Positions 1 to 64,000 of a stretch of 64,000 nucleotides of DNA are shown piece by piece; the stretch's first letter is position 1, and each line of letters begins with the position of its first letter. The notes below the pieces were generated by a model. The model saw only the letters and a list, made by a program, of their open reading frames with translations. It made no database searches and had not been told where the DNA came from. Position numbers and translations under genes: made by a program. Source of the stretch: a virus. The DNA lies in IMG/VR virus record IMGVR_UViG_3300042384_000288, positions 47,108 through 111,107 of that record; one strand, 5' to 3'.

Positions 1-1
1 T

Positions 2-862
2 AATTTAGGCAACAGCCAGATTATTATTAAATTATATATTTCAGGTAGTGTAGTAGGCATTATTAGTGGAAATATAGCTGGATTTACCCCACAGACAACT
101 ATTACAGGTTTTTCTAATATTAATTATGGTTTTAATGTGCATTCAAGTGCAACTTTTGCAGGCGGTGACGCAGCTAATGCAACAACAATAAACGGACTGG
201 CATCAAATCAATTTTTACGCAGTGATGTAAATGACAACAACAGCGGATATAATCTGACTGTTGGTAGTTTAACAGTGGGCGGATTTTTTACTCAAACAGA
301 AAATGCAGCTAATGTTGAATTGAGAAATACAAAAAATAACAGCGACTTAAGTTTTTACGTAAACAGCGCAAATACTGTTTCGAAAGTTTTTAGCATCACA
401 GGAACTACTAAAGCCGCAACATTATCTAACGCATTATTAGTTCAAGGTGCATTAACTGCCAGCACTACCTTAGCAGTAACCGGAGCCGCAACACTATCGT
501 CTACACTACAGGTTACTGGAAATATAACTCCTCAAAGCAATGGCACAGGCAGTGTAGGTACTAATACCAACAGATTTGCCAATGTATTTGCTAACATAGT
601 AACAGCGACTGATGCAATAACTACCACAGTAACAGCAAATACAGTAACATCAAACCTAGTAACAGCAAACACAATAACAGTGGCCAATACAGTAGCAGCT
701 GCTAACTTAACAGCATCTTCAACGTTTAAAACAGCAGTCTACGCTACAACAACAGCAAGAGACTCGGCTATTCCAAGTCCACAGGCTGGGATGATTGTTT
801 TTGTAACCACAGGCACAACATTCTGGGGATATAATGGCAGCGCATGGGTAGCATTAAATTAA
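2..862 (+). CDS. tail fibre-like structural protein (5' end outside window)
   Basis: The reading frame is open from the second base of the window, so this gene starts upstream and only its last 286 codons are seen. A GTG at 137 is not a convincing start because the frame continues before it. The protein is rich in Thr, Asn, Ala and Val and has short repeated TVTANTV-like units around 610-700, typical of beta-rich trimeric phage fibres. A central stretch (FLRSD, LTVG, SFYVN) is shared with the next gene, so the two are paralogous in part. The C-terminus (AGMIVFVTTGTTFWGYNGSAW) resembles the small knob ends of marine phage fibres. It probably belongs to the virion and contacts the host surface; the exact position in the tail is unknown. 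Confidence 0.75.
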   Translation, partial: NLGNSQIIIKLYISGSVVGIISGNIAGFTPQTTITGFSNINYGFNVHSSATFAGGDAANATTINGLASNQFLRSDVNDNNSGYNLTVGSLTVGGFFTQTENAANVELRNTKNNSDLSFYVNSANTVSKVFSITGTTKAATLSNALLVQGALTASTTLAVTGAATLSSTLQVTGNITPQSNGTGSVGTNTNRFANVFANIVTATDAITTTVTANTVTSNLVTANTITVANTVAAANLTASSTFKTAVYATTTARDSAIPSPQAGMIVFVTTGTTFWGYNGSAWVALN

Positions 863-876
863 GATAACGGAACAAT

Positions 877-2424
877 ATGCCATACATTATAACAACAACA
901 GCAGGTGCAACGCTAACAACTGTAGCAGACGACGTCGTTAACACCACAAGTACTAGCCTAAGTTTAATTGGTAAAAACTATGCTGGCTATGGTATATTCT
1001 TAAATGAAAATTTTGTAAGTCTATTAGAAAACTTTAATAACAGTACTGCACCTGCAGCACCTTTAACTGGACAATTATGGTTTGACAACTCTGGCGGCAT
1101 ATTAAAGTTTTACACAGGGGTTGTATGGAAACCGATCAGCACCAGTGCAGCCAGTGCAACTGAACCAAATAACCCTATAGTGGGTGATTTATGGTGGAAT
1201 ACTCTAACATCACAGCTTAATGTTCGTGGTCCTAGTAATTGGGTGGTGATCGGACCGGCATTTACTTCGATAGCAGGAACATCAGGCGCCATTATAGAAA
1301 CCATTTTAGATACTGTTTTATTAAGTCATGTTGTGGTTAACTTTTACATTAGTAATACCGTAGTTTCTATTCTAAGCAAAGACTCGTCGTTTACTCCTCA
1401 AGTACCAATACCAGGATTTCCTACAATTAATCCCGGATTAAATTTAATATCAAGTTCGGTGCTGCCATCCAGTCAATTCTGGGGTAATTCTGTCAGCGCA
1501 GGTAGCGTAAGCGGAGTTAGCTTGACTAACTTCCTTAGATCAGATCAGGCTTCTACTAACGGTAGTAATACATTGACCGTGGGCAAACTTCAAGCAAATG
1601 CACATTTGCTTATTGATCCTACTCCAGCTGACGTACAGATTTATAGCAATAGTCCTGGTACATCTAAAGATATTGGAATATATGTCAACAGAGGCGGTAC
1701 TCCGACATTAACTCAACGCTCAATTGCCACCACTGGCGGCACACAGTTTTATGCAAACTTAACTACAGTAAATGTAAATCCAACCAGCGACAACGTAAGT
1801 GTAATTGGCAGTGGGACTACAAGATATGCAAATGTGCATAGCGTATCATTTACTGGAACAAACTTTTTCGGTACTGTGGGCACATTAACTACATTAGGTG
1901 TAAGTGGTGTAACTACAGTTAACAGTGGTAATAATGTTACTGCTATTGTCAACGGTGGTACCAGCGGGATTGGTAATATCGGAACAGCGGCTAAGCCGTT
2001 TAACACAATTTTTGCTAGATCAACTTCGGCACAATACGCTGACTTGGCAGAACGTTTTGAAACTGACAGTCCTTTAATGCCAGGAACTGTGGTTGAACTT
2101 GGCGGTGCTAAAGAAATTACGCAAGCAGTTCAAGAACTAAGTGAAGAAGTGTTTGGTGTTATAAGTACATTACCAGGCTTCTTATTAAACGGTAATGCAG
2201 GAACAGATATAACTCATCCTCCGATTGCAGTTAATGGTCGAGTACCAGTGAGAGTAATAGGTACTTGTAGGAAAGGTGATCGATTAGTCAGCGCCGGCCG
2301 TGGTGTAGCACGTGCAGCTCAGAGAAGTGAACTTACTGCATTTAATGTAATTGGCCGCGCACTACAAGATAAAATTACCAACGAAGAAGGGTTGGTAGAA
2401 GCAATAGTTAAATTAAACAGTTAA
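877..2424 (+). CDS. tail fibre-like structural protein with C-terminal processing-like domain
   Basis: A 515-residue protein starting 14 nt after the previous gene. The N-terminal part (LIGKNYAGYG, LNENFVSLLENF, GQLWFDN, GDLWWN) is a pattern I recognise from many uncultured marine myovirus fibre proteins. The middle repeats the LRSD...LTVG...IYVN block of the preceding gene. The end contains YADLAERFETD followed by PGTVVELGG and a small all-beta region, which resembles the autoproteolytic or chaperone-like ends of phage fibres. That comparison is inference; I did not identify a catalytic residue. It is probably a virion component acting at adsorption, in one transcription unit with its neighbours. 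Confidence 0.75.
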   Translation: MPYIITTTAGATLTTVADDVVNTTSTSLSLIGKNYAGYGIFLNENFVSLLENFNNSTAPAAPLTGQLWFDNSGGILKFYTGVVWKPISTSAASATEPNNPIVGDLWWNTLTSQLNVRGPSNWVVIGPAFTSIAGTSGAIIETILDTVLLSHVVVNFYISNTVVSILSKDSSFTPQVPIPGFPTINPGLNLISSSVLPSSQFWGNSVSAGSVSGVSLTNFLRSDQASTNGSNTLTVGKLQANAHLLIDPTPADVQIYSNSPGTSKDIGIYVNRGGTPTLTQRSIATTGGTQFYANLTTVNVNPTSDNVSVIGSGTTRYANVHSVSFTGTNFFGTVGTLTTLGVSGVTTVNSGNNVTAIVNGGTSGIGNIGTAAKPFNTIFARSTSAQYADLAERFETDSPLMPGTVVELGGAKEITQAVQELSEEVFGVISTLPGFLLNGNAGTDITHPPIAVNGRVPVRVIGTCRKGDRLVSAGRGVARAAQRSELTAFNVIGRALQDKITNEEGLVEAIVKLNS

Positions 2425-2433
2425 GGAACTAAG

Positions 2434-3351
2434 ATGGCATACTCACAAGGTGGACTGATTGAAGCAACGGATTATAACAATCTTATCAACGGTTCCAATC
2501 AATTAAACACAGTATGGGGTGTAGGCAACGGAGACGCGGGCTACGGACAAACTGCCATTGGCACAGTGGTAGCTGGAACTACAGTAACAGCTACACAGTG
2601 GGCAACATTGATTAATACCTTAAACAGTGCTAGAAATCATCAGAGTGGAGTAGGGTCCGGTATTAGTGCTGTTACAGCTGGCCAGACTATTAACCACTTA
2701 AACACCTTACAAACAGAAATTAACACAGCATTTACTAACCGAGGATTGCGTAATGCAACGGGCAGCACAACCACAGGCACAACTGATACAACCAATCCAA
2801 CAGCAGGTGCTACATCAGCATTTAGTTATTTTAGAGACACCAACGTAACATTTAGCAGTGCTAACGCTGCTCGCTACTTCTTCAACGCTGGCGGGCAGAT
2901 TAACTTTGTATGCAGTGCTACAGACAATGCTGGCACTAGTCGCAGTCAAACACTCAGGGATATGATAAATCAAGTTGGCGGCTTAAGTGCATTCCGTAAT
3001 ACTACCAATACTGGTCGCACTGGTACTGGTGGTACTATAGTTACTAATAACACCAGCTTTGGTTACAGAAATTTAACAGCCAGTGCCCAAAATGTAGTTG
3101 ACAATGATATTAGTGGCACATACTCAGCACACGATGTTAAATTACAATTATTCTCAAACGGTATAGATACAACCGACGGCTCAAACGGCGCATCAGTTGT
3201 GTTTAGGCTGTTAGCAACCGCAGCCGCAGATGATAGTTTTGGTGGTGGTATTAATATCTCTCTGTCAGTCAGAGCAGACATAGTGTTTCCATCAACTGCA
3301 CACCTGACTAATGTGTGGGGCACACCTACAATCTCATTCGACGGTGCATAA
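2434..3351 (+). CDS. phage structural protein, probably tail/fibre associated
   Basis: A 305-residue protein starting 9 nt after the previous stop with AAGGAACTAAG before the ATG. It is rich in Gly, Thr, Asn and Ser and has no transmembrane segment or enzyme motif. The N-terminus (MAYSQGGLIEATDYNNLI, then INTLNSARNHQSG) and the C-terminal half (FRDTNVTFSSANAARYFFNAGG) look like the structural proteins that follow fibre genes in marine T4-like phages. It is the last gene of the tail block, followed by a promoter and a hairpin terminator. Function is inferred from composition and position. Confidence 0.65.
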   Translation: MAYSQGGLIEATDYNNLINGSNQLNTVWGVGNGDAGYGQTAIGTVVAGTTVTATQWATLINTLNSARNHQSGVGSGISAVTAGQTINHLNTLQTEINTAFTNRGLRNATGSTTTGTTDTTNPTAGATSAFSYFRDTNVTFSSANAARYFFNAGGQINFVCSATDNAGTSRSQTLRDMINQVGGLSAFRNTTNTGRTGTGGTIVTNNTSFGYRNLTASAQNVVDNDISGTYSAHDVKLQLFSNGIDTTDGSNGASVVFRLLATAAADDSFGGGINISLSVRADIVFPSTAHLTNVWGTPTISFDGA

Positions 3352-3357
3352 AATCTA

Positions 3358-3387
3358 TTGACATACTATAGTAATATGTGTTATAAT
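3358..3387 (+). promoter_or_regulatory. sigma70-type promoter
   Basis: TTGACA at 3358-3363, an 18-nt spacer and TATAAT at 3382-3387. Transcription would start near 3394, inside the hairpin that follows, and would read the gene at 3435. Confidence 0.75.
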
Positions 3388-3418
3388 AAAGGTAAGTTTT
3401 TTCCGCTTACCTTTTTTT
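3388..3418 (+). terminator. rho-independent terminator of the tail block
   Basis: AAAGGTAAG (3388-3396) pairs with CTTACCTTT (3406-3414) and is followed by a T run. It would stop transcripts arriving from the tail genes. Transcripts started at the adjacent promoter lack part of the 5' arm and would escape. Confidence 0.75.
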
Positions 3419-3434
3419 ACGGCTATATACTTAT

Positions 3435-3749
3435 ATGACAGAATTAGATCAACTAACCAAACAAATACGTCAAGCAACTGACTACCAAACTAACAAGCAG
3501 ATCCTGCGTGAAAAAATTCAAGCAGATTTACATTTTGCCTATAACGGAGGATTGTTCAAAACTTCGCCAGAACTAATTGGATTTATCAATGCCTGGGATA
3601 GTGAAACATTGTATTTAGAAGATACCTACGAAAATCCAATTGAAATCAATCGAGACGAATTTTTATCTTTGTGCCGGCAACAATACCAACAGGTAATGAA
3701 CACTTGGCATATAGAACATGAAGAACTTAAACGTGCCCGCAAAGTCTAG
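3435..3749 (+). CDS. small conserved phage protein
   Basis: A 104-residue protein, predicted soluble and mainly helical, with no enzyme motif. The segment LREKIQADLHFAYNGGLF and the YLEDTYENPIEINRDEFL segment are familiar from conserved proteins of unknown function in T4-like cyanophages and related aquatic phages. It is the first gene after the promoter at 3358, and its last 32 nt overlap the next gene, suggesting translational coupling to the glycosyltransferases downstream. Function unknown. Confidence 0.7.
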   Translation: MTELDQLTKQIRQATDYQTNKQILREKIQADLHFAYNGGLFKTSPELIGFINAWDSETLYLEDTYENPIEINRDEFLSLCRQQYQQVMNTWHIEHEELKRARKV

Positions 3750-4527
3750 AGGTGTTATATTATTTGCCTTTAATACTGCGGCAGTTGACTATGTGGCAAT
3801 TGCAGATCAATCAGCGCGGCTTATACATCACACGCTAAATTTGCCTGTGACGCTGATAACTGACAAAGAAACAACTACTGAACACATTGATCAAACATTT
3901 GTAGTTGAAAACAATATAAACAATGTTCGCAAAGGTTATGCTAATTTAACAGCTTGGCGCAATGGCAATAGATACCAAGCATACGAACTAAGTCCTTATG
4001 ATGAAACCTTACTCATTGACAGCGACTACCTAATGTTAGATCAGTCATTGTTAAAGTTGCTTGACTTAACTCAAGATTACCAAATTATGGGCAGTAATAA
4101 ATTTCTCAAAGCAGTGTCGCCTACTCTGATGTCCGCTACCAGCATACCACAGGTATGGGCCACTGCGGTACTATTCAAAAAGACCTTAAAGTCTCAACTG
4201 TTATTTGCCCTAGTAGGAAGAATACAGCGCAATTATGATTACTATAGACGACTATACAACATAACTGCTACTAACTTTCGCAATGATTTTGCCTTTGCCA
4301 TAGCCAACAACATTATCAACGGCTACGCACAAGACAACTTAATACCTTGGGCTATGCTGACCGCAGAAAATCCCGTAGTCAATATAGAAACAACAACAAA
4401 TGGATTAATAGTTAGAGAAGAGTCGCAGGCATATCTAATACCTCGTCAGAATCTACACATCATTGATAAAGATTATCTAACATCACCTAAGTTTGAACTA
4501 TTTGTAGACAGTCTATGCCAAGAATAA
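3718..4527 (+). CDS. GT-A-type glycosyltransferase-like protein
   Basis: A 269-residue protein with an N-terminal Rossmann-like strand (GVILFAFNTAAVDYVAIA) and a LLIDSDYLML segment near residue 100 that looks like the DxD metal/nucleotide-sugar site of GT-A enzymes. The pattern YELSPYDETLLIDSD is typical of phage glycosyltransferase-like proteins related to the GT8/glycogenin group. No signal peptide is seen. The start at 3718 lies inside the previous gene and has no clear ribosome site. A second, similar enzyme follows and overlaps by 13 nt. The sugar donor and acceptor cannot be told from sequence; tail or capsid glycosylation is a guess. Confidence 0.6.
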   Translation: MKNLNVPAKSRGVILFAFNTAAVDYVAIADQSARLIHHTLNLPVTLITDKETTTEHIDQTFVVENNINNVRKGYANLTAWRNGNRYQAYELSPYDETLLIDSDYLMLDQSLLKLLDLTQDYQIMGSNKFLKAVSPTLMSATSIPQVWATAVLFKKTLKSQLLFALVGRIQRNYDYYRRLYNITATNFRNDFAFAIANNIINGYAQDNLIPWAMLTAENPVVNIETTTNGLIVREESQAYLIPRQNLHIIDKDYLTSPKFELFVDSLCQE

Positions 4528-5375
4528 CATCACACCAAGAACAGCAGGGATTTTTAACTATTGCTCAGAACACAGTAGATACTGACTATCTAAAGTTAGC
4601 CTATGTTCAAGCCATGAGCATTAAACTTGTAATGCCGCAGAGCAAATATGCAGTATTAGTTGATCACAATACTTTAGCGAGCGTAACTGAACAACATAGA
4701 CGAGTATTTGACTATGTTATCACTATTGACAATGACATGGCTGCCGACGAAACTTGGAAACTCAGTAATGAGTGGCAGGTGTTTGAACTAACTCCATTCA
4801 AAGAAACTATTAAATTAGAAAGTGATATTGTGTTTACTCGTAGTATCGAGCATTGGTGGACAGCGTTCAGACTGCGTGACATAGTGTTAAGCACCGGCTG
4901 TAGAGATTATCGAGGTCAGTTGAGCACAGCAAGAGACTATCGTCGAGTATTTGATGATAACCAACTGCCTGATGTATACAATGGTCTAATGTATTTTAGA
5001 TACACAAGAACAGCTACGCAGTTTTTTAACATAGCTCAACAGATATATGCTAATTGGGATTATGTCAGTCAACAACTTTTAAAGAATTGTAGAGACCCGA
5101 GCCCAACCACTGACGTGGTCTATGCACTATCAGCAAAGATATTGGGAGTACAGTTATGCACGTTGCCTTCGGCAGACTTTATTAACTTTACTCATATGAA
5201 GCCTGCTATTAATGCATGGTCTATTCGACCTTGGTGTGAACAGGTAGTATGTGAAACTGACCTACCTATGTTGCGCATAGCCAATCAAAATCAATATCAC
5301 CCAGTACACTATCATGACAAGACATGGGTTACTGATGACATTGTTAAGGAGTATGAGCATGAATTCTTTAGATGA
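4515..5375 (+). CDS. GT-A-type glycosyltransferase-like protein
   Basis: A 286-residue relative of the preceding gene: GFLTIAQNTVDTDYLKLAY at the start, then YAVLVDH, ELTPFKETIKLESDIVF with an ESD in place of DSD, and YNGLMYFRYT, which fits the acceptor-side strand of GT-A folds. The changed first acidic residue could alter metal binding, but ExD variants exist. It overlaps its upstream neighbour by 13 nt and the next gene by 17 nt. Enzyme class is inferred from motif order; substrate unknown. Confidence 0.6.
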   Translation: MPRITSHQEQQGFLTIAQNTVDTDYLKLAYVQAMSIKLVMPQSKYAVLVDHNTLASVTEQHRRVFDYVITIDNDMAADETWKLSNEWQVFELTPFKETIKLESDIVFTRSIEHWWTAFRLRDIVLSTGCRDYRGQLSTARDYRRVFDDNQLPDVYNGLMYFRYTRTATQFFNIAQQIYANWDYVSQQLLKNCRDPSPTTDVVYALSAKILGVQLCTLPSADFINFTHMKPAINAWSIRPWCEQVVCETDLPMLRIANQNQYHPVHYHDKTWVTDDIVKEYEHEFFR

Positions 5376-5706
5376 ATTAATTAAGGCATTTAGTTTAATA
5401 GAAGAAATAGTTGAAGAGCCATTTGAATACAGAATACATTATGACGACGCTGGTAATATTACCATGTGCACCATGCAGGATCATCCTGTAGAAACTGATT
5501 ATATTGTAGTGACTAAAGAAGAATATGATAACTACTATCAATACACTGTAGTCGACGCTAAACTTAAAAAGATTGACAGGAATCCAGGATATAATGTACA
5601 ATTAATTAAGAGCAATAGTGGATATCGAGTGGTAAAGAACCACGCCGGCCTTATTGTAGAAGGCAACGAAATCTATGAGAATATAGAATACTATGCCGCT
5701 AATTGA
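5359..5706 (+). CDS. small conserved phage protein
   Basis: A 115-residue acidic protein. I place the start at 5359 because AAGGAG at 5346-5351 lies 7 nt before this ATG, whereas the in-frame starts further upstream have no such spacing. It contains EEPFEYRIHYDDAGNITMC and YIVVTKEEYDNY, a small alpha/beta domain seen in aquatic phage genomes without an assigned role. It is the last gene of this + strand unit; its stop lies inside a terminator hairpin, and its end overlaps the convergent endonuclease gene by 16 nt. Confidence 0.6.
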   Translation: MNSLDELIKAFSLIEEIVEEPFEYRIHYDDAGNITMCTMQDHPVETDYIVVTKEEYDNYYQYTVVDAKLKKIDRNPGYNVQLIKSNSGYRVVKNHAGLIVEGNEIYENIEYYAAN

Positions 5707-6368
5707 CGGCGTTTTTCTTGAGCCAATTTAACTCCGGCCGAAATCCTTGCTTTTGTTTCGTCTGATACTCCGCGAGTTCTATTAGATTCTGCAATTTTTG
5801 CTTTAGATTCAGCTGTGTGTTGTGGTCCAGAAATTTTACCTTTCTTATGTGATGGCCGACCTTTTAGTGTATTTGATATTTTAGCTTTGTTTTCTTCTGA
5901 CATTGGCCCTTTTAATTTTCCTTTTAATCTTGCAGCTATATTAGCCGCATGTTCTGCGGTTTTCTTTTTACCCTTGCTTGCTGATGACATTTTTGCTTTA
6001 GTCTCGGCAGATAAAGGAATACCTATACAGCGGAGTGTTAATAGTATAGCATATTCTTTTTTGATTTGGTTATACAACCTAGAATTTATATATCGTTGTT
6101 GATATAATCTGCTGCGTTTCATTCCTATTGCGGCATGTATCATTTTTTTGTATGCTGTACCCGATGTCATTTTTGGCAACAACATATGACATATAAAATG
6201 CTCACGTCCAGTTAATTTAACTAAATTGGCGCTACTATTGTTGCCGCCTAGGGATTTAGGAATAATATGATGTTTTTCGATATAAACATCTTCTAATAAC
6301 TCTCTTGACTTTGCTTTATTAATGATGTTATAATATATGTTAGTGTATTTGTTGTTTATAAATATCAT
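5691..6368 (-). CDS. HNH homing endonuclease with NUMOD3 repeats
   Basis: A 225-residue free-standing endonuclease. The N-terminal part has the HNH/HNN signature EKHHIIPKSLGGNNSSANLV followed by REHFICHMLL. The C-terminal half holds a series of short NUMOD3-type DNA-binding units (SAETKAKMSSASKGKK, SEENKAKISNTLKGR, TAESKAKIAES, SDETKARISAG). The family cuts one specific site so that the gene copies itself into related genomes. It sits alone on the - strand between two + strand units, and its 5' end overlaps the promoters of the next + strand gene, consistent with insertion of a mobile gene. Confidence 0.88.
   Translation of the reverse strand: MIFINNKYTNIYYNIINKAKSRELLEDVYIEKHHIIPKSLGGNNSSANLVKLTGREHFICHMLLPKMTSGTAYKKMIHAAIGMKRSRLYQQRYINSRLYNQIKKEYAILLTLRCIGIPLSAETKAKMSSASKGKKKTAEHAANIAARLKGKLKGPMSEENKAKISNTLKGRPSHKKGKISGPQHTAESKAKIAESNRTRGVSDETKARISAGVKLAQEKRRQLAA
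5695..5717 (+). terminator. terminator between convergent genes
   Basis: GCCG (5695-5698) and CGGC (5707-5710) form a short stem around the stop codon of the + strand gene, followed by GTTTTT. Confidence 0.55.
6305..6334 (+). promoter_or_regulatory. sigma70-type promoter
   Basis: TTGACT at 6305-6310, an 18-nt spacer and TATAAT at 6329-6334, reading the gene at 6384. It lies inside the antisense endonuclease gene. Confidence 0.6.
6357..6364 (+). promoter_or_regulatory. T4-type late promoter-like site
   Basis: An exact TATAAATA, the T4 late promoter consensus, 20 nt before the start of the gene at 6384. One octamer is weak evidence alone, but similar sites precede other probable late genes in this window. 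Confidence 0.45.
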
Positions 6369-6383
6369 ACAGGACCTTTAAAA

Positions 6384-7286
6384 ATGACTACTATTGTAGA
6401 TGTGGCAGATTTATCAACTATTTATCTAAGTTATGACGAGCCGAGAAAAGAAGAGTTTTGGATTAAGATTCAAAACATGGTTCCGTGGGCTAAACGTGTA
6501 GATGGGGTTAAGGGCAGTGATGCCGCGCACAAAGCCGCAGCGTCAGCCAGTGATACCGATCGCTTTGTGTTAATCGACGGAGATAACATACCAGACCCTG
6601 CCTTCTTTAATCTTCAGTTGGTATTGGATAACATATCCAGTAATAAAGTTTTTCGGTGGCGAGCCAAGAATCAAATAAACGGACTACAGTACGGTAACGG
6701 TGGACTAAGCTGCTGGACTAAAGAGTTTATAGAAAATATGCAGACACATGAAGCCAGCGATGGCAGTGCGGCTAACGATGTAGAGTTTTGCTTCTATCCT
6801 AATTATTGGGCAATGAGTGATTGCTACAGTACAACATACCCTAACGCTACACCATTTCAAGCATGGCGAGCAGGATTCCGCGAAGGCGTTAAGATGTGTT
6901 TAGATCGTGGAGCAAAGCCCCCAATGGAAGAATTTGAGCGACGTGTACATAGTCGTAACTATGATAACTTATGTATTTGGCAAACCGTCGGAGCAGATGT
7001 TGAGAATGGATTTTGGGCTATACTCGGAGCACGTCAAGGTACGTATCTAACAATGTTAGAAGATCAATGGGACTACAAACAAGTACAAAATTTTGATGCG
7101 CTTGAAAAACTATGGAATGAATACGAAAGTATCAATGAACCCATAGATCACTGTAACCACTTAGGTGATGTATTACGTACTCGTTTAGGGTTGCCTATTG
7201 TAGACATGAATCCAGATGAAAGCAAGTTCTTTAAACATCATTATAAAAGTAACTTTAAGAATCAAGGCATAATGGTGCGTGAATAA
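6384..7286 (+). CDS. glycosyltransferase-like protein with DGDN motif
   Basis: A 300-residue protein beginning with TIYLSYDEPRKEEFW and carrying VLIDGDNIPDPAFF, a DxD-like site, then NQINGLQYGNGG. The C-terminal third of the 1019-residue protein at 23072 has the same order (ISYDEP, a region of HGVEG, NPLNGLCYGHMG, then YQTWRTAFREASK matching FQAWRAGFREGVK), so the two are paralogues. The family is common in marine phages and usually called a glycosyltransferase; the exact reaction is unknown. Both a sigma70-like and a TATAAATA promoter precede it, and its end overlaps the next gene by 8 nt. Confidence 0.6.
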   Translation: MTTIVDVADLSTIYLSYDEPRKEEFWIKIQNMVPWAKRVDGVKGSDAAHKAAASASDTDRFVLIDGDNIPDPAFFNLQLVLDNISSNKVFRWRAKNQINGLQYGNGGLSCWTKEFIENMQTHEASDGSAANDVEFCFYPNYWAMSDCYSTTYPNATPFQAWRAGFREGVKMCLDRGAKPPMEEFERRVHSRNYDNLCIWQTVGADVENGFWAILGARQGTYLTMLEDQWDYKQVQNFDALEKLWNEYESINEPIDHCNHLGDVLRTRLGLPIVDMNPDESKFFKHHYKSNFKNQGIMVRE

Positions 7287-8232
7287 ATACACATTAGAAT
7301 TAGAAAATGACCAATTATTAAATATAATTCCACTGGTTAAATTCTTAAAAGATCACGAAGGAAAAGATATATCTTTATCTGTAAATCAAGAATCGCATTG
7401 CCTTGAACATTGCAGAGTTTACGAGTTGCTTGATCTGTTTAATTTTAAGTCGGTAGTAATATATACGCAAAACTCTATTGAACAGCACAAGAAATATATT
7501 ATAGTATCGCGAGCAAGATTTTATTGGCTTCGCAAAGCAAAACTAGAAGCAGACCTAACAAAAAATTATGTATGGGATCAAACAAAAGTGTTTGGGTGCT
7601 TTTATGGCAGACCGTCTGCTGTTAGATTAGGTATAGCAGGTTATCTAACTAAAAATTATTTAGAAAAGTCATTAATAAAAATTAAATTTGATACAACACA
7701 CGAAGATTTAAGAAAACAATTTGAAATGACTAAAATATTTTCTTGGGATGTTAACAGTTTAAATAACATAGACTTATTATTATCTACTATACAGTTATCT
7801 ACAGATTATGCATATAATTTACAGTCGGGTGAATATGATTACACCCATACTCTATCTAACGATTATAGAAGTATTTTTGTTGACATCATAAGTGAGCCTA
7901 ACAATATAGGAAATAGCTTTTATCCGTCTGAAAAGTTTGCTCGTGCGGTGCTTTGTAAAAAACCTTTTATCGTTATGGCTCCAAAACATTATTTAAAATA
8001 TCTTAAACAAATGGGATTTAAAACATTTAACAATTGGTGGAGTGAATCATACGATGATTTAGAAGTTAAGGATAGATATTTTGCTATACTACAGTTAATA
8101 GATCAAATAGCTTTATTAACAATAAATCAATTGGAAGAACTAAATTCTGAGATGTCGTCTGTCACAGAGCACAACTATCAATTATTGATTAGCGGTAATT
8201 ATAGTGAAATTATAAAACCAATTAATGAATAA
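7279..8232 (+). CDS. exostosin/GT-like protein, paralogue 1 of 4
   Basis: A 317-residue protein with a GTG start overlapping the previous gene. The C-terminal block (FVDIISEPN, then YPSEKFARAVLCKKPFIVMA, LKQMGFKTFNNWWSESYD) is shared with the genes at 9070 and 37443 and, more loosely, 10092. The order acidic residue, S/TEK, basic patch, PFIVM and GFKTF resembles the nucleotide-sugar-binding half of exostosin/GT10-like enzymes. The N-terminal half is variable. Class is inferred; the substrate may be a sugar on a virion protein or lipid. Confidence 0.5.
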   Translation: MNKYTLELENDQLLNIIPLVKFLKDHEGKDISLSVNQESHCLEHCRVYELLDLFNFKSVVIYTQNSIEQHKKYIIVSRARFYWLRKAKLEADLTKNYVWDQTKVFGCFYGRPSAVRLGIAGYLTKNYLEKSLIKIKFDTTHEDLRKQFEMTKIFSWDVNSLNNIDLLLSTIQLSTDYAYNLQSGEYDYTHTLSNDYRSIFVDIISEPNNIGNSFYPSEKFARAVLCKKPFIVMAPKHYLKYLKQMGFKTFNNWWSESYDDLEVKDRYFAILQLIDQIALLTINQLEELNSEMSSVTEHNYQLLISGNYSEIIKPINE

Positions 8233-9073
8233 ACCTATATTACCGTTTGTTGAAACTATGATTACACAGGTATGTAATTTAAGTTGTCACGGCTGCACTA
8301 ACTACAGTGACCTACAACATGAAGGTTATGTTTCGTGGACGCAGGGCAAACAGGAATTAGAAGCATGGCTTACTCGAGTCGATATTTTAGATTTTGGTAT
8401 ATTGGGTGGTGAACCGCTAGTTAATCCAGAAGTGGACAAATGGATTGTCGGCCTACGAGAATTGATGCCCAATGCACAGATACGTTTTACTACTAACGGT
8501 ATCAAGTTGGATAAAAAGTTTCATCTGATTCAATTACTGCACGATATCGGTAACTGCGTGATTAAGATTGGCGTACACGTAACCGATCCTAAATTAGAAG
8601 CAACTATACAACGCATATATGACAGTTATGATTGGGAACCAGTTACTGAATACGGTATAGACAGACATATTACAGGCGACCGTGTACGCTTTCATGTTAA
8701 ACGACCGGACACGTTCTATAAAACATATCAGAGCACTTATGCTGATATGAAACCACATAATAGTAATCCTGCAGAAGCGTTTGCTATTTGCTGTCAACAA
8801 ACCTGTCCACTATTATATCAAGGCAAGCTGCATAAATGTAGTACTGCTGGGCTAATAAAAGAAACATTAGCTAAAGTGGGCAATCCTAACATGGATCTGT
8901 GGGAGCCAGTTATTGATCATGGTATAGGAACCGATTGTAGTGATACGGAATTAGAGAGATTTTTGGATAACTTCGGCAAACCTAATGACATTTGCCGCCA
9001 ATGTCCCACCTTAGCGGATACCAATGCTAAAATTATTCATATTGACAATGTATCAACAAAAAAGATTAAATGA
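8225..9073 (+). CDS. radical SAM protein with C-terminal cysteine cluster
   Basis: A 282-residue radical SAM enzyme. CNLSCHGC at residues 17-24 is the CxxxCxxC site for the [4Fe-4S] cluster that splits S-adenosylmethionine, and GGEP at 61-64 is the family's SAM-contact motif. The C-terminal part has further cysteines (AICCQQTC, HKC, CRQC), suggesting a SPASM/twitch-type auxiliary cluster as in peptide-modifying enzymes. It lies between two exostosin-like genes with 4-8 nt overlaps, so the three are probably made together. The substrate is unknown. This is the smallest radical SAM of the five and the only one with extra cysteines at the C-terminus. Confidence 0.85.
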   Translation: MNKPILPFVETMITQVCNLSCHGCTNYSDLQHEGYVSWTQGKQELEAWLTRVDILDFGILGGEPLVNPEVDKWIVGLRELMPNAQIRFTTNGIKLDKKFHLIQLLHDIGNCVIKIGVHVTDPKLEATIQRIYDSYDWEPVTEYGIDRHITGDRVRFHVKRPDTFYKTYQSTYADMKPHNSNPAEAFAICCQQTCPLLYQGKLHKCSTAGLIKETLAKVGNPNMDLWEPVIDHGIGTDCSDTELERFLDNFGKPNDICRQCPTLADTNAKIIHIDNVSTKKIK

Positions 9074-10095
9074 ATATAAGCATACAAACATTGGATAGAA
9101 AGATTTGGCGCAAAGATTTACTAGTAGATGCGTTACGTCAATGCTACAGCACAAATCAGCCAATTCTATTAGATTTTAGCCCAGAGGGATCTTGCGCAGA
9201 AGCGTTGGGATTATACAAACTATTGGATGATTTCTGTCATCGATCAGGGTATAGCAAGCAACTTATTACAATTAAAACAGCTAATATGCTTGAGCATCAT
9301 GCTGAATATAATATTATTAAAGATGTTAGCTGCTGGTATGAAGTAGCTAAAATTAAAAAATGGCTGATAGGCAAGACTTTAGATATCCGCTATACCCCAA
9401 CTAAACATTTTGCTAATTTTTCTAGTAGAAGTAATTGGTATAGATTATGGATTGCAACTATATTAGACAAATATTATGCTGATAAAACGCTACAAACATA
9501 TCATTATGATCCGCTGAGAGAAAATTTTAATGGTAACGGTTATGTTGGATTAGATGATTTAATAAATTATAAATGTGACATTGTAACTGACGCTGTGGAA
9601 TTTATTAAAACTTGTCCGCGCACCTTAGATATAGAATATTTACAAAATTTAGATAATTGTAAAGATAGCATATTTCAACATGAAAATAGTTATTATCCAA
9701 TACAACACCCATCAAATTTAAATTTGTTGCAATATTATAATGATATATTTGTTGATGTTGTATGTGAACCAAATGTTAGTGGTAATTGTTTTCTAGTAAC
9801 GGAAAAACTATGGAGATGCATTGTCGCACGTCGTCCATTTATAGTAATGTCAAATCCTAATTACCTTGCTAATCTACATAAATTAGGATTTAAAACATTC
9901 AACGACTACTGGTCCGAGGAATATGATTATTATAGGCAAACAAACCGCATACATAAAATTGAATCATTATTAGCTAGTATTGTAACAATGGATACCGGTG
10001 AATCATTGACTAAAATGAAAGATCTATTAGATCATAATTATAATGTATTCATGATGTTGAATCAGTTTAAACTTCGAGGGGCATTTATTCGATGA
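9070..10095 (+). CDS. exostosin/GT-like protein, paralogue 2 of 4
   Basis: A 341-residue protein overlapping the radical SAM gene by 4 nt (ATGA). Its C-terminal block reads FVDVVCEPNVSGNCF, VTEKLWRCIVARRPFIVMS, LGFKTFNDYWSEEYD, nearly the same as in the genes at 7279 and 37443. The N-terminal half differs, which suggests different acceptors handled by a common donor-binding half. No signal peptide or membrane segment is seen. Glycosyltransferase function is inferred. Confidence 0.5.
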   Translation: MNISIQTLDRKIWRKDLLVDALRQCYSTNQPILLDFSPEGSCAEALGLYKLLDDFCHRSGYSKQLITIKTANMLEHHAEYNIIKDVSCWYEVAKIKKWLIGKTLDIRYTPTKHFANFSSRSNWYRLWIATILDKYYADKTLQTYHYDPLRENFNGNGYVGLDDLINYKCDIVTDAVEFIKTCPRTLDIEYLQNLDNCKDSIFQHENSYYPIQHPSNLNLLQYYNDIFVDVVCEPNVSGNCFLVTEKLWRCIVARRPFIVMSNPNYLANLHKLGFKTFNDYWSEEYDYYRQTNRIHKIESLLASIVTMDTGESLTKMKDLLDHNYNVFMMLNQFKLRGAFIR

Positions 10096-11246
10096 AAATA
10101 ACTGTGTGGGCACGCGACCCGTGGTGGGATCAATATTACTACGGACTATTTAAAGATATGGCTGAAATTATGCCCGACAATAGCGAGATGCATTATATTA
10201 TATACGATCCTATCTCACGTAATTTTGAAAAAATAAAAAAAACTACCTACACTGAAAAATTAGTAGGATTGATGATTATAGAAGAACTACAGTACGAATG
10301 TGACTACACTAGTAATCAATTCTCTCCCGCTGCGGCACACATTATCGATTTATGTAATTTAAATCCCAATACACAGTTTATTATATTTACGGAAATTGAA
10401 TATTTTAATAAAGAAGTTCCGGAGATCAGTAATCTCCGGATTGTGCCAGTGGGCACCGGCATAATGTTTGAGCATGCGCATCGTGATACAATAATCCCAG
10501 TAACTGAAAAGAATTTGTTATCTACTCAAACATTTGTGAGTTTAAATAGATCAGTTCGACCTAGTAGAGTTACATTACTAAGTTATCTATTAGGAACAAG
10601 CCTGGCGGACTGCGGATACCTTTCATTTAATTCAATGGATTTAATTAAAGATCATTCTTCTTGGTTGAGTTATTGTCCGTGGGGTATACCGGATAAATAC
10701 CGTCAGGAAATATTAGATGGTTTTGAATTATTAAAAGTTGGCCACGGGATTACCCAATCGATAACTGCTGTTGATAATCTCTATAATATACAGGCTTGCG
10801 ATAATGTTACTAATTTTAATGAATTTTTGCGAAGTATTTATAAAAATACATTTGTGGAAATTGTGTCAGAAACAACGTTTACTTTACCGGGTATATTAGT
10901 TACAGAAAAAACAAAAAATAGTATATACGGATATAACTTTCCTATTTTTGTTGCTGGAAAAGGCATAGTTAATCATTTAAAAAATGATCTTGGATTAGAT
11001 ATGTTTGACGATATTATTGATCATAGTTACGATACTATTGAAGATAATGTTACACGCATCACTACAGCTATAGATTCTAATAAACGACTGCTAACAGATT
11101 CTTCGTATATTAAGAGTTGCTGGCAAAATAATTTTGATAGATTTACTAGTAACGTACACATATTACGTACCCAAATTGAAAAATTTTATCGGCAACGAGC
11201 ATGGTCTAAATTAACTGATATATTGAGAGAATGTGGCTATAATTAA
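10092..11246 (+). CDS. exostosin/GT-like protein, paralogue 3 of 4
   Basis: A 384-residue, more diverged member of the paralogous set. The C-terminal block is TFVEIVSETTFTLPG, VTEKTKNSIYGYNFPIFVAG, LGLDMFDDIIDHSYD. VSETTF with a following TEK is close to the GT10 fucosyltransferase-like pattern. It starts inside the previous gene (4-nt overlap) and ends the first accessory unit; a promoter follows for the radical SAM genes. Confidence 0.5.
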   Translation: MKITVWARDPWWDQYYYGLFKDMAEIMPDNSEMHYIIYDPISRNFEKIKKTTYTEKLVGLMIIEELQYECDYTSNQFSPAAAHIIDLCNLNPNTQFIIFTEIEYFNKEVPEISNLRIVPVGTGIMFEHAHRDTIIPVTEKNLLSTQTFVSLNRSVRPSRVTLLSYLLGTSLADCGYLSFNSMDLIKDHSSWLSYCPWGIPDKYRQEILDGFELLKVGHGITQSITAVDNLYNIQACDNVTNFNEFLRSIYKNTFVEIVSETTFTLPGILVTEKTKNSIYGYNFPIFVAGKGIVNHLKNDLGLDMFDDIIDHSYDTIEDNVTRITTAIDSNKRLLTDSSYIKSCWQNNFDRFTSNVHILRTQIEKFYRQRAWSKLTDILRECGYN

Positions 11247-11255
11247 AATATATGT

Positions 11256-11284
11256 TTGACCAATATACCGTTAGAATATATACT
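11256..11284 (+). promoter_or_regulatory. sigma70-type promoter for the radical SAM run
   Basis: TTGACC at 11256-11261, a 17-nt spacer and TATACT at 11279-11284, in the 74-nt gap before the gene at 11321. Confidence 0.65.
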
Positions 11285-11320
11285 TAGTAATGTGGGCTCC
11301 AAATAAACAAATATAATATT

Positions 11321-12712
11321 ATGATAAAAAGTAATTTCCTGACTGCTGCAGAAGAAATGAAGGACAAGTTAGGTCCTGCTCTCTGCTTGGCTAAGTGGCA
11401 ACAGGTAAGTCTACACTTGCCTACAGGACTTACTAACAGTTGCTATCACCCACCCTTACATGAGATCGACAGTGCTCCGTTGCTATTCAATCCCGGTGCG
11501 CTACATAATACTGATTACAAGAAACAACAGCGCAAACTCATGCTAGAGCAAACACGCCCGGCTGAATGCAGCTACTGCTGGAGTGCCGAAGATAACCAGC
11601 AACTAAGCGATAGACACTATCGTTCCGGTGAGCCGTGGGCGGCTGAACACTATGAAACGATAGTAAACGCACCATGGGACCAAGACGTTGTACCAAGTTA
11701 TGTTGAAGTAAACTTCAGTCATGGCTGTAACTTAGCTTGTTCATATTGCAGTCCGCAGTACAGTACAGAATGGGGCAAAGATATTGGCAGATGGGGAGCA
11801 TACCCAACTAGTACTCCGCACAATGCGCCCGAACACTTTCAAGGTCGACGTAAACCTATTCCAGTTCGTGAAGCTAATCCCTATGTAGAAGCATTTTGGC
11901 GTTGGTGGCCTGAATTATACCCTAAACTTAAACATTTCCGTATGACAGGTGGTGAACCACTTATGGATAAGAATACGCATCGTGTGTTTGATTATATACT
12001 TGCCTTGCCTAAGAGTGACCTGCACGTAGATGTTACTAGCAACTTCAGTGTTGAGCCTGAACTGTTTGACAAGTATCTAGACAAAGTAAAACAGCTATGT
12101 GAGGGTGAACGCATCGAACACTTTATGCAATATGTTAGCTTAGATACCGGACTTCCTGAACATGCAGAATATATACGCGATGGGCTATATTGGGATAGAG
12201 TCATGCGCTATACTAACGATTTCCTAGCAGTAGTGCCATACCGCAATAGCCTAACGTTTATTATTACAATGAACAATTTAAACATACTTGGACTAAAACT
12301 TTTATTGACACAGATATTAGAGATGCGTAACAAATACAGCACAACTTATCAACGTGTGTGGTTTGATACGCCACTATTACGTAGCCCAACCTATCAAAGT
12401 TTACAAATACTACCAGCAAGTTATGTTCGCATATTAGAAGATGTTGTTACATTTATGCGAGCAAATCAAGCAGATGAAACTGCTGATAACTTTGGGGGCT
12501 TTAAAGATTACGAAATACAACGTATGGAACGTAATGTAGATTGGATGAAACAAGGTTGCGAACTTGCCGCAGACTATGTTACAATACAAAGAGCAGACTT
12601 CTATAGATTTTTTAATGAATACGATAAACGCAGAGGGTTAAACTTTTTGGAAACATTTCCACAAATGAAAGAGTTTTGGCAGGAGTGCAAATACCATGCC
12701 GAAACTAACTAA
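11321..12712 (+). CDS. twitch-domain radical SAM protein
   Basis: A 463-residue radical SAM enzyme with an unusual order. Residues 22-87 hold four scattered cysteines (CLAKW, SCYHP, ECSYCW), a twitch-like auxiliary cluster domain placed before the catalytic barrel. The radical SAM site CNLACSYC is at 136-143, followed by YSTEWGKDI and TGGEPLMDKN. Known SPASM enzymes usually have the auxiliary domain at the C-terminus. It is the first of four consecutive enzymes with this N-terminal arrangement, and its end overlaps the next start by 17 nt. Substrate unknown; peptide or nucleotide-sugar modification is possible. Confidence 0.85.
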   Translation: MIKSNFLTAAEEMKDKLGPALCLAKWQQVSLHLPTGLTNSCYHPPLHEIDSAPLLFNPGALHNTDYKKQQRKLMLEQTRPAECSYCWSAEDNQQLSDRHYRSGEPWAAEHYETIVNAPWDQDVVPSYVEVNFSHGCNLACSYCSPQYSTEWGKDIGRWGAYPTSTPHNAPEHFQGRRKPIPVREANPYVEAFWRWWPELYPKLKHFRMTGGEPLMDKNTHRVFDYILALPKSDLHVDVTSNFSVEPELFDKYLDKVKQLCEGERIEHFMQYVSLDTGLPEHAEYIRDGLYWDRVMRYTNDFLAVVPYRNSLTFIITMNNLNILGLKLLLTQILEMRNKYSTTYQRVWFDTPLLRSPTYQSLQILPASYVRILEDVVTFMRANQADETADNFGGFKDYEIQRMERNVDWMKQGCELAADYVTIQRADFYRFFNEYDKRRGLNFLETFPQMKEFWQECKYHAETN

Positions 12713-14072
12713 CGAAACAGATGTAGAATATAAGCGCAGAGTGATTGACATTAAGTCAGCGAGCTTCTGTGCGGCTAAATGGTATAACGCTACTATATGG
12801 TTAGGGTCGGGACAGACTACTAGCTGTCATCACCCATTGCCTCATGCTATTGACCTAGAAGCAATTAAAACTAATCCCAGTGCTATCCATAACACTCCGC
12901 AAAAGAAATTAGAGCGTAAACAGATGCAGGTGGGTGAACGTCCCAGTGGATGCGAATACTGCTGGAAGATTGAAGACATGTACAAGGATCCTAAATATAC
13001 CGGAGTTGATGTTGGCACTCCAATTAGTGATCGTGTATACAAAACAGTAATTTATGATGATAAGGATTTAGATCTTGCCTACAACACCGACTACCAAGAA
13101 GATGTTAATTTACAAACTTTGGAAATCGCATTCGACAGAACTTGTCAGCTTGCTTGTAGCTACTGTAACCCTGCTTTCAGTACCGCCTGGGTTAGAGATA
13201 TTAAACGCAATGGAGCCTATGAACACCTTGTATCTGACGGACGCAATCACTTTACTCACACTCACGATCATAGCCAACTGTTTACTATTGATCAAGTCAA
13301 TCCTTACGTTGAAGCATTCTTTAAGTGGTGGGAGTCAGACCTACACAAAACATTAAAAGAACTGCGTATCACCGGCGGCGAACCGCTTATGTCGGGGTAC
13401 ACATGGCGCCTAATAGAATGGTTCCAACAGAATAAAGGACAAAGCACCACACGTCTTGCTATCAACAGCAACTTGTGCTTTGAACAAGATAAGTTAGAGA
13501 GGTTATTAGATGCTACACAAGGTATCGAACTGGATTTGTACACTAGCAACGAAAGCTGGGGTCGCCACGCAATGTATATACGCGATGGTTTGGATTGGGA
13601 TCAGTGGGTTAATAATGTTATGTTCTTATTGGATAGCGGTAAGTTGCGTGGCCTACATGTTATGTGTACCATCAATGCTCTATGCTTATTAAGCATAACA
13701 GATCTACTATGGATGATTGTTAAATTTAAACGCAAATACGGTAAGGATAGTATTAACTTTAGCCTAAATATCCTACGTTTTCCTAGTTTTCAAAGCCCAC
13801 TAATATTACCGTTAGAATTGCGCAAACAGTTTGCCAAGGATCTAGGACAGTTTGGTACTGCGGCACACGAACATCTACATGAATATGAATTCAATCAATT
13901 ACAAAGATTAATTGAATACCTGAACACAGTAGACAGTCCACATAGCGGAGCATTATCACGTGAAATATTACAGCGTGACTTTAAGAACTTTTATCAGCAA
14001 TACGACCAACGCCGCGGTCTAGACTTTAAATATACATTTACACAATTAGCTAACTGGTACGATACACTATGA
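12696..14072 (+). CDS. twitch-domain radical SAM protein
   Basis: A 458-residue close paralogue of the preceding gene: CAAKW, SCHHP and GCEYCW in the N-terminal cluster domain (residues 25-89), then CQLACSYC at 150-157, FSTAWVRDI and TGGEPLMSG. Both share LHNT/IHNT and RGLDF/RGLNF segments, so they arose by duplication. It overlaps the neighbours on both sides (17 and 4 nt), pointing to coordinated production. Confidence 0.85.
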   Translation: MPKLTNETDVEYKRRVIDIKSASFCAAKWYNATIWLGSGQTTSCHHPLPHAIDLEAIKTNPSAIHNTPQKKLERKQMQVGERPSGCEYCWKIEDMYKDPKYTGVDVGTPISDRVYKTVIYDDKDLDLAYNTDYQEDVNLQTLEIAFDRTCQLACSYCNPAFSTAWVRDIKRNGAYEHLVSDGRNHFTHTHDHSQLFTIDQVNPYVEAFFKWWESDLHKTLKELRITGGEPLMSGYTWRLIEWFQQNKGQSTTRLAINSNLCFEQDKLERLLDATQGIELDLYTSNESWGRHAMYIRDGLDWDQWVNNVMFLLDSGKLRGLHVMCTINALCLLSITDLLWMIVKFKRKYGKDSINFSLNILRFPSFQSPLILPLELRKQFAKDLGQFGTAAHEHLHEYEFNQLQRLIEYLNTVDSPHSGALSREILQRDFKNFYQQYDQRRGLDFKYTFTQLANWYDTL

Positions 14073-16624
14073 GCGACGAGCCAAGCAAAAAATTAACAGT
14101 ACATCACAAAAATCACAATTACAATACTCGTAAACCTGTTTATATACACGAAGATGATTTAACCAAAGATCATACATATAAACTGATAGAAAGTAAACAC
14201 TTCTGCATGATACCGTGGACGCACATGCATGGTATTCCCGATGGTCGAGCATATCCCTGCTGTCTGGGTGAAATGCATTTGCCGATTGGTAATTTCAAAG
14301 ACAATACCATGAAGGAAGTATGGAATGGAACTCCGTACAAACAGATGCGTCTAAACATGTTAGAAGATAAACCCAGCAAAGAATGCACACGCTGTTACGA
14401 GCAAGAAGATAATGGATTCTTTAGTATGCGCAATAGCCAAAATAAAAACTTTGGTCATCATATTGCATTAACAGATAAAACCAATGCCGATGGAAGTTTA
14501 GATGACTTTAAACTACGCTACTATGATGTACGTTTCTCTAATCTATGTAACTTTAGTTGTCGTACCTGTGGTAGTTTGTTCAGCAGTAGTTGGTACGCAG
14601 AAGAAACTAAACTATTTGGTAAATTAAACCATCCTCAGATTATGTTTGCTGGTAAAAATAAAGATGACATGTGGGAACAGATGCAGGAACATATCCCATA
14701 CCTAGAACAGATTTACTTTGCCGGCGGTGAACCATTGATTATGGAAGAACACTATCGCATTCTCGAAGAATTAGTCAAACGTGAAATGTTCCATGTACGA
14801 TTGATCTATAATACAAACTTTAGTCACATACGTCTTAAAGATAAGATGGTGTTTGAATACTGGAAACTGTTTGATACAGTTTGTGTAGGTGCAAGTTTAG
14901 ATGACTCGTATCTCCGCGGAGAGTACATACGTAAAGGTACAGACTGGGCAGAAACAGTAGAAAACCGTCGCAAAATGATTGAAATTTGCCCCAATGTTGA
15001 CTTTTATGTTAGCAGTACAGTTAGTATACTCAATGCCTGGCATTTGACTGAATTCCATAAAGAATGGGTCGACCTTGGTTTGATTAGAGCAATGGATTGG
15101 AATGTAAATATTTTGCAAAGTCCAGAACGTGATCGAATTGATGTATTACCAATTCAATTTAAAGACAGAATTAAACAACGAGTTGAAGAACATATTGCCT
15201 GGCTAGCTCCAATAGATCAACTGCAACGGGCTACTTCTGGTTATAAAGCTATTATTACATTCATGTATCAAGATGATAAGAGTCACTTATTGGGAGAATT
15301 CTTTAAGATAAATGATCAAACTGATGAATTCCGTAGAGAAAAATTTGAAACGATATTTCCTGAATATCGAGAGTTGCGCAATCACTTAGGCATTAATAAA
15401 ACGCATGATAGTATTTGTATGTTGCCGTGGGTCAGTTTAGAAGCTAGCCCAGTGGGTACTGCTCGTCCGTGTTGTCTGGCTAAAGATGAAATTACCAAAC
15501 CCAACGGCACTCCGTATAAACTAAAAGAAAGTTCATTGGCAGAAATTTATAACAGTGAATATATGCAGAATCTTCGACAACAATTTCGACGCGGTGAAAA
15601 GCCTAGTACATGTAATCGTTGTTGGAGTGAAGAAGATGCCGGCATAGTTAGTAAACGTATCAACAGTAGAATTAGACTTAAAGAATTCTATCCTATCGTT
15701 GATTGGAAAAATGACACGCCAGATCAACTATGGTTTATTGATTTAAAACTAGGTAATATCTGTAATCTTAAATGTCGTATATGTGGATCATGGTCTAGTA
15801 GTAAATGGGCCAAAGAAGAAATTGATTACGAGTCTAGGAAATACAAAGAGGTACAAGGATACAATCGCAAACAACATAGTGCATACAAATTTCTACAAGA
15901 TGGCACATGGCCAAGAGAAAGCGAAGTATTTTGGGAAAATTTAAAAGAACTACTGCCCAATATCAAGTACTTTGAATTTACCGGTGGAGAACCATTCTTA
16001 ATTGAAGAACATTTTAAACTATTACGCTATGCAGTCGACCACGGGTACAGTAGTCGTATAGATATACACTATAATACCAATGGTACAGTATATCCGACAG
16101 ATGAAGAAGCTAGTCTATGGGGTAAATTTCGAAATGTTGAGATCGCTGTTAGCATAGATAATACCGAAGAACGATTTGAATATGAACGTTACGGTGCCAA
16201 CTGGAAAGAAGTAACAGTCAATGTAGTTAAATTTAATGCAATGAGAACTAATTTAATTAAAACACAAGTTTGTATGACTGTAAACATACAAAATGTTTAT
16301 TACTTGCCAGAATTGTGTGATTGGGTTAATACTCAATCTTTTGATATGGTGCATTTTAATATGTTACATGATCCCAATGTAATGTGTATTAATCGTATGA
16401 CTCCTGTTGCACAAAAATTAGTTATAGATAGATTAACCGTTTATCCGTTCAATGTCAAACATCGAGTAGAAATTGATAAAATAATTCAATTTATTGAAAA
16501 CGGCCAAGGCAGCGATGGTACAGAATTTGTACAGAAAATGCAACAGACTGATGTGTATCGTGAGCAGAGTATGTTAACTACACATAGAGAAATTGCACTA
16601 GCAATGGGCTATGTTGAAGCCTAG
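14069..16624 (+). CDS. double twitch/radical SAM fusion protein
   Basis: An 851-residue protein made of two complete copies of the same two-domain unit. Copy 1 has CMIPW and PCCLG (residues 46-65), CTRC (106-109), the radical SAM site CNFSCRTC (160-167) and GGEP (219-222). Copy 2 has CMLPW and PCCLA (450-470), CNRC (515-518), CNLKCRIC (565-572) and GGEP (639-642). All cluster cysteines are kept in both halves, so both may be active. Internal duplication in a single chain is unusual and suggests two successive reactions or an intramolecular dimer. Confidence 0.87.
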   Translation: MSDEPSKKLTVHHKNHNYNTRKPVYIHEDDLTKDHTYKLIESKHFCMIPWTHMHGIPDGRAYPCCLGEMHLPIGNFKDNTMKEVWNGTPYKQMRLNMLEDKPSKECTRCYEQEDNGFFSMRNSQNKNFGHHIALTDKTNADGSLDDFKLRYYDVRFSNLCNFSCRTCGSLFSSSWYAEETKLFGKLNHPQIMFAGKNKDDMWEQMQEHIPYLEQIYFAGGEPLIMEEHYRILEELVKREMFHVRLIYNTNFSHIRLKDKMVFEYWKLFDTVCVGASLDDSYLRGEYIRKGTDWAETVENRRKMIEICPNVDFYVSSTVSILNAWHLTEFHKEWVDLGLIRAMDWNVNILQSPERDRIDVLPIQFKDRIKQRVEEHIAWLAPIDQLQRATSGYKAIITFMYQDDKSHLLGEFFKINDQTDEFRREKFETIFPEYRELRNHLGINKTHDSICMLPWVSLEASPVGTARPCCLAKDEITKPNGTPYKLKESSLAEIYNSEYMQNLRQQFRRGEKPSTCNRCWSEEDAGIVSKRINSRIRLKEFYPIVDWKNDTPDQLWFIDLKLGNICNLKCRICGSWSSSKWAKEEIDYESRKYKEVQGYNRKQHSAYKFLQDGTWPRESEVFWENLKELLPNIKYFEFTGGEPFLIEEHFKLLRYAVDHGYSSRIDIHYNTNGTVYPTDEEASLWGKFRNVEIAVSIDNTEERFEYERYGANWKEVTVNVVKFNAMRTNLIKTQVCMTVNIQNVYYLPELCDWVNTQSFDMVHFNMLHDPNVMCINRMTPVAQKLVIDRLTVYPFNVKHRVEIDKIIQFIENGQGSDGTEFVQKMQQTDVYREQSMLTTHREIALAMGYVEA

Positions 16625-17897
16625 TACACTTTGTCTTGCGCCCTGGGTACATACATACCTAAGCCCTCAGACCGAACGACGTATGTGCTGTGCCAGTCGC
16701 GAACCTGCGCAAAATTTTGAACAATATATTGACGTCTCGGCGGGTACAGGGCGTTATATACCAATAACTCTGGATGAACACTGGAATAGCGAGCACATGC
16801 GGTCGGTCCGTCGTCGCATGATTGCTGGGGAAACCCTCCCAGAGTGTGAGGTATGTAATGATAAGCTGTTGAACACATCAGTTTACCGTAGTTATTTTGA
16901 TTCTATGTTCGGACATAAATATTTACAAGTAACAGACACAACAGATTCAACAGGTTACACAACTATGCGCCCTGTGAGTTGGGATTATAGATTTAGTAAC
17001 TTATGTAACTTTAAATGTCGTATGTGTGGTGATATGTTATCAAGTGCTTGGGAAACTGAGCAACGTCAACATAATATGATTAACTGGCATAACCCCAAGA
17101 ACAATTGGATGAAGCCAGAAGTAAAGCAAGAAATTACAGCATTTCAAGATAGTCAAATTGAACAGGAGTTTGCTCAAGCAGTCGAAGATCATCAAGTTGA
17201 AGAAGTATATTGGGTTGGCGGTGAGCCACTGATGTATGAACAACACTGGCGTTATATGAAACGCATTATTGATTTAGGAGATGGTCCGAATGCTTACGCA
17301 CGGTACAATACTAATCTTAGCCGCGTCAACTATCGCGGTGTCAATCTCTACACTGACATACTTTCTGGGCTACGCGACTGGCAAATCTGTGCCAGTATCG
17401 ACGGAACTGGAAGAATTGGAGAGTACATTAGAACAGGCCTTAATTACAATACATGGCTTGAAAACTTCCGTGAAGGAGTTAAAACAGCCACTCATCGTAG
17501 ACAAATGCGAATTGATTTCACCCTCACTCTGCCGGGATTGTTTGAAGTTAAACAAATCATGCAGCTTGCTTCAGAAGAAAACGTAGACATACTAGCTAAA
17601 GTTGTTTTCAGCTTTAGCCCAGACATTATCCTTAGTCCCCTTGCCCTACCTCGTCACTTACTACATCCGTGGTTAGATGAACTAATCCCGCAAACTTCTG
17701 GTGCCATGCAAGATATACTTGTGCAGTTAAAATCACGACCAACGTTCGATGAGCAATGGCCCGATACATATAAGAAAGAGCTTGACAAAGGTAAGCAACG
17801 TGTGTTACAATTAGAGAGTATACGTGGCGATACATATACGTTAGCAGACATATTAAAAGAGAGACCAGCTGTATATGAATGGTATCAATCAATCTAA
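16611..17897 (+). CDS. twitch-domain radical SAM protein
   Basis: A 428-residue enzyme with CLAPW and MCCAS (residues 8-28) and CEVC (79-82) in the N-terminal cluster domain, then CNFKCRMC at 132-139, SSAWETE and GGEPLMYEQH. It is closest to the halves of the preceding fusion. The start overlaps the previous gene by 14 nt and the end overlaps the next by 23 nt. With the other four it makes six radical SAM domains in 10 kb. Confidence 0.85.
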   Translation: MLKPSTLCLAPWVHTYLSPQTERRMCCASREPAQNFEQYIDVSAGTGRYIPITLDEHWNSEHMRSVRRRMIAGETLPECEVCNDKLLNTSVYRSYFDSMFGHKYLQVTDTTDSTGYTTMRPVSWDYRFSNLCNFKCRMCGDMLSSAWETEQRQHNMINWHNPKNNWMKPEVKQEITAFQDSQIEQEFAQAVEDHQVEEVYWVGGEPLMYEQHWRYMKRIIDLGDGPNAYARYNTNLSRVNYRGVNLYTDILSGLRDWQICASIDGTGRIGEYIRTGLNYNTWLENFREGVKTATHRRQMRIDFTLTLPGLFEVKQIMQLASEENVDILAKVVFSFSPDIILSPLALPRHLLHPWLDELIPQTSGAMQDILVQLKSRPTFDEQWPDTYKKELDKGKQRVLQLESIRGDTYTLADILKERPAVYEWYQSI

Positions 17898-19029
17898 AAT
17901 AACCATAACTCTACGCAATCCATTGGATCACAACGATCTATTGGAATATCATATCATTCCTGATGATCACCAATTGGCTAAAGATTGGATAGTAGCATTA
18001 AAAAAAATACTTAACGATAAAAAATTGATAGAAAAGAATTTTTGTTTTTTAGGGTTTCCTTCAACATCTCGTAGTATAGACTATCTTTGCGATCAGCTAA
18101 ATCAAGCAGTGTGTCAAATTAACATGTTTAATCAATCTAATGTATGGCAAGCGGCTGGATTAAAATCTTATGTAATTGAAGAACATTTTTCTGCTGAAAC
18201 TGTTAGATTTAGTGACGCCTATACTATTAGTAAAGGCCCAGACAACTTAGGAATGCGCCTTAAACATTCAATAATGAATCGTATACACAACGATTTTGAA
18301 AGACTTCAAGGAACAGTTGATCATTTAAGTGACTATTATAGATTGGCTGATTACAATACCAAATATGCAATACGTCAATTAAATATTTTATGTCATGAAT
18401 TGGAAACGTTGGTTCTGTCTCAGCGAAAATTAATACAAAATCCAACTTGGGTGCGTCCAAGTCAAATAACAACATTTTTACATGCTGACCGTTATAGCTT
18501 AAGTAATCAACATCGAGAATTATTTAAACAAAATGGATACGATAGACAGTTTGGGCATGTTTATATGCATTGGGCACAAATTGGAAAAACTTTGTTTGAA
18601 GTATTTCGAGACGAGCATGCACCTAAACTAACTGATACTATCTGCGATGCTATTAATCATCTTCAATATTATAGTGGAGAATTTGACGTAGAATGGGCTA
18701 ATGATGTAATATACAACGACAAAAACACCCCATGGCACACTAAATTAATTGATGAATTTAATCAATGGTTAGAGGATAACGGGTTTGACCCAAATGATTC
18801 ACAACTAAGTTTAGGGCATCTGCACATAGGCGAAATTAACGTAAAGTCTGCATTTGGTACTACTTCTACAGACAAAGTTTGGGATATACTTAGTAATTAC
18901 CTTGATATATACCGTATAGAAGTAGATGGGGTTAGTAATCAATTTGATTATTGTTGGACTGACAGTGACTACAAGCAAAAGCAAATAGATATGATGAGGG
19001 AAGGGTATGACTATAGTAGTAGGGGGTGA
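17875..19029 (+). CDS. uncharacterised protein in the radical SAM operon
   Basis: A 384-residue soluble protein that I cannot assign. It has LRNPLDHNDLLEYHIIPDD at the N-terminus, a helical middle and a C-terminal part with GHLHIGEINV and WDILSNYLDIYRIEVDG. Two H-x-H groups (HLHIG, YMHW) might bind a metal, but this is speculation. It overlaps the radical SAM gene before it and the SGNH hydrolase after it (23 nt each), so a linked role in the same modification is likely. Confidence 0.6.
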   Translation: MNGINQSKITITLRNPLDHNDLLEYHIIPDDHQLAKDWIVALKKILNDKKLIEKNFCFLGFPSTSRSIDYLCDQLNQAVCQINMFNQSNVWQAAGLKSYVIEEHFSAETVRFSDAYTISKGPDNLGMRLKHSIMNRIHNDFERLQGTVDHLSDYYRLADYNTKYAIRQLNILCHELETLVLSQRKLIQNPTWVRPSQITTFLHADRYSLSNQHRELFKQNGYDRQFGHVYMHWAQIGKTLFEVFRDEHAPKLTDTICDAINHLQYYSGEFDVEWANDVIYNDKNTPWHTKLIDEFNQWLEDNGFDPNDSQLSLGHLHIGEINVKSAFGTTSTDKVWDILSNYLDIYRIEVDGVSNQFDYCWTDSDYKQKQIDMMREGYDYSSRG

Positions 19030-19825
19030 TAGTTTTATTTGGGGCAGTGAACTTGCTGATAATATAGTAGAATTCAATGAAGAAACACAGGAATTAGTAC
19101 ACGAAATAGTCAGTCAAAGCACGTTTACAGCATTGTTAGCCAAAGATATGAATCAACAGTATGCGTGCGTGGCATATCCTGGATATGCCAATGGTGCAAT
19201 TCGTAGAACAGTTATGAATGCTTGTGAGCGCATACAAGATATAGATCTAGTGGTTGTTTGTTGGAGTTTTTTAAGCAGATACGAATTTCGATTTGTACAG
19301 GATACAGAAGAAAGATGGGGACATTGGTATAGCATAACTCCATGGTCTGCTATAGACGACATTAACACTATTAAAAAAGGTTTTAAATCAGATAATCCTA
19401 CTATTTTAGAACATCATGTTAATAATCTTAAGCGAGCTAAACGCACTGGGATATCTTCTTTCGCTAAATCATTTTATCAACACGTAGGCACCGCCTGTTA
19501 TTATGAATTATGGAGTAGCTATACAGAAATAGTGTTGTTGCAGCAATATCTACAATTAAAAGGGATACCATACATTTTTACCACTGTGGATGAAAGCCTA
19601 TTAGAACAGTACAAGAATTGGTCAGACGAGTCAATAAGTACATTGTATAATCAAATTGATCTTTCGCGGTGGGTCATGTTTCCCGGCAATCGTGGATTTT
19701 ATACCTGGGCCAGCGATGAAAATTATTTGTTCGGTACTACACACCCGTTAGAACAAGCTCATTATGATGCATACAAATATATTAAGGAGAAATATCATGA
19801 CATGGTTACGCCGTATTATAAATAG
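19007..19825 (+). CDS. SGNH/GDSL-type hydrolase-like protein
   Basis: A 272-residue protein opening with VVGGDSFIWGSEL, the GDS nucleophile block of SGNH hydrolases at residues 7-9, a later VCWSFLSRYEFR block and a C-terminal THPLEQAHYDAY that could supply the catalytic His. These enzymes remove acyl or acetyl groups from sugars and lipids. It overlaps the preceding gene, and its last codons overlap the tiny gene at 19797. A second SGNH gene follows at once. Confidence 0.7.
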   Translation: MTIVVGGDSFIWGSELADNIVEFNEETQELVHEIVSQSTFTALLAKDMNQQYACVAYPGYANGAIRRTVMNACERIQDIDLVVVCWSFLSRYEFRFVQDTEERWGHWYSITPWSAIDDINTIKKGFKSDNPTILEHHVNNLKRAKRTGISSFAKSFYQHVGTACYYELWSSYTEIVLLQQYLQLKGIPYIFTTVDESLLEQYKNWSDESISTLYNQIDLSRWVMFPGNRGFYTWASDENYLFGTTHPLEQAHYDAYKYIKEKYHDMVTPYYK

Positions 19826-19898
19826 AATCAAACTTGAAATTCAATATCGTAAAAAGTTAAAAGAACTACGCAAAAGAGATCCTTTCATTTACAAATAG
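19797..19898 (+). CDS. small basic phage protein (33 aa)
   Basis: A 33-residue ORF starting at ATG 19797 with AAGGAG at 19784-19789, a 7-nt spacing. The product is very basic with the ending KELRKRDPFIYK; I recognise KRDPFIYK-type endings in small proteins of T4-like marine phages. It overlaps the end of the first SGNH gene by 29 nt and ends 1 nt before the second. An amphipathic helix is likely. Function unknown. Confidence 0.65.
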   Translation: MTWLRRIINRIKLEIQYRKKLKELRKRDPFIYK

Positions 19899-19899
19899 T

Positions 19900-20538
19900 A
19901 TGCGATTATTAACAGTCGGCGACAGCTTTACCTATGGCGAAGAGTTATCTGATGCAACCAAATCTTGGCCAAATGTACTGGGTCAATATTTAGGATATGA
20001 AGTTACAAACTTAGGCCAACCAGGCAGCGGCAATACACAAATAATTAGAAAAGTAGTAGAGAATATACACAATTACGATTTAATTATTATTGCTTGGAGT
20101 CATTATGCTAGAATAGAATTTGCAGATAAAAATGGAGTATTCGACATCTGGCCAGGAGCCAATTTGGCTGTACATAATTTTCTACCTTATAGAAAAGAAC
20201 TAGTTAATTATGTAACAAAATATTATAACGATTTATATTTTTATCAACAATATCTTGTTAATATTTTGCTACTGCAGGGATATCTAGTACAGCACAAACA
20301 ACAATACCTAATGGTTAATTCTTTTGGTAATAATTGGGATGATTTTAAAGACAAAAATAATATAACACAATTAGCTGAGCAAATTGACACTAATTATTTT
20401 TTAGGATGGCCCAATGACCAAATGGTTGAATGGACATACGGATGTGCCAAAGGACCCGGTGGGCATTTCTTAGAAGACGGGCACAGAAAGGTAGCGGAAA
20501 AAATCAATGAACATATTAGGTCTTTGGGATGGATTTAA
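19900..20538 (+). CDS. SGNH/GDSL-type hydrolase-like protein
   Basis: A 212-residue paralogue of the gene at 19007: TVGDSFTYGEELSD (nucleophile Ser in GDS, residues 6-8), GQPGSGNTQI for the Gly/Asn oxyanion positions, IIAWSHYARIEF, and a C-terminal LEDGHRKVAE with the Asp-x-x-His pair. It is the most complete SGNH set of the three in the window. Expected role: esterase or acyl hydrolase acting on a modified glycan or lipid; the target is unknown. Confidence 0.75.
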   Translation: MRLLTVGDSFTYGEELSDATKSWPNVLGQYLGYEVTNLGQPGSGNTQIIRKVVENIHNYDLIIIAWSHYARIEFADKNGVFDIWPGANLAVHNFLPYRKELVNYVTKYYNDLYFYQQYLVNILLLQGYLVQHKQQYLMVNSFGNNWDDFKDKNNITQLAEQIDTNYFLGWPNDQMVEWTYGCAKGPGGHFLEDGHRKVAEKINEHIRSLGWI

Positions 20539-20689
20539 CACAGTATCCATTGTGATGTTCTTGTTTACCTTTAGCAACCTGATCACGCATTGCTGGTAAA
20601 CTTAGTTTGTGGGTTTTACAAAATTCTGCTAAATTATTGGTCTGCTCAATGTTATAATACCAATGGGTGTATTTGTTTGTTAAATACAT
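20516..20689 (-). CDS. orphan NUMOD-type DNA-binding protein (57 aa)
   Basis: A 57-residue ORF on the - strand with GGAG 9 nt before the ATG. The product begins MYLT and contains NLAEFCKTHKLSLPAM and GKQEHHNGYC, matching the helix-turn-helix of NUMOD modules in homing endonucleases, where LS, GK and HxGY are typical. No nuclease domain is present, so this is either a relic or a stand-alone DNA binder. Its leader is nearly identical to that of the GIY-YIG gene at 35451, and both proteins start MYLT. Confidence 0.65.
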   Translation of the reverse strand: MYLTNKYTHWYYNIEQTNNLAEFCKTHKLSLPAMRDQVAKGKQEHHNGYCVKSIPKT

Positions 20690-20753
20690 TTGCTGATGCT
20701 CCTTTACAAGCGTTAGAGTAGTTGGATATGTCGAGTATCGCGAACTACACTTA

Positions 20754-20761
20754 TATTTATC
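20754..20761 (-). promoter_or_regulatory. late-promoter-like GATAAATA in a shared leader
   Basis: GATAAATA on the - strand, 65 nt before the start at 20689 and at the same place in the leader as GATAAATA at 35383 on the + strand. Confidence 0.45.
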
Positions 20762-20778
20762 AAATAATTATGGAAATT

Positions 20779-22269
20779 ATGAATATTCTCGGAATTAGTG
20801 CTGGGTTTCATGACGCAGCCGCAACATTAGTTAGCAGTCAAGGTGAGATATTATTTGCTGGGCATAGCGAACGCTACAGCAAGCATAAGCACGACAGTGA
20901 CCTACACAGTGATCTAATTACAGATGCTGTTAGATACGGACGACCTGACTGTGTGGCCTACTACGAAAGACCTTGGGTCAAAAAAACTCGACAATTGTAT
21001 GCAGGACAATACAGTGAATTAAAACAAGGGTGGACTGTACGAGGAATGCTTAAACGTACAGTTCCTGAAATTAGTCACTTACCAATTACCGCATATAATC
21101 ATCACCTTAGTCATGCCGCTGCAGGATTTCAAACAAGTCCGTTTGACACTGCAGCAGTGGTAGTAATTGATGCTATAGGTGAGTGGGATACTATTAGTAT
21201 TTGGTCAGCAACGTATAACAATGCAGGTCAAGCAAAATATACTAAAGTATGGGGTCAAAAATATCCGCATAGTATTGGCCTAATGTACTCAGCTTTTACT
21301 CAGAGTGTTGGGCTCAAACCTATGGATGAAGAATATATTCTAATGGGCATGGCTGGATGGGGCAAACAACAGAATTGGTTCCAAGCTGACAATCTTAAAG
21401 CTAGCCTAATAGAAGATGAAGTAGCAATGATCTTTAAACATAATTTACATATTGGCTTGCCGGGCAAGATTAAAGGTAATTGGACTAATGAAGACACAGC
21501 ACGAGCGGCACAAGAACTTGCAGAAGATTTGATTAGCAATGTTATGCACCGTGCCAGCGAACTTGTACCAAATAGCAATTTAGTCTATTGCGGTGGTGTA
21601 GCACTTAACTGTAGTGCTAATCGTATGTTAGGAGAATACTTTGACAACATTTGGATTATGCCTAATCCTGGCGACGCTGGCAGCAGCCTTGGGGCAGCGG
21701 CCCTTAAATACGGTAAGAGATTGGTGTGGCGCGATGCTTATCTTGGCCACAATATTAGCGGGGACTATCCTGTTAGACAAATCATATCTGAACTCGTTAC
21801 TAACAAAATTGTCGGAGTTGCAAGTGGTAGGGCAGAGTTTGGACCCCGAGCCTTAGGCAATCGTAGTTTATTAGCAGACCCACGTGGTGACACAATTAAG
21901 GATCAGGTAAATGAAATCAAACGAAGACAAAAATTTAGACCATTCGCTCCAGTTATATTGGAAGAACTTGTCCATGAGTATTTTAGCATGCCTCGCAATT
22001 GGAATAGTAGCCCATATATGCAAACTGTCGCTGAGTGTCGTTATCCTGATCAGTTCCCTGCTATTGTGCATATTGATGGTACCAGCCGTGTGCAGACTGT
22101 GCCAAAAGACGGATCAGGAATAAGACAGTTATTGGAACAGTGGTACACTTGGACAGGTTGCCCTATGTTGTTAAACACTAGCTTGAACATTCGAGGAGAG
22201 CCAATGGTCAATGATCGTGCAGATGCTGACCGATTCGAGCAATTATACGGAGTTCGTGTTTTATCATGA
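20779..22269 (+). CDS. NodU/CmcH-family O-carbamoyltransferase
   Basis: About 496 residues from ATG 20779; 20770 is an alternative, and starts further upstream run into the leader of the antisense gene. MNILGISAGFHDAAATLV and the NHHLSHAAAGF block are signatures of the NodU/CmcH/TobZ family, which transfers a carbamoyl group to a sugar or antibiotic hydroxyl using carbamoyl phosphate and ATP. The C-terminal YrdC-like-associated block is present (VASGRAEFGPRALGNRSLLADPR, FRPFAPVILEE, LNTSLNIRGEPMV). Its length fits a complete enzyme. It adds to the case for an exotic sugar modification. Confidence 0.88.
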   Translation: MNILGISAGFHDAAATLVSSQGEILFAGHSERYSKHKHDSDLHSDLITDAVRYGRPDCVAYYERPWVKKTRQLYAGQYSELKQGWTVRGMLKRTVPEISHLPITAYNHHLSHAAAGFQTSPFDTAAVVVIDAIGEWDTISIWSATYNNAGQAKYTKVWGQKYPHSIGLMYSAFTQSVGLKPMDEEYILMGMAGWGKQQNWFQADNLKASLIEDEVAMIFKHNLHIGLPGKIKGNWTNEDTARAAQELAEDLISNVMHRASELVPNSNLVYCGGVALNCSANRMLGEYFDNIWIMPNPGDAGSSLGAAALKYGKRLVWRDAYLGHNISGDYPVRQIISELVTNKIVGVASGRAEFGPRALGNRSLLADPRGDTIKDQVNEIKRRQKFRPFAPVILEELVHEYFSMPRNWNSSPYMQTVAECRYPDQFPAIVHIDGTSRVQTVPKDGSGIRQLLEQWYTWTGCPMLLNTSLNIRGEPMVNDRADADRFEQLYGVRVLS

Positions 22270-22667
22270 GAATATTAATTTGTGGTCTGCCAGGCTCGGG
22301 TAAAACTACACTAGCACACGCATTATCAACATTGATAGATTGTATATGGTACAATGCTGATGCAGTTAGAAGCAAGTATAATGATTGGGATTTTTCTAAA
22401 GAAGGCAGACTACGTCAGGCAACACGTATGAAAAAGTTAGCCGATGACAGCAACGGTCACATTGTATGTGACTTTGTTGCTCCTACCAAAGAGATACGTG
22501 ATATCTTTGATGCTGACTATGTTGTATGGATAGATACAATTAAACTAGGTAGATTCGAAGATACAAATAAAGTATTTGAGCCACCGGAGCATTACGATAT
22601 ACGGGTAACAGAACAAGATGCCGCACGTTGGGCAGCTATTATTGCCAAGGAAATAAATGAAGCCTAA
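22266..22667 (+). CDS. P-loop kinase, adenylylsulfate kinase-like
   Basis: A 133-residue protein with a P-loop GLPGSGKTTLA at residues 6-16, then WYNADAVRSKYNDWDFS, CDFVAPTKEIRDIF and VWIDTIKLGRFEDTNKVFEPP. This order is that of the short APS-kinase-like proteins of marine phages. APS kinase phosphorylates adenylylsulfate to PAPS, the donor for sulfotransferases, and a sulfotransferase-like gene lies at 52944. A generic nucleotide or sugar kinase remains possible. It overlaps the carbamoyltransferase by 4 nt. Confidence 0.65.
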   Translation: MRILICGLPGSGKTTLAHALSTLIDCIWYNADAVRSKYNDWDFSKEGRLRQATRMKKLADDSNGHIVCDFVAPTKEIRDIFDADYVVWIDTIKLGRFEDTNKVFEPPEHYDIRVTEQDAARWAAIIAKEINEA

Positions 22668-23079
22668 ACACCAAACAGCACACATGCGAGCCGCACATAT
22701 CTACGCTGAACTAAGCACAGCACGTAGACTTAAAGTGGGCGCACTTGTAGTTAAAGATGATAGAATTGTATCAATTGGCTACAACGGTATGCCCAGTGGA
22801 TGGGACAACAACTGTGAATATGATTTAGAAGATGGAAATATTAAAACTAGACCGGAGGTATTACATGCAGAAACTAACGCACTTGCGAAATTGGCTAGAA
22901 GTACTGAGTCTGGTCTTGATGCTGATTTATTTGTTACTCATAGTCCTTGCTTGGATTGTGCCAAGCTCATATATCAGAGTGGTATTAAACGAGTATTCTA
23001 TGCTACTGCTTACCGCGATAATTCCGGGATTAATTTCCTTAAATCTTCGGGTATTGACGTAGAGCAACTAGATGTTTGA
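22657..23079 (+). CDS. deoxycytidylate (dCMP) deaminase
   Basis: A 140-residue zinc deaminase. HAETNALAKL supplies the zinc His and catalytic Glu, and PCLDCA the two zinc cysteines; AAHIYAELSTARRLKVGALVVKDDR and GYNGMPSG are typical of dCMP deaminases. It converts dCMP to dUMP, feeding the thymidylate synthase at 30310. It overlaps its neighbours by 11 and 8 nt. Confidence 0.88.
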   Translation: MKPKHQTAHMRAAHIYAELSTARRLKVGALVVKDDRIVSIGYNGMPSGWDNNCEYDLEDGNIKTRPEVLHAETNALAKLARSTESGLDADLFVTHSPCLDCAKLIYQSGIKRVFYATAYRDNSGINFLKSSGIDVEQLDV

Positions 23080-26000
23080 TGTGTTCTACACGGGCCCAAA
23101 GCCTGGCTTATTTCCATTTGAACTGCCAGCTGATACATTAGCAGAAGCTGCTAGTTTAAGTCGTACTAAGTTTTTTTGGTTCGTCGATGGACAAAATGAC
23201 TACACGAGATTTGATTTTAATTTTCGTGCAGTACCCTGGGAAGAACATCAGATACACACCTGGCCAAATCAATGGCAGGTAGACGGCGGCACATACTTTG
23301 CTAACAAATATACGATTCAAGATCGTATACATAACTTTCACACAGAGACATACACACATCGATTGCCTAATTTAGATTATTGGCATATACCCAATAATGT
23401 AGACCTTGACAGCGTTGATTATCGCTGGTGCCCTGATACAAAAGAACCTCCATACATTTATGTATTTGGAAATCAATGGAACTCTGCTGTATTAGAACCA
23501 ACAGCAATCTATAGTATTCTCGGAGCAACTGAATACAAATATATGGAAGAAATGCCAGTGCGTGTTCTATCAATGATGGACCAGTGGACTCTATTAGATG
23601 ATATCTTAGATTTTGATTATTCGTGGAGACCCAATCCTAAAGAACCACCGTATATCTATATATTCGGCAATCAATGGTTGACTCCAGAACAACGACCAGC
23701 ATTGAAATACACTGTTCTCGGTGCTACGGAAATTAAGTATATGGAATACCCTAAGGCTAATAGAGTAAGTAAGCCAGAGTTATTCATTACACATTATGCC
23801 TGTGAGTTCGATTATAGTTGGGAACCTGATCCCGGCAGTCCACCATACAATTATATTTTCGGTAATCAACATTGGCCTGCTGAAATTATGCCCACAGTAG
23901 AATATCATATGGCAGGTGCAACTGAAGATAAATTTATGGATGAACCCAGGGCACAACTAACAGCAACGTCTGAGAATTGGCAGACCTTAATAAATTGTGA
24001 GTTTGATTATTCATGGTGCCCTGACCCGGGAGACCCGCCATACATTTATGTATTTGGCAATCAATGGTATGCTGGTACAGAAATGCCGACTGTGGAGTAT
24101 CATGTGTTCGGTGCTACGGAACGTAAGTTCTTAGATGAACCTCGTGCAAGACTATTTCCTATAATGGAACGCTGGACTGTACCAGAAGAGGTAGATGCAA
24201 CGAATATTGATTTTAGTTGGGTACCTCACCCAAAAGATGCACCTTACATACATCACTTTGGATCTGAATTTCAAATGAGTGTAGGATTGCTTTACACAGT
24301 ACCAAGCGCGACAGAACCTAAGTTTGAGGGTGAAATACCATTAATTAAAATTGAAAAGAAACAATTACAAGTATTAGACATATTCTTTATTGACAAGAGT
24401 AATGTTAGTTCTGCTGCACGTTATGAAAAGTTAGTTGAACAATATCCACATGCGCAACGAGTGCGCTATGTCAATTCAATGATTGATACAATTCGTCGTT
24501 GTATTGCACGAGCAAAGTCTGGTAAGTTTTGGGTTATTAGTAGTGAAAACGTCTACGATAATTTTAATTTCGCATGGCATGCACAACCATGGCAAAGTTA
24601 TATGACACATGTATTTGGTTCACAACATCAGAAGTGGAGTGATACATATTTAATTAATCGTTGGGAGTTTGAACGTACTGTCACTTGGGCTAATAGCTTG
24701 GAAGAATTTCCAAATCTTAACTTTGTGCAAGATCAAAGTATTATTATTCCGGATGACCTACACGACATTTACTATGTAGATCACAATAACCATGACAATG
24801 GCGGGCTAAACAGCATACAAACCCGGTTTAACAAGGTTAAAGTAACTAGATATGTTAGTGACTATCTAAATACATTTAAACGCATAATGTCTACTGCAAC
24901 TACAGAATATGTTTGGATTATCAGCAGTTTATGCGACTACTCTCGCTTTGACTTTAGTTGGCAACCAGAGCCGTGGCAACGAGAAATGATACATGTGTTT
25001 CCTAGTGCCGATCAACCGCGCGGTGATACTTTTTATATTCACGTCGAATCGTTTAAAAAACAAATGGACAAACTTGAACTATTAGATTGGTTTGATGTTA
25101 TTAATTATTGTGAAGAACAGCGTGTTCCTCGACTACCTATACCGTGTATTACGTATAAAGGAGACAATCTCGTTGATGTAATTAAACAGCACGAATTTGA
25201 ACATCCTTATACATGGTTCGTTCCTTACTTTAGTGACATACTGTATAACCCAAGCATTTGGAGTCTAAAAGATAAGAAAATCATGTCTTTTTCACCTAAT
25301 AATGGCTATATTTTAGCACCAAGAGAAGCTAAAAATTATATTAATACACAAGTATATGATTATCCTTATATTAGCAAAAATTCTAAAATATCTAGCCTAA
25401 ATCAAGACATTATATTCATTAGCTACGATGAACCTAATGCAGATGCTAATTGGCAGATATTAAGCAGTAAATACCCGCAGGCTCGCCGCCTACACGGCGT
25501 AGAAGGTATAGAAATAGCTAAACTAAAAGCTGCAGAAATGAGTTCAACTGATTGGTACTATGCTGTATTTGCTAAAACAGAACTACATCCAGACTTTGAT
25601 TTTAGTTTTAGTCCTGACCTATTTCAAGAACCTAAACACTATATATTTCACGCAGAAAACCCCCTCAATGGACTATGCTATGGACACATGGGTGTAGTTT
25701 TATATAATTGCGGCGTAGTTAAAGCTACTACTAAGTTTGGCATAGATTACACCATGAGTGCACCGCACGCTGTTATACCTATCACTAGCGCAATTGCTAG
25801 ATTTAATAGTGACCCTTACCAAACATGGCGTACTGCTTTCCGTGAAGCAAGTAAACTAGCACAATTCTGCGACGAAACAGATAATGTAGAAAACAGCTAT
25901 CGATTAAATATATGGACTAGCAAAGCAGAAGGACCATACAGTGAATGGTGTTTACAAGGAGCTCGCGACGGAGTTATGTTTTATCATGCTAATAAAGAAG

Positions 26001-26131
26001 ATAAAACCCAGTTAAAAAATGCATTCAACTGGGTTTGGCTACGAGAGTATTTCAGCAGTTTATATAAAGATACTAACGAACCAGATCTAAACGATCTACT
26101 ACAGCGTCAACAACTTTGGCAACAGCAATAG
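23072..26131 (+). CDS. 1019-residue glycosyltransferase-like protein with FDYSW tandem repeats
   Basis: A very large protein. Residues about 117-425 are five tandem units of 64-69 residues with the core FDYSWxPxPxxPPYIYxFGNQW, followed by GATExKxMxEP. Weaker copies of the core occur near the N-terminus (FDFNFRAVPW), around residues 500 and 630 (FNFAWHAQPW, FDFSWQPEPW) and near the end (FDFSFSPDLF). The last 250 residues match the glycosyltransferase-like protein at 6384 (ISYDEP...NGLCYG...YQTWRTAFREASK), but the DGDN of that protein is replaced by FAKTE, so this copy may be catalytically inactive. Its last 59 nt overlap the convergent oxidoreductase. Confidence 0.6.
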   Translation: MFDVFYTGPKPGLFPFELPADTLAEAASLSRTKFFWFVDGQNDYTRFDFNFRAVPWEEHQIHTWPNQWQVDGGTYFANKYTIQDRIHNFHTETYTHRLPNLDYWHIPNNVDLDSVDYRWCPDTKEPPYIYVFGNQWNSAVLEPTAIYSILGATEYKYMEEMPVRVLSMMDQWTLLDDILDFDYSWRPNPKEPPYIYIFGNQWLTPEQRPALKYTVLGATEIKYMEYPKANRVSKPELFITHYACEFDYSWEPDPGSPPYNYIFGNQHWPAEIMPTVEYHMAGATEDKFMDEPRAQLTATSENWQTLINCEFDYSWCPDPGDPPYIYVFGNQWYAGTEMPTVEYHVFGATERKFLDEPRARLFPIMERWTVPEEVDATNIDFSWVPHPKDAPYIHHFGSEFQMSVGLLYTVPSATEPKFEGEIPLIKIEKKQLQVLDIFFIDKSNVSSAARYEKLVEQYPHAQRVRYVNSMIDTIRRCIARAKSGKFWVISSENVYDNFNFAWHAQPWQSYMTHVFGSQHQKWSDTYLINRWEFERTVTWANSLEEFPNLNFVQDQSIIIPDDLHDIYYVDHNNHDNGGLNSIQTRFNKVKVTRYVSDYLNTFKRIMSTATTEYVWIISSLCDYSRFDFSWQPEPWQREMIHVFPSADQPRGDTFYIHVESFKKQMDKLELLDWFDVINYCEEQRVPRLPIPCITYKGDNLVDVIKQHEFEHPYTWFVPYFSDILYNPSIWSLKDKKIMSFSPNNGYILAPREAKNYINTQVYDYPYISKNSKISSLNQDIIFISYDEPNADANWQILSSKYPQARRLHGVEGIEIAKLKAAEMSSTDWYYAVFAKTELHPDFDFSFSPDLFQEPKHYIFHAENPLNGLCYGHMGVVLYNCGVVKATTKFGIDYTMSAPHAVIPITSAIARFNSDPYQTWRTAFREASKLAQFCDETDNVENSYRLNIWTSKAEGPYSEWCLQGARDGVMFYHANKEDKTQLKNAFNWVWLREYFSSLYKDTNEPDLNDLLQRQQLWQQQ

Positions 26132-26966
26132 CATTATCTACATCACTTTTAGGAGTTTTTCTGGTAGTAACGCAATCAATAAAATGTTCTAATTCTAATT
26201 GCAGTGGGCTTTTATTTAGATCTGGTATATAACTTTCGTCTAATTTAAGTTCAGTAAGTTTACAGTCAATGACAGTGCCTTGATATAGATCTACACAATT
26301 AGCTACATCATCCCATACAATACTACCTTGTTCGCCAATAATAGTGATCTTACGAATCTTTTCTGGCCAATACCAGCTGCCGGTAATGCGCACTGTGGCA
26401 TCTCCAGCAATCATATTGAAGTTTACATAATCTGGTTGCTGATTGTTGGTAAATCTGGCGGCATCTACGTCAGCAACCAAAATATTTTCGCCTAATAGTT
26501 CTAACATAATGCTAACGTCATGTGTAAGTAAAGTATGCATTGGTGTAGTTTTGGTTTGATAGATACCCCAATTAAGTCGTTGACTGTCTACATGTTTAAT
26601 TTTACCAATACGATAAATATTTTTTTTAATCCACTTTATAGCGGGGTGATATAAGAATATATGGCCAACCATTAATATTCTATCCCCTTGTAAACCTTTA
26701 AACAATTGGCAACAATGTTCTGTTTCTGCTAATGGTTTTTCAATGTAACAATCAAAACCTCGTGTTAATAATTTAGCACCTGTGTTAAAGTGATCCCATA
26801 CGGGTGTGGCTACTATCGCAGTCTTGATATTGGAGTCAATATCATCAATATTCTGTTTATTTTTAATATCGATGATTTGAAATTTACCCACTGCAGGATT
26901 ATTTTCTAAACTGCTAATGATCTTGTTACCCCAATAACCACCGCCAATTAATGCTATATTAATCAT
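26073..26966 (-). CDS. Gfo/Idh/MocA-family NAD(P)-dependent oxidoreductase
   Basis: A 297-residue protein starting with IALIGGGYWGNKII, the GxGxxG dinucleotide-binding loop of a Rossmann fold, then ATPVWDHFNTGAKLL and YIEKPLAET, the EKP signature of this family. Such enzymes oxidise or reduce nucleotide-sugar hydroxyls. It follows the aminotransferase gene with an 8-nt overlap, and together with the epimerase upstream it resembles a nucleotide-sugar biosynthesis cassette. The gene runs against the + strand block and overlaps its end by 59 nt. Confidence 0.85.
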   Translation of the reverse strand: MINIALIGGGYWGNKIISSLENNPAVGKFQIIDIKNKQNIDDIDSNIKTAIVATPVWDHFNTGAKLLTRGFDCYIEKPLAETEHCCQLFKGLQGDRILMVGHIFLYHPAIKWIKKNIYRIGKIKHVDSQRLNWGIYQTKTTPMHTLLTHDVSIMLELLGENILVADVDAARFTNNQQPDYVNFNMIAGDATVRITGSWYWPEKIRKITIIGEQGSIVWDDVANCVDLYQGTVIDCKLTELKLDESYIPDLNKSPLQLELEHFIDCVTTRKTPKSDVDNAIAVAKVVDAVVDRLDLVR

Positions 26967-28047
26967 TTTGTACCCACGCTTTAACTAAGTTAATAATATA
27001 ATCTTGTTGTTCGATAGTCAAGGTATGATAACAAGGTAAACTGACAATTCTACGACACATAGCTGATACTTTAGGTGTGGGCTCTGTTATGTATTTTTGG
27101 AATATTGGCTGTTCATTTAGACTTTCTAAGTAGTGTACATTACAAGTAACTCCTTTGGCCTTCATGTATTCAATAAATTCATCTCTACGGGGAATTTCTA
27201 TTACATAAACATAATAGGTATGATAACACCAATCATATTCTTTAGGTGTTACTACATAGTCTTTTAGCTGTTCAGTATAACGATGACAGATACTACGTTT
27301 GCTATCTAACCAACGATCTAAGTGTGGAAGTTTAGCCTGTACAACTGCGGCCTGCAGATTATCAATACGTGCGTTAATACCGCGTACTTCAAACGTCCAT
27401 TTGTTTTGACGTCCATGATTGTTATACATTCTGCATTTAGCAATTAATTCTCGACTGCCTGTAATAGCACCAGCATCACCCATAGCACCTAAGTTTTTAA
27501 CAGGATTAAAACTAAAACAGGTCAAATCTACTAAACTACCTACTTGTTTGCCTTTGTACCTAGTACGTACACTATGAGCGGCATCTTCAATTAACCATAG
27601 ATCATATTTGTCAGCTATCTCACGTAAGCGATCAATATCTGGTGTGTGGCCATACATGTCTACAAATAGAATAGCTTTGGTCTTATCGGTGATTCTGCGC
27701 TCAATTTGATCTACATCAATTTGGTGATTATCATCTATATCAACAAACACAGGATTAGCACCCTGCCAAATAATTGCTTCGCTGGTACTGATAAATGTGT
27801 GTGGAGTTGTAATAACTTCGTCACCTTGTGTAATACCTATCGTCATTAACGCACACATAAGAGCAGTAGTTCCACTGCCAGTAGCACAGCAATCTTCTGC
27901 TTCTACAAAGTCAGCAAACGCTCGTTCAAATTCTGTGGTAATACTACCTGCAATAAAACCACTACTGTCGATCACTCGACGGATAGCTTGATCTATTTCA
28001 GTTTTAATTTCTAAATTTTGTTTTGTTAAATCGGTAAAAGGTATCAT
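26959..28047 (-). CDS. DegT/DnrJ/EryC1/StrS sugar aminotransferase
   Basis: A 362-residue PLP enzyme; I take ATG 28047 (MIPFTDL) as start because it overlaps the epimerase stop as TAATG. Typical blocks: GSGTTALMCAL for PLP phosphate, VFVDID, LIEDAAHS (PLP-stacking Asp/His) and SFNPVKNLGAMGDAGAI with the PLP lysine. The family aminates keto-sugars on nucleotide carriers. It sits between an epimerase/dehydratase and an oxidoreductase, the usual set for making an amino-sugar. Confidence 0.9.
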   Translation of the reverse strand: MIPFTDLTKQNLEIKTEIDQAIRRVIDSSGFIAGSITTEFERAFADFVEAEDCCATGSGTTALMCALMTIGITQGDEVITTPHTFISTSEAIIWQGANPVFVDIDDNHQIDVDQIERRITDKTKAILFVDMYGHTPDIDRLREIADKYDLWLIEDAAHSVRTRYKGKQVGSLVDLTCFSFNPVKNLGAMGDAGAITGSRELIAKCRMYNNHGRQNKWTFEVRGINARIDNLQAAVVQAKLPHLDRWLDSKRSICHRYTEQLKDYVVTPKEYDWCYHTYYVYVIEIPRRDEFIEYMKAKGVTCNVHYLESLNEQPIFQKYITEPTPKVSAMCRRIVSLPCYHTLTIEQQDYIINLVKAWVQND

Positions 28048-29015
28048 TAATTTCCCTTCCATAATATGGGATTTTTTAAATACCAATTATAGTATCGATA
28101 AAATCCTTCTTCTACATCTACTGTGGGTGTATAGCCTAATTCTTGTTGAGCACAACTAATATCCAATCGACCTCGTTTAGGAAAACTTAAGTCACGTGGT
28201 GCTATTTCTAACTGCCCTTGACCTGCAATTTTAACCGCAAGTTCGGCAGCATCTTTCAAAGTCCATTGGCGTTTTTCTGAACGTGTAATGTTATAGATAT
28301 TACCGTTGGCTACGTCTTTAGTTGCTGCAAGCACAATACCCATAGCAGTATCTTCTACATAGGTGAAGTCTAATACTTCATCTGGACCATTTACCTTAAG
28401 TGTTTCGCCACGCATGGCTTTGGTCATAAACTTACTGACCACACGATCCTCGACGTCCCATTCACCGTATACAGCACTTGGACGAATAATCACATGTTCA
28501 AACCAACCACGGCGACTATAATCTTCTACAAGTTTCTCACCCATATACTTCATAATGCCGTATTGTCCGATTGGCTTGCAGACTGCATCTTCAGAAACAT
28601 CAGCAGTGAAATCACCGTAGACCATGCTTGAACTAATGTAGACGAACTTCTTAACACTGTGCTTTTTACATGACTCTAATAGGTTAATTAATCCGGTTGA
28701 CATAACTTCGCTGGCTGTGGCTGGATCTTGCTCTACTACTTTTTGGCGCGGATAGCTGGCCATATGTATAACTACATCAACTTCGCTAACACCAATCGTA
28801 GTGTCTAACTTATGTTGATTGCGTATATCTACTGGATATACTTCTGAAGCAAAACGTCGACTGCGATGCTGGCTTAAGTAGTTGATTTCTGATTGCGGAA
28901 TAAAACCGTAGCCAGTATTAGTATCTACTACCACGCATTCGTGTCCTTGTGATTCTAAAATGCGTGTGACATTGTGTCCAATAAATCCAGCACCACCTGT
29001 GATTAAGTACTTCAT
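28047..29015 (-). CDS. NAD-dependent sugar epimerase/dehydratase
   Basis: A 322-residue extended short-chain dehydrogenase. YLITGGAGFIGHNV is the NAD loop, VIHMASYPR and YISSSMVYGD follow, and YGIMKYMGEKL carries the catalytic YxxxK. The closest role is nucleotide-sugar 4-epimerase or 4,6-dehydratase. It is the first enzyme of a three-gene cassette with the aminotransferase and oxidoreductase, and overlaps the small gene upstream as ATGA. Confidence 0.88.
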   Translation of the reverse strand: MKYLITGGAGFIGHNVTRILESQGHECVVVDTNTGYGFIPQSEINYLSQHRSRRFASEVYPVDIRNQHKLDTTIGVSEVDVVIHMASYPRQKVVEQDPATASEVMSTGLINLLESCKKHSVKKFVYISSSMVYGDFTADVSEDAVCKPIGQYGIMKYMGEKLVEDYSRRGWFEHVIIRPSAVYGEWDVEDRVVSKFMTKAMRGETLKVNGPDEVLDFTYVEDTAMGIVLAATKDVANGNIYNITRSEKRQWTLKDAAELAVKIAGQGQLEIAPRDLSFPKRGRLDISCAQQELGYTPTVDVEEGFYRYYNWYLKNPILWKGN

Positions 29016-29173
29016 CGGCCACGACCTGCTGATTTTTTTGCAGGCTTGTTTGAAGTTACTTTACCTTTAGGTGCACCCTTGCCAGTGTCCACTGTTAGGT
29101 CCGTGTTAACACCATGTTGTTCTTGTTGTTTCTTTTCTAATGCAGCTTTAACTAAGTCTTTAAGTGATGCCAT
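29012..29173 (-). CDS. small basic protein (53 aa)
   Basis: A 53-residue ORF on the - strand with AGGAG before the ATG at 29173 and a 4-nt ATGA overlap with the epimerase. The N-terminal part (MASLKDLVKAALEKKQQ) is a probable helix; the rest is Lys-, Gly- and Pro-rich, ending KPAKKSAGRGR, and resembles flexible nucleic-acid-binding tails. Not recognised. The coupling suggests it is really translated. Confidence 0.65.
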   Translation of the reverse strand: MASLKDLVKAALEKKQQEQHGVNTDLTVDTGKGAPKGKVTSNKPAKKSAGRGR

Positions 29174-29183
29174 TTATATTCTC

Positions 29184-29825
29184 CTAATCCCAAAGTGCTT
29201 GGTAGTACTTGCCAAATAAACGTGTGCCGTTGCTGATACGTTCATGATGTTTTGTATAACCTTTTTTATCAAACTTACTTGTATCGTTGGGACCTTTTTT
29301 CCATTCACATAAACCTTTTTCATCGGGCTTAGTGAAGTATCGATCACTTACTCCGGTGTGAAACTGTGCGTCATTGTTTTCGTCACATAGTTGTTCAAAC
29401 GTCCAGATCATTTCATCTAATACCCAATCCCAACGACGAAAGTGATTACTGTCAGTGTCCCATGAGTTCTTTTTACTTTTGACAGCAGCTTTAGTGGTAC
29501 TGCGTAGATTGGCTGGTACATCCTCGTCATCCACCAATGGCGCACCGTGTTTAACTTCTTTTAATCGTTTAAGCATTGGTAAGATGATTGGACTTAGGGT
29601 TGAGTCCATACTCCATACGTCCCAATAGTCAATCTTAACGTAGTCAACTTTTGGATGTACTACGTCTAAGAATTTCATCAATACAGTGCTAACTGGAGTT
29701 AAAATTGCATTAGTACATTTAACCCAAGGTTCATCGTAGTCAATCTCACGCCACCAACAGATCTTCTCACAGACTGTGTAAGGACTTATCCAGTGATAAC
29801 GATATTTGTTCATGTATACTTTCAT
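29184..29825 (-). CDS. conserved phage protein of unknown function
   Basis: A 213-residue protein; ATG 29825 has GAGG 7 nt upstream and overlaps the previous stop as ATGA. Segments YRYHWISPYTVCEKI, YWDVWSMDSTLSPIILPMLKRLKE and HGAPLVDDEDVP are familiar from a conserved, unassigned protein family of T4-like aquatic phages. RRWDWVLDEMIW follows. No catalytic motif can be assigned. Its frequent placement near nucleotide-metabolism genes is the only hint. Confidence 0.75.
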   Translation of the reverse strand: MKVYMNKYRYHWISPYTVCEKICWWREIDYDEPWVKCTNAILTPVSTVLMKFLDVVHPKVDYVKIDYWDVWSMDSTLSPIILPMLKRLKEVKHGAPLVDDEDVPANLRSTTKAAVKSKKNSWDTDSNHFRRWDWVLDEMIWTFEQLCDENNDAQFHTGVSDRYFTKPDEKGLCEWKKGPNDTSKFDKKGYTKHHERISNGTRLFGKYYQALWD

Positions 29826-30142
29826 TTCCATTCCTCGCGATGTTTGAAAAATCTTAGTGTGTAATCTACATATTGACTTTCTGTTAGGTCACCATAGAAT
29901 CTAATCTGCTTGTGCCAATCCTGCGCACGGTCATCTACAGCATACTGTAGGTCAATGTTGTTGGCTTCTACCCATGCGTATTCTGGAGTTAGGCTAAATT
30001 TTTTAGCCATATCCCAATATAGTTCATTGGCATGTTTATGTGTGGCATCGTTGGCATGTATACTATCTACGTAAAAGCGTACACGATGCGGGCGATCATA
30101 TCGCCATTGAGGCTTTAATTGTTCCGTGGCTTTGGTATCCAT
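29822..30142 (-). CDS. small phage protein of unknown function
   Basis: A 106-residue basic protein (VRFYVDSIHANDATHKHANELYW, then FYGDLTESQYVDYTLRFFKHREEW). The ATG directly abuts the TAG of the NUMOD remnant upstream, with GAGG nearby. Not recognised. It overlaps the following gene by 4 nt, so it belongs to the ThyA-to-epimerase transcription unit. Confidence 0.6.
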   Translation of the reverse strand: MDTKATEQLKPQWRYDRPHRVRFYVDSIHANDATHKHANELYWDMAKKFSLTPEYAWVEANNIDLQYAVDDRAQDWHKQIRFYGDLTESQYVDYTLRFFKHREEWK

Positions 30143-30310
30143 CTAGTCTGCCTCTTTAATAAAATGACCAGCAAAAACACTTCGCGTTGGAAGTTTTCCT
30201 TGAGACATTCGTTTAATAGTGTTATATACATTGGTAATACTAACATTAAATTCTCTGGCGATTTCTTTTAACCCAGCTATCTTTTTTGTTTCCCCGTTAG
30301 GATATGTTAT
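30143..30310 (-). pseudogene. remnant of a homing endonuclease DNA-binding tail
   Basis: Between thyA and the next gene an open frame on the - strand, without an ATG/GTG/TTG start, encodes YPNGETKKIAGLKEIAREF then NVSITNVYNTIKRM and FAGHFIKEAD before a TAG at 30143. This is a NUMOD-like helix-turn-helix as found at the C-terminus of HNH/GIY-YIG endonucleases. The frame runs out of frame into the end of thyA, and the nuclease part is missing. The best reading is an eroded mobile gene beside thyA. Confidence 0.6.
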
Positions 30311-31143
30311 TATACCGCAAAAGGAAAATTTATGGTTGGATGTGATACATAATCGATAAGTTTTACATCGTCCATTGTAAATTTATCAATATCTTTGATA
30401 CCCGGATTAATCCATAATTTAGGTAAAGGTAATAGTTCTCTTGATAACTGTTCTTTAACTCCATCAATTTGATTAATGTAAATATGGGCATCACCCATAA
30501 CATGGATAAATTCTCCTACCTGTAATCCACAGATTTGAGCAATCATATGAGTGAGTATAGAATAACTTGCAATATTGAATGGAGCACCCAATGGCAAATC
30601 CACTGAGCGTTGGTACATCTGACAACTTAGTTTACCATCCGCACTTACGTAGAACTGTGCAAAACAATGGCATGGAGGCAGGGCCATTTGTTCTAACTCT
30701 GCTGGATTCCAAGCTGAGATGATATGTCTACGACCATACGGATCTCGTTTGATACCTTCTACTAGCTTTAGCAGTTGGTCAACGCCACCAAAGTCTCTCC
30801 ACTGTACACCATAGACACGACCCAAGTCACCTTGGAATTTAGCCTTAGGTAACCAATAAGACGCTAGGGCATTGTCAGTCCAGATAGTGCGTTTATCTTC
30901 TTCACTGCTGCCATGCAGTATTTCAGCTAATCTACGCTCATCACTGGATCCTTCTAAGAACCAAAGTAGTTCACTAAGACAGGCTTTGAACGCTAGTTTC
31001 TTAGTAGTAACTGCTGGAAAGCCCTCAGTTAGATCGTAGCGTTGTTGCATGCCAAAGACACCAATGGTGCCTGTGCCTGTACGATCATCACGTTGAACTC
31101 CGTGATCTAAAACATGTTGTAGTGCGGCGAGATAAGTTTTCAT
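30310..31143 (-). CDS. thyA: thymidylate synthase
   Basis: A 277-residue ThyA. Arg-rich start RDDRTGTGTIGVFG, YGVQWRDFGG, DPYGRRHIISAWNP, the catalytic Cys158 in LPPCHCFAQFYV, then CQMYQRSVDLPLGAPFNIASYS and DAHIYINQ. Length matches the bacterial enzyme. It converts dUMP to dTMP with methylene-tetrahydrofolate, using dUMP from the dCMP deaminase and folate recycled by the neighbouring DHFR. The promoter TTGACC-TATAAT lies directly upstream with only 6 nt between the -10 box and the ATG and no ribosome site, so the mRNA may be leaderless. Confidence 0.95.
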   Translation of the reverse strand: MKTYLAALQHVLDHGVQRDDRTGTGTIGVFGMQQRYDLTEGFPAVTTKKLAFKACLSELLWFLEGSSDERRLAEILHGSSEEDKRTIWTDNALASYWLPKAKFQGDLGRVYGVQWRDFGGVDQLLKLVEGIKRDPYGRRHIISAWNPAELEQMALPPCHCFAQFYVSADGKLSCQMYQRSVDLPLGAPFNIASYSILTHMIAQICGLQVGEFIHVMGDAHIYINQIDGVKEQLSRELLPLPKLWINPGIKDIDKFTMDDVKLIDYVSHPTINFPFAV

Positions 31144-31149
31144 TGTATC

Positions 31150-31178
31150 ATTATAACAGAAATTAGTCTAAAGGTCAA
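31150..31178 (-). promoter_or_regulatory. sigma70-type promoter of thyA
   Basis: On the - strand TTGACC (31178-31173), a 17-nt spacer and TATAAT (31155-31150). The -35 box overlaps the stop codon of the DHFR gene, and the expected start of transcription falls on the thyA start codon. Confidence 0.75.
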
Positions 31179-31678
31179 CCGAAATAGAAAGTTTTATCCC
31201 AAGTTTCGTAGGTGCAGTTATCACCAGGTGTAACTGATTTAATTTGAAAACAGGCCAACATTTTGTCTAACTGTACTCGAGTATCAGTAAACCAAGCACC
31301 TTTGATACGTGTTAACAGCACACGTTCTACAATTGATTCTGTAGCTTCGTAGAGCTGTTGCCCACCAATTACATAAACATTTTTAGTGGGATTGTCTCGT
31401 TGTATCTGCAGAATGTTTGCTGTAGGTTCGCTAGGAATCCATTTGACCAAATGCTGATATCGTTTGTCGACATGTCGACTACTAACAACATAGTTAGCAC
31501 GATTAGGCAACGGTTTGGGCATTTTAGGATCATCCCAAGTATTGCGCCCCATAACTACTATTTGGTTAGTAGTATGACGGGCAAACCAACGCATGTCTTC
31601 TTGATTGTGCGGCCAAGGTAAAGTGCCTCTATTACCAATACCACCGGTATTGGTAGAAGCTAAAATAGATATAATCAT
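31175..31678 (-). CDS. folA: dihydrofolate reductase
   Basis: A 167-residue DHFR: IISILASTNTGGIGNRGTLPW with the Trp-Pro substrate loop, EDMRWFARHT, VVMGRNTWDD for the NADPH site and YVIGGQQLYE with the GG cofactor turn. It regenerates tetrahydrofolate for ThyA, which lies just downstream. The start overlaps the stop of the preceding gene as ATGA. Residue identities fit an active enzyme. Confidence 0.93.
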   Translation of the reverse strand: MIISILASTNTGGIGNRGTLPWPHNQEDMRWFARHTTNQIVVMGRNTWDDPKMPKPLPNRANYVVSSRHVDKRYQHLVKWIPSEPTANILQIQRDNPTKNVYVIGGQQLYEATESIVERVLLTRIKGAWFTDTRVQLDKMLACFQIKSVTPGDNCTYETWDKTFYFG

Positions 31679-32025
31679 AGATCTTTAAGTGCCTTGTCTG
31701 TTTCGGGTTGTACAACATTAACCACCTTGTCGATGTCAATAAAGAAATCAACATTTTCGATGTATTGGTCGAGGTCGTAAAACTTAGCGTCAAGTAACTC
31801 TTCGATATCGTTGGGATCTTGGCCATCTTCAATTAATTGTTTAATATCGATATGCAGATCAGTACCATCTATTAGTTTTACAACTATCTGTTGTAACACG
31901 TTAACTGGCAATTCCTTCTTATCGACATCTCGGACTATGTCCTGCCATCGCTTTTTTAAATCGAGTTTTAGTTTCTTTGCTCGATTATTACGCGGTGGCT
32001 TTTTTGATTGCGGGTTTTCTGCCAT
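31675..32025 (-). CDS. small conserved acidic phage protein
   Basis: A 116-residue protein with a basic first 30 residues followed by an acidic domain (LPVNVLQQIVVKLIDGTDLHI then DIKQLIED, DQYIENVDFFIDIDKVV). This pattern of a conserved small protein occurs in T4-like marine phages, with no known function. It overlaps its upstream gene by 38 nt and DHFR by 4 nt. Confidence 0.65.
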   Translation of the reverse strand: MAENPQSKKPPRNNRAKKLKLDLKKRWQDIVRDVDKKELPVNVLQQIVVKLIDGTDLHIDIKQLIEDGQDPNDIEELLDAKFYDLDQYIENVDFFIDIDKVVNVVQPETDKALKDL

Positions 32026-32638
32026 TTGTTGTTTTCTTCGCCGGAGTTAGTGATTTAGCTTCTTCTTTTAAACGTTTGGCTTCTGCTAGTAAATTCTTAG
32101 CTTCTGTTTCCATACGGTTTGCTTGATCTAAACGTTGATTTGCTAAATCTGCATCTGATAAAGCTTCGTTACTTGTATTTACACTAGATGAAGAAGTTCT
32201 AGTAGGTTCGCCAACTTCACGACCTTCACTTAACACTCCTTTAACTCCGCGATTTGAATCAATGTCGGCCATACGCTGTTTAGCGTCTTCACCTGCTTCC
32301 ATCTCTTTAAGAATCTTGTTTAATTCGTCTAAACGAATAGTACTCTGTGAAGTTGGGGTAACAACAACTTGATTAGTTGGAACTTTCTTCAACCATCCTC
32401 CACGATGCAATGCTGTTAAACAATTCTGACCATCGCCCATGATAGTACGGAAAAGAGCATCTGCTAATTCTTTAGCATTTTGTCCTACTGCACTTTCTAA
32501 GCATTTCATTGCCTCGTCATGAATCATTTGTGGCAAACTATCTGTATAAACAATTAGCGCCATATGTTCTTCATCTGGAATGTACTTGTAGACGATAGCA
32601 ATCTTGCGTTGGTTATGTTTACCTACGTGTTTAATCAT
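31988..32638 (-). CDS. conserved phage protein with C-terminal coiled coil
   Basis: A 216-residue protein from ATG 32638 (MIKHVGKHN). The N-terminal domain (KIAIVYKYIPDEEHMALIVY, then DSLPQMIHDEAMKCLES) is a globular alpha/beta region seen in T4-like phages. After a Ser/Thr-rich linker the last 70 residues form a Glu/Lys/Ala-rich coiled coil (RLDQANRMETEAKNLLAEAK) with a basic tail. Function unknown. It overlaps the next gene by 38 nt. Confidence 0.65.
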   Translation of the reverse strand: MIKHVGKHNQRKIAIVYKYIPDEEHMALIVYTDSLPQMIHDEAMKCLESAVGQNAKELADALFRTIMGDGQNCLTALHRGGWLKKVPTNQVVVTPTSQSTIRLDELNKILKEMEAGEDAKQRMADIDSNRGVKGVLSEGREVGEPTRTSSSSVNTSNEALSDADLANQRLDQANRMETEAKNLLAEAKRLKEEAKSLTPAKKTTNGRKPAIKKATA

Positions 32639-32639
32639 T

Positions 32640-32885
32640 TTATTTCTCCGCGGCAGCGTCGGTTGGTTTAGTAATTGCACCAACGCTGTCTAAAAATGCA
32701 ATTAATTTATTATATAGTGCGCCAACGTTTTGTAGTTCTTCAGCACGATATGCGCCGCGTTGACTGGTTAGTTGAATAATCTGTGCTACTGAGATTAGGT
32801 CTTGAAGAGTAAGACTTGGTGCTGCTTCAGTTGTTTGTTGAGGCTGTGAGTCTGCCTGAACCTCTTCCATTTGTTTCTTGGCCAT
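32640..32885 (-). CDS. small conserved phage protein
   Basis: An 81-residue protein. After a Gln/Glu-rich start it has SLTLQDLISVAQIIQLTSQRG and AYRAEELQNVGALYNKLIAFL, two helices typical of a small protein found next to the preceding family in aquatic T4-like phages. AAGGAGAAT precedes the ATG. Function unknown. Confidence 0.65.
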   Translation of the reverse strand: MAKKQMEEVQADSQPQQTTEAAPSLTLQDLISVAQIIQLTSQRGAYRAEELQNVGALYNKLIAFLDSVGAITKPTDAAAEK

Positions 32886-32947
32886 TATAAAAATTCTCCT
32901 TAGGGGACAATTCTATTTACCCATATATTAACCGATGGAAAAATTTC

Positions 32948-33241
32948 TTACCAAATGGCCTTTGGTTCGTTGATTTGCGTGAGGAACATAGAGAAGTAGG
33001 TAGCTTCACTGGCATGTTCAAATGCTACTACAGTCTGTCTAATAGTGGGCCTACTGTTAGATTGGGTAACATCAATTTGACCTATGTAGAAACGCCCTTG
33101 TAGGTTTTCATATATCCAGTCAGTGATGTCCTTTTCGCCAACTCGTAGGTCAAATCGCACTGATTCAAAGTGCAAGGGGCAGTGACTAAGCTGTCTGAGT
33201 CCGTGAATATTAAGCGGATTTGCTTCACCGTGTTTAAGCAT
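32948..33241 (-). CDS. small phage protein of unknown function
   Basis: A 97-residue protein (CPLHFESVRFDLRVGEKDITDWIYENL, ending FSMFLTQINEPKAIW). It is predicted to be alpha/beta and soluble. Not recognised. It starts as the preceding 141-residue gene ends, sharing a base, in the VWA-metallopeptidase transcription unit. Confidence 0.6.
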   Translation of the reverse strand: MLKHGEANPLNIHGLRQLSHCPLHFESVRFDLRVGEKDITDWIYENLQGRFYIGQIDVTQSNSRPTIRQTVVAFEHASEATYFSMFLTQINEPKAIW

Positions 33242-33666
33242 TAAAACGGTATCTCTTCGTCGTACTCTTCACCTAATTGTGCTCGCCATTCGTTGACGTC
33301 TGTTGCGCCAATTATACCTTCAACTTTACGACCAGTTTTAATAGTACGCAGTAATTGTCGATTACGCTCGGCCTGTTCTTTTTCGCTACGTTTCTTATCA
33401 TTGCCAAGTTTAAGCATCTCTTCGTAGCCGCGAGCCCATTCAACGCCAGTTAACCAGGTATTGATCTCCTCAAGTGTACCTATAAAGATATCGGCATCAC
33501 GACTGTAGTGTGGTAAACAATCTTCCTTAGGTTTTAAACAGATATAACTTATAATGTTGTTAGCACCATAGTTATAATTAGCTGAAGAAGAAAACTTAAA
33601 CCCAAGCTCTTCTGCTCGAGCTTCTACACGTTTCATACGCTGTACATCATCCCAACCTAAGGTCAT
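33241..33666 (-). CDS. phage protein of unknown function
   Basis: A 141-residue protein with WDDVQRMKRVEARAEELGFKF at the start, a middle with PHYSRDADIFIGTLEEINTWL and a charged helical C-terminus ending EEYDEEIPF. Its acidic, Phe-terminated tail is reminiscent of partner-binding tails such as those of single-stranded-DNA-binding proteins, but this is only a resemblance. It follows the VWA gene directly. Confidence 0.6.
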   Translation of the reverse strand: MTLGWDDVQRMKRVEARAEELGFKFSSSANYNYGANNIISYICLKPKEDCLPHYSRDADIFIGTLEEINTWLTGVEWARGYEEMLKLGNDKKRSEKEQAERNRQLLRTIKTGRKVEGIIGATDVNEWRAQLGEEYDEEIPF

Positions 33667-34955
33667 TACGCATGTTCCTTACTTAGTTCATAATATGCAG
33701 TTTGCCCAAATGGTGCAGTAATATTAGTAGTACCGTGAATTACAAACAGTGTTTCACAGTAGTCCTCATCACCCCAACCGTTTCCTGGGTATCCATCTGT
33801 AAACATAACAAGGAATTTAGGAGCAATTTCATTAGCCTTCATGAATTCCCAGTTAGCTTCAAATGTAGTACCACCACCACCTTGTACGTCATAAGTGTCA
33901 ATGTCGTCAATGTTGTCTGGAGTAAATGTCGCCATGCCATACACATCTGTATCAAATGACCAAACACGTAGTTTGAAGTCATCAAATGCCTGCATAATAC
34001 CTTTGACTTCACTTAGAATATCACGCAACATACCTTCACTCATACTACCTGACGCATCAATACTCACACAAACATCAATGGTTTCTGCAAAGTTAGTACC
34101 TGGAAATACTGCATCCATGTGCCAGCTACGACGACTTGGCTTCATCCAAGTGTAATCACTTTTTACCAAACTTTGGATCTGTTGACGAATCAATTCGCGC
34201 CAGTTCATCTGTGGGTTAGTTAATGTATTAATCATACGTTTAACACCTGCTGGCAAGTTACCTGCACCTGCAGCCTCTGCCGCATGCAAGACAGCATTAC
34301 GTATTTCGTCACGTAATGCTTTCTTTTCTTCAGCAGTCATTTTACTAGGACGTCCGCTACCTTCGCCTTCTTTGTTACCATTTTTACCAGGACTATTGCC
34401 GCCCTCACTATCTCCATCATCTTCATCTGGGTCTAAGTGTTCATCTAGTAATTGCTTCATCAGCGCATCGATATCAATTTTGTCAGCATTAGCATACAAG
34501 TCGTCGTATACTTCTTCTGAGCTCCAACCGTCGTATTTCTTGTTGTATAGTCCAACTGGAATAAAGTCACCAATTTTTTGTTGTTTCAAATCACTATTCA
34601 CACAATAGTCTGCCGCCGCATTATATAGTCGCGCATCTCTATCACCACGACGTCCCATGTGATCGTAAACAACGTGCAGTACTTCATGCCCCATCAGGAA
34701 CTCAATTTGTTTCTGTGGTAGTTTATTAATAAATTCGCTGTTATAGTAAAAGCTTCTACCATCAGTAGCTGCTGTACCGCACCACTCATCTGCATTAACA
34801 AGTTTTAAACGTGTTGCTAAGTTACCAAAAAATGGCGCCTTAAGTAGTAGGGCAATACGTGCTGTAATAAGTTTTTCACGTACAGCTGCATCAGTACGTG
34901 CATCTGTTACAGTAACTACTTTTTTCTTTTCTGCACTAGTTGTTGCTGTTGCCAT
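33666..34955 (-). CDS. VWA-domain metallopeptidase-like protein (DUF2201 type)
   Basis: A 429-residue protein. HEVLHVVYDH at residues 90-99 is an HExxH zinc site with a third His. After an acidic Gly-rich linker (about 170-205), a von Willebrand factor A domain starts near residue 295 with the MIDAS motif DASGS at 300-304 and TDGYPGNGW later. This is the phage form of the predicted metallopeptidase/VWA pair that works with MoxR AAA+ ATPases; a MoxR gene lies at 36137. The pair may remodel or assemble a protein complex during infection. A good AGGAG and a strong promoter precede it. Confidence 0.87.
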   Translation of the reverse strand: MATATTSAEKKKVVTVTDARTDAAVREKLITARIALLLKAPFFGNLATRLKLVNADEWCGTAATDGRSFYYNSEFINKLPQKQIEFLMGHEVLHVVYDHMGRRGDRDARLYNAAADYCVNSDLKQQKIGDFIPVGLYNKKYDGWSSEEVYDDLYANADKIDIDALMKQLLDEHLDPDEDDGDSEGGNSPGKNGNKEGEGSGRPSKMTAEEKKALRDEIRNAVLHAAEAAGAGNLPAGVKRMINTLTNPQMNWRELIRQQIQSLVKSDYTWMKPSRRSWHMDAVFPGTNFAETIDVCVSIDASGSMSEGMLRDILSEVKGIMQAFDDFKLRVWSFDTDVYGMATFTPDNIDDIDTYDVQGGGGTTFEANWEFMKANEIAPKFLVMFTDGYPGNGWGDEDYCETLFVIHGTTNITAPFGQTAYYELSKEHA

Positions 34956-34986
34956 TTACTACTCCTAATCGTTTACTATAACAGCT

Positions 34987-35015
34987 ATTATACATTCAAA
35001 TGTGATGCTTGTCAA
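34987..35015 (-). promoter_or_regulatory. sigma70-type promoter of the VWA gene
   Basis: On the - strand a consensus TTGACA (35015-35010), a 17-nt spacer and TATAAT (34992-34987), 32 nt before the start at 34955. Confidence 0.8.
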
Positions 35016-35317
35016 GTTGAAAATTTCAGTGTAAAGAACGCCAGCGTCGCTTCATCTCTTACGTAAAGTTTTCTATTACCAAACTCTGTATTCCATGCCC
35101 ACTGACCACTAATACAATCTATAGGATCGGTATGAATCTTACCAAACCGCATAAAGGCCTCAATCTCGCAACTTGGACCAAATGATTCCCAGAACCAAAC
35201 TCGATGCTGTTGAAAGGTCAGACTTGCCCCATACTTACCAAAGTAGTCTATGACGTGAGTAAAGTATCCACTGCCATTATACCTTGCATCCATCTTCTTA
35301 ATTTTAAATTCTGCCAT
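35012..35317 (-). CDS. small phage protein of unknown function
   Basis: A 101-residue protein rich in aromatic residues (YFTHVIDYFGKYGASLTF, FWESFGPSCEIEAFMRFG). Not recognised. It has its own consensus promoter and ends where the promoter of the VWA gene begins, so it may be expressed as a single gene early in infection. Confidence 0.6.
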   Translation of the reverse strand: MAEFKIKKMDARYNGSGYFTHVIDYFGKYGASLTFQQHRVWFWESFGPSCEIEAFMRFGKIHTDPIDCISGQWAWNTEFGNRKLYVRDEATLAFFTLKFST

Positions 35318-35343
35318 ATCGATACCATATTATTGTAAAGCAT

Positions 35344-35372
35344 ATTATAACATAGAAGTTTGGGGATGTCAA
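35344..35372 (-). promoter_or_regulatory. sigma70-type promoter
   Basis: On the - strand TTGACA (35372-35367), a 17-nt spacer and TATAAT (35349-35344), 26 nt before the start at 35317. Confidence 0.8.
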
Positions 35373-35382
35373 TTGGAGAAAT

Positions 35383-35390
35383 GATAAATA
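35383..35390 (+). promoter_or_regulatory. late-promoter-like GATAAATA in a shared leader
   Basis: GATAAATA, 7 of 8 matches to the T4 late consensus, at the head of the leader of the GIY-YIG gene. The same octamer is in the matching leader at 20754-20761. Confidence 0.45.
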
Positions 35391-35450
35391 GATGTGTAGT
35401 CCACGATATCTCACTATCCGACTACTCTAACATAAAGGACTATGTCAGCA

Positions 35451-36098
35451 ATGTATTTAACCTCACCTACCTATGCTTATGTTTATAAGTGGACAGAATT
35501 ATCAACCGGACGTTGGTATATTGGCTCACGCACCAAGCACGGATGTAACCCCGCAGATGGCTATATTTGTAGTAGTCGCATAGTCAAACCTTTAATTGAA
35601 TCCAACCAAACCAATTGGATTCGAACTGTGCTGTGCATTGGCCACGCTGTTGATATGTTAGCATTAGAGACCGCATTACTAACGCTTGCAGACGCTAAAA
35701 ACGACCCTTTGAGCTACAATCAACACAATGGTGATGGCAAGTTTACTGGATTAAACAGACCTTGTATATTTAAAGGTAAGAAACTTGGACCACAGTCAGA
35801 TGAAGCAAAAATGAAACGCTCGATTGCTCACAAAGGAAGAGTTAAGTCCGAAGAACATAAACGAAGAATTAGCGAATCTAAAAAAGGAACTGCTCCTTGG
35901 AATAAAGGTACAACAGGGTTACAAGTTGCTCACAACAAAGGCACAAGAATGTCCGAGGAACAGAAGCAGAAAATTAGAGATACTAAAAAATTAAATCCTC
36001 GACCTGCTTGGAATAAGGGAATAGCATCTACTCCTGAAGCAGAAGCTAAACGATTGGCATCACGTGCTAAAAATCGCCAAAATAAAAGCGCCATTTAA
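35451..36098 (+). CDS. GIY-YIG homing endonuclease with NUMOD3 repeats
   Basis: A 215-residue free-standing endonuclease. YAYVYKWTELSTGRWYIGSR is the GIY-YIG core in variant form, with the Arg and later Glu (ALETALL) of the nuclease. The C-terminal half is a set of NUMOD3 DNA-binding units (SDEAKMKRSIAHKGR, SEEHKRRISESKKG, SEEQKQKIRDTKK). I chose ATG 35451 (MYLT) over 35442 because the paralogous leader at 20689 keeps the sequence up to MYLT and the ribosome-site spacing is better. It stands alone on the + strand inside a - strand region, as expected for a mobile gene. Confidence 0.87.
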   Translation: MYLTSPTYAYVYKWTELSTGRWYIGSRTKHGCNPADGYICSSRIVKPLIESNQTNWIRTVLCIGHAVDMLALETALLTLADAKNDPLSYNQHNGDGKFTGLNRPCIFKGKKLGPQSDEAKMKRSIAHKGRVKSEEHKRRISESKKGTAPWNKGTTGLQVAHNKGTRMSEEQKQKIRDTKKLNPRPAWNKGIASTPEAEAKRLASRAKNRQNKSAI

Positions 36099-36115
36099 GA
36101 CGCTTTTATTTATTT
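36081..36115. terminator. bidirectional terminator
   Basis: A perfect 10-bp stem AATAAAAGCG / CGCTTTTATT with a 10-nt loop, flanked by A and T runs. It serves the GIY-YIG gene on the + strand and the MoxR gene on the - strand; the GIY-YIG stop codon is in the loop. Confidence 0.85.
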
Positions 36116-36136
36116 GCTACTTAAGAACTGGTCTTA

Positions 36137-37234
36137 TCACGCAACGGCCGCTACCACGTAACGACCAAAGCGTTTGTGGAACTCATCGAAGTTTTTCAAC
36201 TTGTTTGGTACAAACGGTAAGTTGTAAGTAGTAAGTGCAACACGTGCGCCCATGACAGTTACTTCAGTGGTAAAGTTATCCATCATAAACTTAAAGAAGT
36301 TATCCGCCATGTCGTGCCATTTAGCATTGTCTTCCTTGCCAAATTTAGCATAGGCATCTTGCAATTCATAACACATACTAATAGTCAAAGAATACATTGC
36401 TGAGATTTCTTTAATCTGCAATTCTTTAACCTTGCCAGCTAATACATCTTCTGGGTTAGGCAACTTGCTGGCAATTTTACGGTGTGCCATAAACTTAACA
36501 GCAGTACCGTCACCGATAGTACCTGCTACCAAATCAGTTACAGTGCTATCTGCCATACCATCGTCGAGCAAGCTACTTACAAAACTCCAGCTACGTGGGG
36601 TTGCAAAGCTACGACTTGAGCTCTTAGGATCAAAGTCATATAAGTCTTGTTTAGCAAATGAGATGTAACCAATTACGTCTTTGTGGATACGATTCTCGGT
36701 AGCCCACTGTAACCAACTCTCAAAGTCTGGACGCATTTCCAAATGCACAAATCTGTTAGCTAATGGCGCTGGCATTCTGTAAGTAACACCTTTGTCACCT
36801 TCTCTGTTACCTGCCGCAATAATTACCACATTATCAGGCAACACATACTTACCGATACGGCGGTTCAACACAAGTTGATAAGCCGCGGCCTGTACACTTG
36901 GAGCCGCCGAGTTCATCTCATCTAAAAATAGCGTTACCACAGGATACTTAGCCGCATCGGCTTCACTTGGCAAGTCAATTGGAGGCGCCCAATCCATCAA
37001 ACCTAAATCTTTATTGTAGTAAGGAATACCACGGATATCTGTCGGGTCCATCTGCGCCAAACGTAAGTCATACATACGCCCGCCCATTTCTTTAGTGATG
37101 CCTTCTACAAGTTCACTCTTACCAATACCTGGAGGGCCCCATAAGAACAAAGGACGTTTTTTATCAAAACAACGTAGTATTGCAGCTTTAGCTTCTAGTG
37201 CTGTTACTGTACGATTTTCTGTTACTGCTGCCAT
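36137..37234 (-). CDS. MoxR-type AAA+ ATPase
   Basis: A 365-residue ATPase; ATG 37234 has AGGAG upstream. Walker A GPPGIGKSELVEG near residue 33, Walker B LFLDEMNSA, sensor 1 IIAAGNREGD and an Arg-rich sensor 2 region place it in the MoxR group. Such ATPases work with VWA proteins as chaperones; the VWA-metallopeptidase gene lies 1.2 kb downstream on the same strand, separated only by a small gene and the inserted GIY-YIG gene. Two promoters precede it. Confidence 0.88.
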   Translation of the reverse strand: MAAVTENRTVTALEAKAAILRCFDKKRPLFLWGPPGIGKSELVEGITKEMGGRMYDLRLAQMDPTDIRGIPYYNKDLGLMDWAPPIDLPSEADAAKYPVVTLFLDEMNSAAPSVQAAAYQLVLNRRIGKYVLPDNVVIIAAGNREGDKGVTYRMPAPLANRFVHLEMRPDFESWLQWATENRIHKDVIGYISFAKQDLYDFDPKSSSRSFATPRSWSFVSSLLDDGMADSTVTDLVAGTIGDGTAVKFMAHRKIASKLPNPEDVLAGKVKELQIKEISAMYSLTISMCYELQDAYAKFGKEDNAKWHDMADNFFKFMMDNFTTEVTVMGARVALTTYNLPFVPNKLKNFDEFHKRFGRYVVAAVA

Positions 37235-37280
37235 AATCAACTCCTATCAATTAATAAACTTGCCTAACACAACAAAAACT

Positions 37281-37308
37281 ATTATACACTCTTTTACACT
37301 TTTGTCAA
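37281..37308 (-). promoter_or_regulatory. sigma70-type promoter of the MoxR gene
   Basis: On the - strand TTGACA (37308-37303), a 16-nt spacer and TATAAT (37286-37281). Confidence 0.75.
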
Positions 37309-37392
37309 GTACTTTATGCAAAGCAAACACTTAATTTATAGAAATTTCAATAGGCATATTTTATCTGCGCTTTGTTGTTAATGTATGTAAAC

Positions 37393-37421
37393 ATTATACA
37401 GTCATTTTGCTAATTTGTCAA
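37393..37421 (-). promoter_or_regulatory. second sigma70-type promoter upstream of the MoxR gene
   Basis: On the - strand TTGACA (37421-37416), a 17-nt spacer and TATAAT (37398-37393), about 110 nt upstream of the first promoter. It would give a leader of about 150 nt. Confidence 0.7.
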
Positions 37422-37442
37422 TTGCTCAACTAAATAAGCTGT

Positions 37443-38561
37443 ATGAATGATATATTAATAGTAGAAATTTATAGTGCGTTAGTACTTTACGAAAAAATCG
37501 AATATGAAATTTTTGGTAATGAATTTTTGTACTGTTCAAAAGGGCTATTTGATGACTTTACTCAACTGCCCCAAGCTGATAAAAAAATTGCCGTACTTGG
37601 GGCAAATTATGTGTCTCATTCTTTTGATGTTGCACATGTTCCTGCGGTCGATTTGAGTATGTTTGATTTGTTGATAATTTTTGATCAAGAATTATTGCCC
37701 GGTGATACCCCTGAAGAGTATTTAGAATTGACTCGAGCTCGATTTTCTATCGATAATGTAGTTATCGTTACCGGAGCAATTAAACAAAATATAACGTTAA
37801 CTATTGATAAAATTTTTGTATTTCCGTTATTTCTAATAGAAGTATCATATTCTAATACATACACAGAAAATACAACAACGAAATCAAAATTATTTGACGC
37901 ACTATTGGGAATAGAAAAACCTCATCGAGCTAAGATATTTGAAAAATTATGCACAACTAACTTACTCGATAAATCATACGTATCATTAATTAATAACGAC
38001 TACAAAGGTAATATATCAACAATATATTATTCACCAGAATTGCAACAACTTGAACAGGCTGAAGCTGTCCGGGCCAAAGAACTCAATAGTGGAGTTTTTA
38101 ATTCGTACGAATATACACTTAGTCATCCTCGACTACCTCATATACGGTATCCAGTCTCTAGACAAATTCCTTCAAGTATCTATCAAAATAGTTACTATAG
38201 TATCGTAGCAGAAACCAACTGGAATCAGTATGTATTTTCTACTGAAAAAACAGTAAAACCACTGTTTGCTAGGCGATTATTTGTTATGTTCAGCGCACAG
38301 CACCATTTAAAACAACTACAAGAGTACGGATTTAAAACATTTAGTTCAGTAATCGATGAATCGTATGACAATGAAGTTGATGATGAATTGAGATGGGATA
38401 TGGCCTTTGATCAAATTATTGCATTGAGCAACATGGATCCAATTTGGGTGCAGGAAAAAATTAAAGATATACTAGAACATAATTATACTTTAATAAATGA
38501 TAGAGCAAGACTTATTGCGCCAATAAGGGATTGGTTATTACCTCACATAAAGGCTAGTTGA
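37443..38561 (+). CDS. exostosin/GT-like protein, paralogue 4 of 4
   Basis: A 372-residue protein with the C-terminal block YYSIVAETNW, STEKTVKPLFARRLFVMFS, YGFKTFSSVIDESYD shared with the genes at 7279, 9070 and 10092. The N-terminal half is specific. It is a single + strand gene between two - strand units, preceded by divergent promoters and followed by a palindromic terminator, the arrangement of a recently added accessory gene. The glycosyltransferase role is inferred from the block. Confidence 0.5.
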   Translation: MNDILIVEIYSALVLYEKIEYEIFGNEFLYCSKGLFDDFTQLPQADKKIAVLGANYVSHSFDVAHVPAVDLSMFDLLIIFDQELLPGDTPEEYLELTRARFSIDNVVIVTGAIKQNITLTIDKIFVFPLFLIEVSYSNTYTENTTTKSKLFDALLGIEKPHRAKIFEKLCTTNLLDKSYVSLINNDYKGNISTIYYSPELQQLEQAEAVRAKELNSGVFNSYEYTLSHPRLPHIRYPVSRQIPSSIYQNSYYSIVAETNWNQYVFSTEKTVKPLFARRLFVMFSAQHHLKQLQEYGFKTFSSVIDESYDNEVDDELRWDMAFDQIIALSNMDPIWVQEKIKDILEHNYTLINDRARLIAPIRDWLLPHIKAS

Positions 38562-38578
38562 TAAGTCAACTAGTTTAT
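38554..38578. terminator. bidirectional terminator between convergent genes
   Basis: CTAGTTGA (38554-38561) and TCAACTAG (38566-38573) form a perfect 8-bp stem with a TAAG loop. The stop codons of both convergent genes lie in this palindrome. Confidence 0.75.
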
Positions 38579-38863
38579 CTGCATTAGCACTTGATATTGA
38601 CAGTTGCAGTTAGGGTCAAATACCCATTGATATTGATATAAAGGAGTTGCACCCGGAGGGCTGATAACTTTAGGTGGTTGATTGATAATTAGTGGACGTT
38701 GCTGTTGGCTTTTAATTACATACCCAATTACTCCGCCAACAATCATTGGCGTAACCCATTCGGCATTGTTTCGATAATATTCGTGGGCAGATGCTATTGA
38801 ACTAAACAACATAGTTGAAACAAAAAGTGCCGATACAATTTTCTTTTGACTTAATTTCCACAT
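38570..38863 (-). CDS. small exported protein with signal peptide
   Basis: A 97-residue protein with a basic start (MWKLSQKKI), a hydrophobic stretch ALFVSTMLFSSIASA and a likely signal peptidase I site after ASA. The mature part has a glycine-rich hydrophobic segment (MIVGGVIGYVI) and a Pro-rich tail with PNCNCQYQV. Expected location is the periplasm or inner membrane of a Gram-negative host. Possible roles include superinfection exclusion or envelope change; nothing specific is seen. It has its own promoter. Confidence 0.65.
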   Translation of the reverse strand: MWKLSQKKIVSALFVSTMLFSSIASAHEYYRNNAEWVTPMIVGGVIGYVIKSQQQRPLIINQPPKVISPPGATPLYQYQWVFDPNCNCQYQVLMQIN

Positions 38864-38890
38864 AGTTTTGCTCCTATTAATAATAACTAC

Positions 38891-38919
38891 ACTATAACAT
38901 CAAAGGCTTTGATTGTCAA
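38891..38919 (-). promoter_or_regulatory. sigma70-type promoter
   Basis: On the - strand TTGACA (38919-38914), a 17-nt spacer and TATAGT (38896-38891), followed by AGGAG and the start at 38863. Confidence 0.75.
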
Positions 38920-39244
38920 GATATTTTTGTAGATCATTTGCATGAAGTGCTAACATTATAGCGTCACGCTCGCTAACAATATGTATAGTTTTAAGATTTT
39001 GCACGTAATATGGTTCTTTGAAATAACGTTCTAATTGAACCAAACATTTGGGACGGATGGCATGACTGAGGTTAAATTTGTGAAATTTAATTTGTTTTCG
39101 CACCTGCATATATGCATTTTGCGTCAATCGTAAACTGTTATGATTAGTTGGATTGTGCCACCAACTACTTGGACTAATTGAAAACGGACTTGTTTCGTGT
39201 AGTTTAGTCTGCCATTCTATCTGCAATCCAGTCCGGGTCAACAT
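38900..39244 (-). CDS. small phage protein of unknown function
   Basis: A 114-residue protein (WQTKLHETSPFSISPSSWW, NAYMQVRKQIKFHKF, LERYFKEPYYVQNL). It is soluble and basic, with no known motif. It starts 2 nt after the preceding gene ends. Similar small proteins sit in early regions of T4-like aquatic phages. Its end contains the promoter of the exported protein gene. Confidence 0.6.
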   Translation of the reverse strand: MLTRTGLQIEWQTKLHETSPFSISPSSWWHNPTNHNSLRLTQNAYMQVRKQIKFHKFNLSHAIRPKCLVQLERYFKEPYYVQNLKTIHIVSERDAIMLALHANDLQKYLDNQSL

Positions 39245-39246
39245 AG

Positions 39247-39534
39247 TTAAGGATATATCTGTTCGCCTGCTCTTAACAATACCACACTAAATTTGTCGCA
39301 TTTGAATAGAATATTAAGTTTTTTGGCCAAGTTAACAGCATGCCCGGGATTGCTGAATGAAACTTTCTTGTATTTGGGACCAGGATACGCTACTAAAATG
39401 TTTTGTGTTTTAAGATTAATGGGTTGTTGGTCGTAGTAAACAGCCCAGATGCCTTCACAGTCAAGGATCTGATCACTTTTATAGTTAGATTTATTAACGT
39501 GTTCTAACAGCACATTCGGCTTAGGTCTGCTCAT
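39247..39534 (-). CDS. small phage protein of unknown function
   Basis: A 95-residue protein (CEGIWAVYYDQQPINLKTQN, ILVAYPGPKYKKVSFSNPGH, AVNLAKKLN). It is alpha/beta and basic. The pattern with YPGPKYKK and GHAVNLAKKLN is one I associate with conserved unassigned phage proteins. Function unknown. Confidence 0.6.
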   Translation of the reverse strand: MSRPKPNVLLEHVNKSNYKSDQILDCEGIWAVYYDQQPINLKTQNILVAYPGPKYKKVSFSNPGHAVNLAKKLNILFKCDKFSVVLLRAGEQIYP

Positions 39535-39567
39535 AGTACATTTATTTATGCCAAATAACTGCGTATA

Positions 39568-39792
39568 TTACCTAAAGTCACCGCCATCCATTTGTACGCT
39601 GACAACATCCTGAGATTCTTGAACTTTTTTAATTTCTGCTAACTCCTGGATCTGTGCTAGCAATTCAAATATATCAGCTTGCAGATTCTGCGCATCTAAT
39701 TTACTTAACGTTAGCTCTTTGGCATTGGTTTGATTCATAACCTTAACACGATTATTAAACGCTTTAAGATGTAGACTTAGTTGTGATTCCAT
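39568..39792 (-). CDS. small conserved helical phage protein
   Basis: A 74-residue helical protein with MNQTNAKELTLSKLDAQNL then IFELLAQIQELA and an ending VVSVQMDGGDF. The middle and the end are conserved in small proteins of T4-like aquatic phages. GAGG stands before the ATG, and the start overlaps the preceding gene by 29 nt. Function unknown. Confidence 0.65.
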   Translation of the reverse strand: MESQLSLHLKAFNNRVKVMNQTNAKELTLSKLDAQNLQADIFELLAQIQELAEIKKVQESQDVVSVQMDGGDFR

Positions 39793-40255
39793 TTGCGATC
39801 CTCAATTGTTCTTGCATTTGTTCTTGTGTTTTATAAGGTCCTTGATAAGGATATCTATTAAGTGTAATTAACTTAGGGCAGTAACTTTTAACCCAGCCAT
39901 TGTTGAATTTAACAATATAATATCCTGCACAAAAGAAACTTTTGCTTTTGTTGCCTTTGGTAAAGATAGGCAATCTGTGCTGTAAGTCCCAAAGGACATT
40001 TTGTGCGTTGTACTCACAGGGGTATCCGTAAACATCGTGCAGTTCTTTAACAGCCTTTTGTGGTTTGTTTTTGTCTACTATGATATTGTAGCGATCACTT
40101 AACAGTTTCAAATTAGGAAACTGCTCACGATGTAGATCTGTTTGATTTACGTAAACAACACCTTTAGGGTTGGATAGGATAGTAGCAACTTTTTTGCCAT
40201 TGTCCTCTACGATCCAGCATTTGTTTTTAACAATCTGTTTAGCTAGTAATGACAT
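39764..40255 (-). CDS. conserved phage protein of unknown function
   Basis: A 163-residue basic protein starting SLLAKQIVKNKCWIVEDNGKK, with DRYNIIVDKNK and YPYQGPYKTQEQMQEQL later. No catalytic motif is visible. It lies in a run of small overlapping genes and overlaps the membrane protein gene upstream by 17 nt. Confidence 0.65.
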   Translation of the reverse strand: MSLLAKQIVKNKCWIVEDNGKKVATILSNPKGVVYVNQTDLHREQFPNLKLLSDRYNIIVDKNKPQKAVKELHDVYGYPCEYNAQNVLWDLQHRLPIFTKGNKSKSFFCAGYYIVKFNNGWVKSYCPKLITLNRYPYQGPYKTQEQMQEQLRIANGITTKSTS

Positions 40256-40604
40256 AGATAATTCCTATATATGTTAAGTAATGTAACCCTTGATCGGTAC
40301 CCATCCAAACCCAAAACATCTGATCTGCTGAAGTTAGCCCATAATTTAGTTGTTGTTTAGCCCAATCGATATGATAATGTATAAATCCATCTGCTAGAGC
40401 AAGCACGATAACGTCATTGGCATTTTGACAAAAGAATACTAAGATTAACAACGTCCATGCTGCATGTACCATACTGTGATGAACGCCACCTGTAGCACCA
40501 TATATGCCTTTTTCATTAAGCATATATGTAAACTGCATCAGATAATCAGCAATAAAATGTTTAATACCAAACAGCACTAACAGTGTAAATACAGTTAAAG
40601 TCAT
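40239..40604 (-). CDS. small membrane protein, DUF3307-like
   Basis: A 121-residue integral membrane protein with about four hydrophobic segments. KHFIADYLMQF, GGVHHSMVHAAWTLL and ADGFIHYHIDWAKQQL match the His- and Asp-bearing pattern of the DUF3307 family of bacterial and phage membrane proteins. The conserved His/Asp residues could bind metal. Its role in infection is unknown. Confidence 0.65.
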   Translation of the reverse strand: MTLTVFTLLVLFGIKHFIADYLMQFTYMLNEKGIYGATGGVHHSMVHAAWTLLILVFFCQNANDVIVLALADGFIHYHIDWAKQQLNYGLTSADQMFWVWMGTDQGLHYLTYIGIIYVITS

Positions 40605-40635
40605 TGTTTATCCTTGATTTTCATATGCTGTTGCG

Positions 40636-40797
40636 TTACCAATGTCTAATAACTCCAGCTATGATAAAACAGTTCGTGACAATATAGAAAACAACGATCA
40701 GAGTTCTAATCATAGCGATACGATCTGCTTCTTGATTACTCTTTCCTTCTTTCTGTCCTAATGCCTTGGCCCAGATTCGCCACACTCGACTAATCAT
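40636..40797 (-). CDS. small conserved membrane protein (53 aa)
   Basis: A 53-residue ORF: MISRVWRIWAKALGQKEGKS, then EADRIAMIRTLIVVFYIVTNC, FIIAGVIRHW. A charged N-terminal half precedes one transmembrane helix. I recognise this arrangement (WAKALG at the start, FIIAGVIRHW at the end) from small proteins of T4-like cyanophages. Function unknown, possibly a membrane anchor or an envelope-acting peptide. Confidence 0.7.
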   Translation of the reverse strand: MISRVWRIWAKALGQKEGKSNQEADRIAMIRTLIVVFYIVTNCFIIAGVIRHW

Positions 40798-40805
40798 TGT
40801 TTGTG

Positions 40806-40886
40806 TTAGCCTCTAATAAAAGTACTACGCGACTTAGGAGTTTCCCACCAATCAATGCGGTCTACTGTTACGTTTAGTTTAGACAT
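40806..40886 (-). CDS. very small ORF (26 aa) overlapping queD
   Basis: A 26-residue ORF (MSKLNVTVDRIDWWETPKSR then STFIRG) whose ATG lies in the last codons of the queD-like gene, sharing 8 nt, and whose stop is 8 nt before the next start. Position and overlap suggest it is translated by coupling. Not recognised with certainty. Confidence 0.5.
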   Translation of the reverse strand: MSKLNVTVDRIDWWETPKSRSTFIRG

Positions 40887-41736
40887 TTATACCTCTGCAG
40901 GCGCCTTTACTTAATCCCTCTGAAACGAACAGGATAGTAACCCCTGCTTGTTTTAGTTGATGTTCGTATCTATCTATAACATAATCTACTAAGAATTCGA
41001 CAGTAGTTTCTGTAGTAAGTTTGACTAGTTTTACATCTCCTACAAATTCCATACTCATCGGACCGCGCCCACAATGATATTCGATTAAATTTTCAGTAGG
41101 CATGTTATCTGCCCACGCAAAGATTACGCCATCTAAGTCTCGAGCAATTTCTGCTAATAATAAATCAGTTGCTAACGTGTTTGTAGTATTGGCTGCGATA
41201 TAACTTAAATGTCCGTGACCAATATTTTGACACCCCCACGATGTAGATTCTTTTAATCCATGTACATATCTAAACATGTGTGGCATAGAGTTCAGTTGTG
41301 GCATTATATCAAAATTAGTAGTTAGAACGGTTTCTAACTCAATATCAACAGTTGGATGCTTTTTCTGTAGCGCCGATAAACAATAGTCATTGAAACTAGT
41401 TGAACTGGTAACTACTTTAACAATATTCTTTGGTCCGTAAATTTTAACTTTGGGAGTCACAATCGATACAGTGGCACCGGTAAATGTAATATTTCCTAGA
41501 GATTCTCCTTCAATCCACCATAGCTTATGATCGAATCCATCTTCGGTATCATCAATTGCTGCTTTAAGAGACTTTTTAACGGTAGAAAAATCAACTACTA
41601 CCTTTTCTACAGGATCTACTTTACCAGTTACGGTAAACTTTGGTCGGTATGACCCGCCGACTATATCACCTAAGTTATTAATATATGCGTGATCTACATT
41701 AGTAGTATCACCTAAAAACATTGAACTTTTTATCAT
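40879..41736 (-). CDS. queD: QueD-like 6-carboxytetrahydropterin synthase homologue
   Basis: A 285-residue protein; I use ATG 41736 rather than the GTG 12 nt upstream. The first 70 residues (SYRPKFTVTGKVDP, VVVDFSTVKKSLKAAI, GFDHKLWW) follow the order of PTPS/QueD enzymes: strand, VxDFxxxK, xDHxL. The C-terminal block (TTVEFLVDYVIDRYEH, VTILFVSEG) matches their TxExLA...V.V.E ending. About 130 residues with GHGHLSY are inserted between, making the protein roughly twice the usual length. QueD makes 6-carboxytetrahydropterin in 7-deazaguanine synthesis, and folE and queE lie in the same region. The assignment rests on motifs and context. Confidence 0.6.
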   Translation of the reverse strand: MIKSSMFLGDTTNVDHAYINNLGDIVGGSYRPKFTVTGKVDPVEKVVVDFSTVKKSLKAAIDDTEDGFDHKLWWIEGESLGNITFTGATVSIVTPKVKIYGPKNIVKVVTSSTSFNDYCLSALQKKHPTVDIELETVLTTNFDIMPQLNSMPHMFRYVHGLKESTSWGCQNIGHGHLSYIAANTTNTLATDLLLAEIARDLDGVIFAWADNMPTENLIEYHCGRGPMSMEFVGDVKLVKLTTETTVEFLVDYVIDRYEHQLKQAGVTILFVSEGLSKGACRGINV

Positions 41737-41863
41737 TTTCTTTCCCACCTTTTAATTGACTAATCCTCATTTTTTGTTTTGTTTCCGCTGTAATAATCTG
41801 TTTAGCTCGTGCTGCCTTTAATTTAGCTTTATGCTCTTCTGACTTTGGTTTTCCTTGTCTATT
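41708..41863 (-). pseudogene. NUMOD3 remnant of a homing endonuclease
   Basis: An open - strand frame after a TAA (41866-41864) encodes QGKPKSEEHKAKLKAARAK and KQKMRISQLKGGK, clear NUMOD3 DNA-binding units, then runs out of frame into the start of queD and stops at 41708. No nuclease domain remains. It now forms most of the queD leader, downstream of a promoter. Confidence 0.7.
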
Positions 41864-41868
41864 TTACT

Positions 41869-41897
41869 ATTATATTTAGGTTTTGTTTCAAAGTCAA
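41869..41897 (-). promoter_or_regulatory. sigma70-type promoter of queD
   Basis: On the - strand TTGACT (41897-41892), a 17-nt spacer and TATAAT (41874-41869). The leader to the queD start is about 125 nt and contains the NUMOD3 remnant. Confidence 0.7.
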
Positions 41898-42400
41898 TTG
41901 ATTATTTTGCCATCTTCGATAATTAATGGCCATAAATTTTCTACACTGTCGAACATGTAATGTATACGATCCGTATCATATCCATACGAGTTTAGTTTTT
42001 TAAGTATACGTTCGTTGTATTCTGGCGCCGCAAGTATTTGATGATGACTACGAGAATAGAACGAATGTAGTTTAAACTCACCATTGGCGTGATGTGTGGC
42101 TAAGGCCATAATAGCACAAGCACTGTCACAATAGTCTACAGCATACCAATTAACTAGCCCGTGTTGATATACTGTATCCATAGCATCTAACAAATCTTCA
42201 CTGGTACCGCCAATCGATGTAACATAAAAATTCAACGTTTGGTTAGGATGTTGTCGAACTATGGTGATTATTTCATCGTATTCTTCTTTATGAAGTTTAC
42301 CCACAACCCTATAGTCTTGCTCGCTGAGTTTGGTTATTTCCGGAGTGGCACAACCAATCAACATACAGGCTAGTATAAAAAAACTAGATAACTTTAGCAT
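41894..42400 (-). CDS. lipoprotein with ClpP-like periplasmic domain
   Basis: A 168-residue protein with a lipoprotein signal peptide: a hydrophobic start and the lipobox LIGC, the Cys at residue 17 being the lipid site. The mature part has LNFYVTSIGGTSEDLLDAMD and YCDSACAIMALATHH, which resemble the GGxxxDxxxxMD and SxC/A nucleophile region of ClpP/signal-peptide-peptidase folds. Catalytic completeness is unproven. Location would be the periplasmic face of the inner or outer membrane, consistent with blocking superinfection or assisting release. Confidence 0.6.
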   Translation of the reverse strand: MLKLSSFFILACMLIGCATPEITKLSEQDYRVVGKLHKEEYDEIITIVRQHPNQTLNFYVTSIGGTSEDLLDAMDTVYQHGLVNWYAVDYCDSACAIMALATHHANGEFKLHSFYSRSHHQILAAPEYNERILKKLNSYGYDTDRIHYMFDSVENLWPLIIEDGKIIN

Positions 42401-42968
42401 CTTCTACGAGATACTCCATCTTACGCTGACGATCAATTAACTTAAAGAACAATGCTAGGGTATTAGCCGCATCAACATCTGCTCTGTGTGCTGTGCCTTT
42501 GAAATGCAGTTTGAACGCACCCATAGCACTAGCTAATCCACCACTAGGTTTCTTACCTCGAGCGAACATCAATAGGGTGTAGAATGTTTTAGTGTCGATC
42601 CAACGGCGACCAAAATGTGGGAAGTCCACACACTGCTTACTAAATTCTTCCAAGAGTTCTACGCTATCTCCACCACCCCATGTAACAGGATTGACAAAAC
42701 AGTTGTGTTCTTTAATCAGTGCGCCTAACTCTCTAGCTACCGTTTCGTGGCTAACACAATTGGCACTGATATCACTATCAGTAATACCGGTTAGATCATT
42801 GATAAATTGGCTAATTGGTTCGTTTGGATTTATATACCATTTCTTAGTAAAATAGTTTTCAAAGCGATCATCTGCCTTACCGATAGCTATACCAACCTGA
42901 ATGATCTTACCACTAGGTTGATTTAGTTCTAGGTCTAATGCCAGGTACTTCTGTGATTTATCTATCAA
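42384..42968 (-). CDS. DnaQ-like 3'-5' exonuclease
   Basis: A 194-residue DEDDh exonuclease: LALDLELNQPSGKIIQVGIAI carries the Asp/Glu of Exo I, LTGITDSDI and VTWGGGDSVELLEEF the middle motif, and HRADVDAANTLALFF the final His and Asp. It is a stand-alone exonuclease, separate from the exonuclease domain of the polymerase at 55313. A role in RNA or DNA end trimming is likely. It overlaps both neighbours slightly. Confidence 0.85.
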   Translation of the reverse strand: MIDKSQKYLALDLELNQPSGKIIQVGIAIGKADDRFENYFTKKWYINPNEPISQFINDLTGITDSDISANCVSHETVARELGALIKEHNCFVNPVTWGGGDSVELLEEFSKQCVDFPHFGRRWIDTKTFYTLLMFARGKKPSGGLASAMGAFKLHFKGTAHRADVDAANTLALFFKLIDRQRKMEYLVEDAKVI

Positions 42969-43261
42969 AATACTTCAATTCCCATCCACCACCCAAACAT
43001 TAGATAAAATCCAACTTTGAGTAGTAACCACATAATCTTACAAATAAAAAAGTTTAAATTATAATCAATTAATAAAAATATACCAATAATTACCAACGCC
43101 ATGGGCAGCGGCATATCGCCGTTTGCTGATGCACCGCCAGCAGTAACCATTGGTGCTGGATCATTAATAGCATCAATAGTCTTACAAGCGTTACAGGTAT
43201 TGCCGTATCCGCTCCACGGCGTGCCACATCTAAAACAACTTCTAGGTGTAGTATATGTCAT
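42965..43261 (-). CDS. small zinc-ribbon membrane protein
   Basis: A 98-residue protein. CFRCGTPWSGYGNTCNACKT is a four-Cys zinc ribbon (CxxC, then CxxC) at residues 9-28. After a linker, two hydrophobic segments (MALVIIGIFLLIDYNLNFF and IMWLLLKVGFYLMFGWWMG) suggest membrane insertion. The role is unknown. It shares its first base with the stop of the Rnh-like gene. Confidence 0.65.
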   Translation of the reverse strand: MTYTTPRSCFRCGTPWSGYGNTCNACKTIDAINDPAPMVTAGGASANGDMPLPMALVIIGIFLLIDYNLNFFICKIMWLLLKVGFYLMFGWWMGIEVF

Positions 43262-44283
43262 TATGCATTTACCAAATGATATAGCGTAACAGCCTCTGCA
43301 GGGTAGCTAGCACACATCCACTCTGCCATACTGCTAGCATTATCACTTAGTTTAACTAGGTCATACTTGCCACAGAATTTAAGGAATTGTGCTCCTACCA
43401 TAGGACGATTAAGCACTAGAGCATTATCTTTGATAGTAGTTTCTATCATAAGTTTGTATTCATCTGGCTGTGCTGTTAGGTCTACTAGTTGTACATTACG
43501 ATGATAGTCATCTAACACACGATGCTCTTCACCGTTGTGATCAGTCCAACGTTGTAGCATTAGGTTATTCCAAGCGTACCCTTGACGATCTTTATCAGCA
43601 AACGCTTCTTCTAGGCCAACTTTGTTCTTAGTGCCCTTAGTGCGTACACCGGGATAAGCACTAAAGATATTATCTGTAGGATCGCCACGCATACACTTTT
43701 CAAATAAGATGAACTTAGGATTAGGAATCTTCTTAGGCTCTTTAGTTTTCTTATCGATAACTAGTTTGCCTTTCTTATCAAAGATACCTTCTAAGGTGTG
43801 TAACTCATCACTGATGCCGTTATATTGAACAACGTTTTCACTTAACAGTTGATAGAAGTCTGTGTCACTGCTGACAATAGTGTGATGGTCATTAGGGTGT
43901 GTTTGGATCCATCCGGCAATAAGATCATCTGCTTCTAAGTTTGCATGCTGTAATACTGTACAGTTAGTACGCTCACTTAAAAATGTTTTTAAACTATCAA
44001 AGGCATCCCAGAACAGTTGTTCTTCTTCTTGCTCGGCTTCTGTTTTAGATGCACGTGCTACAGCACGATTAGCCTTATACGGAGTATAAAAATCTTTACG
44101 CCAACTGCGCCCTTCTAAGCAGATGATAACGTGATCTGCTTTCTGATCGCGCCATGCCTTGTTAATACTGGCTAAAGTTACATGAATGGCAAAGCCTAAC
44201 TTATCCCACGTGTCGCTTTGACGATGGGCACTGTGTCGGGCTCTAAAGAATGTGTTTGCTGCATCTACGATTAAGTATCTCAT
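43261..44283 (-). CDS. T4 Rnh-like 5'-3' exonuclease/flap nuclease
   Basis: A 340-residue FEN-family nuclease. LIVDAANTFFRARHS holds the first metal Asp, EGRSWRKDFYTPYKANR the Arg/Lys patch, and ANLEADDLIAGWI and IVSSDTDFYQLL four more acidic metal ligands; RGDPTDNIFSAYPGVRTKGT is the helix-hairpin-helix region. It removes RNA primers and flaps during phage replication. The promoter -10 box ends 6 nt before the ATG, and no ribosome site is visible, so this mRNA may be leaderless. Confidence 0.87.
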   Translation of the reverse strand: MRYLIVDAANTFFRARHSAHRQSDTWDKLGFAIHVTLASINKAWRDQKADHVIICLEGRSWRKDFYTPYKANRAVARASKTEAEQEEEQLFWDAFDSLKTFLSERTNCTVLQHANLEADDLIAGWIQTHPNDHHTIVSSDTDFYQLLSENVVQYNGISDELHTLEGIFDKKGKLVIDKKTKEPKKIPNPKFILFEKCMRGDPTDNIFSAYPGVRTKGTKNKVGLEEAFADKDRQGYAWNNLMLQRWTDHNGEEHRVLDDYHRNVQLVDLTAQPDEYKLMIETTIKDNALVLNRPMVGAQFLKFCGKYDLVKLSDNASSMAEWMCASYPAEAVTLYHLVNA

Positions 44284-44289
44284 GTAGCT

Positions 44290-44318
44290 ATTATACTTTC
44301 TTACGATGAATTTGTCAA
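44290..44318 (-). promoter_or_regulatory. sigma70-type promoter of the Rnh-like gene
   Basis: On the - strand TTGACA (44318-44313), a 17-nt spacer and TATAAT (44295-44290). Transcription is expected to start on or beside the start codon at 44283. The promoter lies across the 3' end of the SGNH gene. Confidence 0.78.
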
Positions 44319-44990
44319 GTGGTTATATAAAAAATTTGCCCAAGTAATATGTGCATCTGCTCTATAGTGATGGCTATCTTCAGCTACAGGTTTGTGATTC
44401 CACGCTTTTAACAGTTTGTAGTAAGACTGTGTGTGATCATATGGTTGGAAATAGTGACCTTGCCAATCTAGTTGTTCTGTTGGGGTTAATCCACTATAAG
44501 TATTAAAAAATACATGTTGTATGTTTGAATCAATGAGACGTTGGTGTAACTCCCATATTTTCAACTGAGATTGATCTGAATATTTCTGTACATCTTCTCT
44601 GCCAACAACCCATTCTTTATAACGTTGTTTAACTGCTTCTGGAAACAAATCGATAATCAATCCGGCACTGAATTGATATACAACATCGTCTACTTCGACT
44701 TCTTCGCGCTCCCAAGTAGCCCAACCTATTACTACAATATTTGGTCTATATGCGTCTAAATAGTTATGAGTTGTACGTAGGATACGTGCATTGCTGCTAC
44801 CACTTTCTGCTTGGCATACTAAAGTAGCCGAATATCTATCAGCTAGTATTTGTCCATAGCTAACTTTAAGATTGTCTGGATGAGGCAGCCTGCCTAAATG
44901 TGAATATAGTGGATCATCTTCAGCAAAGCAATGAGTGTTCATGGCTTCTGCACCAGCACTGTGACTATCACCGTTTACATATAGTATCAT
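44301..44990 (-). CDS. SGNH/GDSL-type hydrolase-like protein
   Basis: A 229-residue protein: ILYVNGDSHSAGAEAM with the GDS nucleophile (residues 6-8), AESGSSNARI for the oxyanion residues, VVIGWATWEREE, and DSHHYRADAHITWANF near the C-terminus with an Asp and His for the triad. It is related to the SGNH genes at 19007 and 19900 but lies in the replication region. The substrate is unknown. Confidence 0.7.
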   Translation of the reverse strand: MILYVNGDSHSAGAEAMNTHCFAEDDPLYSHLGRLPHPDNLKVSYGQILADRYSATLVCQAESGSSNARILRTTHNYLDAYRPNIVVIGWATWEREEVEVDDVVYQFSAGLIIDLFPEAVKQRYKEWVVGREDVQKYSDQSQLKIWELHQRLIDSNIQHVFFNTYSGLTPTEQLDWQGHYFQPYDHTQSYYKLLKAWNHKPVAEDSHHYRADAHITWANFLYNHLTNSS

Positions 44991-45445
44991 TAGCTTATTT
45001 CCGTCCTACCATTGCCTATATCTTTACGACGGTCACGACGGTTGCTAGGATCAGCTTGTTCTTGTTGATAGGTCTCCATGACTACATTGCGACATACAGC
45101 ACGAAACCAGTTATCTACAATGTCTTGATCTGTTTTACCTTGATATCCTGCTTTGATTAACCGTGCTACAAAAATATCATTCCAGTCTAATTCAAATGAA
45201 CCTGCGCCGGGATCTTCTGAATTGATATCGATGCTTAATACTTCGACCCAAGGGTCACCAGCGGCAGTGGCACGAGCTTTTGGATCATTCTTTTTAGCTT
45301 CAGCTTCGGCTTTCTTAGCTTCTTTTTTAGCTTTAGCTTCAGCACGTTTTGCTTCAGCTTCTGCAGATGCTGATTGTCTTAAACGTTCTTCTTCATCACG
45401 TTTTGTTTTGCCTGTTAGCTTATCTATTAATTTTTTAATTACCAT
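44990..45445 (-). CDS. conserved phage protein with charged coiled coil
   Basis: A 151-residue protein from ATG 45445 (MVIKKLIDKLTGK), 1 nt after the queE stop. Residues 17-55 are a Lys/Glu/Ala coiled coil. The C-terminal domain (GDPWVEVLSIDI, FELDWNDIFVARLIKAGY, DQDIVDNWFRAVCRNVV) is familiar from a conserved T4-like phage family without known role. It is found here between queE and the SGNH gene. Confidence 0.7.
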   Translation of the reverse strand: MVIKKLIDKLTGKTKRDEEERLRQSASAEAEAKRAEAKAKKEAKKAEAEAKKNDPKARATAAGDPWVEVLSIDINSEDPGAGSFELDWNDIFVARLIKAGYQGKTDQDIVDNWFRAVCRNVVMETYQQEQADPSNRRDRRKDIGNGRTEIS

Positions 45446-45446
45446 A

Positions 45447-46304
45447 CTATTTCCCCCAAGAATTGCCCCAAAGATCAACATGTAATCTCGGACTGTAATA
45501 ATAACCTCTGCGCATAGCTTCATCTGCTATGTTAAATTTGTTGCCATCATATACACTAACAACTCCGCCCACAGGCATAACATATACTACACCTTCGACG
45601 CCTGCTGATCTATAGCAACGTACAGCGTGATCTACTTCAGCAAAGTCTGCGGGAGTTTCTACTACAAACTTAAAGCATACTGTACCAAACTCTTGATACT
45701 CTTTAACTATTGCTGGCTTAACTGCATCTTCAAACTTCTCACCTGAAGCACTTAATTTGGCACTAACACTAAATGTAATCTCACGGTGATTGGCACGTTT
45801 CCAATGATATAGATATGCTTTGAAATCCTTATGTAGTTCTTGAGTACCATTGGTCTCAAAGGTAATATTCTTTAGGTCACGCATACTTTCATGTTCTAAT
45901 AGTTCTTCGTAGCTACGTTGCCAACCTAATAAGGGCTCACCGCCTGTGATAACCAAGTGTACATCGTTACCGTTACACTGTTGCCAACGGTTATTAGGAG
46001 TTAGTGCCAACATAGCATCAACTACAGCACTGGTTTCTAATATTGGACTCAGATGTTTAAACTTAGGATGCCACGCCGCATAGCTGTCACAACCTGTATT
46101 GACCAAAGGTAAGTCTTCATATCTGTTGTACAATTCTACAGTTTTAGCAACTTCATCAGCCTCTGCACTGGCTGTGCCTCTGACCATACCAAATCCGCTA
46201 CAGGTAAAGTTACAGCCAAATGTACGTAAGAAAACTGAAGGAACACCTACATAGCGTCCTTCACCTTGTGCTGAATAAAATATTTCACTGACTTTAAGTT
46301 TCAT
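45447..46304 (-). CDS. queE: 7-carboxy-7-deazaguanine synthase
   Basis: A 285-residue radical SAM enzyme of the QueE family: SEIFYSAQGEGRYVGVPSVFLR at the start, GCNFTCSGFG, TGGEPLLGW and FETNGTQ. QueE contracts 6-carboxytetrahydropterin to 7-carboxy-7-deazaguanine. The cluster motif is abnormal: Cys31 and Cys35 are in place, but the third position of CxxxCxxC is Phe38. The next cysteine is Cys72 (NTGCDSY) after an insert of about 35 residues and may be the third ligand. It overlaps the MazG-like gene by 11 nt; folE is 1.2 kb upstream in the same unit. Confidence 0.87.
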   Translation of the reverse strand: MKLKVSEIFYSAQGEGRYVGVPSVFLRTFGCNFTCSGFGMVRGTASAEADEVAKTVELYNRYEDLPLVNTGCDSYAAWHPKFKHLSPILETSAVVDAMLALTPNNRWQQCNGNDVHLVITGGEPLLGWQRSYEELLEHESMRDLKNITFETNGTQELHKDFKAYLYHWKRANHREITFSVSAKLSASGEKFEDAVKPAIVKEYQEFGTVCFKFVVETPADFAEVDHAVRCYRSAGVEGVVYVMPVGGVVSVYDGNKFNIADEAMRRGYYYSPRLHVDLWGNSWGK

Positions 46305-46569
46305 ATAATTTTGACCATATTTTTAGTTTTTCAATCTTGTTTAATTTAGCTGTGTTTAAGTTATTTAGGTCAACAACGCCTTGCTCAATTAAAATATCTA
46401 CTAGAGCTAACATATCGCCAATTTCCATTTCTAAGTTGGCTCGCTGTGTATTACCAGATTTATGAGCGTTATCTAGGCCAAAACGATAGATCTTACTAGC
46501 TGCTTGTATTACTTCAGCGCACTCTTCTTGTAAAATGATCAATGCTTCTTGTGTTTTGTTAGCAATCAT
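46294..46569 (-). CDS. MazG-like nucleotide pyrophosphohydrolase
   Basis: A 91-residue all-helical protein from ATG 46569, overlapping the upstream stop as TAATG. LQEECAEVIQAASKIYRFG and LEMEIGDMLALVDIL are the ExxE...ExxD metal motifs of MazG/dUTPase-type pyrophosphohydrolases. It would hydrolyse a (d)NTP, perhaps removing unmodified nucleotides or lowering (p)ppGpp. It lies in the same unit as folE and queE, so acting on a purine nucleotide is plausible but unproven. Confidence 0.75.
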   Translation of the reverse strand: MIANKTQEALIILQEECAEVIQAASKIYRFGLDNAHKSGNTQRANLEMEIGDMLALVDILIEQGVVDLNNLNTAKLNKIEKLKIWSKLYET

Positions 46570-47126
46570 TATCTTTCCCAAGGGTAAACAATCCACGTAT
46601 CCTGTTCTGCTTTGTTGATTTCTTTAGCTGAATAATCCACTTGACGACTAAAATTGCTACTTAGGTTATCAATTAACACAGCAAAACGCACATTGTTACC
46701 CCAGATGTCTGCCCAGTTTGGATCGTTCGGCAAACATGATTGTTGCCAATCTTGAATAATCCAATCTAATGTAGCACCTGTGTCATTGATATCATCTAAG
46801 ATCAGTATGTTTTTACGCAGTGCAGGATCACTAGTGGCTTCTCCTTCTAGGCGAGGGTAACTAGCAGCACTAACATAACCAAATGCATCTTCGGCCATCC
46901 AAAGATTACTCTCTGGACCGTTATCACTATCACGTAGACTAACCTTTAAAGTCTCCATTGGGATATGATAGAGATTGCTCATAACAACTGCTGGAATCAA
47001 TCCACCGCGGGTAAGACCAACAACGTAGTCTGGACGCCAGTTGTCCTTATACATTTGAGATACAATATTACTAACCATATCGTGTATGTGTAGATATTCG
47101 TAATACTTTTTTTCAACATTATTCAT
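46569..47126 (-). CDS. purine-type phosphoribosyltransferase
   Basis: A 185-residue type I phosphoribosyltransferase: DYVVGLTRGGLIPAVVMSN with the PPi loop and ILILDDINDTGATLDWI with the PRPP-binding loop. The closest relatives are guanine/xanthine/hypoxanthine enzymes. In a unit with folE, queE and MazG it may salvage a purine or act on a deazapurine base. It overlaps the gene before it by 4 nt. Confidence 0.8.
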   Translation of the reverse strand: MNNVEKKYYEYLHIHDMVSNIVSQMYKDNWRPDYVVGLTRGGLIPAVVMSNLYHIPMETLKVSLRDSDNGPESNLWMAEDAFGYVSAASYPRLEGEATSDPALRKNILILDDINDTGATLDWIIQDWQQSCLPNDPNWADIWGNNVRFAVLIDNLSSNFSRQVDYSAKEINKAEQDTWIVYPWER

Positions 47127-47458
47127 CGCAAATACTCCATGGTAACAATTTTACTTAATGATTCAGCAAAGTCTGCGTTCTCATCAATGATGTACAGCTT
47201 AACACGTTCTTGATCATGCTTGTCATTGTAGCGACCAGCTTCAACAATCTTTCCACCACTTGCTCCGTACACTTTAAATGAAATAACACTGTCATCATCG
47301 TAGTTATGTGATACACGTTGTTGTTGCTTAATTGGGCTACCGCCCCCGCCACCACTAGTCCATTTTCGAGATCTAACTTGTTTGGGTTCTGCCACCGCCA
47401 TATCTTCTAATTCGTATTGCCATTTATGTGCTAAACGTATTAACCATCTCTTAAACAT
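47123..47458 (-). CDS. small conserved phage protein
   Basis: A 111-residue protein from ATG 47458, which has AAAGGA upstream and follows the folE stop by 10 nt. A basic start (MFKRWLIRLAHKW) is followed by a linker with WTSGGGGGSP and a C-terminal beta-rich domain (ISFKVYGASGGKIVEAGRY, LYIIDENADFAESLSKIV). The C-terminal domain is familiar from T4-like phages. Function unknown. Confidence 0.65.
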   Translation of the reverse strand: MFKRWLIRLAHKWQYELEDMAVAEPKQVRSRKWTSGGGGGSPIKQQQRVSHNYDDDSVISFKVYGASGGKIVEAGRYNDKHDQERVKLYIIDENADFAESLSKIVTMEYLR

Positions 47459-47468
47459 AACTATTCCT

Positions 47469-48152
47469 TTATCGAACCTTGCAACTATTGACAATATTCA
47501 TAAACTCTGCACGTACACTTGGGTCAGTTTTAAAACAACCGCCAAGTTTTGATGTAACTGTTGAACTTCCTACATCCTCTACACCCCGCGACTTAACGCA
47601 ATAATGTTGTGCATCTAATACAACCCCAATATGATCTGTTTCGAGAATGTATTGTAGTGCGTGATAAATTTGTTCAGTTAATCGTTCTTGTATTTGCGGA
47701 CGCTTGCTAAAATATTCGACTACACGATTAATTTTACTTAATCCTAACACTTTATGATTCGGAATATAACCTACTGTAGCCAACCCATCAATAACAACAA
47801 AGTGATGTTCACAATTTGATTGGACATTGACATTGCGTTCAATTACCATCTCATCGTATTTCATTTTGTTTTCTACTGTGGTGCACTTTGGAAATGCTTC
47901 GTAATCGAGTCCCCAAAATATTTCGTTAACATACATTTTAGCTACTCGCTTAGGGGTTTCGATTAAACTGTCGTCAGTTAAATCTAATCCTAATGTCTGC
48001 ATTATTGAAGTAAAATGTTGTTCAATTTTATCGATTTTATCTTTACGATCGATATTGTTAGATATGGTTGGCGTTTCTACGCCCATTTTAATCAAATGTT
48101 CGTGTACTGCTTGTCCTAAGACTGGATCTGTTTTTGTTTTGTTGTATGACAT
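47469..48152 (-). CDS. folE: GTP cyclohydrolase I
   Basis: A 227-residue FolE. IETPKRVAKMYVNEIFWG, SNCEHHFVVIDG (zinc Cys and catalytic His pair), KVLGLSKINRVVEYFSKRPQIQERLTEQI and VLDAQHYCVKSRGVED (second zinc Cys) are all present. The enzyme opens GTP to 7,8-dihydroneopterin triphosphate, the first step to 7-deazaguanines and to folate. With queD-like, queE and a dpdA-like gene nearby the deazaguanine role is favoured. AAGGAAGG precedes the ATG; a 140-nt structured leader separates it from its promoter. Confidence 0.93.
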   Translation of the reverse strand: MSYNKTKTDPVLGQAVHEHLIKMGVETPTISNNIDRKDKIDKIEQHFTSIMQTLGLDLTDDSLIETPKRVAKMYVNEIFWGLDYEAFPKCTTVENKMKYDEMVIERNVNVQSNCEHHFVVIDGLATVGYIPNHKVLGLSKINRVVEYFSKRPQIQERLTEQIYHALQYILETDHIGVVLDAQHYCVKSRGVEDVGSSTVTSKLGGCFKTDPSVRAEFMNIVNSCKVR

Positions 48153-48207
48153 GATAACCTTCCTTTGTGATGGTTTAAATTGTGATGTTTACAGCCTTTA
48201 TGCTGCA

Positions 48208-48240
48208 AAAGTATTTATGCGAAGTTGTTTCGCTTACTTT
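48208..48240 (-). other. hairpin in the folE leader
   Basis: A two-part stem, AAAGTA/TACTTT (48208-48213 with 48235-48240) outside and GCGAA/TTCGC (48219-48223 with 48229-48233) inside, centred in the folE 5' leader. It could be an RNA regulatory structure; it does not match a riboswitch class I know. Confidence 0.45.
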
Positions 48241-48299
48241 GTACTTTGACAATTTATATTACTCCGATGTTAAGCCAGTGGATTGGCGATTCATAAATT

Positions 48300-48329
48300 A
48301 GTATAACATGATTATTTAGGTCTTGTCAA
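48300..48329 (-). promoter_or_regulatory. sigma70-type promoter of folE
   Basis: On the - strand TTGACA (48329-48324), an 18-nt spacer and TATACT (48305-48300), giving a leader of about 140 nt before the folE start. Confidence 0.65.
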
Positions 48330-48330
48330 T

Positions 48331-48912
48331 CTATTTGATAATAATTTCGCGCAGGTCCGGATACTGCTTGTATTTAGGTTTTTGGTCTACTGTAGGTAAT
48401 AATTCTAATCCTCGAATAGCATCTTCGATAGTAGGACGATAGTGATAACCAACTTCAAATACTTTTTGTTCTTGCCAAGGGCTTTTAGTTAGATCTCTAC
48501 CATCGTATCGTTGTGCTAGCAAGGTTTTATATGCATTGGCGTCATCTAATAGAATAGCACCACCGTGACCGATGTTTAAAGGTTTGTCAAATCCAAAACT
48601 CAAACACTGCATTTGATCTGGGCGATACATGCCTAATTGTAGCTTACGAGCACTATCCCAAATACGGGTATTAACAAATTGGTATTCACCGACCCATTCG
48701 TTATTACCAGTATATCCAAATGAAATATCCAACTTACGCATGGTCATTGGTATGCTTAGGTAGGTAAATGCTGGGAACATTGTGCGCTTAATTTGGTCAT
48801 AACGCAGACATAACTCAATAGCGTGAGTGCAACAATCAGTCATAACAACGTATGGCGCACCAGTAAGCTCACCTAATGCCCGTTCAAATTTTGCTATTGC
48901 ATCAAAACTCAT
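48331..48912 (-). CDS. short DegT/StrS-type aminotransferase-like protein
   Basis: A 193-residue protein resembling the large domain of DegT/StrS sugar aminotransferases: GAPYVVMTDCCTHAIELCL for the phosphate-binding loop, WDSARKL for the PLP-stacking Asp, and CLSFGFDKPLNIGHGGAILLDD with the PLP lysine. At half the normal length (compare 362 residues at 26959) it lacks the C-terminal domain. It may be a specialised minimal form. It overlaps the glycosyltransferase gene by 4 nt, which suggests a shared sugar pathway. Confidence 0.7.
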   Translation of the reverse strand: MSFDAIAKFERALGELTGAPYVVMTDCCTHAIELCLRYDQIKRTMFPAFTYLSIPMTMRKLDISFGYTGNNEWVGEYQFVNTRIWDSARKLQLGMYRPDQMQCLSFGFDKPLNIGHGGAILLDDANAYKTLLAQRYDGRDLTKSPWQEQKVFEVGYHYRPTIEDAIRGLELLPTVDQKPKYKQYPDLREIIIK

Positions 48913-49997
48913 TTAATATTCTTTAATAGTTCAGTTGCCGAAAAGAAATCATGATGCAAGCTATGTGCTTGCTGTGGTACTAACTTAGCATATTCACTAT
49001 AGTCAGTCATATACGCTACAATTTTATCACATAGTGCTTGCTTATTATGCAGAAAACTACTATACGATTCAGTCCAAGAACTTGGATATTTAAACACAGG
49101 GTCATACATCTCTGTATAACTTAGTCTGTCTGGGACCATAGGTATAGCATCTACTAGGGCACCTTCATACATACTAATACCTAGAGTTTCTTGTAGGTTA
49201 GCACTGAATACTAGTTTAGCTTCACCTAGTAAGGTATGGTATGCTTCTTTAGATAGGTTCTGCTCTTGACAGACAATCCATTCGTACTCGGGCAATGCCT
49301 GTGCTAGATCTTTAAAGATTTCAACTTGTTTCTCTGGTGCAATACGATGTGGAAATAAGATTAAATCACGCTTCTTAGTCTTATAAGGACCAATAGTCTT
49401 AGGCATATATTCCATAGGCCAGCCTGTGCGGACAATCTTATTGCTAGCAATCATATCTGCTTTATCTTCTTCCGCCCACGGATTTTCACATACGCCATCG
49501 TTTAGTAAGTTAGCACAGAACATATCAATATGAAAGTCTGTAGCAAAGTAGTTATGATCTATAGCATGAAAGAATGCCTTCTCACTGTGCCTAACCCACG
49601 AAGCATTACCAATCAAGCGTCCCAAGAAGTCTTGTGGGTCGTAACTTCCAGCGTGCCACAAGGCGTGAATAGTGACGGGAATGTCCAACAGCTCGGACAT
49701 ATACTTAAGGTTAATAATCCCAGGATGCCAAGCGTCAGTAAAAATGAAGTGGTCACCCTTAAAAATCCTTCCTTCCGTAAATAATCTACCCATCTGCTCG
49801 ACTTGATTGGCTTTATAGACATTAGTGCCGCCAAAGTTAAGAAAAGCACCAGGGGTAGTAGCAGCAGGAATGTCAGCTGGTCCGGCGATAACATATATGT
49901 CATGTCCGTGTTCTTCCAATAGTTTAGGTACATGAGCCTTCCATTGGCCCGTGTACCTTGTGTCAACTGCTTCTAGATCAACTAGATACACAGTCAT
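48909..49997 (-). CDS. GT-B glycosyltransferase
   Basis: A 362-residue protein from ATG 49997, which overlaps the upstream stop as TAATG. MTVYLVDLEAVDTRYTGQWK and GDHFIFTDAWHPGI form the acceptor half; LILFPHRIAPEKQVEIF, then ANLQETLGISMYEGALVDAIPMVPDRLSY form a GT4-like donor half with the E(x7)E-type Glu pair. In T-even phages GT-B enzymes glucosylate modified DNA bases, so action on a modified base is conceivable; a protein or lipid acceptor is equally possible. Confidence 0.75.
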   Translation of the reverse strand: MTVYLVDLEAVDTRYTGQWKAHVPKLLEEHGHDIYVIAGPADIPAATTPGAFLNFGGTNVYKANQVEQMGRLFTEGRIFKGDHFIFTDAWHPGIINLKYMSELLDIPVTIHALWHAGSYDPQDFLGRLIGNASWVRHSEKAFFHAIDHNYFATDFHIDMFCANLLNDGVCENPWAEEDKADMIASNKIVRTGWPMEYMPKTIGPYKTKKRDLILFPHRIAPEKQVEIFKDLAQALPEYEWIVCQEQNLSKEAYHTLLGEAKLVFSANLQETLGISMYEGALVDAIPMVPDRLSYTEMYDPVFKYPSSWTESYSSFLHNKQALCDKIVAYMTDYSEYAKLVPQQAHSLHHDFFSATELLKNIK

Positions 49998-50236
49998 TAT
50001 CGTGGGTTCCGACCCTGATAACCAGTTGGCTGACCGTTGCGTTGTTGCCATTGCTGACGTTTTTTACGGCGTTCTTGCCACTCACGATACTCTCCACCCT
50101 TGTATAGATCCGCTTCATCAAATTTGATCATACGAAAACGACAGTAGTTCATCCATGCATCTAGGTCGTTGTAAATTTTTGTTACTTCTGGACTCATACG
50201 TAGATATTTCTTAAGCCATACTGGTTGTGATGCCAC
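49997..50236 (-). CDS. small basic phage protein
   Basis: A 79-residue protein starting at GTG 50236 with TAGGAG 9 nt upstream; the longer frame further upstream overlaps the previous gene and has no such site. VASQPVWLKKYLRMSPEVTK, FRMIKFDEADLYKGGEYREW and a very basic, Gln/Arg-rich tail. Small proteins of this layout are common in T4-like aquatic phages. Function unknown. Confidence 0.6.
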   Translation of the reverse strand: MASQPVWLKKYLRMSPEVTKIYNDLDAWMNYCRFRMIKFDEADLYKGGEYREWQERRKKRQQWQQRNGQPTGYQGRNPR

Positions 50237-50247
50237 GGTATAATCTC

Positions 50248-50691
50248 CTAAATAGTGACAGTTTGGTAGGGACGAGTACAGTTGTACTCTGCATAACTTC
50301 CGTTTTCGCCATCTTCGGATACTTCTATCCAAACATCGCGATTGGGATACTTTTGGACAATCTGCAGATACAGATCATCTGAAATCATTTCACAGCTCTT
50401 GTAATTTAGTTGTAATGTATTATTTACGTAAAGACTTTCTAACCAACGTTTAAACTGAATAAATTCTATATCGCGGTCGTCATGTAGTACATCAATAGCG
50501 ACTCTAAAATGAAAGATATGCCTGTGTGGGCTAGCTAAGAAGCTGACATCATATTCGTCGCCTGTAGCTAATGTAGGATCTGTAGCTGCCGCTGGATAGC
50601 AGTGAACACCCTCTTTACGAAAAGTAACCCAAATCTTCTTTTGTGCTTTTGCTTTGATGCGTTCTATTTGTTCACGTTCTGTTTGTATCAT
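50248..50691 (-). CDS. conserved phage protein, possible T-fold (PTPS/QueD superfamily)
   Basis: A 147-residue protein: KIWVTFRKEGVHCYPAA, FLASPHRHIFHFRVAIDVLHD, RDIEFIQFKRWLESLY, and SCEMISDDLYLQIVQKYP, VWIEVSEDGENGSYAEY. The order Cys, HxH, D-x-x-x-I-E-F-x-x-F-K, S/TxE and VxVxE parallels PTPS/QueD enzymes, so it may be a second, shorter QueD-like protein. I cannot exclude an unrelated conserved phage family. It sits between the dpdA-like gene and the glycosyltransferase. Confidence 0.5.
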   Translation of the reverse strand: MIQTEREQIERIKAKAQKKIWVTFRKEGVHCYPAAATDPTLATGDEYDVSFLASPHRHIFHFRVAIDVLHDDRDIEFIQFKRWLESLYVNNTLQLNYKSCEMISDDLYLQIVQKYPNRDVWIEVSEDGENGSYAEYNCTRPYQTVTI

Positions 50692-51218
50692 TTAATAATC
50701 TCATCTTTACCATATTGGTCCCAATCGGTAAACTTATCTTCATCTAATAGTGTGCTTAGTCTATGACACCACACACCTGGATTAGTAGCCGCAAAGTCTA
50801 TATCGTCTAGTTTAATTGTAGCATTATATCCTAGTAGTTGTAAATAGGGCAATTTTACCGAAATCTGTGGAATGAATCTACGTTTCTCAGTAAGCCCACT
50901 TTCAAGCAAGCCTTCTACATCCTTAACATCAAAGTCCAAAGTACACCAATAACCTGCATCTAGACATGCATGTATCATGCTCTCCCATGGATGCCAGTAT
51001 TCAGCATTGTTTGGGTCACCACCTGCATCAAAACTTTGATTAGCACCAAAGTAAATATGTTTGCAGTAGTGTTCCCCTGCCATTTCTAATATACTAGCAA
51101 CACTTTGTACACCTACTACAAACAATGTCTGCATGTTGTATGCTGGAGTTTTTTCTATCTCTACACCAGTAAAGAATGTTATTGCTTCTGCTGTGCCTGT
51201 GACATATTCACGTTTCAT
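50688..51218 (-). CDS. conserved phage protein of unknown function
   Basis: A 176-residue protein: TGVEIEKTPAYNMQTLFVVG, YCKHIYFGANQSFDAG, WHPWESMIHACLDAGYWCTLDF. This conserved family is familiar from T4-like cyanophages and their relatives, without known function. Short overlaps (4 nt each side) tie it to the gene that follows dpdA and to the T-fold-like gene. Confidence 0.7.
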   Translation of the reverse strand: MKREYVTGTAEAITFFTGVEIEKTPAYNMQTLFVVGVQSVASILEMAGEHYCKHIYFGANQSFDAGGDPNNAEYWHPWESMIHACLDAGYWCTLDFDVKDVEGLLESGLTEKRRFIPQISVKLPYLQLLGYNATIKLDDIDFAATNPGVWCHRLSTLLDEDKFTDWDQYGKDEIIK

Positions 51219-51397
51219 AAGCCCAATTTCGTCCTAATAGTTTCAATGCTACGTTTGACTGACAATTTCTCTTGCTTAAGTTTACTTAAACTTTGATCGT
51301 CTAAGTAGTTAGTATAACTTCTACGGATGTTTTCGTCAAGTCTTTTGTGAATTTGTTCTAACTCTGCAAGTTCGTCTTCTAATGCAACGCGATCCAT
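51215..51397 (-). CDS. small coiled-coil protein, YdcH/DUF465-like
   Basis: A 60-residue helical hairpin: LEQIHKRLDENIRR, a short turn with LDDQ, then LSKLKQEKLSVKRSIETI. This is the pattern of the YdcH/DUF465 family (H..LD..I...D...L..LK..KL.L...I). It shares one base with the dpdA-like stop and overlaps the next gene by 4 nt. Function unknown. Confidence 0.6.
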   Translation of the reverse strand: MDRVALEDELAELEQIHKRLDENIRRSYTNYLDDQSLSKLKQEKLSVKRSIETIRTKLGL

Positions 51398-52962
51398 TAT
51401 AGGTCTCCCAATCCAGCTTCTAAATTATCTAAGTTTGCTTCGTCAAACCCGCTGTCGTCGATATGATGCTCTTCTACGGCGTCCGATACTTCTTCAAAAT
51501 TTGCATAGAAATTAGTACTTGAGTTAACAGTTTTCTTACCAGTAGCACCACGTGTACCAATAATCTGCATCCAGAACTTACTGTTTTCTTCGATAATTTG
51601 TTCTGCTGCAGCACGCGAGCCTGCGGCGAATATACTGTTGACTACATCTTTAAAGTAAACTCGTTCAAATGTTTCTTGTACTAACATCTTAGGAGTTACA
51701 CCTTGATCATACTGACGATTAGCTTCTTGTACACTGTTAAGATGTGACCAAACATTATGCCCCATTTGTAAAGCATAGCTAAAGCTATCCCAACTGGTAC
51801 GCCCTTCTTTGCCAATCTTATTTAAGTCACCGGGTGCGTAATAACAAACATCATTAATCTGCATACGATTACTTACAGGACTGTCTGTGAAGTTGTCAAA
51901 GATTTTGTCTTGCAATAGTGCATCACTTAACTTACGAGTATCCTTAGCATACTTCTTGTTGTCTACACTTGGTACCATACGATATACCCATTTACTACGA
52001 TCTTCAATTTCTGTTTGGATATATATCTGCCCATTAGCTGACGCTAGGAATGGACTTGCACAGTCAAATGATATTGTAAATGCTGGGTTGACATATTTTC
52101 TAACAGCACGTTGAATATCAGTTAATAGGCAAGCCCATTCTAACTTACTGGTACCCAAAAAATGCATCCAATCATGTATGCCTTCTTGTAGTAGATTATC
52201 ATAGCGTAGAGCCACTAAACGTTTAAGCACTAAGTGTACATCACACATGTTTTGTCCACCCATAGCCCAACCATTAAAATGTCGTCCTGGATACTGAGCA
52301 GGATCACAGTATTTCTTCATACGAAGATACCAGTCGTCTGCGTCTGCGTGATTCTCACCTTGTAGAACGTTTAAGAACTTACAAGCACCTGTACGATTAT
52401 TAATAAACCAATCGTTGTTGATATAAGTACCTTCTACAGCTTCATCATAGGTATTAATACCTGTGGCCTTGCGACCAGCTGGACTACGGGCTACCCAAGC
52501 CGGAATATCCAAACACATACCATAATCCATGTATGCATCCATCCAAGTAAGAACTAACTCACGTTTCTTTTGTGCTTTAGGACAGTTAGGATTCTTCCAA
52601 TCACCTTCCCAAACACCTTTACCAATCTGGAATCCACCACTGTCGCCTAGGATAAAACTACGGCTACGATCACGGTTACGAACCATGTCTTCTTTGGGGC
52701 TATGCTTGTTGACATCTAACTCGGCGTGTCCTGCTGAATACAGACTCCAATGATAGGGAAAGTATGCTTGATCAGGATTGAGCCAATTTAACCCTTCGAT
52801 ACTATTTTCAAAGTTGCTTGGTACACGTGTGCTAGCAACATAGGTATTACCGTTAGCATCTGGGAAACGTTGTTTGCCCACATAAGTAGCGTAAAAACCT
52901 GACAGTGCAGGTAAAAAGACTGCATAGTCCTTTTGTTTTAGGGTTAAATTATCTCGTTCCAT
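51397..52962 (-). CDS. dpdA: DpdA-like DNA 7-deazaguanine transglycosylase (TGT superfamily)
   Basis: A 521-residue protein with the tRNA-guanine transglycosylase core. LGDSGGFQIGKG (residues 106-115) carries the base-binding Asp and the SGGFQ loop, KFLNVLQGENH (195-205) matches the VQGG strand, GWAMGGQN (231-238) the GG loop, and SFDCASP (298-304) the position of the nucleophilic Asp (D300). In TGT and its DNA-acting relative DpdA these residues exchange guanine for a 7-deazaguanine. The TGT zinc cysteines are not apparent and the protein is longer, as expected for the phage DpdA group. Together with folE, queD-like and queE this points to deazaguanine-modified phage DNA. Confidence 0.82.
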   Translation of the reverse strand: MERDNLTLKQKDYAVFLPALSGFYATYVGKQRFPDANGNTYVASTRVPSNFENSIEGLNWLNPDQAYFPYHWSLYSAGHAELDVNKHSPKEDMVRNRDRSRSFILGDSGGFQIGKGVWEGDWKNPNCPKAQKKRELVLTWMDAYMDYGMCLDIPAWVARSPAGRKATGINTYDEAVEGTYINNDWFINNRTGACKFLNVLQGENHADADDWYLRMKKYCDPAQYPGRHFNGWAMGGQNMCDVHLVLKRLVALRYDNLLQEGIHDWMHFLGTSKLEWACLLTDIQRAVRKYVNPAFTISFDCASPFLASANGQIYIQTEIEDRSKWVYRMVPSVDNKKYAKDTRKLSDALLQDKIFDNFTDSPVSNRMQINDVCYYAPGDLNKIGKEGRTSWDSFSYALQMGHNVWSHLNSVQEANRQYDQGVTPKMLVQETFERVYFKDVVNSIFAAGSRAAAEQIIEENSKFWMQIIGTRGATGKKTVNSSTNFYANFEEVSDAVEEHHIDDSGFDEANLDNLEAGLGDL

Positions 52963-53576
52963 AATATGTAGTCTTCTCGATATGTATTCATTAGTTTGTT
53001 AGTCAGACTTGGATTCTGTGCAAGCTGATGCCGCAGAAAACTTACTAGTATTTCTTTGTAAGAATTTCCTTGTGTTTTATTACGATCACAGTCGATATTA
53101 ATATTTAGATCAACATCCTGTGTAGCCAAATATTGTTTAATTGCTTGGTCTGGTTGTTTAGCACTGTCAAAAAATACACAGTTCTCTTTAGGAACACTTT
53201 GTATAAAGTATACTTGTTTTTCAGTATGATCGTCGAATATTATTCGATCAAATACTAAATCCTGTACAATACTGTTCCAATTTTTAATAATATCATCCGA
53301 TGTCCTGCAATGTCTTCCTAACAATGATGAACATAAGTATTGTGCCATGCCACTAATCCAACGATCAACAGGGTCTCGTAATAGAATAATTATCTGCTTA
53401 TTGGTTAAATCTGTAGTTAAGAAATTACTTATATTCCAATTATTCTTTAATAGTAGTTGTCCGACATAACTACTAGAATTTTTTGGTATCGGAATGTAGA
53501 CTAAATTATCTTTAACAAATATCCCGCCAGGAGTAAACCCTCTGGCAGTATGTTGATTTTTCCAATATTCAAACAT
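52944..53576 (-). CDS. sulfotransferase-family protein
   Basis: A 210-residue protein. VYIPIPKNSSSYVGQLLL is the 5'-phosphosulfate loop (K-N-S-S-S) and IILLRDPVDRWISGMAQYL the 3'-phosphate region (RDPxxRxxS) of PAPS-dependent sulfotransferases. Other residues fit the Sulfotransfer_2-like group that sulfates carbohydrates. An APS-kinase-like gene at 22266 could raise PAPS. It lies between dpdA and the sliding clamp with a 19-nt overlap and a 1-nt overlap. The acceptor is unknown. Confidence 0.83.
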   Translation of the reverse strand: MFEYWKNQHTARGFTPGGIFVKDNLVYIPIPKNSSSYVGQLLLKNNWNISNFLTTDLTNKQIIILLRDPVDRWISGMAQYLCSSLLGRHCRTSDDIIKNWNSIVQDLVFDRIIFDDHTEKQVYFIQSVPKENCVFFDSAKQPDQAIKQYLATQDVDLNINIDCDRNKTQGNSYKEILVSFLRHQLAQNPSLTNKLMNTYREDYILWNEII

Positions 53577-54310
53577 TATTTGCTTTGTGCTGGGATTAAG
53601 TAATTATATGTTGACAAGCCAGTATTAACACTGATCTGTAGTACACCATCATTGCTTAAACGGAATGTTTTGTCACCGCTTAGGCCTAAGATGCTAATCA
53701 CAGCCGCTACTGGAAAGCTCAACGGTTTATTCAGTGTACCTGCAACACCGCTTTGGAATACAAAGTTACCTGCATGGCTACTGTGATCACCAAAGAACAA
53801 TTTTAATTCGTTAGCTTCTGTTTTAGCAGTAAATGTAGTTTCGTCACTGTTAGCACTGGCTTGGAATTTAAGTCTTTGCACATTAGCCGCTGTAGGTTCA
53901 AACTCTACAGCCCATGTTAATTCTTTACGCTGAATAATACTTTTAACGCGGTCTGCTACAATTTCTTGACTCATAAAGCGATAGTCGTTCTTAAAGTCAC
54001 CTGCGGCATTTTCAAAGTGCAGGCCTGTTGGAACAGTTGCGCCTTCTTTATCTTGTGTGTTAAGTGTAATCTTAGCATTTTCTTTGTATTCTGGGATACC
54101 TAAGATTGTGTTTAGTTTGCCCAAATTAGGCATACCAAATGTTCCAATAAACTCTGCTACCGGTCCGTTTGTCTTAGCTTGAATGATAACTGAACGGTCT
54201 TCAGCGTTTGCTTCAATAGTTGTTTCGGTTGCGGTGCCTGTGATCTTAACTGTTTCGATTGTTCCTAGGCCATAAGTGTTTCTTACGATGTCTAAAAGAT
54301 GGTCTCTCAT
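53576..54310 (-). CDS. sliding clamp (T4 gp45-like)
   Basis: A 244-residue protein that by length, beta-rich pattern and position upstream of polymerase-associated genes matches the gp45 trimeric clamp. It has LDIVRNTYGLGTIETVKI, IGTFGMPNLGKLNTILGIPEY and a C-terminal GVAGTLNKPLSFPVAAVISIL with LSTYNYLIPA. The clamp ring tethers the polymerase to DNA and, in T4, also activates late transcription. It has its own TTGCAA/TACACT promoter and a GGAG ribosome site. Confidence 0.83.
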   Translation of the reverse strand: MRDHLLDIVRNTYGLGTIETVKITGTATETTIEANAEDRSVIIQAKTNGPVAEFIGTFGMPNLGKLNTILGIPEYKENAKITLNTQDKEGATVPTGLHFENAAGDFKNDYRFMSQEIVADRVKSIIQRKELTWAVEFEPTAANVQRLKFQASANSDETTFTAKTEANELKLFFGDHSSHAGNFVFQSGVAGTLNKPLSFPVAAVISILGLSGDKTFRLSNDGVLQISVNTGLSTYNYLIPAQSK

Positions 54311-54333
54311 TTGTTTCTCCTTATTGATAATAT

Positions 54334-54362
54334 AGTGTACATGATGTATTTAGGTTTTGCAA
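54334..54362 (-). promoter_or_regulatory. promoter of the sliding clamp
   Basis: On the - strand TTGCAA (54362-54357), a 17-nt spacer and TACACT followed by ATATT. The same module stands at 58621-58649. Confidence 0.65.
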
Positions 54363-54375
54363 CGGGTTTGATAAA

Positions 54376-55308
54376 TTATTTTGGTATGATTTTTCCTAAA
54401 ACCTGATGTGCTTTAACAGTGTTTAATTCACCAGGGCGTTTAATTTCAGCCCAACTAAACCAAGGGCATTGAAGACTATGTGTATTCGCATCATTGAAAC
54501 TAATAATTTCATATCCTAACTCGATACATAAATTTTTAATATAATGCGCTGAACTGTAACTTAATACTTTGTTTTCAGCAGCCATAGCAGATTCTCGTAG
54601 ATCACAATTATTAAAACTAAACATTAATACTCCGCCTGGTCTGAGTAAAGGTATAATTTTTTGTAAAAATTCTTTTATTTTGATTATGCCATGAAATTCA
54701 AAATAATTCCATATTAAAATGAATCCAAATTGATTAGCAGGTAATTTATCCCAATCGTTATTAGTATACATGCGCAATCTAGATTGATATAGTTCTGAAT
54801 AATCTTTAGTTATTTCTTTACATTCTTCAACTGTGTTGCCGGTTATGTACAACGGATCACTGGCAATCATGCAATCAACAAATCTTTTATGTCTAATATT
54901 ATATTGAAGTCCGGGAAATCGCCAATCACTATATTGATGCATTTTAACTTTTAGAGTTTTGCTTAAATTCTCATTATGCCAAAAATCAATAGCAGGATAT
55001 GGTACAAATTTTGATTGATACTCTGCATTTAAAAATAGTTTTTCAGCCAACGCCTCAATATCTGCGTCTACTTTGTCGATTAAGATTTTTAAGTTTGACA
55101 TTATTTTTTCATTTTCATGTAAAATATCTGTATAAGAATTAATGATAGCATGTAAATCGGATTTGTAATCAACTGCAAAATTATCAATTTCTGCCATTTT
55201 TAAATTAACAGCTTTTATCTCAACAACCTCATCTAAACCTTCAGACATAGTACTGTATTTTTCGATTAACTCATTTTTAAATTTTATTAAATCACTTATT
55301 TTAGTCAT
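54376..55308 (-). CDS. SAM-dependent methyltransferase-like protein with coiled-coil N-terminus
   Basis: A 310-residue protein; the start at 55308 (MTKISDLIKFKNEL) lies 4 nt after the polymerase stop. Residues 1-110 are helical, probably coiled coil. The rest has FGFILIWNYFEFHG and LLRPGGVLMFSFNNCDLRE, the motif IV/V region of class I methyltransferases, where PGGVL is typical; the GxGxG motif I is not obvious. The substrate is unknown. It could be an active methyltransferase or a degenerate binding fold. Confidence 0.55.
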   Translation of the reverse strand: MTKISDLIKFKNELIEKYSTMSEGLDEVVEIKAVNLKMAEIDNFAVDYKSDLHAIINSYTDILHENEKIMSNLKILIDKVDADIEALAEKLFLNAEYQSKFVPYPAIDFWHNENLSKTLKVKMHQYSDWRFPGLQYNIRHKRFVDCMIASDPLYITGNTVEECKEITKDYSELYQSRLRMYTNNDWDKLPANQFGFILIWNYFEFHGIIKIKEFLQKIIPLLRPGGVLMFSFNNCDLRESAMAAENKVLSYSSAHYIKNLCIELGYEIISFNDANTHSLQCPWFSWAEIKRPGELNTVKAHQVLGKIIPK

Positions 55309-55312
55309 ATTT

Positions 55313-57979
55313 TTATCCAAAACTAAACAAACTGTCAAATGTTGTATTGATATCAGTGTTTTCACTGATCTGCCATTCCAATACACCCAACAAGTTCTCT
55401 ACCTTTTGATCTACAATGCCAGCTTCCATCTTGCTGTCATCAAAGGGTAGGTCTTTAAACCACTGCGGAATATGTAGTTCGTCGGTAGGATAACCAACAC
55501 TAGTATATCCCAAAGGATTATCTCGAAGTTTACACACAATAGTTTTCATACCGTCAACAATGGATGTACTGTAGTTATCACCATGCATACGCTTTAGATT
55601 ATTCCAATTAATGGCTGCTCTAACATGGCCTGGCATATTAGCACGCCCTTCTTTGGATTCTGCGGCTGTGTACTTGGTTAAATTATTTACCCGTTTAGGT
55701 GTACCTTTTTCCCAAGCTGGTCGCTCTTGGAACTTGATCTTAAACTCACGGACCTTTTCGATAATATGGTCACGTTGACTACCTGTTAAGACATCTAATA
55801 ATATATCACTTAGAAAGTCCTGTACTACCTTAGGAGTGTCGCTACGTTTTAAATCTAAGCCCATGGCTTTAACTTTACCTGGCTTACCATTGGTGTCTAA
55901 ACGTTTACCTTCTAGGTCTGTGATCAGTACTGCATAACGTTTCTTCTTGATAAACAAGCCTTTTTCAGCCACAAGTTCACGACCGCCTTTGATAACTTCG
56001 CCCATATGACGTGGCACGTGAAACGCACGTTCCATCATACCCGGAAAGCTCTCGTTGACTTGATCTGAGATGTTATCATATAATTGGATAGCAATGTCTT
56101 TTGACCATTCCATACGACCAGCGGCTACGTCGTCTTTGACAGCTGGCCATGCTGAGAAATAGCACGAGTCAGTATCACCATAGATAATAGCATCACCTAC
56201 GTGATTGTATTCACCTGTAATACATTCATTAATGTAAGCATCCATGTGTTTGGCAATAGTACGACCAGTAAGTGTAGTTGACTGGCCAATACGTTTGTCA
56301 AAGAATCTGCAACCAGGATTCAACAAGGCACCATACAAACTGTTCAAGTTAATCTTCTTAACCAACTGACGCTTGTCCCAGAATGCAATCTCTTCTGGAT
56401 CAGTACATTCTTTCTTTTTAGCCTGTAGTTCTTTACGTTCAGCATACCAACGCTTTAACAAGCTGGGCACAATAGCTTCTTTCTCAAAGCTAAAGATAGT
56501 ACCGTTAGCACTAAGTATCCACGGTTGATTGCTGTTAAAGATCATTTCCCAAACTTCTGCCGCACTGTGCGTGGTACTGCCTTGATCACCTTCCCAGTCT
56601 ATGGTAATTTCAACTCCGGCTTTACTTTCCATAACTGCAGTGTACTCTAAGGTACCAAACATATCTTCCCACGCATCAGCGAACTTACCGCCATTCTGTG
56701 CCATTTTTTCATTGACATAGTGGTCAGTCATAACTGGACGTAGTTGCCCTACAATAGTTTCTGGACCCATGTTAAGTGCGCGAATAGCACTAGGATACAG
56801 GCTGTTAATATCCACTGACCCAATGTACTCATGCATGCCTTTCTTAGGATGTGCTACATAAGCACCTGCGGCCTGTGTGTCACCTTGACTGTCACGTCCG
56901 GACCGGTTCATAACCACCAGACCCTGTTCGTGTGCTTGATTGATAATAGCCTGCTCTGTAACTGCTACCGCACCCATTGTGGTCTGTAGCAACACCGTGT
57001 TGTCATGTGCTAGTTCATTGGCTAAGTCTAAGAAGCGTAGTTTTTTATCTAGCTTGCCCAGCAACATAGTATCTTGCCGGTTATAATCGATAAACTTAGG
57101 AAAGTCTTTGTTGTACAGTTGATCTAATGTACCTTCGTAGGCAACTTTGCGCTCATCTAACTCATATTCACCAATGGCATCTAAACTATAACTGTGTCGT
57201 TCTTCATAGGTATACTTGCGATATAACTGCATATAGTCTAAGTGTACACGACCAATTAGGTCAAAGGTTACATTAGTAGCACCAAAGCGTTCAAAGTCAC
57301 GTTGCTTAGGGTACTGCCCCCACAAGCACATCCGGCGTGTGTCATCTTTACTTAATACGCGAACAATACGGCCAATGGTATATGGAATATCATATCCCTC
57401 GCTGTTCCAACCACTTAAGATGTCTGCATCTTCGATTAAATTAAGGAATGTATCTAACATGTCCTCTTCACGTTCAAACAAGAAACAGTTTTCATATTGA
57501 TTGCAGATTTCCTGTGCAGTATCCCAACTGTAGCTCTTAGGTGGAATAACTAAAGTGACTAACTTGTCTAACCAATCCAAGTAGACTGATATGGCTGTGA
57601 TAGGATTGAACGGGTCATTGGTTGGCGCATACCCTCGCTTAGGGTCAAAGTCAACTTCAATATCCCAAAACGCTGTTTGTAGTTTAGGACTGGCTACACC
57701 TAAGTAGTTGTCTGCTAGGCAACGAAATACAGGATTGATGTCACTTTCCCAAATACGTTTATCGCTGTTGATGCGCAGTTCTTTGTGAAACTCTTTGCCT
57801 ATACGTGTGCTGAAACGGCTTACTGGTGTGTCGTAGATAGTACGATGTTTGCCTCTGGGATCATCATAATAAAATACGTAATTTGCTGGGTATTCTTTGT
57901 ATTCTCTAACACCGTTGTTGCGTTCAACGATATGGATACGATCTTTAGCCCGATCATATAAGGCGTCCACATAACTCAT
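55313..57979 (-). CDS. family B DNA polymerase (T4 gp43-like)
   Basis: An 888-residue replicative polymerase. Exonuclease motifs: DIEVD at 106-110, ILSGWNSEGYDIPY near 187-200, YNRQD at 299-303. Polymerase motifs: SVDINSLYPS (A, Asp390), KKINLNSLYG (B, 541-550) and YGDTDS (C, 600-605). All catalytic acids are kept, so both activities should work. The C-terminus (TTFDSLFSFG) looks like the clamp-binding tail of T4-type polymerases, and a gp45-like clamp lies just downstream. Length fits T4 gp43 (898 residues). Confidence 0.95.
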   Translation of the reverse strand: MSYVDALYDRAKDRIHIVERNNGVREYKEYPANYVFYYDDPRGKHRTIYDTPVSRFSTRIGKEFHKELRINSDKRIWESDINPVFRCLADNYLGVASPKLQTAFWDIEVDFDPKRGYAPTNDPFNPITAISVYLDWLDKLVTLVIPPKSYSWDTAQEICNQYENCFLFEREEDMLDTFLNLIEDADILSGWNSEGYDIPYTIGRIVRVLSKDDTRRMCLWGQYPKQRDFERFGATNVTFDLIGRVHLDYMQLYRKYTYEERHSYSLDAIGEYELDERKVAYEGTLDQLYNKDFPKFIDYNRQDTMLLGKLDKKLRFLDLANELAHDNTVLLQTTMGAVAVTEQAIINQAHEQGLVVMNRSGRDSQGDTQAAGAYVAHPKKGMHEYIGSVDINSLYPSAIRALNMGPETIVGQLRPVMTDHYVNEKMAQNGGKFADAWEDMFGTLEYTAVMESKAGVEITIDWEGDQGSTTHSAAEVWEMIFNSNQPWILSANGTIFSFEKEAIVPSLLKRWYAERKELQAKKKECTDPEEIAFWDKRQLVKKINLNSLYGALLNPGCRFFDKRIGQSTTLTGRTIAKHMDAYINECITGEYNHVGDAIIYGDTDSCYFSAWPAVKDDVAAGRMEWSKDIAIQLYDNISDQVNESFPGMMERAFHVPRHMGEVIKGGRELVAEKGLFIKKKRYAVLITDLEGKRLDTNGKPGKVKAMGLDLKRSDTPKVVQDFLSDILLDVLTGSQRDHIIEKVREFKIKFQERPAWEKGTPKRVNNLTKYTAAESKEGRANMPGHVRAAINWNNLKRMHGDNYSTSIVDGMKTIVCKLRDNPLGYTSVGYPTDELHIPQWFKDLPFDDSKMEAGIVDQKVENLLGVLEWQISENTDINTTFDSLFSFG

Positions 57980-58041
57980 AATACTCCTAATGCCATTTAT
58001 AGCTGGCTAACTGTTCTGCATGTACGTAAGTGTACGATTCT

Positions 58042-58335
58042 TTATTGTAACATTAGTAGGCGATAATAACCTACTAAATCGATAACAAATATAGTCAAAC
58101 TTGTCATTAACAAGCCAAAACTGCCCCTACTTGCCGCCGAATACATACTGATACTTAAACATAAAAAAAACATCGGATATACTACTAAAAATGGAACATT
58201 AGGCATAGTAATCGTAAATGTCATAGCTATGACAAAATTCATTATCCAGTTAAATACCTCTAGGCTTAATCTAAGTGGATTACTATGCCAATCCTTGCGA
58301 ATAAAATCAACGGTTTTATGCCAATCAATGCGCAT
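58042..58335 (-). CDS. small membrane protein
   Basis: A 97-residue protein with a charged start (MRIDWHKTVDFIRKDWH) and three hydrophobic segments (FNWIMNFVIAMTFTITM, FLVVYPMFFLCLSISMY, LLMTSLTIFVIDLVGYY). It is probably an inner-membrane protein. Small membrane proteins of this type accompany the DsbA-like gene in T4-like phages. It shares one base with its upstream neighbour. Function unknown. Confidence 0.65.
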   Translation of the reverse strand: MRIDWHKTVDFIRKDWHSNPLRLSLEVFNWIMNFVIAMTFTITMPNVPFLVVYPMFFLCLSISMYSAASRGSFGLLMTSLTIFVIDLVGYYRLLMLQ

Positions 58336-58595
58336 TAAAGCGTGCGGCCGACTGTTTCTAAAATATCTGTAAGTTCTTCGTGGTCAGCATTGGTATCAGT
58401 AAATTTACTTTTTTGTGCAATCTTAATAGCTTTCTTTAAAATAGCAGGTTTGATTTCTAATTCTTCTGCCACTGCTTTAACTGTGTCGCTAAGTCCCGCA
58501 TTTAGATCCTCAACTTCCTGCATTACTTGAATGCCCTCGTTGACTAATTGCGTTAGTTTAGCTTTTTGTTCGCTTGAAAACATACGTGATGCCAT
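58335..58595 (-). CDS. DsbA-like double-stranded DNA-binding protein
   Basis: An 86-residue helical protein. LSDTVKAVAEELEIKPAILK and KAIKIAQKSKFTDTNADHEE parallel the helices of T4 DsbA (89 residues), a DNA-binding protein linked to late transcription; length and helix order agree. The match is by pattern only. It has its own TTGCAA/TACACT promoter, like the clamp gene, which would fit joint timing of replication and late transcription factors. Confidence 0.6.
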   Translation of the reverse strand: MASRMFSSEQKAKLTQLVNEGIQVMQEVEDLNAGLSDTVKAVAEELEIKPAILKKAIKIAQKSKFTDTNADHEELTDILETVGRTL

Positions 58596-58620
58596 GATTC
58601 GTTCCTTGATTGAAAAATAT

Positions 58621-58649
58621 AGTGTATACTATTTAATTATCGATTGCAA
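58621..58649 (-). promoter_or_regulatory. promoter of the DsbA-like gene
   Basis: On the - strand TTGCAA (58649-58644), a 17-nt spacer and TACACT (58626-58621) followed by ATATT, the same module as before the clamp gene. Confidence 0.65.
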
Positions 58650-58658
58650 TGATTATGG

Positions 58659-59078
58659 CTAAGAAATTTTACATTTACGTAAAACTTTTGTTGCTGTGGT
58701 AAATTCTGAGGCAAGATTATCAAATACTTCTTCTACTGGCAATTGAACATAAGCACGTGTCATGTATGCTGTACACCCAAGTTCGGCATAATAGGTATCT
58801 GTAGGCCAACGACGTTGGTTCCACCCCATGGCATTGATTAACAAACATTCATCGCCTACGGCTTTTAATATCTGCTTACGTTGACTTACGGGTAGTTGAC
58901 TGCTGGCCATTAGTTTAACTCCTAACGGTTCAGTATTGATCATGGGTTTGTCTAAAAAATGTGCGAATAAGTGTACTACATAGGCTTCTACATCGTGGGC
59001 TAAGTTAATAGTAAGGCTTTGTTCAGCTTCTTTGATCAGCTGGTAGGATTCTTTAACGTAAGTTTCCCAGTTGGTCAT
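58659..59078 (-). CDS. phage protein of unknown function
   Basis: A 139-residue protein; ATG 59078 (MTNWETYVKESY) lies 4 nt after the metallopeptidase stop and is preferred to the long N-terminal extension that overlaps that gene. Helical start, then AYVVHLFAHFLDKPMI, LMASSQLPVSQRKQILKAVGD and NQRRWPTDTYYAELG. Not recognised. It lies in the probable virion-protein unit, so it may be a structural or assembly protein. Confidence 0.55.
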   Translation of the reverse strand: MTNWETYVKESYQLIKEAEQSLTINLAHDVEAYVVHLFAHFLDKPMINTEPLGVKLMASSQLPVSQRKQILKAVGDECLLINAMGWNQRRWPTDTYYAELGCTAYMTRAYVQLPVEEVFDNLASEFTTATKVLRKCKIS

Positions 59079-59082
59079 AGTA

Positions 59083-59895
59083 TTACCACTTACGACAGCT
59101 CCAATATCTGGCAGATGTTCTTGGTCCTGGGTTAGCACAGTTATGACGTGCTCTAAATGACTTGCGACGTGCTGGATTAGATTTCTTAATACGCATGTTA
59201 GGATCACCAAAGTTTACTTTTTTGATGTTGCCTGTGCTAGGATCTTTAACGTAGACTTTAAACTTCTTAACATCACCTTGCATTGGTTTGCCTAAGGGAA
59301 CTTTATGTCCATGATATTCAGCTTCATCTAGTTGTTCATCTTCGTTGTACCACAGTTCACCGTAGGCTTCAAAGAATTCATCACCTTCGTAAGTTTCTTC
59401 TAGCGGAACGCAGTTATTAACTCGCACGTCACCTTTCATTTTAGTGCCTTGCTTTTTGTAACCTTTCCAACATTTAGCATCTAAACGTTGTGATTCTGCT
59501 AACTGTACTGAACTAGACTGTAAGTACTGTGGGAATTGCTCGTTGAACTCACGCATAATAACACCAGCTTCTGCATTAGCTTCGTTCTCAATTGGACTGC
59601 CTGTTTCGCCAGAAGTGCTATCAAGTTGATCGTCTTGCCCTTGCGCATAGTGTACCATTTCGTGTGCTAGTGTACGCAAGATATCTACAGGATTGCGATT
59701 ATCAACAACTACATAAATTACCTGTTCGTTGTCGACATAACGACCAAATGTTGTGTCTTCTAGTGATTTAACTAAACGAATTTTAGGAATGTGATCTAAG
59801 TTTAAATGTTCAACTGCAATAGGCAAGAAGTCACGCAGCGCATCTATCAGCGTTGGCTTGGGTGGCCCTTGTTCAAACATTTCAAATAAGTTCAT
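59083..59895 (-). CDS. zinc metallopeptidase-like probable virion protein
   Basis: A 270-residue protein. HEMVHYAQGQ (HExxH at residues 78-82) followed by ENEANAEAG as a possible third ligand region identifies a zincin-type metallopeptidase domain. The C-terminus RKSFRARHNC, a short linker, then SARYWSCRKW is an ending I recognise from several marine phage virion-associated proteins. It may be a protease carried in or acting on the capsid, or a host-directed peptidase. A TATAAATA late-promoter-like site lies 29 nt upstream. Confidence 0.75.
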   Translation of the reverse strand: MNLFEMFEQGPPKPTLIDALRDFLPIAVEHLNLDHIPKIRLVKSLEDTTFGRYVDNEQVIYVVVDNRNPVDILRTLAHEMVHYAQGQDDQLDSTSGETGSPIENEANAEAGVIMREFNEQFPQYLQSSSVQLAESQRLDAKCWKGYKKQGTKMKGDVRVNNCVPLEETYEGDEFFEAYGELWYNEDEQLDEAEYHGHKVPLGKPMQGDVKKFKVYVKDPSTGNIKKVNFGDPNMRIKKSNPARRKSFRARHNCANPGPRTSARYWSCRKW

Positions 59896-62864
59896 TATAC
59901 TAATCCTGCTAGTCGACGTATAGTATTTATAGATTCGTTTGCTTGTGTTGGTAATGCTCTAACTGTTAAAGCACCACTTTCTAGTCCTAGGTCTTGTTCT
60001 AATTCACGTGCTTTACGATGAGCATAAACCATATCAGCACCTTGTATTCTTGATACTATTGAGCCATCATCTCTTACAACTTCAAAATCTGTAGCAGCGG
60101 TCTGTGGCACTGCGGGTTCCAATGGTAATTCCTGTTGTGCAGGGCCAATTCTGCGATACTCGTGATGGAAATCGTAATCTGATTCGTAATTCTGTTCAAA
60201 TTCACTGAACTTTCTATTTGCGTCTGTTTCGCTGTCGGCGTGGAATTGGTGTACTACTACTCCGCTGTCTGGCGCATATATCTCATAATTAGGTACTGGA
60301 GTTGCACCTTGTTCGCTAGCATCACGCTCACTGCTGATACCACGACGACGTAGTTCACGTTTAATAATAACTCTAAAGTAAGCAGTCTGTTGATCATTTA
60401 ATACTGCGGTTGTGCTGACATTGCGCAATACGTTGATTAGATCCATGTCACTCTTATCAGCTACGTTATCTAACCAATCACGATGTGCTTGAGGTAAACT
60501 ATCACGTACTGCATTTTCGGCACCACCTGCGTTGGCAGCTAGTTCACTATTGTTATTAGTGGTGGGTTCGGCTTGCGTTGCTCTATAGTATCTAGTATCA
60601 ACATTGTTAACACTACCGTATATGCGTAATGCTTCGTCGCTAGTTCTTGCGTTTACAGTACCAGCGGGTTCACCTAGACCATTTATAATATTCCACGTTA
60701 CTTCCGGACGACCAGCATCTTGTGTAGTAGCAATGGCTTCTAAATCGTGTAGGCCCACTGATATCCGTTGCTCTCGCATGAATATATCTGCGGCTTTAAG
60801 TTTAGCCTGACGTGGACTATCAGCATCGACAAATACTGGGTCTTGATCTACATGTCTACCACGAGCAAAGTAAACCTTCCAGCGTGTTTCATTACCGTCC
60901 GTTACACCTTGATCCATTCTATTGCGTAGTTCGGCATCAATCTGTTTAACTATCCAGCCACTGGCATCTGCATCTAGATTCTCACCACCACCCCTAGTCA
61001 TTCGTTCTCTAACTGAATTTATTGTATCTACAGTAACCGTAGGTAGGGTATCTGCTATCCAGTCAATCCAACTAAGTGGCACTGATGCTGGAGCAGTATC
61101 TGAATTTGCATTTTTATCCACAAACAATTCAGCTTTAAGTTTGCTGATACTTTGTTCACGGTTCATACCCATTTGTTTACCGCCTAGGATGATAGCGGCT
61201 GTTTCACTAGCGGCAAATACCATTTGCTTACCGCCGGTGCCATCTTTGTTCATAACCCAGTACTGTACTTCTTCGCCTTTCTTCTCTTTACGTGCTACCT
61301 GTGCTTGACGAACATTATCAACTAATTCTGCTTTGTTGATTTGTCCAAGAGCATAGCGACTGAACAGAGCTACTGAGTTGTTAGGGTCAGTCCACTCGCC
61401 TTCTGGGCTAATTAGTTTGTATAGTTTCTTAGCGTATTCTTGTTTGTAAGCTGATTCGTCTGTGGCAATGCGTAGGCTCTGTGCTAGACGTAGAGCAGTA
61501 TTAACAAGTTTAGGTAAGTCTTCGTTTAGATAATCGCCGCCCGGGCCGCGGAACTCTACGTAGTTGCCTTTGGTGTTGATACTTGTATACTTTTGTGTGA
61601 TACCACTATGTACTAATTTACTAGCGGCCGCACCTAGGTGTTCTTTCATCTTAGCCAACAATGCCGTGGCATTTTCTGGATTCTGTTGAATCTTTTCTTT
61701 AACAATCTTCATAGCACTTTTAGCATAGGTGTTATAAGCACGACCAAACTCTTGAAGTACGTATTCATCACCCAGGAACAATGCTAGTTTAACGTAGTCT
61801 AGATTATCAGTGGTCATGTTAGGCACACTGATATTCATGTGTAGGCCCGTTGATTTGTTAGTATAACAACCTGCCAACTTAGCCCATTGTTTAACTTTTT
61901 TCAACATAGTCAAGCCATCTTTAAGCGGCATTGCTGGACTGATAAACTCTAGGCCTGCGTCACCTTGATTAGCATCAATTGACGCATCGGGCTCAATGAT
62001 AAAATAACCTTGTTCTTGTTGTTGACTACGACTTCCGCTGTGGTAGCCACTAAAACCACGTGCTTCATATCCAGTAGCACCATAAAAGTCATCTGCTATT
62101 TGATCTACGTCTGCGTCACCACCATAGTTGCCTTCGTTAGCATCGGACATGTGTGGCCAATCAAAGCCCCACTGACGTTCGGCGTCCTGCATGTCGTTGA
62201 CACCAATGTCACTTAACCATGCTGCTTGATCGCCATCACCACCGTTACGGAAATCATCTTCCATCTCCTGGCGTGCTTCATCGTAGGCAGATTGATACTC
62301 ATTACTATTAGTATCTCCCATCAGGTCGTCTATTCGATCCTCAATCATTTGTAATGTTAGATCGCGAATCTCTGCATTAGCTTCTTCACTAGTAGCATCT
62401 TTGTCTGGGTTTGCTTCTTTCCAGCGTTGATGTGCTTCTTCGGATGCATCATCACGACTAACTTCATCTTCTAAACGTTCACGAATTGACTTATCTAAAT
62501 CATCTACATTATCATCTATATAACGATTAGCAGCTTCATAACTCCATTCTAAGTATTCATCAAACATCTCACTTCGAGCACGATCTGCATCACTGCGACC
62601 CATATTACTGAAATCACCGTTACGGAAGAAGTTAACAATATCGTCAATGTCATAGGCGCTTTCGTTTTGTTCGTAGTCGTATTCCCAGTCGGGTTCATCA
62701 TCACCTGTGCTGGTATTGGGTACACACATTTCAAATTCAATACCCATAAGCATACCATCAGCTTCTGGACTGTTAGCGAACGCTTCTAGGCTAGATGGAC
62801 TCATTGATACTTCATCAATGATCTCTGCTTCTTTTAAGGCTTGTTTAATTTGACTATAACGCAT
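59895..62864 (-). CDS. 989-residue protein with amidoligase-like domain
   Basis: A large acidic protein. GMLMGIEFEMCVP (GIEFE at 41-45), GLEFISPAM (304-312), STGLHMNISVPN (338-349) and GNYVEFRGPGGDYL (about 430-445) are the conserved blocks of the phage amidoligase-like family (glutamine-synthetase-type fold). An acidic insert of about 240 residues splits the first two blocks. The C-terminal 500 residues contain repeated PVFVDADSPRQAKLKA- and VVHQFHADSETDANRK-like units. It ends ESINTIRRLAGLV, an ending common in phage virion proteins, and begins with an L-K-E site near residue 11. It may be an enzyme packed in the virion. Confidence 0.65.
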   Translation of the reverse strand: MRYSQIKQALKEAEIIDEVSMSPSSLEAFANSPEADGMLMGIEFEMCVPNTSTGDDEPDWEYDYEQNESAYDIDDIVNFFRNGDFSNMGRSDADRARSEMFDEYLEWSYEAANRYIDDNVDDLDKSIRERLEDEVSRDDASEEAHQRWKEANPDKDATSEEANAEIRDLTLQMIEDRIDDLMGDTNSNEYQSAYDEARQEMEDDFRNGGDGDQAAWLSDIGVNDMQDAERQWGFDWPHMSDANEGNYGGDADVDQIADDFYGATGYEARGFSGYHSGSRSQQQEQGYFIIEPDASIDANQGDAGLEFISPAMPLKDGLTMLKKVKQWAKLAGCYTNKSTGLHMNISVPNMTTDNLDYVKLALFLGDEYVLQEFGRAYNTYAKSAMKIVKEKIQQNPENATALLAKMKEHLGAAASKLVHSGITQKYTSINTKGNYVEFRGPGGDYLNEDLPKLVNTALRLAQSLRIATDESAYKQEYAKKLYKLISPEGEWTDPNNSVALFSRYALGQINKAELVDNVRQAQVARKEKKGEEVQYWVMNKDGTGGKQMVFAASETAAIILGGKQMGMNREQSISKLKAELFVDKNANSDTAPASVPLSWIDWIADTLPTVTVDTINSVRERMTRGGGENLDADASGWIVKQIDAELRNRMDQGVTDGNETRWKVYFARGRHVDQDPVFVDADSPRQAKLKAADIFMREQRISVGLHDLEAIATTQDAGRPEVTWNIINGLGEPAGTVNARTSDEALRIYGSVNNVDTRYYRATQAEPTTNNNSELAANAGGAENAVRDSLPQAHRDWLDNVADKSDMDLINVLRNVSTTAVLNDQQTAYFRVIIKRELRRRGISSERDASEQGATPVPNYEIYAPDSGVVVHQFHADSETDANRKFSEFEQNYESDYDFHHEYRRIGPAQQELPLEPAVPQTAATDFEVVRDDGSIVSRIQGADMVYAHRKARELEQDLGLESGALTVRALPTQANESINTIRRLAGLV
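59924..59931 (-). promoter_or_regulatory. T4-type late promoter-like site
   Basis: An exact TATAAATA, preceded by C, on the - strand 29 nt before the start of the metallopeptidase gene, inside the end of the preceding gene. Confidence 0.5.
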
Positions 62865-62870
62865 ATTAAG

Positions 62871-62878
62871 TATTTATC
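62871..62878 (-). promoter_or_regulatory. T4-type late promoter-like site
   Basis: GATAAATA on the - strand, a few bases before the start of the 989-residue gene; 7 of 8 matches to the T4 late consensus. The short distance makes it less certain. Confidence 0.35.
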
Positions 62879-62884
62879 GTTGTG

Positions 62885-63397
62885 TTAATCATTGACCCAC
62901 AGTTCGAGTGAGTAGTTGCCGCGCTGGCTGGACCATGGCTGGCCTAGTTGCTTAAAGCCCTGTGCTACTAAATTATTCTTTGATGCTGTGTTATCTGATC
63001 TGGTTGTGGCAAATATGTTCGAGCCAGCAGATGCTAATAATTTTTGACTTACAGCGGTGTTTAATCCCTGTCGACGATAGTTAGGATCTGTATATGAATA
63101 GCCCTTTTCATAACGATAACGATTGGCTAACTCACTAACGCCGGCAGCAGTGAATACTTTAGTCTTGTATGTATCCAATGGTGTTTTTAATGCTGTAATA
63201 GCAATAATATCACCTTGTTCATTTGTGGCATAGCTCAACATCTGTGCTCGTTGTACACCCGCACGGGCATTGGCGGCTGATACCTCACTGCCCTGAGCAA
63301 TAAAGTCGCTGAGTTTACCTAGTTGCTCTGCTGACAGTTGACCTGGTCGCACAGCAACTACACTATTATCTTCAGTTAAAAATTCATTTGCTCTCAT
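62885..63397 (-). CDS. GNAT-family acetyltransferase with N-terminal packaging-like tag
   Basis: A 170-residue protein from ATG 63397; the TTG 6 nt upstream is less likely. The first nine residues, MRANEFLTE, are identical to those of the next gene upstream and end in L-T-E, the kind of site cut by T4 prohead protease. The rest is a GNAT fold: YTDPNYRRQGLNTAVSQKLL carries the acetyl-CoA loop, and NNLVAQGFKQLG the C-terminal helix. It probably acetylates a host or phage target; if the tag works, it would be injected with the DNA. Confidence 0.75.
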   Translation of the reverse strand: MRANEFLTEDNSVVAVRPGQLSAEQLGKLSDFIAQGSEVSAANARAGVQRAQMLSYATNEQGDIIAITALKTPLDTYKTKVFTAAGVSELANRYRYEKGYSYTDPNYRRQGLNTAVSQKLLASAGSNIFATTRSDNTASKNNLVAQGFKQLGQPWSSQRGNYSLELWVND

Positions 63398-63439
63398 AGT
63401 CAATCCACGTATTCTTGCTCACTTTTGGCATCCCTCCAG

Positions 63440-63492
63440 GCCAGCAGCCGGCCACACTATACCGTCCTAAGACGGCCCTAAGGTAGGAGTGT
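63440..63492. other. structured intergenic element with 23S rRNA-like motif
   Basis: A GC-rich island. GGCC-7-GGCC at 63439-63452 is followed by ACTATA (63456-63461), a perfect hairpin CCGTC-CTAA-GACGG (63462-63475), a second small hairpin CCTA-AGG-TAGG (63477-63487) and a closing pair ACACT/AGTGT (63454-63458 with 63488-63492). The segment 63472-63486 differs by one base from the ACGGTCCTAAGGTAG motif of bacterial 23S rRNA domain IV. Function unknown. Confidence 0.5.
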
Positions 63493-63495
63493 TCT

Positions 63496-63804
63496 TTAAT
63501 CTATTCGTTCGCCTTCTTCTCTTGCTATACGGGCAATATTGTTTGACGCACGAGCAGGTTGTATATCAAAATTTTCGTATCTTCTTGCTATAGATTGTAA
63601 TATCCTAGTAACATTGATATACTCATCACCTACTATGTTATCAGGAACAATAACTAAGATATCCCAGTCACTTTCATCGTGTTCAGTTCCAATTACCCTG
63701 CTACCGTGAAACCATATTTCTTCTGCTGGCACTTGAGCTTTGATTTGATCTACTATAGTATCAAAAAACTCGTACGACTCGGTTAAGAATTCATTGGCTC
63801 TCAT
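63496..63804 (-). CDS. minimal nucleotidyltransferase with N-terminal packaging-like tag
   Basis: A 102-residue protein. It begins MRANEFLTE, the same tag as the acetyltransferase gene. IWFHGSRVIGTEHDESDWDILVIV is the GSRxxGTxxxxSDxD core of small MNT-type nucleotidyltransferases, and FDIQPA may give the third acidic residue. Such proteins transfer AMP or another nucleotide to proteins or RNAs. With the tag, it may be an enzyme packed in the capsid and injected to modify a host factor. Confidence 0.75.
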   Translation of the reverse strand: MRANEFLTESYEFFDTIVDQIKAQVPAEEIWFHGSRVIGTEHDESDWDILVIVPDNIVGDEYINVTRILQSIARRYENFDIQPARASNNIARIAREEGERID

Positions 63805-63805
63805 A

Positions 63806-64000
63806 TTAGCTCTTATAATAGAAGTAGTGTATATCTTCTTCTGGATTATACTTTACTACTAAATCGTCTAACACAAACTCATCACCATATTCGTCAACTA
63901 ATTGTGCGAATGTAGTAGCGTCACCAAAGATGTATTCGATAACATCATCGTCGGTACAGTTGCCTTGGTAGTTTAACTTGGCATCTTCAGTTAATTCTGT
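63806..64000 (-). CDS. phage protein, C-terminal 64 residues only
   Basis: The frame is open from the right edge to a TAA at 63808-63806, 1 nt from the nucleotidyltransferase start. The visible part is acidic (CTDDDVIEYIFGDATTFAQL, then VDEYGDEFVLDDLVVKYNPE, EDIHYFYYKS). Not recognised. It is in the same unit as the tagged enzymes; the N-terminus lies outside the window, so presence of the tag cannot be tested here. Confidence 0.7.
   Translation of the reverse strand, partial: TELTEDAKLNYQGNCTDDDVIEYIFGDATTFAQLVDEYGDEFVLDDLVVKYNPEEDIHYFYYKS

Follow-up and report, generated by a model that had tools for sequence, protein, structure and literature searches.

Two homing-endonuclease genes of one phage genome are headed by strikingly similar DNA, which raises the question of what this shared leader is and why it is kept. 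Both genes lie in a 64,000-nucleotide stretch of IMG/VR virus record IMGVR_UViG_3300042384_000288 (positions 47,108 to 111,107), henceforth called the window, to which all coordinates refer. In a sequence-only reading, the leaders of a minus-strand gene (20516-20689) and a plus-strand GIY-YIG gene (start at 35451) had been called almost identical, with a common start peptide, and had been attributed either to one mobile ancestor or to a transferable expression cassette with a late promoter.

Two leaders in the window

In an 87-column alignment, 20762-20679 (-) and 35382-35461 (+) were 79.3% identical with few small gaps. The local score of 76 exceeded that of 2000 dinucleotide-preserving shuffles (16.8 ± 2.5, maximum 36) by a wide margin, so that the likeness itself stands, although "almost identical" overstates an identity of 79%. 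A third copy was absent from the window and from the remainder of the 111,107-base record, both of which were searched. The features of the first copy (copy A) are the following:

20681-20759, +: whole element, copy A; this strand is the structured one and runs antisense to the remnant of the endonuclease (82.8 bits with model R2, E 2.7e-18)
20680-20686, +: outward box TTAAATA, late-promoter-like, directed towards the carbamoyltransferase gene (predicted promoter)
20693-20716, +: hairpin 1 (P3), CTGATGCT / AGCGTTAG, 8 bp
20717, +: lone unpaired A separating the hairpins
20718-20748, +: hairpin 2 (P2), GTAGTT-G-GATA / TATC-GCG-AACTAC
20754-20759, -: inward box TAAATA, late-promoter-like, directed into the endonuclease (predicted promoter)
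20516-20689, -: what is left of an HNH-type homing endonuclease, 57 aa (an intact relative was matched by tblastn at E 5.9e-5)

Model R1, which was run on the other strand, scored copy A at 84.6 bits. The loop of its hairpin 1 is the complement of the Shine-Dalgarno sequence, and its outward box lies at the same place in most other copies. In the remnant, the N-terminal 14 aa are fused in frame to a C-terminal helix-turn-helix-like piece, and its match to PHROGs was weak (phrog_2081, E 0.011). A carbamoyltransferase gene (20722-22269, +; phrog_1601, E 4.4e-97) follows directly when copy A is read along its structured strand. For the second copy (copy B), the features are:

35385-35459, -: whole element, copy B; again the structured strand is the one that runs antisense to the endonuclease (71.4 bits with model R2, E 2.4e-15)
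35427-35448, -: hairpin 1 (P3)
35396-35425, -: hairpin 2 (P2), GTAGTC / GACTAC
35385-35390, +: inward box TAAATA, 5 nt ahead of the core
35442-36098, +: homing endonuclease of the GIY-YIG type carrying a NUMOD3 motif, with 35442 and 35451 as alternative starts
35344-35372, -: perfect sigma70-type promoter TTGACA-17-TATAAT (from sequence and comparison with the empty site in contig L194)

Relative to copy A, the P2 stem of copy B carries a compensatory change. The endonuclease behind copy B matched NUMOD3 (E 1.3e-6) and the homing-endonuclease family phrog_314 (E 9e-24); an in-frame ATG is also present at 35442 (MSAMYLT), and the Shine-Dalgarno spacing is better for 35451. A single ancestral endonuclease for both genes, as proposed initially, finds no support in their types, the N-terminus of 20516-20689 being HNH-type and 35442-36098 belonging to the GIY-YIG/NUMOD3 type. 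An empty site for copy B was found in L194, where the neighbouring protein is 88% identical and the spacer measures 44 nt, versus ~820 nt in the window, which are taken up by the antisense endonuclease, the element, and the TTGACA-17-TATAAT promoter pointing out of the insert into the host gene 35317-35012 (-).

A module ahead of many endonuclease genes

Searching viral contigs with a 16-base leader pattern yielded at least 118 stretches, most of which had the whole leader immediately ahead of a start codon, and two further patterns added more. From 386 loci, 226 elements (220 distinct cores) of a ~75-nt module were extracted. All 24 element-bearing records searched with covariance model R1 carried between 1 and 13 copies. 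Very large phages were rich in copies, two of them (G018 and G021) having 13 each and thus offering a natural variant series per genome; loci L130, L139, and L160 belong to one 328-kb contig among these phages.

The module sits directly upstream of phage homing-endonuclease genes (HEGs) of the GIY-YIG and several HNH kinds. Complete downstream ORFs reached at least 120 aa in 189 of 204 cases. Pfam searches on 59 sampled downstream ORFs returned NUMOD3 (22), HNH (15), HNH_5 (11), HNH_3 (6), GIY-YIG (3), and SegE (3), PHROGs returned homing-endonuclease families, and by these domain matches the downstream nucleases are of unrelated folds. Twelve of the 14 short downstream ORFs, 20516-20689 among them, were decayed endonucleases with frameshifts or internal deletions. 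Miniature endonuclease ORFs of 48–57 aa were observed in L027, L374, and at 20516-20689, where the N-terminus and a C-terminal DNA-binding piece are joined in frame and the nuclease domain is lost; they are perhaps chance remnants or small DNA-binding regulators.

In two contig pairs (L015/L053 and L122/L127), flank and leader are alike up to the start codon and are followed by unrelated endonucleases, by which comparison HEG bodies are shown to be exchanged at the edge of the module. The earlier suggestion of a transferable leader is borne out by these pairs and by the many unrelated endonuclease genes that it heads. The same does not hold for the shared start peptide. Both ORFs of the window encode MYLT, but the underlying TATTTA was spread over the three frames counted from the ATG (24, 12, and 23 cases among the first 61 elements; 38, 27, and 141 in the full set), and its distance of ~5 nt to CAGC was kept when the start codon lay 8–18 nt upstream of CAGC. 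Because TATTTA is conserved in frames 0, 1, and 2 and remains fixed when the start codon moves, a selected peptide was rejected and MYLT is regarded as a by-product.

A comparable element was not found at the 3′ ends of the HEGs, where no 8-mer was common to more than 6 of 102 sequences. Another intergenic sequence that recurs and appears to be structured, with inverted repeats nested in one another and a conserved CCTAAGG (e.g., GGCCAGCAGCCGGCCACACTATACCGTCCTAAGACGGCCCTAAGGTAGGAGTGT), was observed at 63404-63495 (+) of the window, and likewise in L001 (~6065), L011 (~11887, -), L023 (~6147), L025 (~537), L097 (~9395, -), L118 (~3665, -), and L124 (~6656, -), in several loci immediately after an endonuclease gene; it had no match in Rfam. 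The window also encodes QueE-like, GTP cyclohydrolase, and QueD-like genes (45447-48152, -, and 40879-41748, -), the combination of which suggests a 7-deazaguanine DNA modification pathway.

The core as a two-hairpin fold on the antisense strand

On the strand antisense to the HEG, the plan of the element comprises a box, ~5 nt, a G, an 8-bp hairpin (CUG-N5 / N5-UAG), a single A, a second hairpin (6-bp stem, G opposite GYG, 3–4-bp stem, loop), ~5 nt, and another box; the core, flanked by the two spacers, measures ~60 nt. In sense orientation the core reads GTAGTT-CNC-GATA..TATC-C-AACTAC-TCTA-[P3]-CAGC, and its covariation is strong. For inner P2, 22 stem types were found in 76 distinct sequences, with 289 of 304 cells paired against a permutation maximum of 232, and the two sides of P3 vary in step too. 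When the antisense structure was evaluated on 35 diverse sequences, 95.0% of the cells were paired, 15 of 19 pairs had changes on both sides, and the covariation score was 0.626 (shuffled, 0.227), while slid versions of the structure reached at most 51% paired cells. Two-sided helix changes with pairing kept amounted to 146 cells in these sequences; loops, junction, and boxes were fixed. Distant copies swap the entire outer stem (GTGAGT/ACTCAC, GCGGGC/GCCCGC, GTCAGT/ACTGAC, and others) and retain the plan.

The strand was assigned from wobble pairs and folding energies. Across all elements, 2063 cells were Watson–Crick pairs, 170 were G-U pairs on the antisense strand only, and 4 were G-U pairs on the sense strand only; almost all non-Watson–Crick exceptions appeared as A-C or C-A in the sense orientation, i.e., as G-U on the complementary strand. 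The antisense strand was the more stable one in 205 of 220 cores, folding yielded −16.5 kcal/mol (z −3.1) for antisense and −11.0 kcal/mol (z −0.9) for sense, and P3 was formed in 89 of 110 cores on the antisense strand versus 32 of 110 on the sense strand. Covariation and predicted folding thus show that a fold of two hairpins is conserved in the core, on the strand that runs antisense to the HEG, and we hold it to be all but certain that the element as described is real in structure, strand, and association. This structured strand and the second, inverted ATAAATA box go beyond what had been noticed initially. The two boxes are complementary and might form a further helix (P1), which was not counted as they are too invariant for covariation, and no clear terminator follows the second hairpin.

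BLASTN of the element against 50,697 isolate phages gave no match, and GTDB genomes gave a single weak one (L121, E 0.0016) that was judged to be chance. One cultured copy was reached only via the HEG and model R2, after that BLASTN search: tblastn with one element-linked endonuclease led to Pseudoalteromonas phage vB_Psh_XG4, in which GCTAAT-CGC-GGTA..TACC-C-ATTAGC-TGTA-GAATT..GAATTC lies immediately ahead of the endonuclease gene and adopts the same two-hairpin plan when the antisense strand is folded. Model R2, built without this copy, detected it at E 5.1e-7, and nothing else in the 158 kb was significant (next best, 0.12). Against T4, three cyanophages, and two Vibrio phages, R2 gave nothing below E 0.3. 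Rfam 15 had no match to the window at the gathering cut-off and none overlapping the element at E ≤ 5 in four element loci; around copy A, unrelated chance matches only were returned (E 1.2–7.5).

Inverted late-promoter-like boxes

In T4 promoter geometry, a 5-nt spacer sets the +1 position. The inward ATAAATA was located exactly 5 nt ahead of the core in 188 of 224 elements and the outward, inverted ATAAATA at 4–6 nt in 207 of 224 (5 nt in 149, 4 nt in 32, 6 nt in 26), with a T at −1 in 98% (inward) and 96% (outward). From this spacer, +1 is inferred to be the G with which the core begins. When the start codon shifts 8–18 nt upstream of CAGC, the position of the outward box is unchanged.

T4 late promoters have the sequence TATAAATA (PMC3014915). 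The box logo of the element is TATAAATA-like, and the late sigma factor gp55 is encoded by the phage of the window (phrog_234, E 4.8e-24), by 12 of 24 other element-bearing records (among them every one of the ten that measure 178 kb or more), and by vB_Psh_XG4. TAAATA was found upstream of window ORFs 14 times in sense and 2 times in antisense orientation; the sense count lies only at the edge of the shuffle range (mean 7.2, maximum 14 in 200 shuffles). The late promoter postulated for the leader is therefore a likely T4-type box with inferred promoter activity, and the inverted pair would fit convergent T4-type late promoters.

Proposed antisense control and alternative explanations

As in the IS10 RNA-OUT type, the strand comparison and the folding found a predicted RNA fold encoded opposite the region in which the mobile gene starts. 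IS10 RNA-OUT is a 69-nt RNA antisense to the transposase start region that causes multicopy inhibition (PMC5006887), and a review on T4 states that endonucleases, on invasion, may supply promoters or give rise to antisense transcripts (PMC2988022). We tentatively favour an analogous control for the element, as a plausible reading that falls short of being probable. Each box would act as a T4-type late promoter starting at the core-opening G, so that two convergent transcripts would overlap over exactly the core, the inward one being the HEG mRNA and the outward one beginning with the folded RNA. The outward RNA would then base-pair with the leader of the HEG mRNA, Shine-Dalgarno sequence included, and limit endonuclease production as copies build up, like RNA-OUT of IS10 on the transposase. 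Where the HEG is antisense to its neighbours, which is the commoner orientation, outward transcription might also feed the next host gene.

Antisense pairing alone would leave the invariant CUG/UAG pairs, the single A, and the G/GYG loop unexplained, and these suggest a binding partner. For that reason, a protein-binding (put-like) or a DNA-level role is kept alongside antisense control. It is possible, if somewhat doubtful, that the module represents a new class of structured phage RNA opposite HEGs whose invariant junction and loop bind one particular partner, be it RNA polymerase, a nuclease, or some other phage factor, and which serves as an exchangeable control cassette for unrelated endonucleases.

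One such partner would be RNA polymerase acted on in cis by the outward RNA, as by HK022 put, such that terminators and pauses are passed and host genes beyond the insert are reached. The put RNA has ~70 nt and two stem-loops and lies just downstream of PL (PMC9378689), an architecture that the element resembles by eye (two hairpins with one nucleotide between them, ~60–75 nt, at a predicted 5′ end), and the invariant internal loop and linker would suit a protein partner. HEGs are also oftener antisense than sense to both neighbours (61 vs 35, p 0.01), so that outward is usually host-sense. However, neither R1 nor R2 matched the HK022 genome (NC_002166), and in sense insertions, where the outward RNA opposes the upstream gene, the structure and the outward box are equally well retained. 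Their equal retention in both orientations indicates that they belong to the HEG unit, and a structure serving the host operon mRNA only was not favoured. We consider the put-like action unlikely.

A translational switch on the sense strand, of the T4 I-TevI type, is less likely still. Read-through mRNA would hide the ribosome-binding site, and late-promoter transcripts without the 5′ half would be translated. Sense-strand hairpins are documented for I-TevI, segB, and mobE (PMC2988022, PMC3014915), and in the element the inward box is complementary to TATTTA and the Shine-Dalgarno sequence lies within hairpin P3. Against this, the sense fold is scarcely better than shuffles (z −0.9, versus −3.1 for antisense), P3 forms in 32 rather than 89 of 110 cores, sense-only G-U cells number 4 as opposed to 170, and start codons occur at several positions relative to the structure. 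As a selected structure, the sense-strand switch was not favoured.

To a similarly small degree, the fold might act as DNA, with hairpins in single-stranded or extruded antisense DNA being read by a recombination or replication protein and the module forming a recombination border that allows HEG swaps. The exchange of HEG bodies at its 3′ edge would agree with this, and a single-stranded DNA fold would give the same covariation as an RNA fold, including the G-T wobble. The promoter-like spacing of the inverted boxes, the HEG ribosome-binding site embedded in the core, and the lack of a matching element at gene 3′ ends speak against it. Mere recent spread of HEG, promoter, and a functionless leader deserves next to no credit, even though the module is multicopy and is retained by decayed HEGs, since its helices change on both sides and stay paired (146 cells in 35 sequences) while loops, junction, and boxes are fixed, and neutral copies would not behave so.

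Relation to known systems and meaning

With RNA-IN/RNA-OUT of IS10/Tn10, the element shares convergent promoters (here predicted) at the 5′ end of a mobile nuclease gene and a folded antisense RNA of ~70 nt (likewise predicted) over the start region, and both systems are multicopy; it differs in its late-promoter rather than sigma70 boxes, its two hairpins, its unrelated nuclease families, and the lack of an Rfam match. The T4 HEG leaders (I-TevI, I-TevII, I-TevIII, segB, and Aeh1 mobE) are alike in belonging to HEGs of T4-type phages and in combining a late promoter with structured RNA close to the start codon. They fold on the sense mRNA, hiding the ribosome-binding site, whereas the element is set apart by the strand comparison (170 vs 4 G-U cells) as folding on the antisense strand and is a single conserved module common to a large number of unrelated HEGs. 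HK022 putL/putR likewise consist of two stem-loops, span about 70 nt, and lie at a phage promoter start or close to it; unlike them, the element is always tied to HEGs and shows no covariance-model similarity, and antitermination by it is only conjectural. HEARO and the omega RNA of IscB resemble it as structured RNAs beside an HNH-type mobile gene, but their size and structure differ from those of the element, which lies on the antisense strand, has ordinary GIY-YIG/HNH HEGs as partners, and matches nothing in Rfam.

No paper describing the element was found in a literature search that covered few subscription journals. As an RNA, predicted from its conserved fold, it is a new family without Rfam match, and its working principle is most likely a novel form of the antisense control exerted on mobile genes. 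In T4-type phages, free-standing homing endonucleases rank with the commonest selfish genes. The way in which the expression of each such newcomer is fitted into the programme of its host is a question that, if the proposed control is true, would find a general answer in one travelling module with two-way promoters and a folded RNA from the antisense strand. The cultured phage vB_Psh_XG4 carries the module and thereby makes it testable now, and in metagenomes this RNA family, absent from Rfam, provides a mark for mobile endonucleases.
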